Shown in pieces: positions 1 through 53,991 of a stretch of DNA of 53,991 nucleotides. The stretch covers positions 1 through 53,991 of the forward strand of contig PFCG01000029.1 of the NCBI GenBank assembly GCA_002773095.1, read 5' to 3'. Source of the DNA: Candidatus Moranbacteria bacterium CG10_big_fil_rev_8_21_14_0_10_35_21. Lineage in GTDB: Bacteria > Patescibacteriota > Minisyncoccia > Moranbacterales > UBA2206. Positions within the stretch are counted from its first letter, which is position 1; each line of letters begins with the position of its first letter. The position numbers and the translations under genes were made by a program. Below the pieces are notes generated by a model that saw only the letters and a program-made list of their open reading frames with translations, had not been told where the DNA came from and searched no databases.

Positions 1-43
1 TATACCAGAAAACGTTTCCAAGCTATTGGGCTATTACGTAGTA

Positions 44-72
44 TTGACAACTAGCCTTATTTATTGTATAGT
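44..72 (+). promoter_or_regulatory. sigma70-type promoter
   Basis: TTGACA (44-49), 17-nt spacer, TATAGT (67-72); followed at 182 by an ATG with an upstream AAGGAG Shine-Dalgarno. Confidence 0.65.
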
Positions 73-181
73 ATATTTATCCACATTAGCCTATTGGCAG
101 ATAGCCATTAATATGATACTATTCAACGTTGTTATTGATACGAATGTTTTTTAAAAACTTACTAAAAAGGAGTTACAAAAT

Positions 182-589
182 ATGAAACTTTTTTTTCGTC
201 TTATTGTTTTATGGCAGTATTTGTATTTTTGTCTTTGCAACCCTAATGAATACACTTATTTTTCTATTTTAAAGCGTGAGTTATGGCTTCCCATTTGGAG
301 TGGCCATGTTTCAGAAACGGTCGTAGAAATAATTTCAAGGATAGATTGTGAAAAGAATGTTGATAAGGTTGTTACATTTAAATCTATGGATCAGGAAAAT
401 AACTTTGATTATCTGAAGGTTTTTCTCAAAAGTTCAGCTAATCATATTCTGAGATGCCCCGTTTGCATCGAAAGGATTTGCATTCAGCTTAATACGCCTG
501 ATCCAATTGAAAAGTATTATCAGCGAAAACGAGGAATTGGAAAAAAAACTGAAACATCAAATGATAAAGAAGATTTAACTTTACATTAA
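182..589 (+). CDS. hypothetical protein, 135 aa
   Basis: Complete ORF with promoter and SD; no recognised family. Confidence 0.6.
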   Translation: MKLFFRLIVLWQYLYFCLCNPNEYTYFSILKRELWLPIWSGHVSETVVEIISRIDCEKNVDKVVTFKSMDQENNFDYLKVFLKSSANHILRCPVCIERICIQLNTPDPIEKYYQRKRGIGKKTETSNDKEDLTLH

Positions 590-603
590 AAATTAAAAAT
601 AAA

Positions 604-637
604 AGCGGTGGAACTTATCAAGTCCACCGCCTTTTTT
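604..637. terminator. bidirectional rho-independent terminator
   Basis: gcggtgga...tccaccgc hairpin with T-runs on both strands, between convergent ORFs. Confidence 0.75.
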
Positions 638-654
638 ATTTTCTAAAACATTTT

Positions 655-3087
655 TTACAAAACTGCAATAGCAGCTACTTTATCTCCAGTTTGCGGACGC
701 ATTACTCTCACACCTTGAGTAGCTCGTCCTAAAACCGAAATACTTTTCAGTGGAATGCGAATAATTTGTCCCTTTGACGAACTCAAAATCAAATCTCCTT
801 CAATATCATCCACATTCACGATAGCGGAACCAATCATTCTGCCGGTTTTGCTAGTAATGCTAGATGTTTTAATTCCAGAACCACCTCGATTTTGAATTTT
901 ATAAGCTTTTAGATCTGATCTTTTTCCATATCCGTTTTCCGTGATGACCAAAAGTTGATTACCTTTTTGATTTTTGAAAACCACATCCATTCCGACTACT
1001 TTGTCATCTTTTTTAAGTTTAATTCCACGCACACCTCCGGCTGTTCTTCCCATTGAGCGCACATCTTTTTCTCGGAAATGAATAGCTTGTCCACCAGAAG
1101 TCGCAATCACCACTTCGTCTTCTCCAGTAGTAGCTTCCACCCAGCGCAAAGCGTCTCCTTTTTGCAGTTTGATAGCCAGCAGTCCACTGCGACGAACATT
1201 TTCAAAATCTTCCAGTGAAGTTTTTTTGACCGTTCCCATTTCAGTCATCATCATCAGATATTTATAACTATCATCTTTATTGAAAGCGATAATCGCTGTC
1301 ACTGATTCTTCCTGACTGAGTTGAAGAAAATTAACCACTGATTGTCCTTTGGCAATTCTCGATGAAGCCGGAATTTCATAAGCCTTAGTTTGAAAAACTT
1401 TTCCGGAATTGGTGAAGAAAAGTAAATTGTCATGAGTCATCACACCCAAAACTTTTTTAATCACATCTTCTTCTTTAGTAGCGGCGCCAATCACACCTTT
1501 GCCTCCGCGTTTTTGCACACGATAAACAGCCGGATCCATTCTTTTAATGTAACCTTTTTCCGTGATAGTAATAATGGCTTCTTCATTAGGAATTAAATCT
1601 TCTTGCCTGAATTCTCCCACACCAGATTTAATAACCTTGGTTTTTCTTTCGTCTCCATATTTTTCTTTCATTTTTTGCAATTCATCTTTGACAATTCCCA
1701 AAATTTTCTTGGCGCTTTTCAAAATAGCTTCCAGTTCACTAATTAGTTTTAATTTTTCTGCTAATTCATCTTCAATTTTTTTTCTTTCCAATCCAGCTAG
1801 AGTTTGCAATCTCATTTCCAAAATCGCAGTGGTTTGTTTATCAGAAAGTTTGAATTTTTTCATTAAACTCACGTGAGCAATTTCTTTGGTAGCTGATTTT
1901 TTAATAGTGCTGATAATAGCATCAATATGATCCAAGGCTGTTTTTAGACCTTCTAAAATATGGGCCCGATCTTTAGCCTTATCCAAATCAAATTGAGTGC
2001 GACGAGTAACCACTATTTTACGATGTTCAATATAATGTTCTAGGATAGCTTTTAAATTTAAAACGGTCGGTTCAATTCCATCCACTAGCGCCAACATATT
2101 CACTCCGAAATTCTTTTGCAAATCGGTCATAGAATAAATTTTGTTCAACACTTTTTGCGGATAGGCGTCTTTTTTTAGATCAATCACAATTCTCACTCCG
2201 TCCTTATCCGATTCATCCCGAATGTCTTTGATGCCCAAAAGTTTTCCTTCTCGAACTAGGTCAGCCATTTTTTCAATCAGCACTGCTTTGTTAGTGGCAT
2301 ATGTCATTTCAGTTACAGTAATTTGAAAAGCACCAGCTTTGGTTTCCAAAATATCAGCCTTGGCTCGAGTTAGAATTTTTCCCCGCCCAGTCTTATAGGC
2401 TTCTAAAATATCCTTTTTATTATAAATAATGCCACCCGTTGGAAAGTCCGGTCCTTGAATAATATTCGCCAGTTCTTCTATGGTAGTTTCTGGATTTTCA
2501 ATTAAGGCGACAATACCCGCTACTAATTCATTAAGGTTATGAGGAGGAATATTGGTAGCCATTCCTACTGCGATTCCCATACTACCATTCAATAAAAGTT
2601 GTGGGAGATTAGCAGGAAGAACGGTTGGTTCTTGATGTTGCTCATCAAAATTAGGCACAAAATCAACCGTATTTTTTTCAATATCCAAAAGCATTTCGTC
2701 AGCAATAGACGCTAATTTAGCCTCAGTATAACGATAAGCGGCTGCTCGATCACCATCCATTGAACCAAAATTTCCCTGACCTCTAACTAGTGGATAACGC
2801 AGGGAAAAATCTTGGGCTAAGCGCACCATTGAATCATACACCGCTACATCGCCGTGTGGATGATATTTTCCTAAAACTTCTCCCACTACTGTAGCGGATT
2901 TACGAAATTTGGCACTGGATCTTAGACCGCTACTCCACATAGAATAGAGAATTCTTCGGTGAACTGGCTTCAAACCATCTCGCACATCCGGAAGCGCTCG
3001 CGAAACAATAACACTCATGGCATAATCCAAATAGGATTGTTGCACTTCTTCTACTATTTCTCTTGGCTCAATATTACCTATGTTCAT
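655..3087 (-). CDS. gyrA: DNA gyrase subunit A
   Basis: [38 protein letters not shown] active-site region and C-terminal beta-pinwheel repeats. Confidence 0.97.
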
Positions 3088-3117
3088 TTTTTTATTGAAA
3101 AATTTAAATAATTTTGA

Positions 3118-3393
3118 CTACTTATTTTTTTGGTTCAGCTCTTCACTTAAATTATTCCCCATATTTTTGCTGATGCTTTGAGTTATATCGTCCACTTGTT
3201 TTTGATTGCTTATTTCCATTAAGATATTGTTTTCTTCAGTTTTCTTTCTAGAATTATCTCGATCAGCTTTCAAAGAAAAAAACCAAATCAGTAACACGAA
3301 AATCATAGAAATGGTTACCAATGCCCAAACATAACGCAAACGGATGTGTTCCGGTTTTTGTCTTATTTCTTCAATTTTACTTTCAAAGTCCAT
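3118..3393 (-). CDS. small single-TM protein, function unknown
   Basis: ORF with one central TM segment (YVWALVTISMIFVLLIWFF). Confidence 0.6.
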   Translation of the reverse strand: MDFESKIEEIRQKPEHIRLRYVWALVTISMIFVLLIWFFSLKADRDNSRKKTEENNILMEISNQKQVDDITQSISKNMGNNLSEELNQKNK

Positions 3394-3398
3394 TATAG

Positions 3399-4064
3399 TT
3401 ACGCTTTATCGGTGGCCATCAGAAGCACTTCCATATTTTTTTCTTCAATATCTTTCTTTTTGAAATTAATTTTGGAAACTTTTTCTCGTGGGCAGTTTCC
3501 CATTTCTGAACAGAATTTTTTTTCACTTTCAATATCCAACTTTAACCCTTCGGTTTTGTAATGAATGGGTATAATAATTTTTGGTTCAATTTTTTTTACA
3601 ATTTCCACTGCTTTTTTGCCATCAATAGTAAATTTTCCCCCGACTGGAATCATCAGAATATCTACTCCATCAATTTCATCCAATTGTTTTTCGTCTAAAT
3701 CTGTTCCCAAATCTCCCAGATGACAAACTCTAATCCCTTCAGCTTCAATTGAAAAAATGGTGTTATGACCACGTTCTTTTCCTTCTTGAGCATCATGGAA
3801 TGAATCAATACCAACGATATTTACTCCCTTGGCTGAATATTCTCCTGGAATATCAAAAACTACCGGCTCTCCCTTTAGAGCTGAGGCATTATTATGATCA
3901 TGGTGATCGTGGCTAATTAAGACAATATCCGCCTGTCCTTGGGGAGGACGTAATCCGGTTTCTTTATCAAAAGGATCAAAAAAAATACCTACTTCTCCTT
4001 GACCTCTGCCTTCCGGTCGGGTAGTTATTTTAAAACAAGAATGTCCGTAATATTGTATATTCAT
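3399..4064 (-). CDS. MBL-fold metal-dependent hydrolase
   Basis: MNIQYYGHSCFKI start, ISHDHHDHNN metal-binding motif, GDLGTDL, PIHYKT. Confidence 0.85.
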   Translation of the reverse strand: MNIQYYGHSCFKITTRPEGRGQGEVGIFFDPFDKETGLRPPQGQADIVLISHDHHDHNNASALKGEPVVFDIPGEYSAKGVNIVGIDSFHDAQEGKERGHNTIFSIEAEGIRVCHLGDLGTDLDEKQLDEIDGVDILMIPVGGKFTIDGKKAVEIVKKIEPKIIIPIHYKTEGLKLDIESEKKFCSEMGNCPREKVSKINFKKKDIEEKNMEVLLMATDKA

Positions 4065-4272
4065 AAATTAAAAAGTTATGTTTTTATTGGTTTATAGAGA
4101 AATATTATCATAAAATTATTTTTCTGTCGAGCCCTTTTCAGAAAAAAAATTTTGACAATAATTACCTAAAACAGTATAATTAAAAATATAAATAACTCGA
4201 TTTTTAGCGGAAAAAACAATTAAAAAATTATTTTTTATAATTTTTTTTAATAATAAAAATAATAATAAAACT

Positions 4273-5451
4273 ATGTCTATACAATCAGGAGTTGGTTTTT
4301 CTTCCGATGCCGATGCAAAAAAAGCTGGTGGTGACGCTTGTCAAAAAGCGATTGAAAAATTGAAAGCACCAAAACTAATAATTGTTTTTTCGTCTGTGAG
4401 ATATGATCAAAAAGAATTGCTTGATGGAGTACGTTCGATATCTAAAGAAACGCCATTAATTGGATGCAGTGATGCGGGAGAAATTACTGGAGAAGGGCCA
4501 ACTAAGGGTGGCGTAGCAGTTATGGCTCTGAAATCAGATAGTATTGATTTTGTTATTGGAAAAGGAGGAGAAGTAGAGGGAAAAACCAAAGAAGCGGGAG
4601 CAGCTCTCGTTAGGGACATTATGTCTAGAGCTAAAGATAAAGTGAAGTGTTATATTATGCTTACAGATGTTCTAAAAGGCAATGGAGCGGAAATTGTTCG
4701 AGGATTGCAAGATGTGGCTGGAAAAGATGCTTTGATTTTTGGAGGAGCAGCGGGAGATGATTTTAAATTTAAAGAAACTTTTGTTTATTATAATGATACT
4801 GTTTTATCCTCTTCACTTGTGGGAGTTGGACTAGTGGGTGATTTTTCAATCGGATTAGGAGTAAGGCATGGATGGATTCCAATTGGTGCTCCAAAGACAG
4901 TAACCAAATCACATGGGGCGGTGGTTGAGGAGATTGATGGGAAGCCAGCAGTGAGTATTTATGAAGAATATTTTGGGAAAAAAGATGAAGATCTGCGAAA
5001 AGAGCCACTAGCCATAATGGCCATTACATATCCTCTAGGAATGACTGTTGAGGGTAGCACAGAATTTCTCATTAGAGATCCAATTTCGGTAGATGAAAAA
5101 GGAGCCATAACTTGTGCAGCAGAAATGCCAGAAGGCGCAACGGTTCGTTTAATGATTGGAAGTAAAGATGAAGCTATTATCGCCGCTAAAGATGCTGCTC
5201 AAAAAGCACTGGATCAACTTCAAGGAAAAACTCCAAAAGCTATTATATTGTTTAACTGTATCGCAAGAAGTAAATTATTTGGAGAGCATGCTAAGGACGA
5301 AATTGATGCTATTCAGTCTGTTTTAGGGAAAGAAGTGCCATTAATTGGGTTCTATACATATGGAGAGCAAGCTCCAATTGGAGGAGATCCTAATACTGCT
5401 TTTTCTTGTTTTCACAATGAAACAGCAGTTATTGTTGCTTTGGGAGAATGA
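4273..5451 (+). CDS. FIST N/C domain sensory protein
   Basis: FSSVRYDQKELLDGV...LIGCSDAGEI, FGGAAGDDFKF, LIGFYTYGEQAPIGG. Confidence 0.82.
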   Translation: MSIQSGVGFSSDADAKKAGGDACQKAIEKLKAPKLIIVFSSVRYDQKELLDGVRSISKETPLIGCSDAGEITGEGPTKGGVAVMALKSDSIDFVIGKGGEVEGKTKEAGAALVRDIMSRAKDKVKCYIMLTDVLKGNGAEIVRGLQDVAGKDALIFGGAAGDDFKFKETFVYYNDTVLSSSLVGVGLVGDFSIGLGVRHGWIPIGAPKTVTKSHGAVVEEIDGKPAVSIYEEYFGKKDEDLRKEPLAIMAITYPLGMTVEGSTEFLIRDPISVDEKGAITCAAEMPEGATVRLMIGSKDEAIIAAKDAAQKALDQLQGKTPKAIILFNCIARSKLFGEHAKDEIDAIQSVLGKEVPLIGFYTYGEQAPIGGDPNTAFSCFHNETAVIVALGE

Positions 5452-5491
5452 AATTTTCTCGCTAATTTAAAATAGAAATTTTTTATTACAT

Positions 5492-6910
5492 ATGATTATT
5501 TTAATAAGTAGTTTACTGTCATTTATTGCAATAGGCATTCTTTATTTTTTGCATTTCTCTCATTCAACTCTTGGGGAAAATGTTATTTTCGGTGTCACGC
5601 TATTTGTTTTGGTTGTTTTACAAGCTATTAGTTTTTTGAGAAAAGAAAATAAGTTGAAAAAAGGATCTGAAAAAACGACAGAAGAGCTGGTTAGATTAGA
5701 TGACGCAGCAAAATTATTAATCAGACGCGATTGGGAATTAAATTCAGTTAACCAGAAGCTAGATACTAAAGTAGACGAATTGAAAAAAGGTGAAGAATCT
5801 CTTCGAGAGGCTTATGCTGAAATAGAGGAAGAACAATTGAAAACAGTAGCTATTCTTTCTAATTTAACAGACCCAATTATTGTTTTAGATGATCATGATT
5901 GTGTAAAGTTTTTTAATAACGCCGCTAGAGATATACTGGGCTTAAGTTTTTCTGATATAAAAACTAAAATTTCAAATAAAAATAACTTTAGCCTAGAAAA
6001 TTTCAAAAGAATTATTAAAAAAGATTTTGTTTTTAAAATTATAGAAGAATCCAAAGACAGCAAAGGAATGGAAGAAGAGATAGAATTAACAAATACTAAC
6101 CCAAATAAAACTTTTAAAGTGATTACAGAAACGGTACTTGATCAAAAAGGAGAAAACTTGGGTATGATGAAGATTTTTTATGATTTGACTAGAGAAAAAA
6201 TGGTTGATAGAATGAAATCAGAGTTTATTTCAGTTGCAGCTCATCAATTCAGAACTCCGCTTTCTGCGATTAAGTGGGTCATTCAAATGATATTGGATGA
6301 GGACGCTGGAAAATTAAACCAAGATCAGAGAAAACTTTTAGAAAAAGGATTTGAAAGTAATGAGAGAATGATAACCTTGGTTAATGATCTTCTAGATGTT
6401 TCTAGAATTGAGGAAGGACAGTTTAATTATAATTTCAGAGAGCAGTGTCTGCTGGAAATTATAAATGGAGTAGTTAACAAAATGGCAGAGGAAATTAGAT
6501 ATAGACATCTTGAAGTAAAAATAGACGCACCAAAAGGTTTACCAAAATTGCGGATAGATAAAGAAAAAATAGAAATAGCTATTCAAAATTTATTAGATAA
6601 TGCTGTAAAATATAGCCTTGAAAATGGGATAATAAACATAAAGGTTTCAATGGAAGGAGAAAACTTTGTTAAGGTTTCAATCAAGGACAATGGAGTGGGA
6701 GTCCCAAAAGAAAGTAAACATAAGTTATTCACAAAATTTTATCGAGCCACTAATGTAGTAAAATTAGAAACGGATGGGACTGGCTTAGGATTGTTTATAA
6801 CAAAAAATATTATTGAGCGACATGGCGGAAAAATATTTATTGAAAGCGAGGAAGGCAATGGCACAGAAGTTGTGTTCACACTAATGATAACTAACCCAGC
6901 TAATATTTAA
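5492..6910 (+). CDS. PAS-domain sensor histidine kinase
   Basis: Two N-terminal TMs, coiled coil, PAS, H-box AAHQFRTPLSAIKW, N-box NLLDNAVKYS, G-box GTGLGLFITKNI. Confidence 0.94.
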   Translation: MIILISSLLSFIAIGILYFLHFSHSTLGENVIFGVTLFVLVVLQAISFLRKENKLKKGSEKTTEELVRLDDAAKLLIRRDWELNSVNQKLDTKVDELKKGEESLREAYAEIEEEQLKTVAILSNLTDPIIVLDDHDCVKFFNNAARDILGLSFSDIKTKISNKNNFSLENFKRIIKKDFVFKIIEESKDSKGMEEEIELTNTNPNKTFKVITETVLDQKGENLGMMKIFYDLTREKMVDRMKSEFISVAAHQFRTPLSAIKWVIQMILDEDAGKLNQDQRKLLEKGFESNERMITLVNDLLDVSRIEEGQFNYNFREQCLLEIINGVVNKMAEEIRYRHLEVKIDAPKGLPKLRIDKEKIEIAIQNLLDNAVKYSLENGIINIKVSMEGENFVKVSIKDNGVGVPKESKHKLFTKFYRATNVVKLETDGTGLGLFITKNIIERHGGKIFIESEEGNGTEVVFTLMITNPANI

Positions 6911-6921
6911 AAATAAAAAAG

Positions 6922-7761
6922 ATGAAAAAAATAAAAATATTAATCATTGAAGATGAACTAATTTTGGCAGAAGTTTTGGAAAAGAAATTAAAGCAAGAGG
7001 GTTATGAAATTGCAGTTGCTCATGATGGTCAGGAAGGTTTTGAAAAAATAAAAAGTTTTGTCCCTGGCCTTATTCTTTTGGACATCGTTATGCCAAAAAT
7101 GGACGGTTATGAGGTTTTGGAAAAATTACGAGAAGAAAAAATATCCATTCCTGCCATTATTATTTCTAATTCCGGCCAACCAGTAGAAATTGATCGAACT
7201 AAAAAATTGGGCGCCGTTGATCATTTGATCAAAACCCAATTTGATCCCGCCGAAGTAATTGAAAAAGTCAATAATTATATAAGCCAGATGTCTAAGGAAA
7301 TTCCCAGGGAGGCTCCTACCGAAAAACCAAAGAAAGTTTCTAATGAAACCGTAGATGCGAAAGCTAAGACCACCACTCCAGACAATGCCCTCGCCTCTAT
7401 TTTACTAGTAGAAGATGATCCGTTTTTGCGTAATATCTGTGCTAGAAAATTAGTTAAAGAAAATTTTGAAGTTCGTGAAGCTATGGACGGAGAACAGGCT
7501 CTACGTATGATTCAAAAAGCTATTCCCGATATTATTCTTCTGGATTTAATTTTGCCATCCATTGATGGTTTTGAAGTTTTAACCAAAATTCGTGCTGACA
7601 AAAACAAAGCTCTTGCGGAAACACCAGTGATTATTCTTTCTAATCTTGGTCAAGATGAAGAAATTCAAAGAGGTTTAAGTTTGGGCGCCAATAGTTTTAT
7701 GGTTAAAGCCAACTCCACCACAGGAGAAATTGTGGAAAAGGTTAAAAAGACTATTTTATAA
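6922..7761 (+). CDS. response regulator with two receiver domains
   Basis: IIEDELILAEVL...LLDIVMPKMDGYEVL and LVEDDPFLRNI...LLDLILPSIDGFEVL; no DNA-binding output domain. Confidence 0.93.
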   Translation: MKKIKILIIEDELILAEVLEKKLKQEGYEIAVAHDGQEGFEKIKSFVPGLILLDIVMPKMDGYEVLEKLREEKISIPAIIISNSGQPVEIDRTKKLGAVDHLIKTQFDPAEVIEKVNNYISQMSKEIPREAPTEKPKKVSNETVDAKAKTTTPDNALASILLVEDDPFLRNICARKLVKENFEVREAMDGEQALRMIQKAIPDIILLDLILPSIDGFEVLTKIRADKNKALAETPVIILSNLGQDEEIQRGLSLGANSFMVKANSTTGEIVEKVKKTIL

Positions 7762-7810
7762 AAATAACTTGCCAAATTTTTAGAAACAAGGTAGACTGCT
7801 TTTAAGGTTA

Positions 7811-7889
7811 ATTATTAAGAAAATTAAATATCGGATGCTTTAATCCGAAATATCGAATTACTTAATAATTTCCCGCTGGGAATTTTTTT
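7811..7889 (+). promoter_or_regulatory. structured intergenic segment ending in a terminator-like hairpin, upstream of the S1 gene
   Basis: attattaag (7811-7819)/cttaataat (7861-7869) enclosing atcgga...tccgaa; then tccc-gct-ggga and a T-run. Confidence 0.5.
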
Positions 7890-7939
7890 GTTTTATAATC
7901 AATAATAATTAAAAGGCTTAACTAAGCCAAAAATATACT

Positions 7940-9259
7940 ATGAGTGATAATATTTATGATAAATTAGCTGACGAGGTAGATAAAATAGATAAAAAAAGTG
8001 TTAAACAGTCAGATGATATGAATGACACTTCGGAAAAGCCATCTGTCATGGCCGCTTTGCTCTCAGAAAATCAGACTTCTCTTCCAGCAGTAGGTGATAG
8101 TATTATTGGAGAAATAATTGATATTGCTGCTAATTCAGTTTTTGTAGGTATTGATCCTTTCGGAACTGGAATTGTTTTGGGCAAGGAAATTAAAGATGGA
8201 ATGGGAACTGGAAAATTGAAAATAGGGGACAAAATTTCTGCCGTTGTGATTGACCAAGAAAATGATGAAGGTTTTATTGAACTTTCTATTCGAGAAGCTT
8301 CTTATGAGAAAGCCTGGGATAATTTGGAAGATAAGCGTGATTCTGAAGAAAAAGTATTTACTAAAGTTCTAAGCGCCAACAAAGGAGGTCTTTTAATTGA
8401 ATTGAATGGAATTTCCGGATTTTTACCAGTTTCTCAATTATCCAGCAAAAATTATCCTCGCGTAGAAGACGGAGATAAAAATAAAATATTTGCTATCTTG
8501 AAAAAACTAGTTGGGCAAGAATTGGAAGTGAGAATCTTGGATGCCGATCGAGAAACTGAAAAATTAATCGTCAGTGAAAAAGCGGCTCAAAAAGAAAAAG
8601 ATCGAGAAACAGTTTCCAGTTTAAAAATTGGAGATGTAGTAGAGGGAGAAATTAGTGGAGTAGTTGATTTCGGAGCTTTCATTAAGTTTGTGGCTCCTGG
8701 TAAAGACCCAGCTAAGGTAGCGGATGATAAAAAGCTAGAAGGCTTAGTACATATTTCCGAACTAGCTTGGCAACTAATCGAAAATCCTCGCGATGTGGTT
8801 AAGGTTGGCAGTAAAGTAAAAGCCAAAATAATTGCCATCGATGATTACAAAATTTCTCTTTCTATCCGAGCTTTGGAAAAAGACCCTTGGAGTGAAGTTG
8901 ATAAAAAATACAAAGTAGGAGACATCGTAGATGGTACTGCTCACAAAATAAATCGCTTTGGAATTTTCGTTTACTTAGATCAGGATATTCATGGTCTAGC
9001 TCATATTAGCGAAATGGCTGAAGTTTATCCTGGAAAAAATCTAGATGAGTTGGTTAAAGCCGGAGAAAAATATTTATGGAAAATTCTTTCCGTTGAACCA
9101 GCTACTCATCGTATGGGATTGGTTCTGGCTAAGAAAGGTGATAAAAGCGCGCCAGCTAAAAAAGAAAAGGCAGTGAAGGAAGAAAAAGCCACTGAGAAAA
9201 AAGCTGAAAAGAAACCCAAAAAAGTATCCAAGAAAAAAGTAGAGAAAGAAAAAGAATAA
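7940..9259 (+). CDS. rpsA: S1-domain RNA-binding protein (ribosomal protein S1-like)
   Basis: Four S1-like repeats (GDVVEGEISGVVDFGAFIKF...GLVHISELAW; GDIVDGTAHKINRFGIFVYL...GLAHISEMAE) and a lysine-rich tail. Confidence 0.88.
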   Translation: MSDNIYDKLADEVDKIDKKSVKQSDDMNDTSEKPSVMAALLSENQTSLPAVGDSIIGEIIDIAANSVFVGIDPFGTGIVLGKEIKDGMGTGKLKIGDKISAVVIDQENDEGFIELSIREASYEKAWDNLEDKRDSEEKVFTKVLSANKGGLLIELNGISGFLPVSQLSSKNYPRVEDGDKNKIFAILKKLVGQELEVRILDADRETEKLIVSEKAAQKEKDRETVSSLKIGDVVEGEISGVVDFGAFIKFVAPGKDPAKVADDKKLEGLVHISELAWQLIENPRDVVKVGSKVKAKIIAIDDYKISLSIRALEKDPWSEVDKKYKVGDIVDGTAHKINRFGIFVYLDQDIHGLAHISEMAEVYPGKNLDELVKAGEKYLWKILSVEPATHRMGLVLAKKGDKSAPAKKEKAVKEEKATEKKAEKKPKKVSKKKVEKEKE

Positions 9260-9272
9260 TCACTTAGCTTAT

Positions 9273-9306
9273 AAAAAATACTCCAGCGCTTTGCTGGAGT
9301 ATTTTA
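9273..9306 (+). terminator. rho-independent terminator after the S1 gene
   Basis: aaatactccagc-gctt-tgctggagtatttta hairpin. Confidence 0.75.
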
Positions 9307-9322
9307 TTATATCCAAAAAATT

Positions 9323-9503
9323 TCAGCCTTACGAAAGACTCAGGAACAAATTCAGCTGAAACGAGCGTTAAAAAAAACTCCTCACCAATTCAGCCATGGG
9401 CTGACTAGGAGTTTTAGCGAGTGAGGCTTTGAATTTGTCTGAGACTGAGTCCGGCTGACAGTTTTCTTTGCAACTTTCTTTTGCTACCAAAAGAAAGTTG
9501 AGA
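9323..9503. repeat. composite palindromic repeat, copy A
   Basis: Extensive similarity to 46315-46509; nested inverted repeats plus 3' hairpin caactttcttttg/caaaagaaagttg (9471-9500). Confidence 0.8.
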
Positions 9504-9569
9504 AGAGATTGATTAATTGCCGAATATAAGCTAAATTACATATAATAATCATAGCAAAATAAGCTCTAT

Positions 9570-10145
9570 ATGAAAAACTCTAATATTTTTATTATTTCTG
9601 GACCTTCTGGGGTTGGAGAAGATTCTATTATCAATGGTCTTACTAAATACTTTCCTATTGAAAAAATAGTCACCACTTCTACCCGTCCAATGCGCTCCAG
9701 AGAATCCCAAAGCAATCCTTACTATTTTATAGATAAGCAAGAATTTGAAACCAGAAGAGAGAAGGGGGATTTTATTGAATGGGCAGAACAATATAATGGT
9801 CAGCTGTATGGCGTAACCAAACAGGAGATTGAGCGAGTGAAATCCGTCAGCCGACGGACCGATAAAATCGGCACCTGGAAAATAGAATGGAAAGGGGTCA
9901 TTACTGCTAAAAAACTTTTTCCGGAAATTCCGGCTATTTTTATTACCATTCCAGATTTGAAAATCTTGGAAGAGCGCATCCGTCGCCGAGATAATATTAA
10001 CGAAGCCTATATTAAAGAACGTATGGCCTATACTCAAGAATGGATGAAACATGCTGATGTTTATGATTACACAGTGGTGAATGAAGAAGGAAAATTGGAT
10101 GAAGCGATTAAAAAAGTGGCAGAAATTATTAGGAAATATATTTAA
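9570..10145 (+). CDS. gmk: guanylate kinase-like protein (P-loop Lys replaced by Glu)
   Basis: ISGPSGVGEDSII, TTSTRP.RSRE, YYFIDKQEF, FIEWAEQYNGQLYGV, WKIEWKGV. Confidence 0.8.
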   Translation: MKNSNIFIISGPSGVGEDSIINGLTKYFPIEKIVTTSTRPMRSRESQSNPYYFIDKQEFETRREKGDFIEWAEQYNGQLYGVTKQEIERVKSVSRRTDKIGTWKIEWKGVITAKKLFPEIPAIFITIPDLKILEERIRRRDNINEAYIKERMAYTQEWMKHADVYDYTVVNEEGKLDEAIKKVAEIIRKYI

Positions 10146-11099
10146 ATGACTAAAAATCTAACTAAGACAATTCAAAACACTATTTTCCAAAACAATCTTT
10201 TGGAAAAAGACTCCAGGATTGTGCTTGGAGTTTCAGGGGGACCGGATTCGGTTTGCCTTTTGAATATTTTATTTAATTTGCAAAAAAAATATTCTCTGGA
10301 ACTAATTATTGCTCATGTGAATTATGGATTACGCGGAAAAGATTCTGAGCAGGATGAAAGGTTTGTTAAAACTTTAGCTGAAAAATATGGCCTAGAAATG
10401 GCTATCCTAAAGCCTAAAATTAAAGCTAAGAAAAATTTAGAAAATAATTTGCGAGATATCCGTTATATTTTTTTTGAAAAAATTAGAAAAAATAATAATT
10501 TTGATTTAATCGCCGTGGCTCATAATTTAGACGATCAAGTAGAAACTTTTTTGATGCGCCTCATCCGTGGATCAGGATTATCTGGACTGGCTGGAATGAA
10601 ATATCAAAACGAAAAAATTATTCGTCCATTATTGGGAACAACGCGGAAAGAAATTTTGGAATATCTCAAAAAAAATAAATTAAATTATCGAATTGATAAA
10701 ACTAATGCCGAGGATTTATTTTTGCGCAACAAAATCAGAAATAAATTAATCCCGTATTTGAAAAAAGAATTTAATCCTAATATTACCGAAACTATTTTTG
10801 CGGAAACACAATCTATTGGAGAAGATTATGATTTTATTTTTTCTTCTGCTCAAAAATATAACTTTTCTCAATTCTTAAGTGCTAAAAAAATTTTGAGTTT
10901 TCATCCGGCCATCCAAAAAACTATTCTGCGCCAAAAAATTGCTGACCTTAAAAGCAATTTGAAAAATATTGAAGTCTCCCATATTGAAGAAATTTTAAAA
11001 ATTATCAAAAGCACTAAAAGCAAACATCAGGTTGTAATATTCAAAGAGTTGAAAATCACCAGAAAAGGTGATAAGGTTGTAATTAGGAAAATAAAGTAA
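10146..11099 (+). CDS. tilS: tRNA(Ile)-lysidine synthase
   Basis: GVSGGPDSVCLLNIL PP-loop, AHVNYGLRGKDSEQDERFV, AVAHNLDDQVETFLMRLIRGSGLSGL. Confidence 0.94.
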   Translation: MTKNLTKTIQNTIFQNNLLEKDSRIVLGVSGGPDSVCLLNILFNLQKKYSLELIIAHVNYGLRGKDSEQDERFVKTLAEKYGLEMAILKPKIKAKKNLENNLRDIRYIFFEKIRKNNNFDLIAVAHNLDDQVETFLMRLIRGSGLSGLAGMKYQNEKIIRPLLGTTRKEILEYLKKNKLNYRIDKTNAEDLFLRNKIRNKLIPYLKKEFNPNITETIFAETQSIGEDYDFIFSSAQKYNFSQFLSAKKILSFHPAIQKTILRQKIADLKSNLKNIEVSHIEEILKIIKSTKSKHQVVIFKELKITRKGDKVVIRKIK

Positions 11100-11111
11100 G
11101 TAAAAATATTT

Positions 11112-12998
11112 ATGAAAAATCTAATTAGAAATGTCGGGGCGGTTTTGATTACCTTTATGCTAATTTCTGGAATTTTTGTTCTTTATTCCGCCCCTAAAGA
11201 GAAACCAGAAGATGTTTCCTTAAGCACACTAGTTTCTCAAATCAATGAGGGTAAAGTTACTGAAATTTCCGTTACCAACGACCAATTGGCGATTGAGTTG
11301 AAAGAGGGTAAGAAAGAAAAAGCCATCAAAGAGAGGGAATCAGGCTTAACTGAATCACTAAAAAATTATGGAGTAGATCCAGAAAAGCTTAAATTAGTTA
11401 ATATCAAGGTTAAGGAAGACTCTTCAGCCTCCTTCTGGCTAAGTTCAGTTTTGCCTTTTCTATTGCCTTTTCTATTGGTTGGTGCCTTCATTTGGTATAT
11501 GTTTCGCCAGGCACAAAGAGGTAATAAACAAGCTTTATCTTTTGGATCTTCCCGCGCTCGTGTTATTAATCCTAAGGACAAAAAGAATCGGACTACCTTT
11601 AAAGATGTAGCTGGAGCCAAAGAAGCCAAAGAAGAACTTTATGAAATTGTAGAATTTTTAAAAAGCCCTCTAAAATTTATTAAACTAGGAGCTAAAATTC
11701 CCAAAGGAGTTCTCCTATTAGGTTCTCCAGGAACTGGAAAAACTTTAATTGCCAAGGCAGTGGCTGGAGAAGCTAATGTGCCATTTTTCAATATTTCTGG
11801 ATCGGAATTTGTAGAAATGTTTGTGGGAGTGGGAGCGTCCCGAGTGCGCGATCTTTTTAAACAGGCCAAAAAAAATTCACCAGCTATCGTTTTTATTGAT
11901 GAAATTGACGCTGTAGGTCGTCATCGAGGAGCTGGCCTAGGTGGAGGTCATGATGAAAGAGAACAAACCCTAAATCAAATTTTGGTAGAGATGGACGGCT
12001 TTGATACTAACATTAATGTTATTGTTATTGCCGCCACTAACCGACCGGATGTTTTAGATCCAGCTCTTTTGCGACCAGGACGTTTTGATCGACGAGTAGT
12101 TATGGATTTACCAGATATTGAAGAAAGAGAGGCTATTTTAAAAATTCATTCAAAAAACAAACCTTTAGTTAAAAATGTTGAATTAAGAGCCATCGCCGAA
12201 AGAACTTCCGGATTTTCCGGAGCCGATTTATCTAATCTCTTGAATGAAGCCGCTATTCTGACTGCCCGCCGTAGCAAAAAAGAAATTAGTATGGACGAAT
12301 TAACTGAATCTATAGAAAAAGTTATTCTTGGACCAGAAAGAAAAAGTCGAAGAATTGATAAAGATGAACAGAAAATTATAGCTTACCATGAAGCTGGACA
12401 TGCGCTGATTGGATCTATCTTAGAACACGCCGATCCAGTTCAAAAAGTTTCTATTATTTCTCGCGGACAAGCTGGAGGCTATACTTTAAGCGCTCCTTCT
12501 AAAGACAAACGCCTACTCTCTAAAAATTACTTTCTTGATGAACTTTCAGTTTTTCTAGGAGGTTATGTGAGCGAAAAGTTGCAATTCCAAGAAGTAACCA
12601 CGGGAGCTTCTAATGATTTAGAAAGAGCCACGGCCATCGCTCGCAATTTAGTTACCCGTTATGGAATGAGTGAATTGGGACCAAGAACTTTCGGACATAA
12701 AGAAGAAATGGTTTTTCTAGGCAAAGAACTTTCGGAACAAAAGAATTATTCAGAAAAAACTTCCGAAGCCATTGATCAACAAGTTTCCCAATTCATTGCT
12801 AACGCTTATGAAGTAGCTGAAAAAGTATTGAAAGAAAAAAAGGATGTTTTGGAAAAAATAGTGGCCGTCCTTTTGAAAAAAGAGACTATTGAACGATCCG
12901 AATTTGAAGAATTAGTAGGTATTAAAAAAGTAGCCGTTCCTGAAGAAAAATCCACTCTAAAAACAACTAAAACTAACCCTGATGAAAAAACAAATTAA
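11112..12998 (+). CDS. ftsH: ATP-dependent zinc metalloprotease FtsH
   Basis: [44 protein letters not shown] metalloprotease motif. Confidence 0.97.
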
Positions 12999-13950
12999 GG
13001 ATATTCCTTATTTGGAAATTCTCAAAAAAAGCTGGAAAATAACCTGGAGCCATAAATATCTTTGGTGGCTTGGTCTTTTTATTTCTTTGGGTAGTTTAGG
13101 AACTTCCTTCAACTACTCTTCTGGAGATAATGAAATAATAACCGAGGCTGGACAAAAATTTATTCAATTTATAAATACCCACTATGCAATCTTTTTAACT
13201 CTTGTTTTATTGGTTTCGCTTTTATTTATTGGCTTAGCTCTTTTGAGTTTACTAGCCCGAGGAGGGTTGATACGTTCTGTAAAAAATATTTTAGAAGGAA
13301 AAAATGTTTCTTTGAAAGAAAGCTGGAAATTTGGCAGAGAAAATTTCCTAAAAATTTTTTCCATTACTCTTGTAATCGGGCTATTTATGTTTCTAGCTTT
13401 GCTCATTTTAATTGTTCCAATTGCCCTTCTTTTCTTTAACCATTCTTATTGGATTGGAGGCATTTTAACTTTTTTGGCTATCCTAATAGTTATTCCGTTG
13501 TTCATTTTGGCTTTTTTTATTCGTACTTTTGGTTATCTTTACGCAATTTTAGGTCGGCTTTCCATTTGGAGTTCTATCGAAAATGCTTATTTTATTTTTT
13601 CCAAGAACATCGGTCCTAGTTTCATTATGGGATTGATCTTTTTGCCCGTTAATATCTTAGTAGGTTTGGGATTACTAATTATGCTTATTCCCTTGGCTAT
13701 TGTTTTTATTATTTTGGGTGGATTACTTTATTTGGTTTTGCAAAAAACCGGAATTATTATTGCCGCTTCTATTGGAGTCTTAGTCTTTTTAATAATTATA
13801 TTAATAGTTAAATCAGCTTACGCTGTTTTTAATCAAACCGCTTGGCTTTTATTCTTCCAAGAAATCGCTTCTCCAAAAAAGGAAGAGCCAATTATAGAAA
13901 AAGTTTTGGAAATCGAACCTAAACCCATCCCCGAACCGGAAGTGGGGTAG
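12982..13950 (+). CDS. multi-pass membrane protein, function unknown
   Basis: About six hydrophobic segments; starts inside the 3' end of ftsH. Confidence 0.75.
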   Translation: MKKQIKDIPYLEILKKSWKITWSHKYLWWLGLFISLGSLGTSFNYSSGDNEIITEAGQKFIQFINTHYAIFLTLVLLVSLLFIGLALLSLLARGGLIRSVKNILEGKNVSLKESWKFGRENFLKIFSITLVIGLFMFLALLILIVPIALLFFNHSYWIGGILTFLAILIVIPLFILAFFIRTFGYLYAILGRLSIWSSIENAYFIFSKNIGPSFIMGLIFLPVNILVGLGLLIMLIPLAIVFIILGGLLYLVLQKTGIIIAASIGVLVFLIIILIVKSAYAVFNQTAWLLFFQEIASPKKEEPIIEKVLEIEPKPIPEPEVG

Positions 13951-13964
13951 GATATAAACATTAA

Positions 13965-13995
13965 AAAACAACTCTAACTATTAAGAGTTGTTTTT
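13965..13995 (+). terminator. rho-independent terminator
   Basis: aaaaacaactct...agagttgttttt. Confidence 0.7.
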
Positions 13996-14064
13996 AAATT
14001 CCGATTGACTGATTATTTCTTTTGAAATAAGATAGAAATGTTATCCATTTCTTTTTCACACTTA

Positions 14065-14141
14065 GGACACGTAGCTCAGCTGGTTAGAGCGTTTCCTTGA
14101 CATGGAAAAGGTCAGAGGTTCGAGTCCTCTCGCGTCCACCA
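14065..14141 (+). tRNA. tRNA-Val (GAC), CCA encoded
   Basis: Cloverleaf folded by hand: D stem GCTC/GAGC, anticodon loop TTGACAT, T arm AGAGG-TTCGAGT-CCTCT, ACCA end; one A-C mismatch in acceptor stem. Confidence 0.92.
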
Positions 14142-14162
14142 AAAAATATATATAAAATAAAC

Positions 14163-14237
14163 GGGACTGTAGCTCAGTGGTAGAGCGCGCGACTCATAAT
14201 CGCTTGGTCGTAGGTTCGAACCCTACCAGTCCCACCA
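14163..14237 (+). tRNA. tRNA with CAT anticodon (Ile2-like; Met possible), CCA encoded
   Basis: Acceptor GGGACTG/CAGTCCC, anticodon loop CTCATAA, T arm GTAGG-TTCGAAC-CCTAC, ACCA end; GACTCATAATCGCTTGGTCG anticodon arm resembles tRNA-Ile2. Confidence 0.92.
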
Positions 14238-14239
14238 AA

Positions 14240-15187
14240 TTATTTCTTCCTCCGTCTGGCATGAAAAGTTTTGTGAATGTCTCTTAATTGGCGATTGGTG
14301 ACATGAGTATAAATTTGCGTGGTTGTGATAGAGGAATGTCCTAACATAGCTTGCACACTGCGAATATCGGCTCCATTGATGAGTAAATCAGTGGCAAAGG
14401 AATGACGCAATGTGTGTGGATGGACTTCTTTGATGATTCTGGCCTTAGCTGCATAATATTTTACAATTCTCTGGATAGTACGTGGCGTTAAACGTAAACT
14501 TTTTTCTTTTTTAGTGTTTTCATTTTCCGTTCGACTTTCAAATTGTTTCAAGGCCTTCACATCTTGCACAAAAAGAGCTGGATCTATATCACTTCTTTTA
14601 TCCAAATATTTTTCCAATGATTTTTTGGCCCGATCAGAAACAAAAACTACTCGCACTTTATCACCCTTACCACGAATGCTAAATTCTTGGTTTTTTAAAT
14701 CTAATTTTTCCCGATTAATACTGACCAACTCAGAAACTCGCAAACCAGCTGAAAAAAGAAGCTCCAATATGGCTCGATCGCGTATTGATTTAAAGTCCTG
14801 ACCGGAAGCCGCGTCTATAATCCTCTCCACCTCTTCTGATTCTAAAAATTCTATTTCTCTCCGCGAGGATTTACCCACTTCCACTTTCTCGGCAGCCAAA
14901 GTCTGAATGTCTTTCTTATTGAGATACTTCAAAAAACTCCTCAAAGCAATAATATAGTAGTTTTGGGTGTTTTTCTTCAGAGCTTTTCCCTCTTTTTCTC
15001 CCAACCGATTGAGAAAAATGCGATAATCCCGAACTAGGGCTTCAGTTATCTTTTCCGGTTGAGAAACCTTGGCCCAATCCAAAAAGCGATCCAAATAATG
15101 GTTATAATTTTCATTAGTTTTCCGGGATCGACCCTTTTCGATTTCCAGATATTCCAGATATTGACTTTTGAGCTTTCTGAGATCCAT
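14240..15187 (-). CDS. tyrosine recombinase XerC/XerD family
   Basis: SAM-like N-terminal domain, LLFSAGLRVSELVSI, HPHTLRHSFATDLL, LGHSSITTTQIYTHV. Confidence 0.93.
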   Translation of the reverse strand: MDLRKLKSQYLEYLEIEKGRSRKTNENYNHYLDRFLDWAKVSQPEKITEALVRDYRIFLNRLGEKEGKALKKNTQNYYIIALRSFLKYLNKKDIQTLAAEKVEVGKSSRREIEFLESEEVERIIDAASGQDFKSIRDRAILELLFSAGLRVSELVSINREKLDLKNQEFSIRGKGDKVRVVFVSDRAKKSLEKYLDKRSDIDPALFVQDVKALKQFESRTENENTKKEKSLRLTPRTIQRIVKYYAAKARIIKEVHPHTLRHSFATDLLINGADIRSVQAMLGHSSITTTQIYTHVTNRQLRDIHKTFHARRRKK

Positions 15188-15237
15188 AAAATGAGCCTAC
15201 TATTACTTTTGCGACACCAACAAATTCATCATACACC

Positions 15238-15278
15238 ATCTAAACTGAAAAAGAAATACTTTCTTTTTCAGTTTAGAT
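15238..15278. repeat. 19-bp perfect inverted repeat with TAC loop
   Basis: atctaaactgaaaaagaaa-tac-tttctttttcagtttagat. Confidence 0.85.
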
Positions 15279-15341
15279 TAAACCGTTTTATTGGCTATAT
15301 TGAGCCCTTAACTGACTCTTCAAATTTTGCCTATATTTTGG

Positions 15342-15370
15342 TTGACAGGTTTTTCATACTGCGCTATAGT
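15342..15370 (+). promoter_or_regulatory. sigma70-type promoter of the LysM-CHAP gene
   Basis: TTGACA-N17-TATAGT. Confidence 0.7.
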
Positions 15371-15487
15371 TACTTTTGATAAAAATTAGGGTTTTTAGTC
15401 GATGGGCTGTTTCTCAGTTATCTCAATGCTCTTAAACTAGAACCAAAAAGAAAGGTTATCGCCATTAGTAAACTGAATTTATTCTCA

Positions 15488-16645
15488 TTGAAAAGTTTAT
15501 TAGGACGTCCCAATTTGAAGAACCTGGTCACCCGGGTTTATCTTATTCAAAAGAGCATTACTAGATTTATTAAGGAGCGACGCACTATAAAAGCGCTCCA
15601 TCTTTTTAGAAATTATTCTGCCTTATTCGTTGTGGCTAGCAGCGCCGTTTTAGTTTCGGCCACCAACCTGGCTGCTGGTAAAGAATCTAGCGGATTTTTA
15701 TTTGGCTATTTTGGAGAAACAGAAAACCATAGCAATCCAGTTGAAAATAATATGTCTTTAAAAGCCGACAAAAAAAGTGATTTAGCTTTGGTTAAATTAG
15801 CTCAAGCCAGCACCGCTCCTGAACCGACCTTACCAACCGCTGCACCAGTTGAAGAAGAAATTATTACTACTGAAGGTCAAGCTTTGATTGCCAGAAATAA
15901 TCAGGTTCAAAAAGCACCAGCTAAAGAAGGTGGAGTTGTTATTTATGAAGTTAAGGAAGGCGACACTATAGGAGCAATCGCTACTAATAACAACATCACC
16001 ATCAATACTATCCTTTGGGCTAACGAAATTGATGATATTGATTCTATTATGCCTGGAGATAAAATATTTATTCTGCCAGTTTCTGGTATGAATTATACAA
16101 TTAAGAAAAGTGATACGCTGGATAGCATTGCCAAAAAATACAAAGCCGACAAAAAACAAATTATGGCTTTTAACAATCTTCCCGCTAACGAAGAAATTAA
16201 GGAGGGAGAAACGATTGTTATCCCAGGAGGCATTAAAGAGACTCCTCAGCCAGCTTCTACTACCGGCAGAATTGCTACCCGTCCCTATGAATCTTTTGAA
16301 GAATTCAGTGGTAAGAAACTAGATGGAAAAGCCGGAACTGGACGCAGTTTTCCTTATGGATATTGCACCTGGTATGTGGCCAAAAAACGTTATATTCCCT
16401 GGTCTGGAAATGCCGGAACTTGGTTATACAAGGCAAAGTCTATGGGCTATGCCACCGGAAAAAAACCTAAAGTTGGATCTATTATGGTTACAACAGAAAA
16501 TGCTTATTACGGACATGTGGCCTATGTTGAAAAAGTGAATGAAAATATGATAACTGTCTCCGAAATGAATTTTATCGACTTCGCAAAAATTTCTAGAAGA
16601 ACTCTAGATGCACGAAGTCGAGTAATTAAAGGTTTCATATATTAA
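15488..16645 (+). CDS. secreted LysM + CHAP-domain peptidoglycan hydrolase
   Basis: Signal/TM segment, two LysM-like repeats (YEVKEGDTIGAIATNNNITINTILWAN; YTIKKSDTLDSIAKKYKADKKQIMAFNNL), CHAP motifs GYCTWYVAKKR and GHVAYVE. Confidence 0.87.
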   Translation: MKSLLGRPNLKNLVTRVYLIQKSITRFIKERRTIKALHLFRNYSALFVVASSAVLVSATNLAAGKESSGFLFGYFGETENHSNPVENNMSLKADKKSDLALVKLAQASTAPEPTLPTAAPVEEEIITTEGQALIARNNQVQKAPAKEGGVVIYEVKEGDTIGAIATNNNITINTILWANEIDDIDSIMPGDKIFILPVSGMNYTIKKSDTLDSIAKKYKADKKQIMAFNNLPANEEIKEGETIVIPGGIKETPQPASTTGRIATRPYESFEEFSGKKLDGKAGTGRSFPYGYCTWYVAKKRYIPWSGNAGTWLYKAKSMGYATGKKPKVGSIMVTTENAYYGHVAYVEKVNENMITVSEMNFIDFAKISRRTLDARSRVIKGFIY

Positions 16646-16649
16646 TATT

Positions 16650-16728
16650 GAGGCGCATTTCCAGACATCCGATGTCTTCAGGTTGTTATGGTCGCGAGAC
16701 ATCGGATGTCTCAAGGGAGAATGCGCTC
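16650..16728. repeat. palindromic element with paired agacatcSgatgtct sub-palindromes
   Basis: Outer gcgcatt/aatgcgc; internal agacatc-c-gatgtct (16663-16677) and gagacatc-g-gatgtctc (16696-16712). Confidence 0.7.
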
Positions 16729-16732
16729 ATTT

Positions 16733-16767
16733 AAAAAAGACTTAGCGCTATAGCTAAGTCTTTTTTT
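16733..16767. terminator. bidirectional rho-independent terminator
   Basis: aaaaaagacttagc-gctata-gctaagtcttttttt between convergent genes. Confidence 0.75.
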
Positions 16768-16769
16768 AT

Positions 16770-18989
16770 TTAAACTTTTTTCAAAGGAGCGATGGAAGCG
16801 GATAATTTTTTTAAACCGCTTTTGGAAAAAGCCACCGTGAGCGTATCCCCTTGAGAAGCCACAATAATTCCTTCACCAAAAACTTCGTGAATTACTCGAT
16901 TGCCATCTTTAAAGCTCGTAACTTGTAACTCGTAACTCGTAACGCCATTAGATTTAGACTTACTATTTTTAATAAATTGAATTTCGTGTTTCGTTTTTAG
17001 TTTGTATTTTGAATTTTGGAATTTATTTGGAAATTGGAAATTGAGACTTGGAGTTTCCGCAGCTTGAATGAGATGCGACGGGATATCATCCAAAAATCTT
17101 GAGGGCGCGTTGCTTTGAGTAGAGCCGAAAATATTTCGTTCAGAAGTAAAAAGCAAATAAACTTTTTCCTTAGCCCGAGTTACCCCCACATACATCAACC
17201 TTCGCTCTTCTTCCATTTCACTTTGATTCAACATACTACGCGAATGAGGTAAAATTCCTTCTTCTAATCCAGCGATAAAAACTATTTTAAATTCTAATCC
17301 TTTGGCGCTGTGAAGAGTCATCAGATGCACTGCATCAATTTCTTGACTGATATCATCCGTATCAGAAACCAAAGCCACTTCTTCTAAAAATAATCTTAGG
17401 CCTTCAGCTCCGATATATTCGTCATATTTTTTAGCCACGGTTAATAATTCGTAGATATTTTCTTTTCTTATTTCACCTTCTTCTGTTCCATCCATCAACA
17501 TTTTTTCATAGCCAGAATGGGAAAAAACAAACCCAATCAAACCAACCATACTTTCTTTAGATATTTTTTCTTCCGCTCGACGAATAAAATCACAGAATTT
17601 TTTAATGGCATCTATTTTTGATTCATTTAATTTACTCTCGGGTCCTATTTTTAATCCAGCTTCAACTAAATTCAAACCTAGAGATTGAGCAAATTCCGTC
17701 CATTTTTTCAGACTCACCGGCCCAATGCTTCTTCTTGGTTCATTAATTATCCTTTCCAAAGAAACCAGGTCATCATGATTTTGAATTAGACGCAAATAAG
17801 CGACCATATCCTTAATTTCTTTTCTTTGATAAAATTTCAACCCACCTACTATTCGATAAGGGATAGAATTTTTTAACATCGACTCTTCTATAATTCGAGA
17901 TTGAGCGTTGGTCCGATAAAGCACCACAAAATCTCTGAATTTATATTTTTTTTCTCTCGTCCCGGTCAAAACTTCCGCCACCATAAATTCGGCTTCATCT
18001 TTTTCACTCAAGGCTTCATAGGAACTAATCAGATGTCCGCCTTTTTGTTCAGTCCAAATTTTTTTATCTTTACGATTAATGTTTTTGGAAATAATGCCAT
18101 AAGCCGCATCTAAAATATTTTGACTAGAGCGATAATTCTGTTCCAATTTGATGACTTTGGCTTCGGGATAATCTTTTTCAAAATCCAAAATGTTTTGAAT
18201 GTTGGCTCCCCGAAAAGAATAGACTCCTTGCCAATCATCTCCCACCACACAAATATTTTTATTTCGCTTGGCTATCATACTGATCAAATCGTATTGAGCA
18301 TGATTAGTATCTTGATATTCATCCACCATAATATATTTAAAAAATCTTTGATATTTTTCTAAAACTTCAGGAAAATCATGAAAAACTTTTACGGTGAACA
18401 TCAGAATATCGTCAAAATCCAAAGCATTTTGTTCTTTTAACTTTTTTTGATAAACCACATAAACTTTAGCCACAATTTCTTCATAATAGCCTCCTGCTTG
18501 TTTAGCAAAATCATCCGCTCCAATAAGATTGTTTTTAGCTTTAGAAATAGCCCCTAAAATAGATTTAGGTTTGAATTGTTTTAAGTCTATAGACAATTCT
18601 TTCATTGTTTTTTTTATCAGTCCTTGCTGATCTTGAGTATCAAAAATATTGAAAGATTTTTTGTAACCAATTTTCTCAATTTCGTGGCGTAAAATTTTGA
18701 CACAGATGGAATGGAAAGTTCCCACAATCGGAAAGTTGTCTCGAGAAAATTTTTCTTCGGAGAGCAATTTAATGATTCTTTCCTTCATTTCATTGGCTGC
18801 TTTGTTGGTAAAAGTCACAGCCAAAATATTTCTGGGATTAACTTTTTTTTCCTGAATTAAATAGGCCACTCGATGAGTGAGAGCTAAAGTTTTTCCGCTG
18901 CCCGCTCCGGCAATAATTAAGACCGCTCCTTCGGTGGTTTCCACTGCTTCGCGTTGCCGAGAATTAAGTTTTTCTAATAATTTATGCAT
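16770..18989 (-). CDS. UvrD/PcrA-type superfamily 1 DNA helicase
   Basis: LNSRQREAVETTEGAVLIIAGAGSGKTLALTHRVAYL, VDEYQDTNHAQY, VGDDWQGVYSFRGA, LMTLHSAKGLEF, EEERRLMYVGVTRAKE. Confidence 0.96.
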   Translation of the reverse strand: MHKLLEKLNSRQREAVETTEGAVLIIAGAGSGKTLALTHRVAYLIQEKKVNPRNILAVTFTNKAANEMKERIIKLLSEEKFSRDNFPIVGTFHSICVKILRHEIEKIGYKKSFNIFDTQDQQGLIKKTMKELSIDLKQFKPKSILGAISKAKNNLIGADDFAKQAGGYYEEIVAKVYVVYQKKLKEQNALDFDDILMFTVKVFHDFPEVLEKYQRFFKYIMVDEYQDTNHAQYDLISMIAKRNKNICVVGDDWQGVYSFRGANIQNILDFEKDYPEAKVIKLEQNYRSSQNILDAAYGIISKNINRKDKKIWTEQKGGHLISSYEALSEKDEAEFMVAEVLTGTREKKYKFRDFVVLYRTNAQSRIIEESMLKNSIPYRIVGGLKFYQRKEIKDMVAYLRLIQNHDDLVSLERIINEPRRSIGPVSLKKWTEFAQSLGLNLVEAGLKIGPESKLNESKIDAIKKFCDFIRRAEEKISKESMVGLIGFVFSHSGYEKMLMDGTEEGEIRKENIYELLTVAKKYDEYIGAEGLRLFLEEVALVSDTDDISQEIDAVHLMTLHSAKGLEFKIVFIAGLEEGILPHSRSMLNQSEMEEERRLMYVGVTRAKEKVYLLFTSERNIFGSTQSNAPSRFLDDIPSHLIQAAETPSLNFQFPNKFQNSKYKLKTKHEIQFIKNSKSKSNGVTSYELQVTSFKDGNRVIHEVFGEGIIVASQGDTLTVAFSKSGLKKLSASIAPLKKV

Positions 18990-19048
18990 AACATTATTAT
19001 CTTAGCATACCAGAGACTGAAAAGTTTTGAAACAGCTGACTTTTTTTT

Positions 19049-19146
19049 ACCCCTCACCCAAACTATTCCGTGCGTGAGCACATAGTAGATGAATGGCAAA
19101 AACAAGTAGCGAATTACTCAGAAAGTAAGTTCGTGGGTGCGGGGTT
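19049..19146. repeat. palindromic element between divergent uvrD and rpsO
   Basis: Outer acccctcaccca/tgggtgcggggt, inner gtgc-gtga-gcac and cgaattact/agtaagttcg. Confidence 0.5.
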
Positions 19147-19246
19147 TGCTGGACAAATATCCTTTTGTATGCTAAGATATGTAGGTAATCAATAATAGCA
19201 GACATTGGTCTACGTCATGGCGGGACGAATGTTTAGCCGAAAAACT

Positions 19247-19516
19247 ATGTCTCTCACCAGCAAACAAAAGGAAAAAGTCACCAAAGATGTAAAAAGACAT
19301 GAGAAAGATTCTGGTTCGCCAGAATATCAAATTGCTCTTTTTACCGAAACAATAAAAAAACTTACCTCCCATTTGAAAAAAAATCCTAAAGACTTTCATT
19401 CTCGCCGAGGTTTACTCAAAATGGTTTCCAAACGAAAGAAATTAATGAGCTATCTGCAAAAGGTAGATGAAAAAACTTTCAAAAAAATTATAAAAAAACT
19501 TGATTTAAAAGGATAA
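19247..19516 (+). CDS. rpsO: 30S ribosomal protein S15
   Basis: DSGSPEYQIALFTETIKKLTSHLKKNPKDFHSRRGLLKMVSKRKKLMSYL; ORF track starts at 19205 but MSLTSKQK at 19247 matches the usual N-terminus. Confidence 0.94.
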   Translation: MSLTSKQKEKVTKDVKRHEKDSGSPEYQIALFTETIKKLTSHLKKNPKDFHSRRGLLKMVSKRKKLMSYLQKVDEKTFKKIIKKLDLKG

Positions 19517-19525
19517 TCGAACTTT

Positions 19526-19552
19526 AAAAGCAGGGTAACCTGCTTTTGTTTT
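19526..19552 (+). terminator. rho-independent terminator after rpsO
   Basis: aaaagcagg-gtaa-cctgcttttgttttc. Confidence 0.7.
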
Positions 19553-19560
19553 CAAACAAT

Positions 19561-19649
19561 TGTCATCCTGAACTTGATTCAGGATCTAATTACAAAACTA
19601 GTGATTACACTAAAACTCTATTAGATTCCGGATCAAGTCCGGAATGACA
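19561..19649. mobile_element. 89-bp MITE-like element with about 30-bp terminal inverted repeats related to those of the GIY-YIG element
   Basis: tgtcatcctgaacttgattcaggatctaat (19561-19590) versus attagattccggatcaagtccggaatgaca (19620-19649); 24/30 matches in inverted orientation. Confidence 0.8.
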
Positions 19650-19664
19650 AATAATATTAATTTT

Positions 19665-20162
19665 ATGACTATATTTAAAGAACAACGCGTAGGTATGTTG
19701 GTGGATATTCAAAATTTGTATTATTCCTCCAAAGTACTCTATGGTAAAAAAGTAAACTTCGGACAAATTTTAAAAGCCGGCATAGGAGACCGAAAACTGA
19801 TTCGGGCTATTGGTTATGGAATCAAGACCCTGGAACGCCAAGAAGAAAAGTTTTTTGAGGCCTTGGAAAAACAGGGATTTGAAGTGAGAACCAAGGATCT
19901 GCAAATTTTTCCCGGTGGAGCCAAAAAAGGTGATTGGGATGTAGGTATTGCAGTGGACGCTATTAAACTTTCCAAAAATTTGGATGTGATTATCTTGGTT
20001 TCCGGAGATGGAGATTATATTCCAGTCGTAGAATATCTGCAAAACACCGTCGGTTGTCGTGTGGAAGTAATCGCTTTTTCTGAATCAGCCAGCGCCAAAC
20101 TTATCATAGCCGCCGATTCTTTTATTGATATAAGTGATAATAAGAAAAAATTCCTTATTTAA
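19665..20162 (+). CDS. NYN-domain (LabA/DUF88-like) protein
   Basis: VGMLVDIQNLYYSSK, GDWDVGIAVDAIKLSKNLDVIILVSGDGDYIPVVEYLQ; track start at 19644 lies inside the upstream repeat. Confidence 0.88.
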   Translation: MTIFKEQRVGMLVDIQNLYYSSKVLYGKKVNFGQILKAGIGDRKLIRAIGYGIKTLERQEEKFFEALEKQGFEVRTKDLQIFPGGAKKGDWDVGIAVDAIKLSKNLDVIILVSGDGDYIPVVEYLQNTVGCRVEVIAFSESASAKLIIAADSFIDISDNKKKFLI

Positions 20163-20165
20163 AAA

Positions 20166-20206
20166 GCTTGCCCCGTGATCCCGCCACGGGATTTTACGGG
20201 GAAGTT
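20166..20206. repeat. GC-rich hairpin element
   Basis: cttgccccgt-g-atcccg-cca-cgggat-ttt-acggggaag just after the NYN gene. Confidence 0.65.
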
Positions 20207-20428
20207 TTTGATATAAGTTTGACAAATCATTCAAAAAAAGTTAGTATCAAATACTTAACAAATTAATTAAAAGCCTTTAACTAGTGCGTTAAGAGCATAA
20301 AGTTGGGAATATAAAGCGCAAAGCCACAATTTAGAACTTAACCCTTGAGTTTTGACTTGTAGTTTTGACTTTTTACCTTTCAGCTTTGAGCTTCCAAAGC
20401 GTCGCTAGCGTAAGGCAGCACGTTTCAT

Positions 20429-22606
20429 ATGGAACAAAAAAAATGGTCTCTTCAGCTTGGAGAGAGAAACTTAGAGGTTGAAACTGGTCTTTTGGCTGGT
20501 CAAGCCAACGGAGCAGTAACTGTCAGATACGGTGATACTGTGGTTTTAGCTACCGCCGTGATGAGCAAAGGTGCTTCTAGAATAAGTGGTTACTTTCCTT
20601 TGATGGTTGATTTTGAGGAAAGATATTATGCCGCTGGAAAAATAAAAGGTTCAAGATTTATTAAAAGAGAAGGTCGTCCTTCTGACGCTTCTATTCTTTC
20701 TGGAAGAATGGTGGACAGAACTATTCGTCCGCTTTTTCCTTCCCGAATGAGAAATGATGTGCAAGTGGTTTTGACTGTTCTTTCTTATGATGGAGAAAAT
20801 GATCCAGCTCTAGTAGCCGTTATTGCAGCTTCCACTGCTCTTTCTATCTCTGATATTCCTTGGAATGGTCCTGTAGCCGCTGTGCGAGTGGGGAAAACAA
20901 CTGGGCCTGCCCTCAATGCTTCGCCAGCTCAACAGTCTGATAGCAAACTTGGTGACAAGCATAGCGATGCAGGCGGGGATTTAATTTTAAACCCAGTCAA
21001 TGGAGAAATTAGCGATGGTTCTTTGGACTTAGTGATTGCCGGAACTAAAAACAAAATAAATATGTTGGAAGCTGGAGCGAAAGAAATTCCTGAAGCAGAA
21101 ATTTTGAAAGCGCTTCAATTCGGTTCAGAATATGTCAAAAAAGTAGCTGAATTTGTTGAAAGTATTCAAAAAGAAATCGGAAAACCAAAATCAGAACCAG
21201 CTTTATTAAAAGGAACAGATGAATTTGAAGCTAAAGTGAAAGAAATTCTTTTGGCTGAAGGTTTAGCGACCGCTCTTTATGATCAAGATAAAAAGGTAGT
21301 GGAAGAAAAAACAGAAGCTACTAAAGAAAAAGTAAACCAGTATATTAAAGAAACCTTTACTGAAGATGTGGATAGATTGTTGGAAATTTCCGGAGAAGTT
21401 TTTGAAGAAGTCTCTGACGAGATTGTTCATCAAAACGTTCTAGAAAAAGAGCAACGACCAGATGGACGCAAACTGAATGAAATTAGGAAAATTACTTGCC
21501 AAACTGGAATTTTACCAAGAACTCATGGCACCGGGCTCTTCACTCGTGGAGAAACTCAGGCTTTGACCGTGACAACTCTTGGATCTCCTGGAGATGAGCA
21601 AATCATCGATACTATGGAGGTGGATATGAAAAAAAGATATATTCATCACTACAATTTCCCGCCTTTTTCTGTGGGAGAAACAAAACCCATGCGTGGGCCA
21701 GGCCGACGTGAAATAGGTCATGGTGCACTGGCAGAAAAAGCCTTAATTCCGGTTCTTCCTTCTAAGGAAGATTTCCCTTACACTATTCTTCTGGTTTCAG
21801 AAATTCTTTCTTCTAATGGATCTTCTTCTATGGCTTCTACTTGTGGCTCTACTTTATCCTTAATGGACGCTGGAGTGCCTATTAAGCGACCTGTCAGTGG
21901 AATTGCTATGGGAATTATTGTGGGCGCTACGGATGATAAGTTTAAAGTTTTGACTGATATTCAAGGATTAGAAGATCATTATGGTGATATGGATTTTAAG
22001 GTGGCCGGAACAGAAAACGGAATTACCGCTCTGCAAATGGATGTAAAATTAGCTGGAGTGACTCTTCCAATGTTGGAGGCAGTCTTGAAGCAATCGTATG
22101 AAAATCGTTTGGAAATTTTGGAAAAGATAAAAACCGCTATTGCAGAACCAAGAACTGAAATGTCACAATATGCACCTAGAATTATCACTATGCACATTAA
22201 TCCGGAAAAAATCAGAAATGTTATTGGAGCTGGAGGAAAAATCATCAATGAAATTATTGATGAAACTGGAGTGCAGATTGATATTGAAGATGATGGGTCA
22301 GTTTTCATTACTTCTGTTGATGCTGCTTCCGCTAAAAAAGCTCAGGAGTGGATTCATAGCCTTACCCGGGAAGTTAAGGCCGGAGAAACTTTTGAAGCTA
22401 AGGTAATTAAACTAATGGACTTTGGAGCTTTTGCTGAAATTCTTCCAGGGCAAGATGGATTAATCCATATTTCTGAAATGGCAGACAAGCGAGTGGAAAA
22501 AGTGGAAGATGTTGTTAAAGTAGGCGACATTGTGCCAGTTAAGGTCAAAGAAATTGATAGTCAAGGAAGAATTAGCCTTTCTATGAAAGCAGCTATTAAA
22601 AAGTAG
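20429..22606 (+). CDS. pnp: polyribonucleotide nucleotidyltransferase
   Basis: RNase PH domains (GKIKGSRFIKREGRPSDASILSGRMVDRTIRPLFP), KH domain (VIGAGGKIINEIIDETGVQIDIEDDG), C-terminal S1 domain. Confidence 0.97.
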   Translation: MEQKKWSLQLGERNLEVETGLLAGQANGAVTVRYGDTVVLATAVMSKGASRISGYFPLMVDFEERYYAAGKIKGSRFIKREGRPSDASILSGRMVDRTIRPLFPSRMRNDVQVVLTVLSYDGENDPALVAVIAASTALSISDIPWNGPVAAVRVGKTTGPALNASPAQQSDSKLGDKHSDAGGDLILNPVNGEISDGSLDLVIAGTKNKINMLEAGAKEIPEAEILKALQFGSEYVKKVAEFVESIQKEIGKPKSEPALLKGTDEFEAKVKEILLAEGLATALYDQDKKVVEEKTEATKEKVNQYIKETFTEDVDRLLEISGEVFEEVSDEIVHQNVLEKEQRPDGRKLNEIRKITCQTGILPRTHGTGLFTRGETQALTVTTLGSPGDEQIIDTMEVDMKKRYIHHYNFPPFSVGETKPMRGPGRREIGHGALAEKALIPVLPSKEDFPYTILLVSEILSSNGSSSMASTCGSTLSLMDAGVPIKRPVSGIAMGIIVGATDDKFKVLTDIQGLEDHYGDMDFKVAGTENGITALQMDVKLAGVTLPMLEAVLKQSYENRLEILEKIKTAIAEPRTEMSQYAPRIITMHINPEKIRNVIGAGGKIINEIIDETGVQIDIEDDGSVFITSVDAASAKKAQEWIHSLTREVKAGETFEAKVIKLMDFGAFAEILPGQDGLIHISEMADKRVEKVEDVVKVGDIVPVKVKEIDSQGRISLSMKAAIKK
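20900..20978. repeat. in-frame palindromic insertion in pnp
   Basis: gcctgc(20905-20910)...atgctt / aagcat...gcaggc(20969-20974); encodes about 23 extra residues PALNASPAQQSDSKLGDKHSDAG. Confidence 0.6.
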
Positions 22607-22680
22607 TAGCCAAAAATTAACTTTTGTTGTAGAATAGAATTATAAAAAAATAGTTCTATTTTATTTTTAATTTTAAAAAA

Positions 22681-23925
22681 ATGTTTGGACAAAAACAAAA
22701 AAACCTGCAACCAACTACTCCAGCTAACCAAAAAATAAATCTTGATCAAAGGAAAGATTTCAAGGTGAACGATATTGAAGTTCATACTTTGGAAAAAGAT
22801 TTAAAAAATTATAAATATTCCGGTGTCACTCCGACTGAAATGAAGCCATCTCCTCCACCGGTTGAAAAAAAGCTTCCAGAAAGTCAGCCGATGAAACCGC
22901 TAAATAAACCCACTCCTAGTCCTTTTTTAAATTTCTCCCAACCTACCCAACCACCCAAACCATCTGTTCCAAAAGCCCCAGAGAAAGTTATGGAAAATTT
23001 TTCTCAAGCGAAACCAACCCCTACACCCATAGCTAAGCCCCCTGTTTTTAGTGCTCTTAGAAACTTACCTCAGGCGAAACCAACTACAAAGCCTCCTGTT
23101 TTTTCTGCCTCTAAAAATATGCCTCCTCAAGATAAAAAAACATTAGAAAAGCCAAAAAAGGAAGGTAACTTAGCTAAAATTATAACTACTACAATCATTG
23201 TTTTGGTTATTTTAATCGTTGGAGTAGGCGCTTATTATTTCTGGATTACTCGCCAAAAAATAGAAGAGGTAGTTATTAATCAACCAGAGGAAAATCCTAT
23301 TTCCGAGCCAGAAATTATTCCAGAAGATAAACCGGAAGAGACTGTCCTTAATGAAAATTATCCTAATTATCTAATGATTGATTTGGCAATTGAAGCCTCC
23401 ACTGCTCAAACTATAAAAGAAACCATTAAAAAAGTTAAAGCTTCTGGATTGGAAACACCTATTGAATTTATTGCAAGCGATGCAGAAAATAATCCAATCT
23501 CCTTCTCAAAATTTTCTGAAAATTTAGGTATTAAATTTTCTAGTGAAGTTTTAACCGGGTTAGATGATACTACTTTCAGTTTATTTATTCAGAATGATGC
23601 TTCGGAAAATATTGGATTAGGAATGGCTCTTTATTTTACAGATAAGACTGGACTAAAAACCACTATGCAAAAAGAAGAAGCTTTCTTAATTAATGAATTG
23701 AAGCCTTTCTTAAATTTAGCCATGATTTATGATACAATCAAAGAAGCCTCTTTCAGCTCAGCTAAATATGACGGAAGAGACATTAGATATATTAATATTA
23801 TTAGTCCCGAAGAGTTAACTATCGATTACGCAGTTAACGGTGAGAAGAAATTATTTATTGCTACTACTAAGCAATCTCTGGAAGGAATCCTACAAAAGAT
23901 GGTTTTTGACATAGAATCTGAATAA
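22681..23925 (+). CDS. single-TM protein with proline-rich N-terminus, function unknown
   Basis: Proline-rich cytoplasmic segment, TM (IITTTIIVLVILIVGVGAYYFWI), extracytoplasmic domain. Confidence 0.75.
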   Translation: MFGQKQKNLQPTTPANQKINLDQRKDFKVNDIEVHTLEKDLKNYKYSGVTPTEMKPSPPPVEKKLPESQPMKPLNKPTPSPFLNFSQPTQPPKPSVPKAPEKVMENFSQAKPTPTPIAKPPVFSALRNLPQAKPTTKPPVFSASKNMPPQDKKTLEKPKKEGNLAKIITTTIIVLVILIVGVGAYYFWITRQKIEEVVINQPEENPISEPEIIPEDKPEETVLNENYPNYLMIDLAIEASTAQTIKETIKKVKASGLETPIEFIASDAENNPISFSKFSENLGIKFSSEVLTGLDDTTFSLFIQNDASENIGLGMALYFTDKTGLKTTMQKEEAFLINELKPFLNLAMIYDTIKEASFSSAKYDGRDIRYINIISPEELTIDYAVNGEKKLFIATTKQSLEGILQKMVFDIESE

Positions 23926-24078
23926 ACTGTGGATAACTTATGCCAAAATGAATTTTTCCTGAAAAAAAGAGATTTTCTTTCCAAATCTGACTAAAAAAGT
24001 GTATTTTCTATTTTTAAGAATTACAAGCTGAGTTGTTCCATAAAATACCTTTTTTAAGCCTTTTGCACGACTATCTAA

Positions 24079-24107
24079 TTGACCATTTGCTAAAAATTTG
24101 CTATAAT
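24079..24107 (+). promoter_or_regulatory. sigma70-type promoter with no downstream ORF for about 470 nt
   Basis: TTGACC-N17-TATAAT (24102-24107). Confidence 0.55.
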
Positions 24108-24113
24108 AAAAAC

Positions 24114-24553
24114 ATCAGTAAATTAAAAACCTTACCTTAGCAACAGCGAAAGAATTTCAATCGCAATTTCCCCCTATTTGCGATTGAAATTCTCTTGCTG
24201 TTCAAAAATTGAGATGAACCATCTTAATTACCCTTACTAACAAAGGGAAACAAAACAAAAACAAAAAAGTTTTTATAAAATAAAAATAAAAATAAAAATT
24301 TGTTCTTTCAAAAAAAGGTATAACCAGAGAACGGTTAGAGAAAAACGTGTTGAAAATGTTAGACCAATACGTTACGGACGCATATTAATAAAATATATAT
24401 GCATTATAATTTTTGATGCTTTCACCCAAGCTAAAAAATTTCCATGTCATATATTATAATATGTTAAACACTGGGGCGCCGAGCCACTTATTAATTTTTT
24501 GGGGCAATAAGCGCCCTGGTTTCCAATCAAAGTCACCAGGAAGGTGTTTTTTT
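24114..24553 (+). ncRNA. candidate non-coding RNA locus
   Basis: Promoter at 24079-24107, 16-bp perfect hairpin at 24151-24193 extended by aacagc/gctgtt, structured 3' segment and T-run at 24547-24553; no plausible + strand ORF. Confidence 0.35.
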
Positions 24554-24580
24554 ATTTGCCAAAAATGATATAATGCCCCT

Positions 24581-24976
24581 ATGGATAATGAAATAAAAAC
24601 AAAATCTATTGGGGAAACTGGAGAAGAAATTTCAGCCAATTTTTTAAAAAAGCACGGTTATACAATTTTAGCTATGAACTTTCAAAACAATTCCGGTCGC
24701 CGCTTAGGAGAAATTGACATTATCGCTCGCGATTCAGAAACTAGTGAAATTGTTTTTGTGGAAGTAAAATCTCGAGATATAAAAAAATACGCCCACACTC
24801 TTCCAGAAGAGAATATTAATCCTCAAAAGCTGAGAAAGCTTTCTAAAATAGCCTACTATTACCTTAGAGAAAGGACTAATTTAGACGCTCCCCACCGTTT
24901 TGACGCCCTATCCGTTTGGATTGACACCGATTTAAAAAACGCCAAAATAAAACATTTGAAAAATATCTTCTTTTAG
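24581..24976 (+). CDS. YraN/UPF0102 family endonuclease-like protein
   Basis: GETGEEISANFLKKHGYTILAMNFQ, GEIDIIARDSETSEIVFVEVKSR. Confidence 0.9.
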   Translation: MDNEIKTKSIGETGEEISANFLKKHGYTILAMNFQNNSGRRLGEIDIIARDSETSEIVFVEVKSRDIKKYAHTLPEENINPQKLRKLSKIAYYYLRERTNLDAPHRFDALSVWIDTDLKNAKIKHLKNIFF

Positions 24977-25025
24977 ACATTTCTTTCATTCTTTGCTAAA
25001 CTAAACTTATCATTAAATTAATTTT

Positions 25026-25382
25026 ATGCCATTAGACAAAAAAACTCTTGAGGAATTAAAGCAATCTCTCCTGAAGGAACAAGGTGATTTGGAAAAAAGC
25101 TTGGGAAAAATCGCTAAGCCGGTCGACAAAAAAACTGGAGATTATGACACTACCTTTGAAAACTTAGGCACCGATCGAAACGATAATGCCACTGAAATAG
25201 AACAATATACTGATAATTTGCCAGTAGAACTAACGTTGGAAAAAAATCTTCAGTCTGTTTTAGAGGCGCTTAAAAGAATAGAGAAAGGTACTTATGGATT
25301 TTGCGAAAATTGCCAAAAAGAAATTGAAGTTGAAAGATTAAAAGCTAACCCATCTGCCGAGACTTGTGTAAAATGCGGCTAG
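25026..25382 (+). CDS. DksA/TraR-type zinc-finger protein
   Basis: DNATEIEQYTDNLPVE, RIEKGTYGFCENCQKEIEVERLKANPSAETCVKC. Confidence 0.9.
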   Translation: MPLDKKTLEELKQSLLKEQGDLEKSLGKIAKPVDKKTGDYDTTFENLGTDRNDNATEIEQYTDNLPVELTLEKNLQSVLEALKRIEKGTYGFCENCQKEIEVERLKANPSAETCVKCG

Positions 25383-25393
25383 ATAGAATTTTG

Positions 25394-25807
25394 ATGAAAA
25401 TAAAAAATAAAAAAATACTTTTATTCTTGCTTTTTTTTTTAATCTTTAGCGACCAGCTAGTTAAATATTTTATCCGCCTCAGGGGCGGTTTTTATGTTTG
25501 TAATCCAAATTTGGCTTGGGGAGCCTCCCTCCCTCCATATTTATTTTTGATTTTGTGGATTGGTATCATTGTAGGGCTTTTATATTTTTTCCAAACATCT
25601 AAAAATAAATGGGCTTTTATATTAATTTTTTCTGGAGCTTTTTCTAATTTATTAGATCGCTTAATTCATGGTTGCGTGATTGATTTTATAGATTTAGGCT
25701 TTTTTTTTACCAGCCTCAAGGGCTGGCCAATTTTTAATTTAGCTGATTCATTAATAGTTTTAGGATTAATTATTATTATTTTAAAAAAAAACAAAAATGT
25801 CAGCTAA
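25394..25807 (+). CDS. lspA: signal peptidase II
   Basis: FLIFSDQLVKYFIR, GAFSNLLDRLIHGCVIDFIDL, FNLADSLI catalytic motifs. Confidence 0.88.
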   Translation: MKIKNKKILLFLLFFLIFSDQLVKYFIRLRGGFYVCNPNLAWGASLPPYLFLILWIGIIVGLLYFFQTSKNKWAFILIFSGAFSNLLDRLIHGCVIDFIDLGFFFTSLKGWPIFNLADSLIVLGLIIIILKKNKNVS

Positions 25808-27329
25808 AAAAATACTTTCCGCCGCTACGGTTGGACTGAGAAGCGAAATTATCGAAGTGGAAGTGGATGTTATTTCTTCCGGCCTGCATCAATTTAATAT
25901 CGTCGGTCTGCCTGACGCTGCGGTTAAGGAATCGCGCGATCGTGTGGCTTCCGCGATTAAAAACAGTCGTTTCCGTCCGCCTCACCAATGTGGTCGCATA
26001 ACGGTTAACTTGGCTCCAGCTGATTTGAAAAAAGAAGGGCCAATCTATGATTTACCTATCGCTTTAGGCTTTCTTTTGGCCACAAATCAAATTAAGTTTG
26101 ATTTTCAGAACAAACTTTTTTTAGGAGAAGTTTCCTTAGATGGCAGTGTTCGCCCAGTTAAAGGCATTCTGCCAATGGCTCTTTTAGCTAAAGAAAGAAA
26201 TATTCCAGAAATTTATGTTCCTGAAGAAAATGCCGAAGAAGCTTCGGTGGTGGAAGGTATTTCAGTTTTTCCAGTTAAAAATATTTTAGCCCTTTACTCT
26301 CATTTAGATGGGCAAACATTAATTTCACCGGCCCCAAAAGCCGTCTTGGAAGATTTATTTAAAGAAGAAGAATATTTGACCGACATGAAATTTATTAAAG
26401 GACAAGAACAAGCTAAACGGGCTTTGGAAATCGCTGCTGCCGGAGGACATAATGTTATTCTCAACGGCCCACCAGGGTCAGGCAAAACTATGTTAGCCAA
26501 AACCCTTCCATCTATTCTTCCCCGCTTAACTACCGCAGAAGCTTTGGAAATAACTAAAATTTTTTCGGTGGCCGGTCAATTACTGAGAAAAAAATCTTTA
26601 ATTACCAGTCGACAATTCCGTTCGCCCCATCACAGTGCTAGTGCGGTTTCCTTGGTAGGAGGCGGAACTTATCCGAAACCAGGAGAAATCAGTCTAGCTC
26701 ATCGAGGGATTTTATTTTTGGATGAATTCCCAGAATTTTCCCGAGTAGTTTTGGAAAACCTCAGACAACCATTAGAAGACGGAAAAATAACCGTTTCTCG
26801 AGCTCAAGGCACTTTGGAATTTCCGGCTAGTTTTACATTGATAGCGGCTATGAATCCCTGCCCTTGTGGGAATGCCACTGATCCAGAAAAATCCTGCTCC
26901 TGCAATCCGGCGCAAATCATAAAATACCAAAGAAAAATATCCGGACCAATATTGGATCGCATTGATTTACACGTGGAAGTGCCTCGTATTAAATTTGAAA
27001 AATTTTCTCAAGATGAAACTTCTTTAGAAAATTCTTTTTCTATTCGCCAGCGAGTAGAAGCAGCCAGAAAAACACAGGCTTCCAGATTTGAGCAATCTCC
27101 TATTTTTTGTAATAGCGAAATGGGCAGTCAGGAAATTAAAAATTTCTGTTACTTAAGCCCAGATTGCATTGAATTGATGAAAAAAGCCGTTTCCAGCCTT
27201 CATTTGAGCGCCCGAGCTTACTATCGTATAATTAAGGTTGCTCGTACTATAGCCGATTTATCGGAAGGTCCGGCTATTCAGCCAGAGCATATCGCTGAAG
27301 CCATCCAATATCGGTTTAAGACGGACTAA
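25797..27329 (+). CDS. comM: YifB/ComM family Mg-chelatase-like AAA+ ATPase
   Basis: GLPDAAVKESRDRVASAIKNS, NGPPGSGKTMLAKTLPSILP, FRSPHHSASAVSLVGGG, AAMNPCPCG. Confidence 0.95.
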   Translation: MSAKKILSAATVGLRSEIIEVEVDVISSGLHQFNIVGLPDAAVKESRDRVASAIKNSRFRPPHQCGRITVNLAPADLKKEGPIYDLPIALGFLLATNQIKFDFQNKLFLGEVSLDGSVRPVKGILPMALLAKERNIPEIYVPEENAEEASVVEGISVFPVKNILALYSHLDGQTLISPAPKAVLEDLFKEEEYLTDMKFIKGQEQAKRALEIAAAGGHNVILNGPPGSGKTMLAKTLPSILPRLTTAEALEITKIFSVAGQLLRKKSLITSRQFRSPHHSASAVSLVGGGTYPKPGEISLAHRGILFLDEFPEFSRVVLENLRQPLEDGKITVSRAQGTLEFPASFTLIAAMNPCPCGNATDPEKSCSCNPAQIIKYQRKISGPILDRIDLHVEVPRIKFEKFSQDETSLENSFSIRQRVEAARKTQASRFEQSPIFCNSEMGSQEIKNFCYLSPDCIELMKKAVSSLHLSARAYYRIIKVARTIADLSEGPAIQPEHIAEAIQYRFKTD

Positions 27330-27374
27330 GCTTTTTTAAATTTCCAATTTTTAATTTTTTCAGCCTACAGCTGA

Positions 27375-27389
27375 TCCGCCTTTGGCGGA
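27375..27389. repeat. small palindrome TCCGCC-TTT-GGCGGA
   Basis: Same unit as 46392-46406 and (CCCGCC variant) 50591-50605. Confidence 0.7.
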
Positions 27390-27634
27390 AAATAAATCTA
27401 AATTTTTGAATTTTTAAACATTAGAAATTTGGATTTATTTATAAAATTATAAAATTAAAAATTATAAAATTTGGAGTCTTTTTTATATTAATAGTCTTAG
27501 TTGGCTACGTCTTTTTTTATTTATTTACCCATTCCGGCCGAAATTTATCCTTCGCTGTTCCCAAAACTGTTTCTCTTGATGACAATGGACTGTCTTTCCG
27601 AAAAAATACTTCTGCGGAGACAATTGAAGAATTT

Positions 27635-28396
27635 TTGCAAGAAAATAAATTAAACATTAGCGACTACGATCAAATCATTCCGGCCAGAGAAACGCCGATT
27701 TTTCCGGAAATAAATATTGAAATCCGCCGAGCTTTGAAAATAAAAATATCCGCCGACAAACAAGAAAAAGAATTCTACACTTTGTCCGACACTGTCGGCA
27801 ATGCTCTTGCTGAAAGCCAAACGAAACTGGGCGAAGATGATTTGATTGATCCGAAAATTTCCTCGCCATTGAAAAATAATTTGAAAATTACTGTTACACG
27901 TGTGGAAATCAGAGAAGAAACCGTGCAAAAATCCATTGATTTCAAAACAATTGCCAAAGAAGATGATTCATTGGGCTGGCGAATAAAAAAGATAACCACT
28001 CCCGGAAAAAAAGGGACGGAAGAAATAAAATATAAAGTGGTTTCACACGATGGCAAAGAAATTTCCCGAAAAATATTGAATAGAAAAACTGTTCAAAATC
28101 CAACTGATGAAATCGTGGTGCAAGGAACTTATATGAAAACCGGAAAAGCCAACACCGGACAAGGAACGTGGTATGCTTGGAAAGGAGGACTCTTTGCCGC
28201 CAGCGCTACTCTTCCGAGGGGAAGTTATGCTAAGGTTACCAATATGGAAAACGGCAAAACAGTCGTGGTGCAAATCAACGACTATGGCCCCCAAGGCAAA
28301 GGGCGTATTATTGACTTGGACAAAGTGGCCTTCACCAAAATCTCCAACATCGGCGCGGGAGTAATTGGAGTGAAAGTTGAACAGATACTTAATTGA
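27635..28396 (+). CDS. G5/DUF348-containing protein with C-terminal RlpA-like double-psi beta-barrel; true N-terminus probably upstream
   Basis: VEIREETVQKSIDFKTI...VPGKKGTEEIKYKV-type G5 segment; GTWYAWKGGLFAASATLPRGSYAKVTN...VVVQINDYGPQGKGRIIDLDKVAF. Confidence 0.82.
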   Translation: MQENKLNISDYDQIIPARETPIFPEINIEIRRALKIKISADKQEKEFYTLSDTVGNALAESQTKLGEDDLIDPKISSPLKNNLKITVTRVEIREETVQKSIDFKTIAKEDDSLGWRIKKITTPGKKGTEEIKYKVVSHDGKEISRKILNRKTVQNPTDEIVVQGTYMKTGKANTGQGTWYAWKGGLFAASATLPRGSYAKVTNMENGKTVVVQINDYGPQGKGRIIDLDKVAFTKISNIGAGVIGVKVEQILN

Positions 28397-28410
28397 CAAA
28401 ATAACTATTT

Positions 28411-28758
28411 TGTCATCCTGAACTTGTTTCAGGATCTCAAAAACATGAAACAATATTGCGTTTACATCAACACAAATAAAAATAATACAACTCTTTATAT
28501 CGGGGTGACTAATAATTTACCAAGGAGAATGTATGAGCATAAAAATAAAATAACTAAGGGTTTTACAGCAAAATATAATGTTAATAAATTAGTATACTTT
28601 GAGCAAACTGAAAATATATTGAGCGCCATTCAAAGGGAAAAACAGCTAAAAAATTGGCATAGGGAATGGAAAATAAATCTTATTAATAGTATTAATCCAA
28701 AATTGGAAGATCTAAATAAATCTTTATTAGAAGATCCTGAAACAAGTTCAGGATGACA
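28411..28758 (+). mobile_element. GIY-YIG element bounded by perfect 27-bp inverted repeats
   Basis: tgtcatcctgaacttgtttcaggatct (28411-28437) and its exact reverse complement agatcctgaaacaagttcaggatgaca (28732-28758). Confidence 0.85.
28445..28756 (+). CDS. single-domain GIY-YIG endonuclease
   Basis: YCVYINTNKNNTTLYIGVTNNLPRRMYEHKN...KLVYFEQTENILSAIQREKQLKNWHREWKINLI; stop codon inside the right repeat. Confidence 0.9.
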   Translation: MKQYCVYINTNKNNTTLYIGVTNNLPRRMYEHKNKITKGFTAKYNVNKLVYFEQTENILSAIQREKQLKNWHREWKINLINSINPKLEDLNKSLLEDPETSSG

Positions 28759-28763
28759 TTATT

Positions 28764-29606
28764 ATGAAACATATACCCAAAAAAAATCTTGGTCAAAATT
28801 TTCTCAAAACCAATTCTATCGTGAAAAGGATTATTGAGTCTGCCAATTTAAGCGCGGATGATTTTGTCATTGAAGTTGGGCCCGGGGAAGGAGTTTTGAC
28901 AGAGGAGCTTGCAAAAAAGGCGGGAAAAGTTTTGGCGATTGAAATTGACCATACGCTCATCAAACCGCTTCAAAAAAAATTTGAGAATAAAAAAAATGTT
29001 GAAATAATCAACGCCGACATACTAAAAATAAATCTTCCGGAGCTACTTGGACACGAAATGTCCAAGTATAAAGTAATTGCGAATTTGCCTTACTATATTA
29101 CTTCGCCGATTATCCGACTGTTTTTGGAAACCGAAACTCCGCCTCAAGAAATGATTTTGATGGTGCAAAAAGAAGTGGCGGAAAGGATTGTGGCTTCACC
29201 CAGTGAAATTCCGGCTGAAAGCCGGAGCGCGAAGCGCATTTCACGGGGTAAGCCCGGGCAAATGAGCATCCTGGCTGTTTCGGTGCAATACTATGCCAAA
29301 CCGGAAATTCTTTTTGAAGTGGGCAAAGAAAATTTTGATCCGATTCCGGAAGTGGATAGCGCGGTCATCAAAATTACAAATTCCGAATGCGGAATTCCGA
29401 ATGCGGAAACAAAAAAATTTTTTCGCGTGGTCAAGGCGGGATTTTCCGCGAAAAGAAAAACTTTGATCAATAATTTATCAAGCAGTTTGCATTTGGAAAA
29501 GAAGGCTGTGGAAGAAAAAATAAAAGCCGTCGGTTTGAAGCCGACGGCTAGAGCTCAGGAGCTGAGCGTAGATGATTGGGAAAAAATTACAGTTTTACTT
29601 ATTTGA
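28764..29606 (+). CDS. rsmA: 16S rRNA (adenine1518-N6/adenine1519-N6) dimethyltransferase
   Basis: KKNLGQNFLKTNSIVKRII, VIEVGPGEGVLTEEL, VIANLPYYITSPI, KAGFSAKRKTLINNL. Confidence 0.95.
   Translation: MKHIPKKNLGQNFLKTNSIVKRIIESANLSADDFVIEVGPGEGVLTEELAKKAGKVLAIEIDHTLIKPLQKKFENKKNVEIINADILKINLPELLGHEMSKYKVIANLPYYITSPIIRLFLETETPPQEMILMVQKEVAERIVASPSEIPAESRSAKRISRGKPGQMSILAVSVQYYAKPEILFEVGKENFDPIPEVDSAVIKITNSECGIPNAETKKFFRVVKAGFSAKRKTLINNLSSSLHLEKKAVEEKIKAVGLKPTARAQELSVDDWEKITVLLI
29198..29249. repeat. in-frame palindromic element in rsmA forming a perfect three-way junction
   Basis: gtgaaat + tccggct-gaa-agccgga + gcgc-gaa-gcgc + atttcac (29203-29244), outer accc/gggt. Confidence 0.85.
29381..29408. 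repeat. two tandem copies of a 14-bp palindrome in rsmA
   Basis: ttccgaatgcggaa x2, exact. Confidence 0.9.
29525..29549. repeat. 9-bp-stem palindrome in the 3' part of rsmA
   Basis: agccgtcgg-tttgaag-ccgacggct. Confidence 0.8.
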
Positions 29607-29735
29607 TTCTTCATCTGGTTGCATATCTTCTCCGTAATAATTATTTATTGGAGCATATGTGCATTTGAAGCAACACCCACTCATAAAAGAAATAATTGAA
29701 AAAACTACAACAGCTATCAGTAATACTTTTTTCAT
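29595..29735 (-). CDS. small lipoprotein, 46 aa (not in ORF track)
   Basis: MKKVLLIAVVVFSIISFMSGCCFKCTYAPINNYYGEDMQPDEESNK; lipobox-like SGC; GGAGG SD upstream. Confidence 0.6.
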   Translation of the reverse strand: MKKVLLIAVVVFSIISFMSGCCFKCTYAPINNYYGEDMQPDEESNK

Positions 29736-29890
29736 TCTTCTTCCTCCATTTTATCATTATTGTCTTTTCCAAAACACAGTTCCATCAAATAATTTCGTCT
29801 TTTCCAAATTAAATATATGATAATGATATCCACAGCATATCCTAATGAACCGAAGATCAATAGAATAATAAATGCCGCAAACCCCGCCAA
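29732..29890 (-). CDS. small membrane protein, 52 aa, TTG start (not in ORF track)
   Basis: MAGFAAFIILLIFGSLGYAVDIIIIYLIWKRRNYLMELCFGKDNNDKMEEEE; stop overlaps next ATG (ATGA). Confidence 0.4.
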   Translation of the reverse strand: MAGFAAFIILLIFGSLGYAVDIIIIYLIWKRRNYLMELCFGKDNNDKMEEEE

Positions 29891-29895
29891 TAAAG

Positions 29896-30036
29896 CTATT
29901 CCATCGCTATAAATCCAACCAACAGAGAGCCCTCTCCGCCTCCATGCCCGCTGTCAGACTGGTTTGCATTAACCACCACATAAAAATAAATGGTAAATCC
30001 GCAAACCAAACAAAAAATTATTTCATATATATCCAT
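29896..30036 (-). CDS. small membrane protein, 46 aa (not in ORF track)
   Basis: MDIYEIIFCLVCGFTIYFYVVVNANQSDSGHGGGEGSLLVGFIAME with GGAGG SD. Confidence 0.5.
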   Translation of the reverse strand: MDIYEIIFCLVCGFTIYFYVVVNANQSDSGHGGGEGSLLVGFIAME

Positions 30037-30107
30037 TTTCAACCTCCAATAATATATTAACTATTTTGCCTTTATATAGCCTTGTTAAAAAACCACTCCG
30101 ATTGACT

Positions 30108-30136
30108 ATTATACACCTAAACAGACATTCTGTCAA
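30108..30136 (-). promoter_or_regulatory. perfect consensus sigma70 promoter
   Basis: On minus strand TTGACA-N17-TATAAT. Confidence 0.8.
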
Positions 30137-30166
30137 GACATCCATAATTCATGCTATTATTACAAT

Positions 30167-30481
30167 ATGATTCCCTATAAATTTGCCTTCCTTATGGGTT
30201 CTTTATACTTTCTTAGTATTTGGCTTTTCCTTTTTTGGAGAGTCCCGCAGCATCGGAAAAATATGATATTTTTTGGCTTGTTACTTGCGGGACCGGCTAT
30301 GATAGGAGAATATTTGTGGTGGACAAAAGATTGGTGGCATCCTCAAACGATAACCGGCACGCGAGTTGGCATTGAAGATTTTATTGCATCCTTCACGCAT
30401 TTAACTATCCCTTCCTTCATTTATAAATATACCTTTGGTAAAACCTCAGATATGATTATGATTAAAAAAGGAATTTGCTAA
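30167..30481 (+). CDS. lycopene cyclase domain-like membrane protein (CrtYc/d-like)
   Basis: EYLWWTKDWWHPQTITGTRVGIEDFIASFTHLTIPSFIY, three-TM layout. Confidence 0.65.
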   Translation: MIPYKFAFLMGSLYFLSIWLFLFWRVPQHRKNMIFFGLLLAGPAMIGEYLWWTKDWWHPQTITGTRVGIEDFIASFTHLTIPSFIYKYTFGKTSDMIMIKKGIC

Positions 30482-30488
30482 AAAAATA

Positions 30489-30926
30489 TTGATTAATTTA
30501 TTGAAAATTACTACTTCTTTATTTAGTTTATTTATAATAGGATTTTATATATTTAAATTAAATTCTTTTATAGCAACAGATTTAGCTCTTTTTTATGGAG
30601 GATTATATATTTTGTCTGTCAGAATGGATTTATTTAAAAGTATTTTTTGGACGTCTTTGATTTTTTTCTTAATTGCCCAGTTTATGTTTTTTTTAGGCAA
30701 TATTTTTTCTCCCGGCGTGGTTGAAGCGTTTTGGGATTTTTCAAATTTATCAGGATATAAAATTTTAGGCGCCCCGATTGAAGATTCGCTTTTTTATCTA
30801 TTATTAGGATTCCTCCTAGGAGGAATGTATGAATATTTATTTGATTTTAAAATTAAAGATTCTTCTGGAAATAGCTTAAAAAAAGATTTGGCTCTTGTTT
30901 ATTATTTTATAAAAAAACAATCTTAA
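30489..30926 (+). CDS. lycopene cyclase domain-like membrane protein (CrtYc/d-like)
   Basis: GYKILGAPIEDSLFYLLLGFLLGGMYEYLFD, paralogous layout to the preceding ORF. Confidence 0.55.
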   Translation: MINLLKITTSLFSLFIIGFYIFKLNSFIATDLALFYGGLYILSVRMDLFKSIFWTSLIFFLIAQFMFFLGNIFSPGVVEAFWDFSNLSGYKILGAPIEDSLFYLLLGFLLGGMYEYLFDFKIKDSSGNSLKKDLALVYYFIKKQS

Positions 30927-32538
30927 CCAAGATCAAGCCATAGATAGAAACTATACCGAAAATCGGCCAAAAAATATTTTTGGCTTTTATTTTTTTGCTG
31001 ATTACGGTTAAAAACGCCATTGCGCCAAAAATGATTGCCCACCAAAAAGCGTTCAGTTCATTGAGAATAAACACGCTCGCGACAAAGGAAGCAAAAACCC
31101 CGGAGCCAATAATCAATCGGCCTTTTTCTTCACCAAAAATTACCGGAATGGTATATATTCCATCCATCCGATCACCCTCTATATCTTTGAGATCCTTGAT
31201 GGGCAACGAGAAAGTCAAAACCACCAAAAAAAGAATTGGAATTCGCATTGGCAGAAGTGCTAAATTTGCGTCTCCGGAGGCTAAGCAAAATCCGATAATC
31301 ATAACAATAACGGATGCAACAGCGCTGAAAAAAGTTGCCACTACCGGAAATTTTTTCAAGCGATAGGGAGCGGCTAAATAGGTCCAGGCAATAAACTGAT
31401 AAATGAAAATCATTGCCATAAATTTCACTCCAACCACCAACCCGCCCAAAAGTGAAAGCGCAAAAAAAATAATTCCCATATTCAAATATTCTCTTTCCGA
31501 AAAAATTCCTTTTTGCAGCGGTCTTCCATTATTGGAAATTTGATCAATTTTAAAGTCATATATATCATTCACAACTACCGAAGTGAGCCACGCCAGCCAT
31601 ACTGCGACAATAAGATCCAAAAGGGCAAAAAAAGAAAAGACATTCAGTCTCAGACTTTCAGGATAATACCAAAATCCCATACCCAATCCGACAATCAGAA
31701 GTCCTGCGTGATAACCCAACTGAGGAATTCTTGCATTTTTTGCCATAGCCAAAATTTTTTCCCGGCTTCCAAGAAAAAACAAAACCAAAAATATTAGCAA
31801 TAAAAGAGGATAATAGACTAAATTCAAATGATAGGATAGGGCATATTTCAAATCGGAAAAAACGACTCCGAAAAGATTGCCCGGAGTTCCAATCAGCTGG
31901 ATAGCGTCAAAATCCTGCAATGTTGAGAGTTTTTTGGATTTCTCTATCAAATAATACCCATAAGTGAACCAGGAGGGAAAGCTGCCCATCAAAAATATCG
32001 CTAAATATACAAAAAAAGCGCTGAAAAAAGCCTTGAATAGGCTTTTTGAGAGTAAATATACTACCAAAAAGGAGGCCGAGACTCCGAGAATAAAAGTAAT
32101 TTTGGTGCCAAAATAAACAATCCCCGATGGCAAATTTCCAAATATAGTGTAAAAATAGCCCCACAGAGCCTTAATATCGCCTAAAATATAAAAACTCCAA
32201 TAAACCGACCCTCCGGTTTTCACCATATCTATAATGGGTGGCAAAATAACCATCCAAAGGCCCCAGAAAACCAAATTTTTCAGTTTTTGCGGTTTCAAAT
32301 GCAGAAAAAAGCTTAAGATAAGCCAAACCATCGCTATAGTAAGCGCAAAAAAGAAAAAATTGCTCAAATATTCCACTATTCCTTCCTCGTTAGACAAGGT
32401 CTTGCCCACAAACACTTGTTCCAGAAAGGAACGAAAAACTATCATGCCGGCAAAGCCAAAAAAAATATCCAAAATGCCAATTTCCTTTTCCAAAAATTTT
32501 TGCAACAAATTTTGAGCCTTTTCCAATATCTTTTTCAT
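30907..32538 (-). CDS. UbiA-family prenyltransferase with about 250-aa N-terminal membrane extension
   Basis: VVNDIYDFKIDQISNNGRPLQKG (NDxxDxxxD) and DLKDIEGDRMDGIYTIP (second Asp motif). Confidence 0.88.
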   Translation of the reverse strand: MKKILEKAQNLLQKFLEKEIGILDIFFGFAGMIVFRSFLEQVFVGKTLSNEEGIVEYLSNFFFFALTIAMVWLILSFFLHLKPQKLKNLVFWGLWMVILPPIIDMVKTGGSVYWSFYILGDIKALWGYFYTIFGNLPSGIVYFGTKITFILGVSASFLVVYLLSKSLFKAFFSAFFVYLAIFLMGSFPSWFTYGYYLIEKSKKLSTLQDFDAIQLIGTPGNLFGVVFSDLKYALSYHLNLVYYPLLLLIFLVLFFLGSREKILAMAKNARIPQLGYHAGLLIVGLGMGFWYYPESLRLNVFSFFALLDLIVAVWLAWLTSVVVNDIYDFKIDQISNNGRPLQKGIFSEREYLNMGIIFFALSLLGGLVVGVKFMAMIFIYQFIAWTYLAAPYRLKKFPVVATFFSAVASVIVMIIGFCLASGDANLALLPMRIPILFLVVLTFSLPIKDLKDIEGDRMDGIYTIPVIFGEEKGRLIIGSGVFASFVASVFILNELNAFWWAIIFGAMAFLTVISKKIKAKNIFWPIFGIVSIYGLILVKIVFL

Positions 32539-32639
32539 AGCTTAAATTTAACAGTCTCCTTCCTTTTAGGCAAATAAAAGTAATCCACATGCATTTCTTT
32601 TGGAAAAAACTTTTTTTGTGGTATAATTTTGTCAAGATA

Positions 32640-33713
32640 ATGAAAGAAAAAAATATAAAATTATCTTTATTGATTTTGCTCGGGCTGATTATCATCAGTT
32701 TTGCATTTTTGTCGGTCGCTCAAGAAAATTCCACCACGCAAAATAATATTTTTTTGGATTCAGACCAGGACGGACTTTCTGATGCGGAAGAAAAAGTCTA
32801 TGGAACCGATGCGCAAAATCCCGACACCGATCGCGACGGATATTCTGATGGCGCAGAAGTGAATGGAGGATACAATCCGCTAATTCCTTCTCCCGGAGAT
32901 AAACTCACTGAAAATATTTCAAAAAAAACAACTCCTGTTGATTCTTCCGCCACAACCACTGCGACAGCTGCGCCTGATGAAGAAAATCTCACCAAAAAAG
33001 TGGCTCAAAAAATCGCCGATCTCAATCTTGAAAATCAGGATGTTTCCATCGCTGAAATTACTTCGTTGGTGCAAGATTCCATTTCCACCACTTTGACTGA
33101 CAATGACCTTCCGGAAATAAATGTCAAAGATATAAAAATAAAAAAACAGAACTATGATAATCTTTCCGCGCAATCTTCCAAGGACAAAAGACAAGAAGAC
33201 TTTTCCAAATATATGGCCGCTGTTTTCTATATTTTTTCCAGCAATTCTCCGGAACCCATCACCTCAACCAAGGACATAACTGCAACTCTTACTTCTACTG
33301 CTGAAAAAATAGTTTTTGCCCTTTCCAGCCGCGATGCATCTTCACTCAATGATTTGCAAGAAAGCGGAAAAAAAATAAAAGATCAGTTAATGGAAGTGGA
33401 AGTGCCGGAAGATCTGGTTGAACTGCACATCAAAGCTTTGCGCTTTGCCAATTATTCCATCTCCTTGAAGGATTATGTAACCGCCAACAGTGCCGATCCT
33501 CTATCTGATATTGCCAATTTATCAAAAATAAACGCCTTCGTAGAATCTCTGATTAATTTTGCCACTGAAGCTGAAAACAAAATCACAGAATATGGTTTTA
33601 AATATGACAAAACTTTTCAAGAGAACGCATCCACTCTTGGACTGCCTGATTTGACACCTCTGTTGACTCCGACTGAGCCATCCACGTCCGAAACAGCAAC
33701 CACCACTCAATAA
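32640..33713 (+). CDS. secreted protein with thrombospondin type-3/EF-hand-like repeats
   Basis: Signal peptide; DSDQDGLSDAEEKVYGTDAQNPDTDRDGYSDGAEV. Confidence 0.85.
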   Translation: MKEKNIKLSLLILLGLIIISFAFLSVAQENSTTQNNIFLDSDQDGLSDAEEKVYGTDAQNPDTDRDGYSDGAEVNGGYNPLIPSPGDKLTENISKKTTPVDSSATTTATAAPDEENLTKKVAQKIADLNLENQDVSIAEITSLVQDSISTTLTDNDLPEINVKDIKIKKQNYDNLSAQSSKDKRQEDFSKYMAAVFYIFSSNSPEPITSTKDITATLTSTAEKIVFALSSRDASSLNDLQESGKKIKDQLMEVEVPEDLVELHIKALRFANYSISLKDYVTANSADPLSDIANLSKINAFVESLINFATEAENKITEYGFKYDKTFQENASTLGLPDLTPLLTPTEPSTSETATTTQ

Positions 33714-33717
33714 AAAT

Positions 33718-34809
33718 ATGTTTTTGAATAGAAACAAAAAATCAAAAAAATATATTTTGAGCAAAAAAGTTTTTTTGTTTTGTTTTATTTTTACGCTTTT
33801 ATTTTCTTTCAACACTCCCAGGACTTCGGCCGCTCTATGGCCGACGATAGATCCAATTATCAGAACTGCGTTGGACAAGGTGTTTAATATGGTTATGGGT
33901 ATGATTATGGGAACCTTAAAAAAAGTAGCTGTTACTTCTCTGAATAAGGAAGTCGGCAATTTAGTTGGAGGAGCTTCTTCTCAAGCCGCTATGTTTATCA
34001 CCGACTATAAGGATTTTTTAGAAGTCAAACCAGAACAAAAAGCTAAAGTTTATATGAATGACTATTTGAGCCAAGTTACCAAAGGAAAGGGTTCTCTTTC
34101 TGGATATATTCCCAATAACAGCTCCTCTGGTTTAGCTTCTGCTAACTACGAAGGAGTGGGTGATGGCTCTTTTGCTTATGGAATAGCTAAGGAAAATCCG
34201 GCTTATGGCAGAATGATTCAAGCCGCTAACGCTAGTGGGATAAGTTTAAGTGCTAGTTCTGGTGGCAATTATATTAATACTTTAGTTCAAGGTGCCAAAA
34301 ATATAACCAGTGAAATAAAAACACCAGAAGTCACTTATCATGGCAATCCATCTCAAATGTTTGTTCAAGGAAATTTTAAAAATATGAGTCTTTATCTTTC
34401 CGGTATTAATAATCCTTTTGCTTTTAATTTAAATGCTGAACAAGAATTTCAAAAAACATTAAGCCAGGAGGTAGAAAAAGCTAAAACTATGGCCACAGCC
34501 GGAGCAGGATTTATAGGCAATGTAGCTAATGGAAAAGTCTTGACACCAGGATCAATTGTCAAGGAGAGCGTGGCTAACGCACAAGATTTAGGCAATAAAA
34601 TTATTGCTGGATCCACTAAACTTCCTGAGGTGCTAACTGCTGTCGTTTCTCAAATAATAACCCAGTCTATCCAACAAGGAATTGGAAACATTCAGGCCAA
34701 TATTAATAAAGAAATTAACGGAGTTCAGGTTCGAGCCCAAGCTGAAACCAATACTCAAGTCGAACAGGTTGGGCCTGCAGCCTTGTATTCGAAATTTAAA
34801 TCAAGATAA
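33718..34809 (+). CDS. secreted/membrane protein of the T4SS-like cluster
   Basis: Signal peptide; position directly upstream of the VirB6/TrbL-like gene. Confidence 0.65.
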   Translation: MFLNRNKKSKKYILSKKVFLFCFIFTLLFSFNTPRTSAALWPTIDPIIRTALDKVFNMVMGMIMGTLKKVAVTSLNKEVGNLVGGASSQAAMFITDYKDFLEVKPEQKAKVYMNDYLSQVTKGKGSLSGYIPNNSSSGLASANYEGVGDGSFAYGIAKENPAYGRMIQAANASGISLSASSGGNYINTLVQGAKNITSEIKTPEVTYHGNPSQMFVQGNFKNMSLYLSGINNPFAFNLNAEQEFQKTLSQEVEKAKTMATAGAGFIGNVANGKVLTPGSIVKESVANAQDLGNKIIAGSTKLPEVLTAVVSQIITQSIQQGIGNIQANINKEINGVQVRAQAETNTQVEQVGPAALYSKFKSR

Positions 34810-34818
34810 AACAACTCT

Positions 34819-36723
34819 GTGTTGAATCAAAAAATAAAAAATAGAAAGTTTTTATTTCGATTGTTAATTGCTGTTTTGTTGTTCGTTGTTTTTTTTGGAC
34901 CCTTGTATATTTTTGAAACAAAAACTGCAAGGGCAGCTAGTGATGAAGATAATGAACGCTGGAGCAAACTAAGTGTTAAGGATCGGGAATATTGTGAAAA
35001 AGCGGATGCCGCAACAATGAAAGACAAGGATGAAATAGAAAAGTTCATAGGAATTTGCTATGACATTCATATTGCTTATTCAGGCGGTCCAATGCCTGCG
35101 GTTGGAGTAATTCATACAGAATCTGATAACGGTGCTTGTTCTATTGGTCAGTGGGCCTCCTCCAATTGGTTTAAGTGCTCTTTATTGATGATTTTATCTT
35201 TTGAAGGAGTTCTTTTGGCCTTTGCAGCTTCTCTTTTCAGCTGGATAGTAGATGCTCAAAATATAAAACATATTTTGGGCTCCAGTGATGGAACTCTTTA
35301 TGAATTATGGAAGATAGTCAGAGATTTTCTCAATATTTCTTTTATTTTGGTTCTACTTCTTTCGGCTTTTTCCACTATTTTTAGGGTGGAAAAATATAAT
35401 TACAAAAAAATATTAATTACATTAATACTAATGGCTCTTTTGGTTAATTTTAGTTTTTCTATAACCAGAGCTATCATTGATTTTTCTAATCTGCTTATGT
35501 ATACCATTATCGGAAATTTTTTACAGGGAGACTATTCTAACGGAAACTTTTTAGGCACCATTTCTGACGCCTCCGGGCTACAAGCTGTTCTCAACCCTAA
35601 AATTGATGTATCTACTACCTATCTATTTTCATTGATTGTATTTGTTTTTATTTTTGCTATCACTCTTTTGGCTGTCGCAGTTCTTTTGTTAATTAGAATG
35701 ATAGCTTTGGCTATTTTAATTATTTTTTCTCCGCTAGGGTTTATCGGCAAAATATTGCCTGACACCAACAATTATGCCGATAAATGGTGGTCCAGTTTAT
35801 TTCAATATGCTTTTTTTGGCCCCATTATGATGTTCATGTTATATATAACTATCCAAATAACCTCCGCTTTAGGCGGTTCCAAAATAGATATAGCAGCGGT
35901 GGCTAATCAAAACTACACTTCACCCTCGGTTATTGCTAACCTTGTTTATTTCTCCATTCCAATTGTTTTGCTTTGGATGGGTATGGGAGTGGCTAATTCA
36001 ATGAGTATTGCCGGTGCCGGCGCCGTAATGGATCGAGCTAAAAAAGCTATATCTAGCACTGGTAAAGGAGCTGCTAAACTGCCTTGGCGAGGCATCAAGG
36101 CAACTGGTATTCCTGGTGGAATAAAACAAGCTTGGAGCAAACGAGTAACATTACCTCTTGATAGAGCTCGCCAACAGAGAGAATCTTTTGTGGCTGGACA
36201 TCTTGGAGACAAGAGCGCTGCAGAAAGAACTATGATGACTCGAGCCTCTCAATATGGAAAAGATGGTGAAACAGAGGAGGATTTGAAAAAATGGGCAACT
36301 AATGGCGATGCAGCCGCTGCTCTTGCTTTAGCGAATCAGAAAAAAATGGATCCTAAAACCTTTGCTAAATCAATGAGTAACATAAAAGATGTAAAAAGTC
36401 GAGAGGTTATTTTGAAGAAAGTGAGCGAAACAAGAATGGATATTACACTTGACTATAAGTTAGCTATGGATGATGCAAAGGCCACGAATGATCCAACTAA
36501 GAAGGGTTGGGCAAATAAAGATGCTGTAGCTAAAGATGAATATGGACAGTTAACTGCTGAAGAATGGTCTAAACAAGAAAAATTAAATGAACAATTTGCA
36601 TCACCTGTTGTTGAAAAAGCAGCTAAAAAGGCTTTTGGAGATCTTCACGATGTTGCTAAAACAGAAGCCCTTAAAAGGATGAATGGGGCAAATTCAAAAG
36701 CAATCACAACCCAAACCCCATAA
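34819..36723 (+). CDS. VirB6/TrbL-like polytopic membrane protein
   Basis: Signal/TM, then clustered TMs (FLNISFILVLLLSAFSTIFRV, LIVFVFIFAITLLAVAVLLLIRMIALAILIIFSPLGF), charged cytoplasmic tail. Confidence 0.75.
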   Translation: MLNQKIKNRKFLFRLLIAVLLFVVFFGPLYIFETKTARAASDEDNERWSKLSVKDREYCEKADAATMKDKDEIEKFIGICYDIHIAYSGGPMPAVGVIHTESDNGACSIGQWASSNWFKCSLLMILSFEGVLLAFAASLFSWIVDAQNIKHILGSSDGTLYELWKIVRDFLNISFILVLLLSAFSTIFRVEKYNYKKILITLILMALLVNFSFSITRAIIDFSNLLMYTIIGNFLQGDYSNGNFLGTISDASGLQAVLNPKIDVSTTYLFSLIVFVFIFAITLLAVAVLLLIRMIALAILIIFSPLGFIGKILPDTNNYADKWWSSLFQYAFFGPIMMFMLYITIQITSALGGSKIDIAAVANQNYTSPSVIANLVYFSIPIVLLWMGMGVANSMSIAGAGAVMDRAKKAISSTGKGAAKLPWRGIKATGIPGGIKQAWSKRVTLPLDRARQQRESFVAGHLGDKSAAERTMMTRASQYGKDGETEEDLKKWATNGDAAAALALANQKKMDPKTFAKSMSNIKDVKSREVILKKVSETRMDITLDYKLAMDDAKATNDPTKKGWANKDAVAKDEYGQLTAEEWSKQEKLNEQFASPVVEKAAKKAFGDLHDVAKTEALKRMNGANSKAITTQTP

Positions 36724-36736
36724 TACAATTAATTTT

Positions 36737-37711
36737 ATGAAAGAAAAAAGATTTGCATCATATAGTGAAGAGTTTCAATTAATGGCCAATACATTGCCAA
36801 TGCTGGTTTCAGTTACGAAAAATCCAACCGATGAAACTGATGATCAGTTTATTTCAACCCATGACCGTTTCATCGCTTTAGATGATATTTCCAAAGATAA
36901 AATGGTTGCTCCAAAAACAGCCACTATTATTCAAGCCATAGGAAAAACTTACAACCTAAACTTGATTCAGATGTCTGATATTGCTCGTGCAATAAGAAAT
37001 TTCTATTTTGGTGAGCTAACCATAGAGAATTTACCATCAATTTTAGCTAAAGAATTTCCCATTGAACTAGAAAAGGCTAACGAAATTTCAAAAGCAATAA
37101 TTGAAAAAATAATCAATGATGATTCTCAGGAACAAGCCTATCAAGCTAGTTTGGAAAATATTATATTGCCTACAGCTTTGAAGCATTACCCTGGATTAGG
37201 TGAACAATTGATTACTTCAGAGAAAATAACTCTTAAAAGTTTTCCAGAACCCGTGCGTCCTTCCATTAAAAACTGGTTAGCCGATTATACTTTTACTTTA
37301 GGCTATAATTCGCACAGCTCTATTGAAAGAGGCAATTATATTTTCCAAAATCAAAATACAAAAAATCTTTCTTCCCAAGATCGTCAAAAATTATCTTATA
37401 TTCTCAAAGCCTACGATGAAGGTTCGCAGATTACCATAGATAAAAATTCCAAAACAGTAGTTTTTGAAAAAACGCCTAGCGTCAGAGAACAATTTTTACA
37501 GAAAAATAACCGAAATAATCCAACCAGCGAACCGATTCAAAAAATTGAAAGACCGGTTCAAAAAATTAGTTTCTCATCTCCTCAAAGAATGTCCTATGAA
37601 AAACCTCGCTCTCAGAATTACCGTCAGCCGACCCCCTTACCTAAAACCGAAACTCCTTCTATTAAAAGACCAGCTGGAAAAAATATTATAAATCTGCGAG
37701 ATGATTTTTAA
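36737..37711 (+). CDS. hypothetical protein in T4SS-like cluster
   Basis: ATG at 36737 in frame with the track ORF starting at 36683; long soluble ORF. Confidence 0.65.
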   Translation: MKEKRFASYSEEFQLMANTLPMLVSVTKNPTDETDDQFISTHDRFIALDDISKDKMVAPKTATIIQAIGKTYNLNLIQMSDIARAIRNFYFGELTIENLPSILAKEFPIELEKANEISKAIIEKIINDDSQEQAYQASLENIILPTALKHYPGLGEQLITSEKITLKSFPEPVRPSIKNWLADYTFTLGYNSHSSIERGNYIFQNQNTKNLSSQDRQKLSYILKAYDEGSQITIDKNSKTVVFEKTPSVREQFLQKNNRNNPTSEPIQKIERPVQKISFSSPQRMSYEKPRSQNYRQPTPLPKTETPSIKRPAGKNIINLRDDF

Positions 37712-37730
37712 ATCAAATATTACTAATGAC

Positions 37731-37758
37731 TAGAAATTAGTAATTAGAAATTAGTAAT
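37731..37758. repeat. heptamer tandem repeat
   Basis: tagaaat tagtaat tagaaat tagtaat. Confidence 0.8.
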
Positions 37759-37766
37759 TTTAGCTT

Positions 37767-38168
37767 ATGCTATTTAATATCCCTCAATTTATTGATAAAG
37801 AAGATAAAATAGTTGGCCCCTTAACCGCCAAACAGCTTGGTTGGATGTTTGGAGGAGGAACCACACTATTAGTTCTCTGGAATATTCTAGATATGTCTGC
37901 TTTTATTGTCGCTTCCGTTTTTGTGGCAGCTATTTTTGGAGCTTTAGCTTTTTACCGTCCCAACGGACAACCCTTGATTGCTTTTATTTTCTCCGCTATG
38001 CGTTTTCTTTTCCGCCCCAAGATGTATCTCTGGAAAAGAATTCCGGAAACTGCTAAAATGAAAAGAACTGTGAAGAAAGATCGAGGGAAAAAAATTGAAA
38101 AATCATTCAGTGAAAAAAATGCCCAAGAAATTTCCAAAATATTGGATACTCAAGGAAGGCACAATTAA
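37767..38168 (+). CDS. PrgI/VirB3-like membrane protein
   Basis: NIPQFIDKEDKIVGPLTAKQLGWMFGGGTTLLVLWNI, two TMs. Confidence 0.85.
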   Translation: MLFNIPQFIDKEDKIVGPLTAKQLGWMFGGGTTLLVLWNILDMSAFIVASVFVAAIFGALAFYRPNGQPLIAFIFSAMRFLFRPKMYLWKRIPETAKMKRTVKKDRGKKIEKSFSEKNAQEISKILDTQGRHN

Positions 38169-38188
38169 TTTCTTCAAACCAGCATTTT

Positions 38189-38887
38189 ATGGAAACTCTC
38201 CATTCAAAAAAAATAACTAAGGCCACTTCTACTTCTGCAACCCAGCAGATTATTGATATTGCTGAGGTTAAAGAAGACACGGTGGTGCTTAAAAATGGCT
38301 CTTTCCGAGCTATTTTAACCGTTTCGGCTATTAACTATGACCTAAAATCCAGCGACGAGCAGGAGGCTATTATCAATCAATATCAAAACTTTCTAAATTC
38401 TCTGGATTTTCCCACTCAAATCATTATTAGCTCCCGTAAAATCAATATGGATAAATACTTGGATTTTTTGGAAACCAAAGAAAAAAGTCAGCCTAATGAA
38501 CTTTTGCGTTTGCAAATTTCCGAATATCGCAATTTTATTTCCGAACTTATTTCCGTTTCCAATATTATGGATAAAAATTTTTATATTGTCGTTCCTTTTG
38601 CTCCTCTGGAAAATACCGAAGCAGGCTTTTTCAGCAAAATGTTTACCATTTTCAATCCTCGCAAGGGAATTCTGCAAAAAAGAGAAAACTTTGAGACTTA
38701 TCGTAGTCAGCTCTATCAGCGAGTGGATCATATCACCGCCAGCTTATCCGGGATTGGAGTGCGCGTTATTCCACTTAAAACTCAAGAGATTATTGAACTT
38801 CTCTACAATTCCTACAATCCACAAGTTTTCACCCCAACCGATTTGGCAGACATTTCCAAACTTGATCTTAAAAACCAACTAAATTAA
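38189..38887 (+). CDS. VirB4/TraC N-terminal-like protein
   Basis: DIAEVKEDTVVLKNGSFRAILTVSAINYDLKS immediately upstream of the VirB4 ATPase. Confidence 0.8.
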   Translation: METLHSKKITKATSTSATQQIIDIAEVKEDTVVLKNGSFRAILTVSAINYDLKSSDEQEAIINQYQNFLNSLDFPTQIIISSRKINMDKYLDFLETKEKSQPNELLRLQISEYRNFISELISVSNIMDKNFYIVVPFAPLENTEAGFFSKMFTIFNPRKGILQKRENFETYRSQLYQRVDHITASLSGIGVRVIPLKTQEIIELLYNSYNPQVFTPTDLADISKLDLKNQLN

Positions 38888-38888
38888 A

Positions 38889-40715
38889 TTGATGCTTGAT
38901 TTTTTAAATAAAAACAAAAAGACTAAAGAACCTAAACAAACGGATGAGGTTATTGAAAGTGAAAAATACTATCGGGAAGGTGTCACCAAACTTATTGATT
39001 TAATTTCTCCAGCCGCCATAAAAGTAACTCCCAAAAGTATTCAAGTCGGGGAAGTTATGGCTGAAACCCTTTTTGTCATCACTTACCCACGCTATCTTCA
39101 TAGTAATTGGTTTTCTCCTATTATCAATATGGATATGCCGTTGGATATTTCTATGTTTGTTCACCCTATTGATACTTATGATATTCTTAAGACTCTTCGA
39201 AAAAGTGCTACCCAAGTTCAATCGCAAGTGCATATTGAACAAGAAAAGGGCTTAATTCGTGATCCAGCTCTGGAAACGGCTATGCAGGATATTGAAGAAT
39301 TACGCGATAAGCTTCAGCAAGGAACCGAAAAATTTTTCCGTTATGGTCTCTATATAACTGTTTATGGGCAAACTGAAAAAGAATTAAACAAATCAGTTAA
39401 GGCTATCACCGCTATTTTAGAAGCTCAATTGGTTTATGTGAAACCGGCCATTTTCAAATCAGAACAGGGATTTAATTCTTCCCTACCTTTAGGTAATGAT
39501 GAATTGGATGTGGGCACCAGTATGAATTCTGCTCCTTTATCCACCACTTTTCCTTTTGTTTCTTCCACTTTATCTACTGAAGAGGGTATTCTTTATGGAA
39601 TTAATCGCCACAACAATAGTTTGATTATTTTTGATCGCTTTAAAATGGAAAATGCCAATATGGTAGTTTTCGCCAAATCAGGAGCCGGAAAAAGTTATAC
39701 AGTTAAATTGGAAGTGCTTCGCTCTCTAATGATTGGCACTGAAGTGATTATTATTGATCCGGAAAATGAATATAAACATCTCTGCGAAACAGTGGGGGGC
39801 ACTTTTATTAAAATTTCCCTAAATTCTAAAAACCATCTTAATCCTTTTGATTTGCCAAAAGTAGGGGAGGAAGATGATCCCGAAGATATTTTAAGAAATA
39901 ATATTGCTAATCTAATTGGGTTACTTCACATTATGCTGGGTAGTATCACACCAGAAGAAGATTCTATTTTAGACCGAGCTATTCATGAAACATATTCTAT
40001 TAAGGATATTACCGCTCAAGCTAATCTAAATGCTATCCCAAAAGAATCTTTCCCAACTATGTCTGATTTATATGAAGTTTTACGCAATATGTCTGGAGGA
40101 GAAGATTTAGCTATTCGTTTGGAAAAATATACCCAAGGAGTTTTCGCCGGATTTTTGAATAATGCCACTAATGTCAAAGTAGATAATGCTTTGGTAGTTT
40201 TTAATATTCGCGATATGGAAGAAGATTTGCGTCCGGTAGCGATGTATGTGGTCCTACAATTTATTTGGAATGAAATGAGAACTAATCTGAAAAGAAGAAT
40301 GGTTCTGGCTGATGAAGCTTGGGTGATGATGAAATATGACGATGCCGCTTCTTTCCTTTTTGGAATTGCCAAACGTTGCCGAAAATATTTCACCGGTCTC
40401 ACTACTATTACTCAAGATGTTAATGATTTTTTATCCTCCCGCTATGGCAAGCCGATTGTCACTAACTCTTCAATTCAACTTCTTCTAAAACAATCTCCAG
40501 CCGCTATTGATGTAATTACGGAAACTTTCTATCTTACCGATCAGGAAAAATTTCTACTCTTAGAAAGCAACGTAGGAGAAGGTATATTTTTTGCCGGCAC
40601 TAAGCATGTAGCTATTAAAGTTATTGCTTCCTATTCGGAAGATCAGATAATTACTACTGATCCAGCCCAACTCTTAGAAATTGAACAATCCAAGAAAGAA
40701 TTTGATAATGAATAA
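38889..40715 (+). CDS. VirB4-family type IV secretion ATPase
   Basis: FAKSGAGKSYTVKLEVLRSLMIGTEVIIIDPENEY Walker A, VLADEAWVMMK Walker B. Confidence 0.93.
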   Translation: MMLDFLNKNKKTKEPKQTDEVIESEKYYREGVTKLIDLISPAAIKVTPKSIQVGEVMAETLFVITYPRYLHSNWFSPIINMDMPLDISMFVHPIDTYDILKTLRKSATQVQSQVHIEQEKGLIRDPALETAMQDIEELRDKLQQGTEKFFRYGLYITVYGQTEKELNKSVKAITAILEAQLVYVKPAIFKSEQGFNSSLPLGNDELDVGTSMNSAPLSTTFPFVSSTLSTEEGILYGINRHNNSLIIFDRFKMENANMVVFAKSGAGKSYTVKLEVLRSLMIGTEVIIIDPENEYKHLCETVGGTFIKISLNSKNHLNPFDLPKVGEEDDPEDILRNNIANLIGLLHIMLGSITPEEDSILDRAIHETYSIKDITAQANLNAIPKESFPTMSDLYEVLRNMSGGEDLAIRLEKYTQGVFAGFLNNATNVKVDNALVVFNIRDMEEDLRPVAMYVVLQFIWNEMRTNLKRRMVLADEAWVMMKYDDAASFLFGIAKRCRKYFTGLTTITQDVNDFLSSRYGKPIVTNSSIQLLLKQSPAAIDVITETFYLTDQEKFLLLESNVGEGIFFAGTKHVAIKVIASYSEDQIITTDPAQLLEIEQSKKEFDNE

Positions 40716-40729
40716 ACTTAGAAAATTTT

Positions 40730-41215
40730 ATGCCTACACCAACGGCTGAACAGATACGTCAGGCAGATAAATTACAAGAAGCCAGACAATCTGTCAAAAA
40801 AAATCCCATTAAAAAGATCAAAGAAGTAGCCGAGGCTCTTTCTCTGGGACAATATTTTAATCCTTTTATTGACTGGCTATACGGAATCGCTTTATCCCTG
40901 GCTATACTGAAAGATATCTTAGATTTAGCTATGATTGGGTCCTTACCAGGAATTGGATCAATCATCACTGCTATGATATCCATTACAATTGGATTTATTA
41001 TGTTTATCACCGGATCATCCAGTAACAAAAGAATGGCTAAATCTATTTTTAAACGTTATGGAACAATTCTAATTGGTTCCCTATTAGAGTTAGTTTTCGG
41101 AATTAATTTTCTCCCAATAGAAACCTGCATTGTAATCATTGTTTTTTATTTAACCTTGAAGGAAAGACAGCAAATTGCTGTTGAAAAACAACAACTCAAA
41201 GAAAGTTATGCCTAA
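40730..41215 (+). CDS. membrane protein, function unknown
   Basis: Complete ORF with multiple TMs inside the cluster. Confidence 0.65.
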   Translation: MPTPTAEQIRQADKLQEARQSVKKNPIKKIKEVAEALSLGQYFNPFIDWLYGIALSLAILKDILDLAMIGSLPGIGSIITAMISITIGFIMFITGSSSNKRMAKSIFKRYGTILIGSLLELVFGINFLPIETCIVIIVFYLTLKERQQIAVEKQQLKESYA

Positions 41216-41870
41216 ATTTAATTACAAATTATATCTAACTAAAGAAACAATCATCACTTCTTTGATTATTTTTGCGTCCTTAGGGTTATTTATTTTTTTT
41301 CCTAGCTCTGACTCAGCTCAAACCCTTACCAGCTATCTTTTTTTTCTGTTTTTGATTCCAGTGGGTTGTGCCAAGTTTTTTTTGAATAAAAATTTAAAGG
41401 ATTTTGGTTTTACGTTAAAAATAAATAAAGAAGGTATTTTTTGGACTATTGGAATGTTAATAGTTTCTCTTTTAGCTTTTTATATTTTGACTAACTATAC
41501 TAATTTTTCCTCCTCCTATATATTGCCAACTAGTATTTTAAATAATTTTTGGCTTTTTTTAATCTATGAATTGATTTTTTTTAATATGTTTTTCATTTTT
41601 CAGGAATTTTTCTTTAAAGGTTTTGTGCTTTTCTCTCTCAGAGAAAAGTTGGGCTGGTTTTCCGTCCTAATTTCCGCTATTATATATACAGGGCTAGTAT
41701 TTGGAACTGATGGATTGGCCTTAAAAAACATTCCTTTGATTATTCTAGCCATTACCGGATCTGTTGTGGCTTACAAATCAAATTCAGTGGTCTATGCTTA
41801 TCTAATGGGAATATTATTTTTCATAATTGCCAACTCATATTTTATATATTATTTAAACAACCAACTATGA
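41208..41870 (+). CDS. CPBP-like (Abi) membrane protein with degenerate motif
   Basis: FQEFFFKGFVLFSLREKLGWFSVLISAIIYTGLVFG resembles the CPBP EExxxR region but lacks the canonical residues. Confidence 0.5.
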   Translation: MPKFNYKLYLTKETIITSLIIFASLGLFIFFPSSDSAQTLTSYLFFLFLIPVGCAKFFLNKNLKDFGFTLKINKEGIFWTIGMLIVSLLAFYILTNYTNFSSSYILPTSILNNFWLFLIYELIFFNMFFIFQEFFFKGFVLFSLREKLGWFSVLISAIIYTGLVFGTDGLALKNIPLIILAITGSVVAYKSNSVVYAYLMGILFFIIANSYFIYYLNNQL

Positions 41871-44260
41871 AAAAACTTAAATCTTTATCAAAAATATTTT
41901 TAGTGAGTTTAATGATTTTTTTTGTTGCTTTTCCAGCTTACGCCACTTCCCTTAGTGACAGCCCTAAGCAAATATGGGACGACATGCTTAAAGATTTAGG
42001 AATTAATACTGGAGAAGGAAGCTCCTTAGAAAAATCAATTAAATTATTCAACACTTCGTCATATAAAAAATCTTCTCCCCAAGTCTCTCTTACTTTTTCA
42101 CCAGAAAATCCGGAACCAGGAGAAGAAGTAACTGCCACAGCCATTCCTTTGTATTTTATGAATGATCCTTCTAATCTTTATTATACATGGGCTCTCAAGC
42201 GAAAAGCATGTTTTAAGAAACCAGAATGTGATTACAACGCAAATGGCGATTATGATATTGAAGATTATAAGATAGAGGCGGCTAGAATAATTGCTAGTAA
42301 TGGATTTGATTGGAGAGAAGCTGCTGAAAATGGAGAATATGATCAGATTCCATCCTATACTCCAGATCAGGATGGTTATAAAGCTTATCATGGTGGGAAT
42401 GATCAAAGGAAAAAGCAGAATATTGCTCAGTGTTTTGTGCATAATCCTGAAACAGGCAAGGAATTCAAACTTCGAAAATGTGCCCATTTATTCCCGAACG
42501 CTCCAAATCTAAGTTTAGCTGAAACAAATGTTGATTTTGGATTAGACAAAGAAAAATTTTGGCATACCGACCCAAACAACCCTGATACAGCTGGAACAGG
42601 AAATAGCGATGAAGCTAATGTTATTGGTTTAGGCGTTATTAGTTTTACTTGGATATATCAAAGTGATGACAAAATCGGACTTGCTGTAGAAGGAATTTCC
42701 ATAGAACCAACCGAAGCATATGATTCTACCTACCAAACTATGTGGGGATTTTTAGAGCAACCATGCTATAAAGAAAAGTATTATGAACTGGATACTAAAG
42801 TTCTACTTAACCAATGTTTGCAAGAGCAAATGATTACTCCTTTCGAAGGAGGAAAAGCTAAAATTTTAGATGTTGCTTTATCCTTTTCACCAGAAACCCC
42901 TACTAATGATCCGGAAGGAAAAAATGGTGCCTACTTAATGGTTAATTCCTATGTTCAAAATTCTAAAAATAAAAATTATCTTAAATATAACTGGTCAGTT
43001 TATACAAGCACTGAAGCAAATGCTATTGCCTTAGATAATATTGAAAGCACTTGGATAGGACCAAAAATGCGTCTTCTTGGCAATCCGAAAACCACAGGGG
43101 TTGGACTAAACTCATTTAAATTAAATTTAAATTTTCCCGATACGAATATTAAATTTCTTAAAATAAAAGTTACTGTCACGGAAAATCTTATTGGAGGAAA
43201 AAAGAAAAAGGGCACAGGCTATGCAATTATTCCAATTACTAACACATCTAAAAAAATAGATGCTTACTTGGCCAAGGTTTCTGCAAACACTACTACTGAT
43301 GACATTGCTAAGACAAAAACAACTAATTACACTATTACTAATGAAGAAACGGCTATTTGCAAGGTTTCTGTTATTTGCCCGGTAGCTAAAAATGAAATTT
43401 TAGCTCTACAAATATCTAATGAGGATGATGCTCTTTCTAATTTTTCTTGGATGATCAACGATAAACCTCTATCTTGTCTAATTGATGAATGTAAGAGTAA
43501 TGGTGAAGCTACCAATAAAGCATACTTTCCTATTTTAGGCGAAATTGGAACTCAATATTCAGTTAATTTGACTGCCGAAAAAGAAATCACATCGAAGAAC
43601 AATAGCGATAAATCACAGGAAAAAGTTAATTTAACCAAAGTTTTTGAAGTAGTAGAGCCGGAAATTAATATTATCTCCGCTGATAAATCTACTTGCCAAG
43701 CAAAAATATGGGGACATTATGTAGATAATGACGGCGATTTATTTCCCGACAAAAGTGAGGATGAATTTCAAGCTATTTCCGGATCCGAAGTGCAACTTTC
43801 CTCTGCATCCAGTATTATCTCAAATGATATCACCTGGTATATTGATGGTATAGCCATTAATGACGAAACTGCTCCTTTTTTTGGAGCTTCTCTTGATAGC
43901 GAGACTGGCAACTTAACTTTCAAAGCGAATAAACCAGTTGGAGAATCTTATTCAATTTCAGCTGAAAGCTTATATATGCAGAACAATAGTGTCCGAAAGT
44001 TATTAAGTGAAAACTTTGGGATTGCCTCTAGCGATTTTTATGAAAAAATGATTTCCAAGACTATCACTATTGATATGGTAGAGTCTTTATCTGGCAGTAC
44101 CACTGCTAAAGCTATCGGCAATAAAAAAATACTAGCTTCTCTTTTTTCCGGAATGCCAATTTATCTTAATTTCCTTTTTCGCATAGTTTTGACTTCCTTC
44201 TTGTTTTTCTTTGTTATTAAAATTATTTTTAACCTACTCCCCAAAACTAATGAGAACTAA
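41867..44260 (+). CDS. large secreted/membrane-anchored protein in T4SS-like cluster
   Basis: N-terminal signal, acidic Ca-site-like segments (CDYNANGDYDIEDY, DNDGDLFPDKSEDEF), C-terminal TM. Confidence 0.75.
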   Translation: MKKLKSLSKIFLVSLMIFFVAFPAYATSLSDSPKQIWDDMLKDLGINTGEGSSLEKSIKLFNTSSYKKSSPQVSLTFSPENPEPGEEVTATAIPLYFMNDPSNLYYTWALKRKACFKKPECDYNANGDYDIEDYKIEAARIIASNGFDWREAAENGEYDQIPSYTPDQDGYKAYHGGNDQRKKQNIAQCFVHNPETGKEFKLRKCAHLFPNAPNLSLAETNVDFGLDKEKFWHTDPNNPDTAGTGNSDEANVIGLGVISFTWIYQSDDKIGLAVEGISIEPTEAYDSTYQTMWGFLEQPCYKEKYYELDTKVLLNQCLQEQMITPFEGGKAKILDVALSFSPETPTNDPEGKNGAYLMVNSYVQNSKNKNYLKYNWSVYTSTEANAIALDNIESTWIGPKMRLLGNPKTTGVGLNSFKLNLNFPDTNIKFLKIKVTVTENLIGGKKKKGTGYAIIPITNTSKKIDAYLAKVSANTTTDDIAKTKTTNYTITNEETAICKVSVICPVAKNEILALQISNEDDALSNFSWMINDKPLSCLIDECKSNGEATNKAYFPILGEIGTQYSVNLTAEKEITSKNNSDKSQEKVNLTKVFEVVEPEINIISADKSTCQAKIWGHYVDNDGDLFPDKSEDEFQAISGSEVQLSSASSIISNDITWYIDGIAINDETAPFFGASLDSETGNLTFKANKPVGESYSISAESLYMQNNSVRKLLSENFGIASSDFYEKMISKTITIDMVESLSGSTTAKAIGNKKILASLFSGMPIYLNFLFRIVLTSFLFFFVIKIIFNLLPKTNEN

Positions 44261-45134
44261 TCGTTTTTCTAAAATTTTCCTGAGTTTAATTTTTTGTCTG
44301 TTTTTTGTCTTGCCTTTTTTATCTTTAGCAGCTTCCGAGGCACCTGACCTCACCAAAGATTCATTCCAATACACTCAAATGGAAAGTTTACCTGGGTTTG
44401 CCGATACTTCCGATTTTTACGTTTATATTTCCAACCTTTATAAACTAGGCATCTGGGCAGTAGGCATTTCCGCTATGCTGATGATTGTCATTGGTGGTTA
44501 TATGTATGCTACTTCAGCTGGCAACAATGCTTCTATGGAAAAAGCTAAGGAAGTAATTACTGACGCCCTAATTGGACTAATTTTAGCTATGACTTCTTAT
44601 GTGCTTCTTTATATTATTAACCCTGATTTAGTAAGAATACAAAGGCTAAAAACTCCCCTTCCTGAACCCAAAACGCAACAAGAAGAAAATCCCGAAGCGG
44701 GTGCCGAAACACCCTTGAAAACCACTGCCAATGGATGCTTGGACAACCCAGCTATCTCATGCATAGATTGCTTTGATTGCGGAAAAGTAGATACTTCAAA
44801 CGTTCCATGTAAAGAAAACCCTTGTTTACTTAATAAAGTCTTATTGACTAAAATAGAGGATGTGCCCGCTGGAAACTGGCAAATAACCGAACCATGGCCA
44901 CCCACAGTTAAACACTTAAGTCCGTGCCATCAGAATGGAACTTGTGCTGATATTAATCTTACTCTCGCTGATGAGAAAGGTGTTCCTAAACATGTTAAAA
45001 AACTTTACGACCAACTAAAAAAAGCTGGTTTATATGTAGTTTTTGAAAGCGCTAATTGCGCACCATATACTAATTTAGGAGTTAATTGTAAATATTATAA
45101 GACAATGACTAGTCCTTCTTTCCATGTTAAATAA
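44250..45134 (+). CDS. VirB2/TrbC pilin-like protein with cysteine-rich C-terminal domain
   Basis: Signal peptide; LYKLGIWAVGISAMLMIVIGGYMYATSAGNNASMEKAKEVITDALIGLILAMTSYVLLYIINPDL; Cys-rich tail. Confidence 0.78.
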   Translation: MRTNRFSKIFLSLIFCLFFVLPFLSLAASEAPDLTKDSFQYTQMESLPGFADTSDFYVYISNLYKLGIWAVGISAMLMIVIGGYMYATSAGNNASMEKAKEVITDALIGLILAMTSYVLLYIINPDLVRIQRLKTPLPEPKTQQEENPEAGAETPLKTTANGCLDNPAISCIDCFDCGKVDTSNVPCKENPCLLNKVLLTKIEDVPAGNWQITEPWPPTVKHLSPCHQNGTCADINLTLADEKGVPKHVKKLYDQLKKAGLYVVFESANCAPYTNLGVNCKYYKTMTSPSFHVK

Positions 45135-46275
45135 ATATTTTATGCTTAAAAAAACTTTCTTGATTTCTGCTATTAGCTTTGGGGTGATTTTACTCCTTTG
45201 GGGTATTTATTTTCTATCTTTCCAAAAACCTTCTGTAAAAGACTCTAGTCAAGATGAATCTGAGACTGTTCAGGAGATAGCTGAGCCCATAATTCCTAAA
45301 ACTGGAAAGCTTGTAGCTATTACCGAAGAAGCGGTTTTGGCCCCCACCATCAATGAAACTGAGGATGGTATTAAATATTACAACAAAAATACTGGGCAAG
45401 TTTTTCAGGTTGATTTTGATGGAGACGGCAAAGAAACCCTTTCTAGCAAAGAACTTTCAGGAATTTTAAATATTTTTTGGTCTCCGGATAAAACTAAAGT
45501 TCTTTCTAGAAATAATGTTAATGGCGCCGAAAGATATGGCTACTATTCTTATGAAGAAGTTATGGGGGGACTTTTACACGAAAACATTCAATCCCTTAGT
45601 TGGCAGAACAATAGAAAAATTATTTATTCTTTCTTTAATACGGTAACTAAAAAAGATTCTCTTAATATGGCTGATTATGATGGCGCTAATTGGTCTAAAA
45701 TATCCGACCTAGACTCTTCTTCAATATTTCTAGCGCCTATTCCTAAAACTGGTCTTATTTCTTTCTGGAACGAACCTGATGCTTCCCAAGAATCAAAACT
45801 TTCTTCTGTTCCCACTATTGGAGGAGAAATTAAGATTATTTCCAGTGGAAATTTTGGAGCCGACTATCTATGGAATGAAGATGGAACACTGGCTTTATCC
45901 AGTCATTCTGATTCTAAAAATGGTTTAAAAATGCAATTAGGATCTTTTTCGGCTGACGGATCAAATTATAAGGATTTGGACCTACCAACCTTTATTTCTA
46001 AGTGTATTTGGAAAAATACTCAATCTGTTTATTGTGCTCTTCCTTCATCTATTCCAGAAAATTCCGTTCTTCCTAACAGTTATTACCAAGGGAATTTCAA
46101 TACCACTGATACTTTCTGGGAAATAGATGTTTTAACTGGAGAGAAAAAAAGAATTGTTGACCTAAAAGAAATTAATGGACAATATGATGCTACCAACTTA
46201 TTCCTTTCGCCTGACAAAGGTTTCTTATTTTTCGTCAACCGAACTGACGAAAAACTTTATCGCATAGAGCTTTAA
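45124..46275 (+). CDS. membrane-anchored beta-propeller-like protein
   Basis: N-terminal TM; repeated FWSPDKTKVLSR / LSPDKGFLFFVNR blades. Confidence 0.65.
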   Translation: MLNKYFMLKKTFLISAISFGVILLLWGIYFLSFQKPSVKDSSQDESETVQEIAEPIIPKTGKLVAITEEAVLAPTINETEDGIKYYNKNTGQVFQVDFDGDGKETLSSKELSGILNIFWSPDKTKVLSRNNVNGAERYGYYSYEEVMGGLLHENIQSLSWQNNRKIIYSFFNTVTKKDSLNMADYDGANWSKISDLDSSSIFLAPIPKTGLISFWNEPDASQESKLSSVPTIGGEIKIISSGNFGADYLWNEDGTLALSSHSDSKNGLKMQLGSFSADGSNYKDLDLPTFISKCIWKNTQSVYCALPSSIPENSVLPNSYYQGNFNTTDTFWEIDVLTGEKKRIVDLKEINGQYDATNLFLSPDKGFLFFVNRTDEKLYRIEL

Positions 46276-46314
46276 TCTAAAACTAAACAATCAGCCTATA
46301 TTCAATTAAGTTCT

Positions 46315-46509
46315 TCAGCCTTACGCAGTCTCAGCTATGAATCCAGCTGAAACGAGCGTTTAGAAACTCCTCACCGATTCAGCCATATTTATCCGCCTAT
46401 GGCGGAGGCTGACTTGGAGTTTTGGCGAGTAAAGTTAGGATTCATCTGAGACGGAGTTTGGCTGAGAGTTCTTTTTGTTTACTTTTTCTTGCGGAAAGAA
46501 AAAGTAAGA
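46315..46509. repeat. composite palindromic repeat, copy B, with nested hairpin
   Basis: Similar to 9323-9503; nested TCCGCC-TAT-GGCGGA (46392-46406) in the central loop. Confidence 0.8.
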
Positions 46510-46529
46510 AAGAAAAAAAATACTTAGCT

Positions 46530-47687
46530 TTAAAATTTTTTAATACCCATAAAAAAGAAAAGCCAAAAAACAATAGCTAAATCATTTTTAAAATAAGTGG
46601 TATCTACCATTCCATGAATCAAAATGTAAATTAAAATAGCTGTTGATAGGGTCGCCAAAGCGTTTTTATTAAAAACATTTTCGGATGTTTCTTTAATTCT
46701 TAAATAGATCAATCCTAAAAATCCAATTAACCCAGCTAGTCCACTTTGAAGCCAAAAACTCAAAAAAATATTATGGGGATGGGGGACAGCCCATTCTAAA
46801 TAAGGTGGAAAATATTTTTGATACTCTAAATATTTAGTTTGAAAGTTTCCTGGCCCAATACCTAGGAACCAATTATCTGAAATTATTTTCTCGGCAGCCT
46901 TCCATACCATCGTCCGAGAAGATAATGACGAACGCTCGGTAAAATGACTGAAATCATTATACTTATTTTTTCCTGCTTGAGAAAAAATAAATAACAGAAT
47001 AGCTACACCCAGAACAATGCCTATGGCTTTTAATTTTATTTTTTTATTCAGTCTAAGGAATATGATTATCGCTATGAAAACGCTGGCCCAAGCCGCATAA
47101 GAAAAAGTTAGATAAAAAGCTACCAAAATAATTGCTAAAGCAACTCCATATATTTTTTTATTTCTAGTATAAAGACCTACTCCAATTATTAGCGCTGGAG
47201 CTAAATACATCGCTAAATAATTAGGTGAATTGAAAAAAGCTTCCAGTCTTCCATCAAAGGTTATTAAATTAAGGAAAAAATAGCCCAAAGCTAAAGAAGC
47301 TACCACAAAAGAAGAAATAAAATAGCTTAGAAATATTTTTTCTTTTTTAACTTCTGTAATTGCTATGGCTGAAAAAATTATAGGGAACAAAAACCAACCT
47401 TTAATTATGCCTGCTCCAGCTGTATAGTTCTGATTAACCAAAGTGGAGATTAAGAGACCTAAAAAAATTAAAATAACCCAAAAAATATACTTTTTATATA
47501 CTCCTACACCTTTTTTTAAAAAAGCCACTTTATCCTTTTTTTTCAAAAGCCAGACTACAATTAAACTTGTCATAAGCACTTCCAATAAATTAGTAGGAAC
47601 GGAAAAAATATTAAATCGTATCAGATAAGTCGGTAATATTATAATTATGACACTAATTAAATTTTCTAAACTAAGATATTTTTTCAT
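46530..47687 (-). CDS. O-antigen ligase-like (Wzy/WaaL) membrane protein
   Basis: Polytopic; WFLGIGPGNFQTKY...WAVPHPHNIFLSFWLQSGLAGLIGFLGL. Confidence 0.83.
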   Translation of the reverse strand: MKKYLSLENLISVIIIILPTYLIRFNIFSVPTNLLEVLMTSLIVVWLLKKKDKVAFLKKGVGVYKKYIFWVILIFLGLLISTLVNQNYTAGAGIIKGWFLFPIIFSAIAITEVKKEKIFLSYFISSFVVASLALGYFFLNLITFDGRLEAFFNSPNYLAMYLAPALIIGVGLYTRNKKIYGVALAIILVAFYLTFSYAAWASVFIAIIIFLRLNKKIKLKAIGIVLGVAILLFIFSQAGKNKYNDFSHFTERSSLSSRTMVWKAAEKIISDNWFLGIGPGNFQTKYLEYQKYFPPYLEWAVPHPHNIFLSFWLQSGLAGLIGFLGLIYLRIKETSENVFNKNALATLSTAILIYILIHGMVDTTYFKNDLAIVFWLFFFMGIKKF

Positions 47688-48936
47688 CTTTTTGATAATT
47701 ACTTAAGGCGGAAATAATCAAAAACAAACACAACACTACTGGAGAATAAATGGCTGTTTCCACCACAGAATGAATAGAAAAAATTATAATTCCCACCGCT
47801 CCAGCCATAAAAATCGGGTTATTTAAGCTTTTTTTCATAAAATCTCGTATAACTACCCATAAAAACAAAATCCAAATAAGAGCGTTTAATATCCCTGTTT
47901 CAGCGGCAATATCCAAGTAGGTGTTATGTGCATAAATAGGCTCTCTATAAGTGGCTAGAGGCTTAATGGCTAGGGCATAATTTCCTAACCCCACCCCTAA
48001 TAATGGATTATCTGCTATTATCTTTCCCGAATCCTCCCAAATAGACAACCTTCCTTTATTTGATCCTTCTTTTAAATCAAATGAGGATTGCAGTCTTTGA
48101 GAAATAGGACTCGGATAAAAAATAGCCAGCAAAAAACCTAAAATACTAACAGCTACTATTTTTTTTCCCGTCCACCCTAATTTTTTCCAAAGAAAAAATA
48201 AAAAAAAGATCAATCCACCAATCAATCCTAAATATCCACCCCGAGAAAAAGTTAAAATATCCGCTATTAAAATAACCCCCGCTAAAATAAACCAGAGCAT
48301 TTTTTTTCTTCTTTCAAAAAAACCAAGTCCAAGCGCTAAGGGAAATAATAATCCTAAAAAAAATGAAAGCATATGTGGATCTGGGAAAGAGGCGGTGGCT
48401 CTTAAGTAGGTTTCTCCAGAAATATTTACCAGCCAGCTGGGATTTTCCAAGACTGCTTGTGTTACGGATTTCCCTAAGAAGGGAGGCGCAATTTTTTCCG
48501 CCCAAAGAGTATATATTTTATCCTTTCCTAGATAAAATTGTCCTAAAAATTGAAAGACACCTAATAAAGCCACTAAGCCACCTCCAATAACTAAACTTTT
48601 TATTAGTTTTATTTGAACTTCATTCTTTTTTATTAAAGATGAAACGACTAAATAGATAGGGAAAATCGAAATAAGATAAACCATCTTCCTTACCGACCAG
48701 TCGTGATTTTGACTAACCAGAAAAGAAACTAAAGAAAGCAGTAAAAAGAATGAAAGAAAAAATAACTTTAAATTAACTGGTATTTCCATCTGTTTCTTTT
48801 TTAGACCTTGTGCCAACCAAAGAAAAAACACCAATATCACTAACACCCTAATAGAGGCCAAATCAACACCTGCCGTTGGATTAATAGCTAATTGAAAAGG
48901 GAGATAAACGGCTAAAAAGGCAATTATTTTTTCCAT
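47671..48936 (-). CDS. O-antigen ligase-like (Wzy/WaaL) membrane protein
   Basis: Polytopic; NPLLGVGLGNYALAI...IYAHNTYLDIAAETGILNALIWI. Confidence 0.85.
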   Translation of the reverse strand: MEKIIAFLAVYLPFQLAINPTAGVDLASIRVLVILVFFLWLAQGLKKKQMEIPVNLKLFFLSFFLLLSLVSFLVSQNHDWSVRKMVYLISIFPIYLVVSSLIKKNEVQIKLIKSLVIGGGLVALLGVFQFLGQFYLGKDKIYTLWAEKIAPPFLGKSVTQAVLENPSWLVNISGETYLRATASFPDPHMLSFFLGLLFPLALGLGFFERRKKMLWFILAGVILIADILTFSRGGYLGLIGGLIFFLFFLWKKLGWTGKKIVAVSILGFLLAIFYPSPISQRLQSSFDLKEGSNKGRLSIWEDSGKIIADNPLLGVGLGNYALAIKPLATYREPIYAHNTYLDIAAETGILNALIWILFLWVVIRDFMKKSLNNPIFMAGAVGIIIFSIHSVVETAIYSPVVLCLFLIISALSNYQKDEKIS

Positions 48937-48937
48937 A

Positions 48938-49723
48938 TTAATTAAATCTCTTTCTAAAAAAACTTACCCAAGTGGAAACATCTTTTCCAAAATGCTTTCT
49001 AAAATAATATTCTTGCGATTGATAATATTTTTCTTTTTTTTCCTTTTCGGTTTGGCTACTCACTCCACCCAAATGTTTAATTAAAATATTCGGATTCCAA
49101 ATTACGTCATAACCCATTTTTTTAGTCCTGCGAGCTAAATCAACATCTTCAAAATACATAAAGAAATTTTCATCAAATCCTCCTAGCTTATGAAAGAGTT
49201 CTTTTTTTATCGCCAAACCTCCTCCACTAACCCAGCCCACTTTTTTTGTCTTATTTTTTGCCTCTCCACTTCTAAAAAAAGGGGGGAGCTTATTTAATAA
49301 AAGATTAACCGGGTTGATACTTTCCCCAAAGCTCCATTTTTGCAAAATACCTTCTTTATCCACTAATTTCACTCCTACAATTCCGCTTTTGTTCTGATTA
49401 AGACAGTTTTCTATTTCCTCTAGCTTTCCCTCTAGTATTTCCGCATCCGGATTAATAAAAAATAGAATCTCTCCTTTTGCCAGCCCTGATCCTTTGTTAC
49501 CAGCTCGACTAAACCCAATATTAGTTGGCATTGTTATCACTGATACTTGAGGAAATTTTTGGGCAAAATCTTTTAGTTTTTCTTGACTATCATTATTAAT
49601 AACCAAAATTTCCTTTTTTTGAGTGTCTTTTAAAAAACGTTGAATAGAAACCACACAATTTTCTAGACATTGCTCACTTTTATAATTAACAACTATAAAT
49701 GAAATTTTAGATAGTTCTCCCAT
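48938..49723 (-). CDS. family 2 glycosyltransferase (rhamnosyltransferase-like)
   Basis: ISFIVVNYKSEQCLENCV, LFFINPDAEIL, VSGGGLAIKKELFHKLGGFDENFFMYFEDVDLARR. Confidence 0.92.
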   Translation of the reverse strand: MGELSKISFIVVNYKSEQCLENCVVSIQRFLKDTQKKEILVINNDSQEKLKDFAQKFPQVSVITMPTNIGFSRAGNKGSGLAKGEILFFINPDAEILEGKLEEIENCLNQNKSGIVGVKLVDKEGILQKWSFGESINPVNLLLNKLPPFFRSGEAKNKTKKVGWVSGGGLAIKKELFHKLGGFDENFFMYFEDVDLARRTKKMGYDVIWNPNILIKHLGGVSSQTEKEKKEKYYQSQEYYFRKHFGKDVSTWVSFFRKRFN

Positions 49724-49729
49724 AAAGTT

Positions 49730-50629
49730 CTAGAAACCGGCTTTTTTAAAATCGTCAAAAGCTCGTTTAATAATTTCTGCATTATACTTGTCCCCAAAAA
49801 GTAAATCTACTTTATTTTTTGTTTTTCGCAGAAATAACCAAAACTTAATCCACAACCTCCATCGGAAGGGAGTATTTTTTTTGAAGAAAACTAGTCCAGA
49901 AATAACTAGCCAATATATTTTTCGCTTATTTTGTTTTCGGCTTTGTTCTGAATGGTAGACCCAGCTATCGGAAACTACTACATTTTTGAAGCCCTCTTTT
50001 TTGGCTCTTAAGCTAAAATCGGCGTCCTCCCAATAAAGAAAAAAGTCTTCATCAAAAAGCCCTATTTTTTTGAAAACTTCTTTTTTTATTAGCATAGCGC
50101 ACCCGGAAATAAAACCTGACTCGTAATAATCCTGCACTTTTATGGACTGACTATGCTTATTTTTCATCCGACTCCATTTGATTGATCCTCCGGAAAACCA
50201 AACTTCTTTAGTTTGTGTCTCAAAAATAACTGGACTGGTAATGCCTATTTTTTCATCTTTTCTAAAAACTTTCACCAAATGACCCAGAAATTCTGTGTCC
50301 ACCTCGGTGTCATTGTTTAAGATAAAAACGTATTCGGCCATTCTTTCTAAAGAAAATTTTATTCCGATGTTTATTCCAGAAGAAAAACCAAGGTTTTCTT
50401 CATTTTTAATAAAACTAGCTTTGGAAAAATTAATTTTAGCCACTTCAAAGGATCCGTCTGTTGAATTATTGTCCACTAAAACCACCTCAAAATTAGGATA
50501 ATTAATCTTAAAAACGCTAGCTAGGCATTTTTTAATAACCTCCTTGCCATTATAGTTCAAGATTACAATAAAAACCTTAGGGAAGTTCTTCCCGCCAAAG
50601 GCGGGCGAGCTCGCCGGTAAATAATTCAT
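49730..50629 (-). CDS. family 2 glycosyltransferase
   Basis: VFIVILNYNGKEVIKKCLASV, FILNNDTEVD, ISGCAMLIKKEVFKKIGLFDEDFFLYWEDADFSLRAK. Confidence 0.92.
   Translation of the reverse strand: MNYLPASSPAFGGKNFPKVFIVILNYNGKEVIKKCLASVFKINYPNFEVVLVDNNSTDGSFEVAKINFSKASFIKNEENLGFSSGINIGIKFSLERMAEYVFILNNDTEVDTEFLGHLVKVFRKDEKIGITSPVIFETQTKEVWFSGGSIKWSRMKNKHSQSIKVQDYYESGFISGCAMLIKKEVFKKIGLFDEDFFLYWEDADFSLRAKKEGFKNVVVSDSWVYHSEQSRKQNKRKIYWLVISGLVFFKKNTPFRWRLWIKFWLFLRKTKNKVDLLFGDKYNAEIIKRAFDDFKKAGF
50591..50605. repeat. small palindrome CCCGCC-AAA-GGCGGG in the 5' end of the glycosyltransferase gene
   Basis: Perfect 6-bp stem, adjacent gcgagctcgc palindrome. Confidence 0.75.
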
Positions 50630-50669
50630 AGATTATTATACTAATAAAGTTTAGGATATACCTTTTAAT

Positions 50670-52112
50670 TTAAGGTATTTCTTCATATTCTTCTACGCCT
50701 TTACGGCTTATTAAACTAAGTAACTCCGAAGTTTTAACTGCCTTAAAAATCCAAAGAAAAATGAAATAAATAAGTGCTCCACCTAAAGTCAACATAAAAA
50801 AATTAAATTCTTTGAAAACGAAGAGAAAACTCGCCATAATAAGCCCGGATAGCAGAATGCTTGAAAATTTTTCTGCCCTTGGAACATAATCAATTTTTCT
50901 AAACACCATCAGCGCTGTTAGAAAAACAACCACCATCTCAGTTATCACTGAAATATAAGCTGAGCCAAAATAAGAAAAACGAGGGATAAATATAAGATTG
51001 CCAACCACATTAATTATGGCAACTACAGCCAGAATTTTGACTAATTTTTTTTGCAGGTTTCCTGCGATTAGAATATTATTAAAAAAATGTCCAAAGAATA
51101 TAAGTCCCAAAGCAAAAACCAATATTCTTAAAACTGGAGCCGACTGAGCAAATTCTCCGCCACCAATAATATTAATTATTTCTTCAGAAAGAAACAAAAC
51201 ACCAACAATTAGTGGCACCACCATAACTATAAAAAACTTAAAAGTTTTATTGGAGATATTTTTGAATTCCGCCTTATTAATAAATATGTTTTTGGACATG
51301 ATCGGAAAAACTAAACCCACCACCATTGCAGGGAAGAAAGTTATATTTTCCAAAACCTTATAGGCCGCGTTATAAATACCGACCTCCGCACTGCCTTTCA
51401 TAATGGAAAGAAGGATGGTGTCCATTTTAAAATAAATAAAGATTATTATCGAAGATATTCCCATAGGCAGAGATTCTTTAAGAAAACTTTTCCACTGCTT
51501 CAAATCTACCTTAAAGACAAATCGAACATATTTTTTAGCTAATAAAAAAACAATGGTAAAGCTAACTACCATATTTAAAAGTAGCGCAGATACTACCCAA
51601 TTAAAACCTAATCCCTTTCTGACTGCTAAAATAACTACTCCAACCTGAATAATTTTACCCACTAATTCCGCTATAGCTACCCGATCCATTATTAGCCTTT
51701 TTTGAAAAATTCCATTTAAAACCTGATAGCCTGAAGAAAAGATAAAAGAAGCGGCTACTATGATTATGCCTTTTTTTACTTCTTCTGGATAAGGAAAGGC
51801 CCAGACTACTATTGGAGAAATAATAAAAACAGCTATCGCTGTTATAATTCTTAAGGAAAAAATATTGCTGATAATTTTCTCTTCATCTGCTCCTGCTCTA
51901 GAAATTTCTCTAGTGGCTATTGGATATAAACCAAGATCAGCTAGAGCGGCAAAAAAAGACAAAAAAGCTAACACAATCGCATATTCTCCAAACCCCTCTG
52001 TGCCCAAATAGCGGGTTATAAATCCAATCGCTACCAAAGCCAAGATAGTAGATAAAATTTTGGAAATACTACTTACAAAAACATTGTAAGCAATTCTTCT
52101 GGCCACTGCCAT
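50670..52112 (-). CDS. polysaccharide flippase (Wzx/MATE-like)
   Basis: ARRIAYNVFVSSISKILSTILALVAIGFITRYLGTEGFGEYAIVLAFLSFF..., about 12-14 TMs. Confidence 0.9.
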   Translation of the reverse strand: MAVARRIAYNVFVSSISKILSTILALVAIGFITRYLGTEGFGEYAIVLAFLSFFAALADLGLYPIATREISRAGADEEKIISNIFSLRIITAIAVFIISPIVVWAFPYPEEVKKGIIIVAASFIFSSGYQVLNGIFQKRLIMDRVAIAELVGKIIQVGVVILAVRKGLGFNWVVSALLLNMVVSFTIVFLLAKKYVRFVFKVDLKQWKSFLKESLPMGISSIIIFIYFKMDTILLSIMKGSAEVGIYNAAYKVLENITFFPAMVVGLVFPIMSKNIFINKAEFKNISNKTFKFFIVMVVPLIVGVLFLSEEIINIIGGGEFAQSAPVLRILVFALGLIFFGHFFNNILIAGNLQKKLVKILAVVAIINVVGNLIFIPRFSYFGSAYISVITEMVVVFLTALMVFRKIDYVPRAEKFSSILLSGLIMASFLFVFKEFNFFMLTLGGALIYFIFLWIFKAVKTSELLSLISRKGVEEYEEIP

Positions 52113-52121
52113 AATAATGTT

Positions 52122-52601
52122 TTAAATTAAACTAGCTGGTTTTATGATAACCCTTCGCTCTTCTCCTTCTCCAACACTTTCCGTTTTTACATTTTCATTT
52201 TCCAAAATCTCTAGATGAACAATTCTTCTTTCATAAGAAGACATTGGTCGAAGCGCTATAGACTTATCTTCTCGTATAGCTTGTTCCGCTGCTTCATGAG
52301 CCAAGGAAACAATAGATTTATTTTTTTCTTCTCGATATGAATTAACATCCACAATAAAGTTCATTTTTTCTTCTATTTTTTTTCTCACCAAAAGACGAGC
52401 CAAGTGTTGCAAAGACTGAAGATTCGTTCCGTATTGTCCAATTAAAAAACTAGAGTCCCTTGTTTGAATATTAAAAATCAAACTTTCATTTTCAGTAGTT
52501 TCTTTTTTTTCTATTTCACCCTCAAATCCCATTTTGGCTAAAAATTCTCTTATAACTTCTATGGCAATTTGTTCATTCTTTTCTCTATCTTGATTTTCCA
52601 T
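52122..52601 (-). CDS. khpB: KhpB/Jag RNA-binding protein (KH + R3H)
   Basis: LIGQYGTNLQSLQHLARLLVRKK, VDVNSYREEKNKSIVSLAHEAAEQA, LRPMSSYERRIVHLEI. Confidence 0.92.
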   Translation of the reverse strand: MENQDREKNEQIAIEVIREFLAKMGFEGEIEKKETTENESLIFNIQTRDSSFLIGQYGTNLQSLQHLARLLVRKKIEEKMNFIVDVNSYREEKNKSIVSLAHEAAEQAIREDKSIALRPMSSYERRIVHLEILENENVKTESVGEGEERRVIIKPASLI

Positions 52602-52612
52602 TCTTATTTAAA

Positions 52613-53389
52613 TTAATAGTTATCTTTTTTAGCCAGTTTCTTTTCTTTCTTTTCTAATTGATATTGTTGCACTATCATAAAACCTGTTGAAACTAACCAG
52701 TAAAGCGATAGGCCAGCTGGAAATTTAAAACCGATAAATAAAGTTAGTAGAGGACCAAGATAAAGCATTTGCTGTGTCATCATTTGGGAAAAATCTCCGC
52801 CTTTAGCATTTTTTTGTGCTTTGGGCTGCTTAGCCATAAGCATCTTGGTTTGAAAATACTGAGAACCAGCGGCTAGCAAAATTAAGATTAGATGAGGAAT
52901 ATTCCCAATGGTTAAGTGGCTCAAGCTCAAGGTAGCCGAAAGGTCTATAATGCCTAAAAAGGAGTGATTAATTTGTCCTGGATTAGATATGAAAGAATAC
53001 AAATTATTAGCCTCTACTATTAACCCTGATTGAGAGATATTAAAAAGTATTCTATAAATAGCAATTAAAAAAATCAACTGAACAATCATAGGTAAACAGC
53101 CAGAAAGAGGGTTGGTTTTTTTTTCTTTATACAACTCCAACATAGCCCGACTCTGTTTTTCCTTATCGTTTTTATGTTTCTCTTGAATTTCCTTTATTCG
53201 CGGTTGCAATTCTTGCATTTTTTTCTGCGATTCTATCTGCTTACGACTAAGAGGAATGAGTATAATTTTAATAATAATGGTGACAATTATAATCGCTATC
53301 CCAAAGTCAGCTAGCGGAAAAACATTATATACAAAGATAAGCAGATTGTAGAGAGGCCTATAGACAAGTTCGTTAAATACAAAAGACAT
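52613..53389 (-). CDS. yidC: membrane protein insertase YidC/Oxa1
   Basis: RPLYNLLIFVYNVFPLADFGIAIIIVTIIIKIILIPLSRKQIESQKKMQELQPRIKEIQEKHKND, NPLSGCLPMIVQLIFLIAIYRIL. Confidence 0.95.
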   Translation of the reverse strand: MSFVFNELVYRPLYNLLIFVYNVFPLADFGIAIIIVTIIIKIILIPLSRKQIESQKKMQELQPRIKEIQEKHKNDKEKQSRAMLELYKEKKTNPLSGCLPMIVQLIFLIAIYRILFNISQSGLIVEANNLYSFISNPGQINHSFLGIIDLSATLSLSHLTIGNIPHLILILLAAGSQYFQTKMLMAKQPKAQKNAKGGDFSQMMTQQMLYLGPLLTLFIGFKFPAGLSLYWLVSTGFMIVQQYQLEKKEKKLAKKDNY

Positions 53390-53396
53390 TTTTTAA

Positions 53397-53690
53397 TTAT
53401 TTTAATTTTTTAATTAGTTCTTTAATTTCTTTTTCTAGTTTAGAAAATATTACTTGGTCCGCTGGTTTTTTGTTTATACAAGCGATGATTTCTATTTTTT
53501 TATTTTCTCCTTTCATCGCTTTTCTAATGATTTCTCTCAGTTGCCTTTTCATCTTATTTCTCTCTACCGCTTTTTTGGAAAATTTAGTGCCCACTGAGAC
53601 TTTAAATCCTTTTTTTTCTGAAAATAAATCAACCAAAAAGAAACCTCCTGATACCAGATACTTTTTTTTCTTTTTTTTGGTTACCTCCAT
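53397..53690 (-). CDS. rnpA: ribonuclease P protein component
   Basis: KFSKKAVERNKMKRQLREIIRKA between rpmH and yidC. Confidence 0.9.
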   Translation of the reverse strand: MEVTKKKKKKYLVSGGFFLVDLFSEKKGFKVSVGTKFSKKAVERNKMKRQLREIIRKAMKGENKKIEIIACINKKPADQVIFSKLEKEIKELIKKLK

Positions 53691-53691
53691 T

Positions 53692-53829
53692 TTAAACCTT
53701 AGTTAACTTTTTTCTTCCCTTCTTTATCCTTCTTTTTAAAACCTTCTTTCCATTGGTTGTGCTGTTTCTTTTTCTAAAGCCATGCTTTCTTTTTCTTTTT
53801 AGTTTTTTGGGCTTATACGTTTGACTCAT
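53692..53829 (-). CDS. rpmH: 50S ribosomal protein L34 (not in ORF track)
   Basis: Hand translation [45 protein letters not shown], followed directly by rnpA. Confidence 0.95.
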
Positions 53830-53910
53830 ATCTTTACTTAATTTCCCTTGACTAAGGGATTTTTTAATATTTATTACTGTCTAGAAGTTTATCAACTAAC
53901 TCCCTTTTAG

Positions 53911-53991
53911 TCAATAAACTAGCTTAACTTCTCGACGATGTCCATAGAAAGGGCACTCGGTAAAAATTTCATCAATAGCTTTCATTATCAG
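53911..53991 (-). pseudogene. IS3-family-like transposase remnant (partial, runs off window)
   Basis: Minus-strand translation ...LIMKAIDEIFTECPFYGHRREVKLVY* resembles the IS3 OrfB segment 'I(D)EI(Y)TxxPFYGxRR' and stops just after it. Confidence 0.5.

What the first reader, a model, noticed from the sequence alone, without database searches (positions are those of the whole stretch)
46315..46509. Copy B of the composite repeat shows compensatory stem changes relative to copy A
The stem that is acaaattca/tgaatttgt in A is atgaatcc/ggattcat in B. The 3' hairpin is caactttcttttg/caaaagaaagttg in A and ttactttttctt/aagaaaaagtaa in B. Both sides changed together, which is direct evidence that base pairing is being maintained. 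Copy B sits between convergent genes.
Basis: seen in the sequence. Interest (0 to 1): 0.7.

Follow-up and report, generated by a model that had tools for sequence, protein, structure and literature searches.

The report
Mobile hairpin repeat with triplex tail
The feature is one copy of a roughly 190-base non-coding DNA repeat that spreads between genes in a group of tiny uncultured bacteria and keeps its folded shape while its letters change, including a tail that appears built to form a three-stranded helix.

Summary
In detail: copy B (46314-46508) and copy A (9322-9500) share one fold and both stems changed on both sides. I recovered about 184 copies. On a 35-copy alignment the structure passes a covariation test: 91% of cells paired against 76% shuffled and about 50% slid; 30 of 40 pairs carry two-sided changes.

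It is a dispersed intergenic element of Candidatus Moranbacteria, found in 44 of 132 genomes of the order and patchily elsewhere in Patescibacteria, in up to 23 or more copies per genome. Sites are occupied in some sister species and empty in others, resident elements are overwritten or nested, and close copies form head-to-head pairs (24 of 26). It is therefore a non-autonomous mobile repeat (YPAL/ERIC/REP-like), not a known Rfam RNA.

An unexpected addition: the linker before the 3' hairpin mirrors the hairpin's pyrimidine arm. The C position in the linker tracks the G in the purine arm in parallel register (r = 0.74 and 0.85; 0 of 5,000 permutations): three-way covariation for an intrastrand triple helix. 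A similar tail, in outward-facing pairs, is repeated on Paraburkholderia megaplasmids. The mobilising enzyme is unknown, and RNA versus single-stranded DNA is unresolved.

The parts
46314..46508 (+). copy B of the element (head TTCAGCC, tail GTAAG)
   Evidence: 156.8 bits with model R1
46315..46320 (+). outer stem P1, 5' side (TCAGCC; partner 46460-46465)
   Evidence: covarying across copies
46460..46465 (+). outer stem P1, 3' side (GGCTGA)
46438..46445 (+). stem P3 3' side GGATTCAT
46353..46356 (+). CGAG: tandem G.A step facing CGAG at 46426-46429; replaced by Watson-Crick pairs in other copies
   Evidence: alignment A2 cols 48-49/121-122
46426..46429 (+). CGAG, other side of the tandem G.A step
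46392..46406 (.). TCCGCCTATGGCGGA, a separate small palindromic repeat nested in the apical loop of copy B
46469..46476 (+). linker tract TTCTTTTT, candidate third (Hoogsteen) strand, parallel match to AAGAAAAA at 46496-46503
46479..46490 (+). tail hairpin, pyrimidine arm TTACTTTTTCTT
46495..46507 (+). tail hairpin, purine arm AAAGAAAAAGTAA
9322..9500 (+). copy A of the element
   Evidence: 142.3 bits
9346..9354 (+). copy A stem P3 5' side ACAAATTCA (partner 9430-9438)
9430..9438 (+). copy A stem P3 3' side TGAATTTGT
9462..9469 (+). copy A linker tract TTTTCTTT, parallel match to AAAAGAAA at 9489-9496
9471..9500 (+). copy A tail hairpin CAACTTTCTTTTG / CAAAAGAAAGTTG

Best explanation
Copy B is one member of a family of about 180-200-nt, protein-less, dispersed mobile repeats of Moranbacteria and other Patescibacteria. 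Each unit is a long imperfect hairpin of about 150 nt with a variable, often nested apical loop. It is followed by a pyrimidine linker and a pyrimidine/purine tail hairpin. The + strand (tail at the 3' end) is the strand that folds. Shown: structure conserved by covariation, multi-copy dispersal, orthologous filled and empty sites, nesting and overwriting, intergenic placement mostly at gene 3' ends, and head-to-head pairing. Inferred: the folded strand, as single-stranded DNA or transcript, is what an unidentified enzyme supplied in trans recognises, and the tail closes into a Y-motif triple helix (T.A-T and C+.G-C) that marks or protects the 3' end.
For: Covariation. Copies: 9 matches to model R1 in the own genome including fragments, 20 of 35 family genomes, 44 of 132 order genomes, and about nine other Patescibacteria genomes at E up to 1e-5. 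Mobility: two adjacent genes lie 3 nt apart in G018 but have elements between them in G019, G020 and G021; at two other sites sister species carry type 1, type 2 or nothing; close copies (94-96% identical) sit at unrelated loci with similarity ending near the element ends. Nesting: type 2 units between type 1 head and tail remnants. Pairs: about 24 head-to-head, 2 tail-to-tail, none direct within about 75 nt, in several genera. Strand: G.U 36 against A.C 12 in big-hairpin pairs predicted on both strands (58 against 14 on the + structure). Triplex rule.
Against: No mobilising gene was identified. Y1/REP transposase (PF01797) occurs in 17 of 20 element-bearing against 7 of 15 element-free family genomes, but is absent from G019 (23 copies) and from the window's own genome; loci of that gene are not clearly enriched for the element. 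Reverse transcriptases show no clear relation. No clean target-site duplication was found, partly because occupied sites are layered. Transcription, triplex formation and transposition are not observed. Relatedness of copies inflates permutation tests.
Confidence: 0.72

Rival explanations
1. The element is a structured non-coding RNA of the host, for example a small regulatory RNA with a triple-helical 3' end like ENE/MALAT1 ends, duplicated many times.
For: Strong covariation, G.U excess on one strand, tail topology (third strand, Watson-Crick strand, loop, purine strand at the 3' end); Y-motif triplexes can form in RNA according to PMC4666352.
Against: No Rfam family; 0 to 23 or more copies per genome, absent from many relatives, replaced by other subtypes at the same site, no promoter-like site in copy B's region.
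Confidence: 0.15
2. The element is a transcription terminator or mRNA 3'-end structure kept at gene ends.
For: Sits mostly at gene 3' ends (65 of 93 scored gene flanks are stops); 14 of 36 tails lie 2-9 nt from a stop; GC-rich stem base followed by a T-rich linker.
Against: One search finds no terminator-like site in copy B; the tail hairpin is not followed by T's in the other direction; copy A follows a separate GC hairpin downstream of the S1-domain gene; many relatives lack it at the same place.
Confidence: 0.1
3. The mirror match between linker and tail is a by-product of A/T-rich low complexity or of subtype inheritance, not a triplex.
For: Tracts are T-rich; subtypes are shared by descent; exact equality of T/A run lengths depends on how loop-closing A's are counted.
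Against: Parallel register correlates (r 0.67-0.89) while the Watson-Crick antiparallel register does not (r -0.13 to -0.40); permutation within strata of the second run length still gives 0 of 5000 for agreement within one base; CTCTTTTT/GAGAAAAA and TTCCTTTT/AAGGAAAA add C and G together; tracts without C face arms without internal G.
Confidence: 0.2

Closest known systems
YPAL / RU-2 (Yersinia palindromic sequence, about 168 bp) and ERIC/IRU
   Same: Short, protein-less, intergenic, long stem-loop, scattered copies with filled and empty sites; YPAL targets lie at or beside dyad symmetry, it has internal inverted repeats and no TA ends (PMC2229807).
   Different: No sequence relation was tested; this family adds a second tail hairpin with a triplex-compatible linker, outward-tailed head-to-head pairs, and extreme stem divergence under covariation.
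REP / BIME / REPIN moved by TnpA-REP (RAYT)
   Same: Imperfect palindromes in alternating orientation; strand-specific single-strand hairpins are the substrate there (PMC8266576, PMC2817692).
   Different: REPs are 20-40 nt with a GTAG-type foot; this is about 190 nt without it, and PF01797 is missing from genomes that carry the element.
PIT / BoxC / TM_ECO intrastrand triplex repeats
   Same: Multi-copy intergenic repeats built as three consecutive triplex-forming blocks; the tail here is class IV (Y motif) on the + strand, which reads as class II on the other strand (PMC4666352).
   Different: TM_ECO is G/C-rich, about 37 nt and described alone; here the motif is A/T-rich, is the tail of a 190-nt covarying element, and the third strand changes in step with both arms.
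ENE / MALAT1 3'-end RNA triple helices (also in plant transposons)
   Same: Third strand, then Watson-Crick U-rich strand, loop, A-rich strand at the 3' end; in Arabidopsis an ENE raises retrotransposon RNA stability (PMC12501189).
   Different: Eukaryotic; needs a poly(A) or A-rich end; no transcript is known here.

Membership tests
REP/RAYT (REPtron) | 20-40 nt palindrome with GTAG-like foot | tested here: not met
   Element is about 190 nt; consensus head TTCAGCC, no GTAG foot
REP/RAYT (REPtron) | cognate Y1 transposase in the same genome, flanked by the repeat | tested here: not met
   PF01797 absent from own genome and from G019; 20 such loci gave few elements
MITE of a DDE insertion sequence | terminal inverted repeats of an IS | tested here: inconclusive
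   Head-to-head pairs have outward tails like inverted ends, but single units are commoner and no parent IS was found
MITE of a DDE insertion sequence | target-site duplication | tested here: inconclusive
   No constant duplication beside head and tail; sites layered
YPAL/RU-2-like palindromic mobile element | short protein-less intergenic stem-loop with filled and empty orthologous sites | tested here: met
YPAL/RU-2-like palindromic mobile element | insertion at or next to dyad symmetry | tested here: inconclusive
   Simple GC hairpins within 50 nt upstream of the head: 12/110 against 2/80 at 500-550 nt, but gene ends carry hairpins anyway
Intrastrand triplex (PIT) motif, class IV | Hoogsteen, pyrimidine, purine blocks in 5'-3' order with parallel third strand | tested here: met
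   sequence rule held across 144 copies, 28 distinct tract+arm strings
Intrastrand triplex (PIT) motif, class IV | triplex actually forms | not testable with these tools
   needs CD, NMR or melting
Rfam RNA family | score above a family's gathering threshold | tested here: not met
Intrinsic terminator | GC stem directly followed by T run | tested here: not met
   0 sites in copies A and B regions; T tract begins several nt after the stem
Integron attC site | RYYYAAC and GTTRRRY boxes at the hairpin ends | tested here: not met
   ends are TTCAGCC / GGCTGAGAG; boxes absent from the ends of the consensus

The most novel reading that the evidence does not exclude
A previously undescribed class of bacterial mobile repeat whose substrate is a strand-specific fold ending in a selected Y-motif triple helix. 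It is shared across distant phyla: the same kind of tail occurs in outward-facing pairs on Paraburkholderia megaplasmids, and after a long hairpin in Pseudoalteromonas. The triple helix would be the recognition or 3'-end protection signal for mobility.
Probability: 0.33. Interest if true: 0.82.

Novelty: new variant of a known kind. Interest (0 to 1): 0.62.

Why it matters
Bacterial intrastrand-triplex repeats have been listed for years; the survey paper read here reports their abundance but no test that the third strand is under selection. Here the third strand changes in step with both arms of the hairpin in many copies. If it holds, folding of a three-stranded tail becomes directly testable in a mobile repeat, and a large repeat family of uncultured Patescibacteria, absent from Rfam, gets an anatomy and a searchable model. 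The head-to-head outward-tail layout repeated in Burkholderiaceae hints at a shared transposition logic whose enzyme is still to be found.

Tried and rejected
Rfam at gathering and permissive thresholds gave only chance hits. Y1 transposase and reverse transcriptase families were not convincingly linked. Three viral-contig pattern scans gave none, so there is no sign of phage carriage. The linker pairing with the purine arm by Watson-Crick (antiparallel) was tested and does not explain the register. A possible larger terminus carrying TAATACGTATTA was seen beyond the tail of only a few copies, so it is not a general end. G015 at the type-1 site first looked like a virgin empty site but reads as a deletion scar keeping ATTCGGCC and TAAGG. 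Literature searches for this sequence or for repeats in Moranbacteria gave nothing relevant; most subscription papers are not in the library. Two matches in the phylum search (L136, L141) fold poorly and look false.

Full report
Observation. Both stems reported for copies A and B are in the sequence at the stated places. Copy B spans 46314-46508, copy A 9322-9500. B lies between convergent genes, the right one an O-antigen ligase; A lies between an S1-domain protein gene and a guanylate kinase gene. Each folds much better than shuffled sequence.

Copies. The window is contig C20 of a 753-kb genome. That genome holds further copies on C12, C31 and C5, one copy on C11 that lost its middle between GCTGA direct repeats, and pieces on C19. 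A BLAST of copy B in 35 genomes of the same family found it in 15, with the 3' segment mostly 92-98% identical across genera. A named-genome pattern scan puts the identifiable hosts mainly in Candidatus Moranbacteria (Moraniibacteriota), with others named only as Patescibacteria or unclassified bacterial MAGs.

Covariation. An alignment of 35 copies less than about 90% identical gives 40 consensus pairs, 30 with two-sided compensated changes. Against controls: 91.0% cells paired (shuffled 75.6, slid 33-52), 256 compensated cells (shuffled 80, slid 50-61), score 0.474 (shuffled 0.193, slid 0.07-0.13), with 0 of 500 shuffles reaching any of these three. In an all-against-all G test with APC, 15 of the 40 structure pairs exceed the 99.9th percentile of 14,190 non-structure pairs, and several 'near' pairs are probably further real pairs such as 45-125 and 49-121. 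At columns 48-49/121-122 a tandem G.A step (CGAG/CGAG) alternates with Watson-Crick pairs. The tail hairpin exists in 40 forms in 111 copies, nearly all with a pyrimidine-rich 5' arm and purine-rich 3' arm.

Which strand. Among big-hairpin pairs predicted independently on both strands, G.U outnumbers A.C 36 to 12 on the + strand, so the strand with the tail at its 3' end is probably the one under selection to fold. This does not separate RNA from single-stranded DNA.

Distribution. Covariance model R1 finds 20 of 35 genomes in the family, 44 of 132 in the order, and about nine of the remaining genomes in a 381-genome sample of the phylum, the last with the same two-part architecture. Counts per genome run from 0 to 23 or more and are lower bounds.

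Mobility. In G018 two genes are separated by only 3 nt (TAAATTATG), where G019, G020 and G021 carry one or more elements. At two other places, sister species carry a type 1 element, a type 2 element, or none. Type 2 units are found between a type 1 head and a type 1 tail, and type 1 tails are followed by type 2 tail remnants, so elements land on and overwrite one another. Near-identical copies occur at unrelated loci with similarity ending close to the element ends. No constant target duplication was seen.

Placement. Flanking genes more often present their 3' end to the element than their 5' end (tail side 36 to 12, head side 29 to 16), and 14 of 36 tail-to-stop distances are 2-9 nt. ORFs were called by length only, so these numbers are approximate. 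When two copies lie within about 75 nt they are almost always head to head: about 24 head-to-head, 2 tail-to-tail, none direct, across several genera and two families (counted by hand from the listed coordinates). Some of the pairs within one genus may be inherited.

Triplex tail. The linker between big hairpin and tail is a mirror image of the tail's pyrimidine arm, which makes it the parallel Hoogsteen complement of the purine arm: B TTCTTTTT with AAGAAAAA, A TTTTCTTT with AAAAGAAA. The covariation scan flagged linker columns 163-164 with tail columns 189 and 199 before this was noticed. In 184 copies, 92 distinct linker-tail combinations, 62 have a single C in the tract; the T runs before and after the C track the A runs before and after the G (r 0.74 and 0.85; both equal in 50% against 13% permuted; 0 of 5000). 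The opposite, Watson-Crick register is near its permuted value. Counting loop-closing A's into the arm, 28 distinct strings agree within one base in 96% against 69% permuted, also within strata of the second run length (0 of 5000), although exact equality is then not significant (36% against 26%). Copies with an added C have an added G; most copies without C have no internal G and matching lengths. The simplest reading is a selected Y-motif triple helix, class IV in the nomenclature of PMC4666352; the other strand would read as class II. Copies with a small GC palindrome inserted in the linker break it, so it is not essential for persistence of every copy.

Beyond Patescibacteria. The type 2 tail matches about 40 or more places per megaplasmid in Paraburkholderia, and single places in Burkholderia and Pseudoalteromonas plasmid records. 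In 300 kb of a P. caribensis megaplasmid, 6 of 7 loci are outward-facing pairs 463-466 nt apart, and in Pseudoalteromonas the tail follows a long hairpin in three repeats about 748 nt apart. Whether this is descent, transfer or convergence was not settled; the tail is A/T-rich and short.

Mechanism. Most likely a non-autonomous mobile element moved in trans through a folded single strand, like REP or YPAL elements. The enzyme was not found: Y1 transposases are missing from several genomes with the element, one of them the window's own, and reverse transcriptases do not track it. A stable host RNA and a terminator are less likely, given turnover and the failed terminator scan.

Noticed in passing
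window 46392-46406; also 27375-27389: A separate small palindromic repeat TCCGCCTATGGCGGA is nested in the apical loop of copy B and occurs alone elsewhere in the genome (contigs C5, C7, C11, C13, C29), once close to a tRNA gene-like stretch on C7.
   Followed up: partly
window 19563-19586, 28413-28436, 28733-28756: A third dispersed palindrome, TCATCCTGAACTTGATTCAGGATC, occurs three times in the window.
   Followed up: no
NZ_CP013104.1 1-300000 (L319-L324); L315; L318: Paraburkholderia megaplasmids carry outward-facing inverted pairs of the same kind of triplex-type tail, 463-466 nt apart, with about 98% identical tails.
   Followed up: partly
L317 560-2310 (Pseudoalteromonas piscicida): Three direct repeats with about 748-nt period, each a long hairpin followed by linker and triplex-type tail; units about 90% identical.
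   Followed up: partly
L086, L160, L197, L070, L192 downstream of tails: A few copies in genus g15 have a further conserved stretch GGAGTAT..ATTATAATACGTATTA beyond the tail, possibly an extra terminus or another repeat.
   Followed up: partly
L235 (G015:C13, about 14,372-14,386): An apparent deletion scar keeps only the element's head (ATTCGGCC) and tail end (TAAGG), suggesting excision or slippage between ends.
   Followed up: no
window 46291-46296: TCAGCC occurs again about 23 nt upstream of the head of copy B, possibly the remnant head of an earlier element.
   Followed up: no
genus g18 and others: Weak RAYT-like Y1 transposases (about 200-250 aa) are common in the family, including genomes with no element; their own cognate repeats were not identified.
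   Followed up: no
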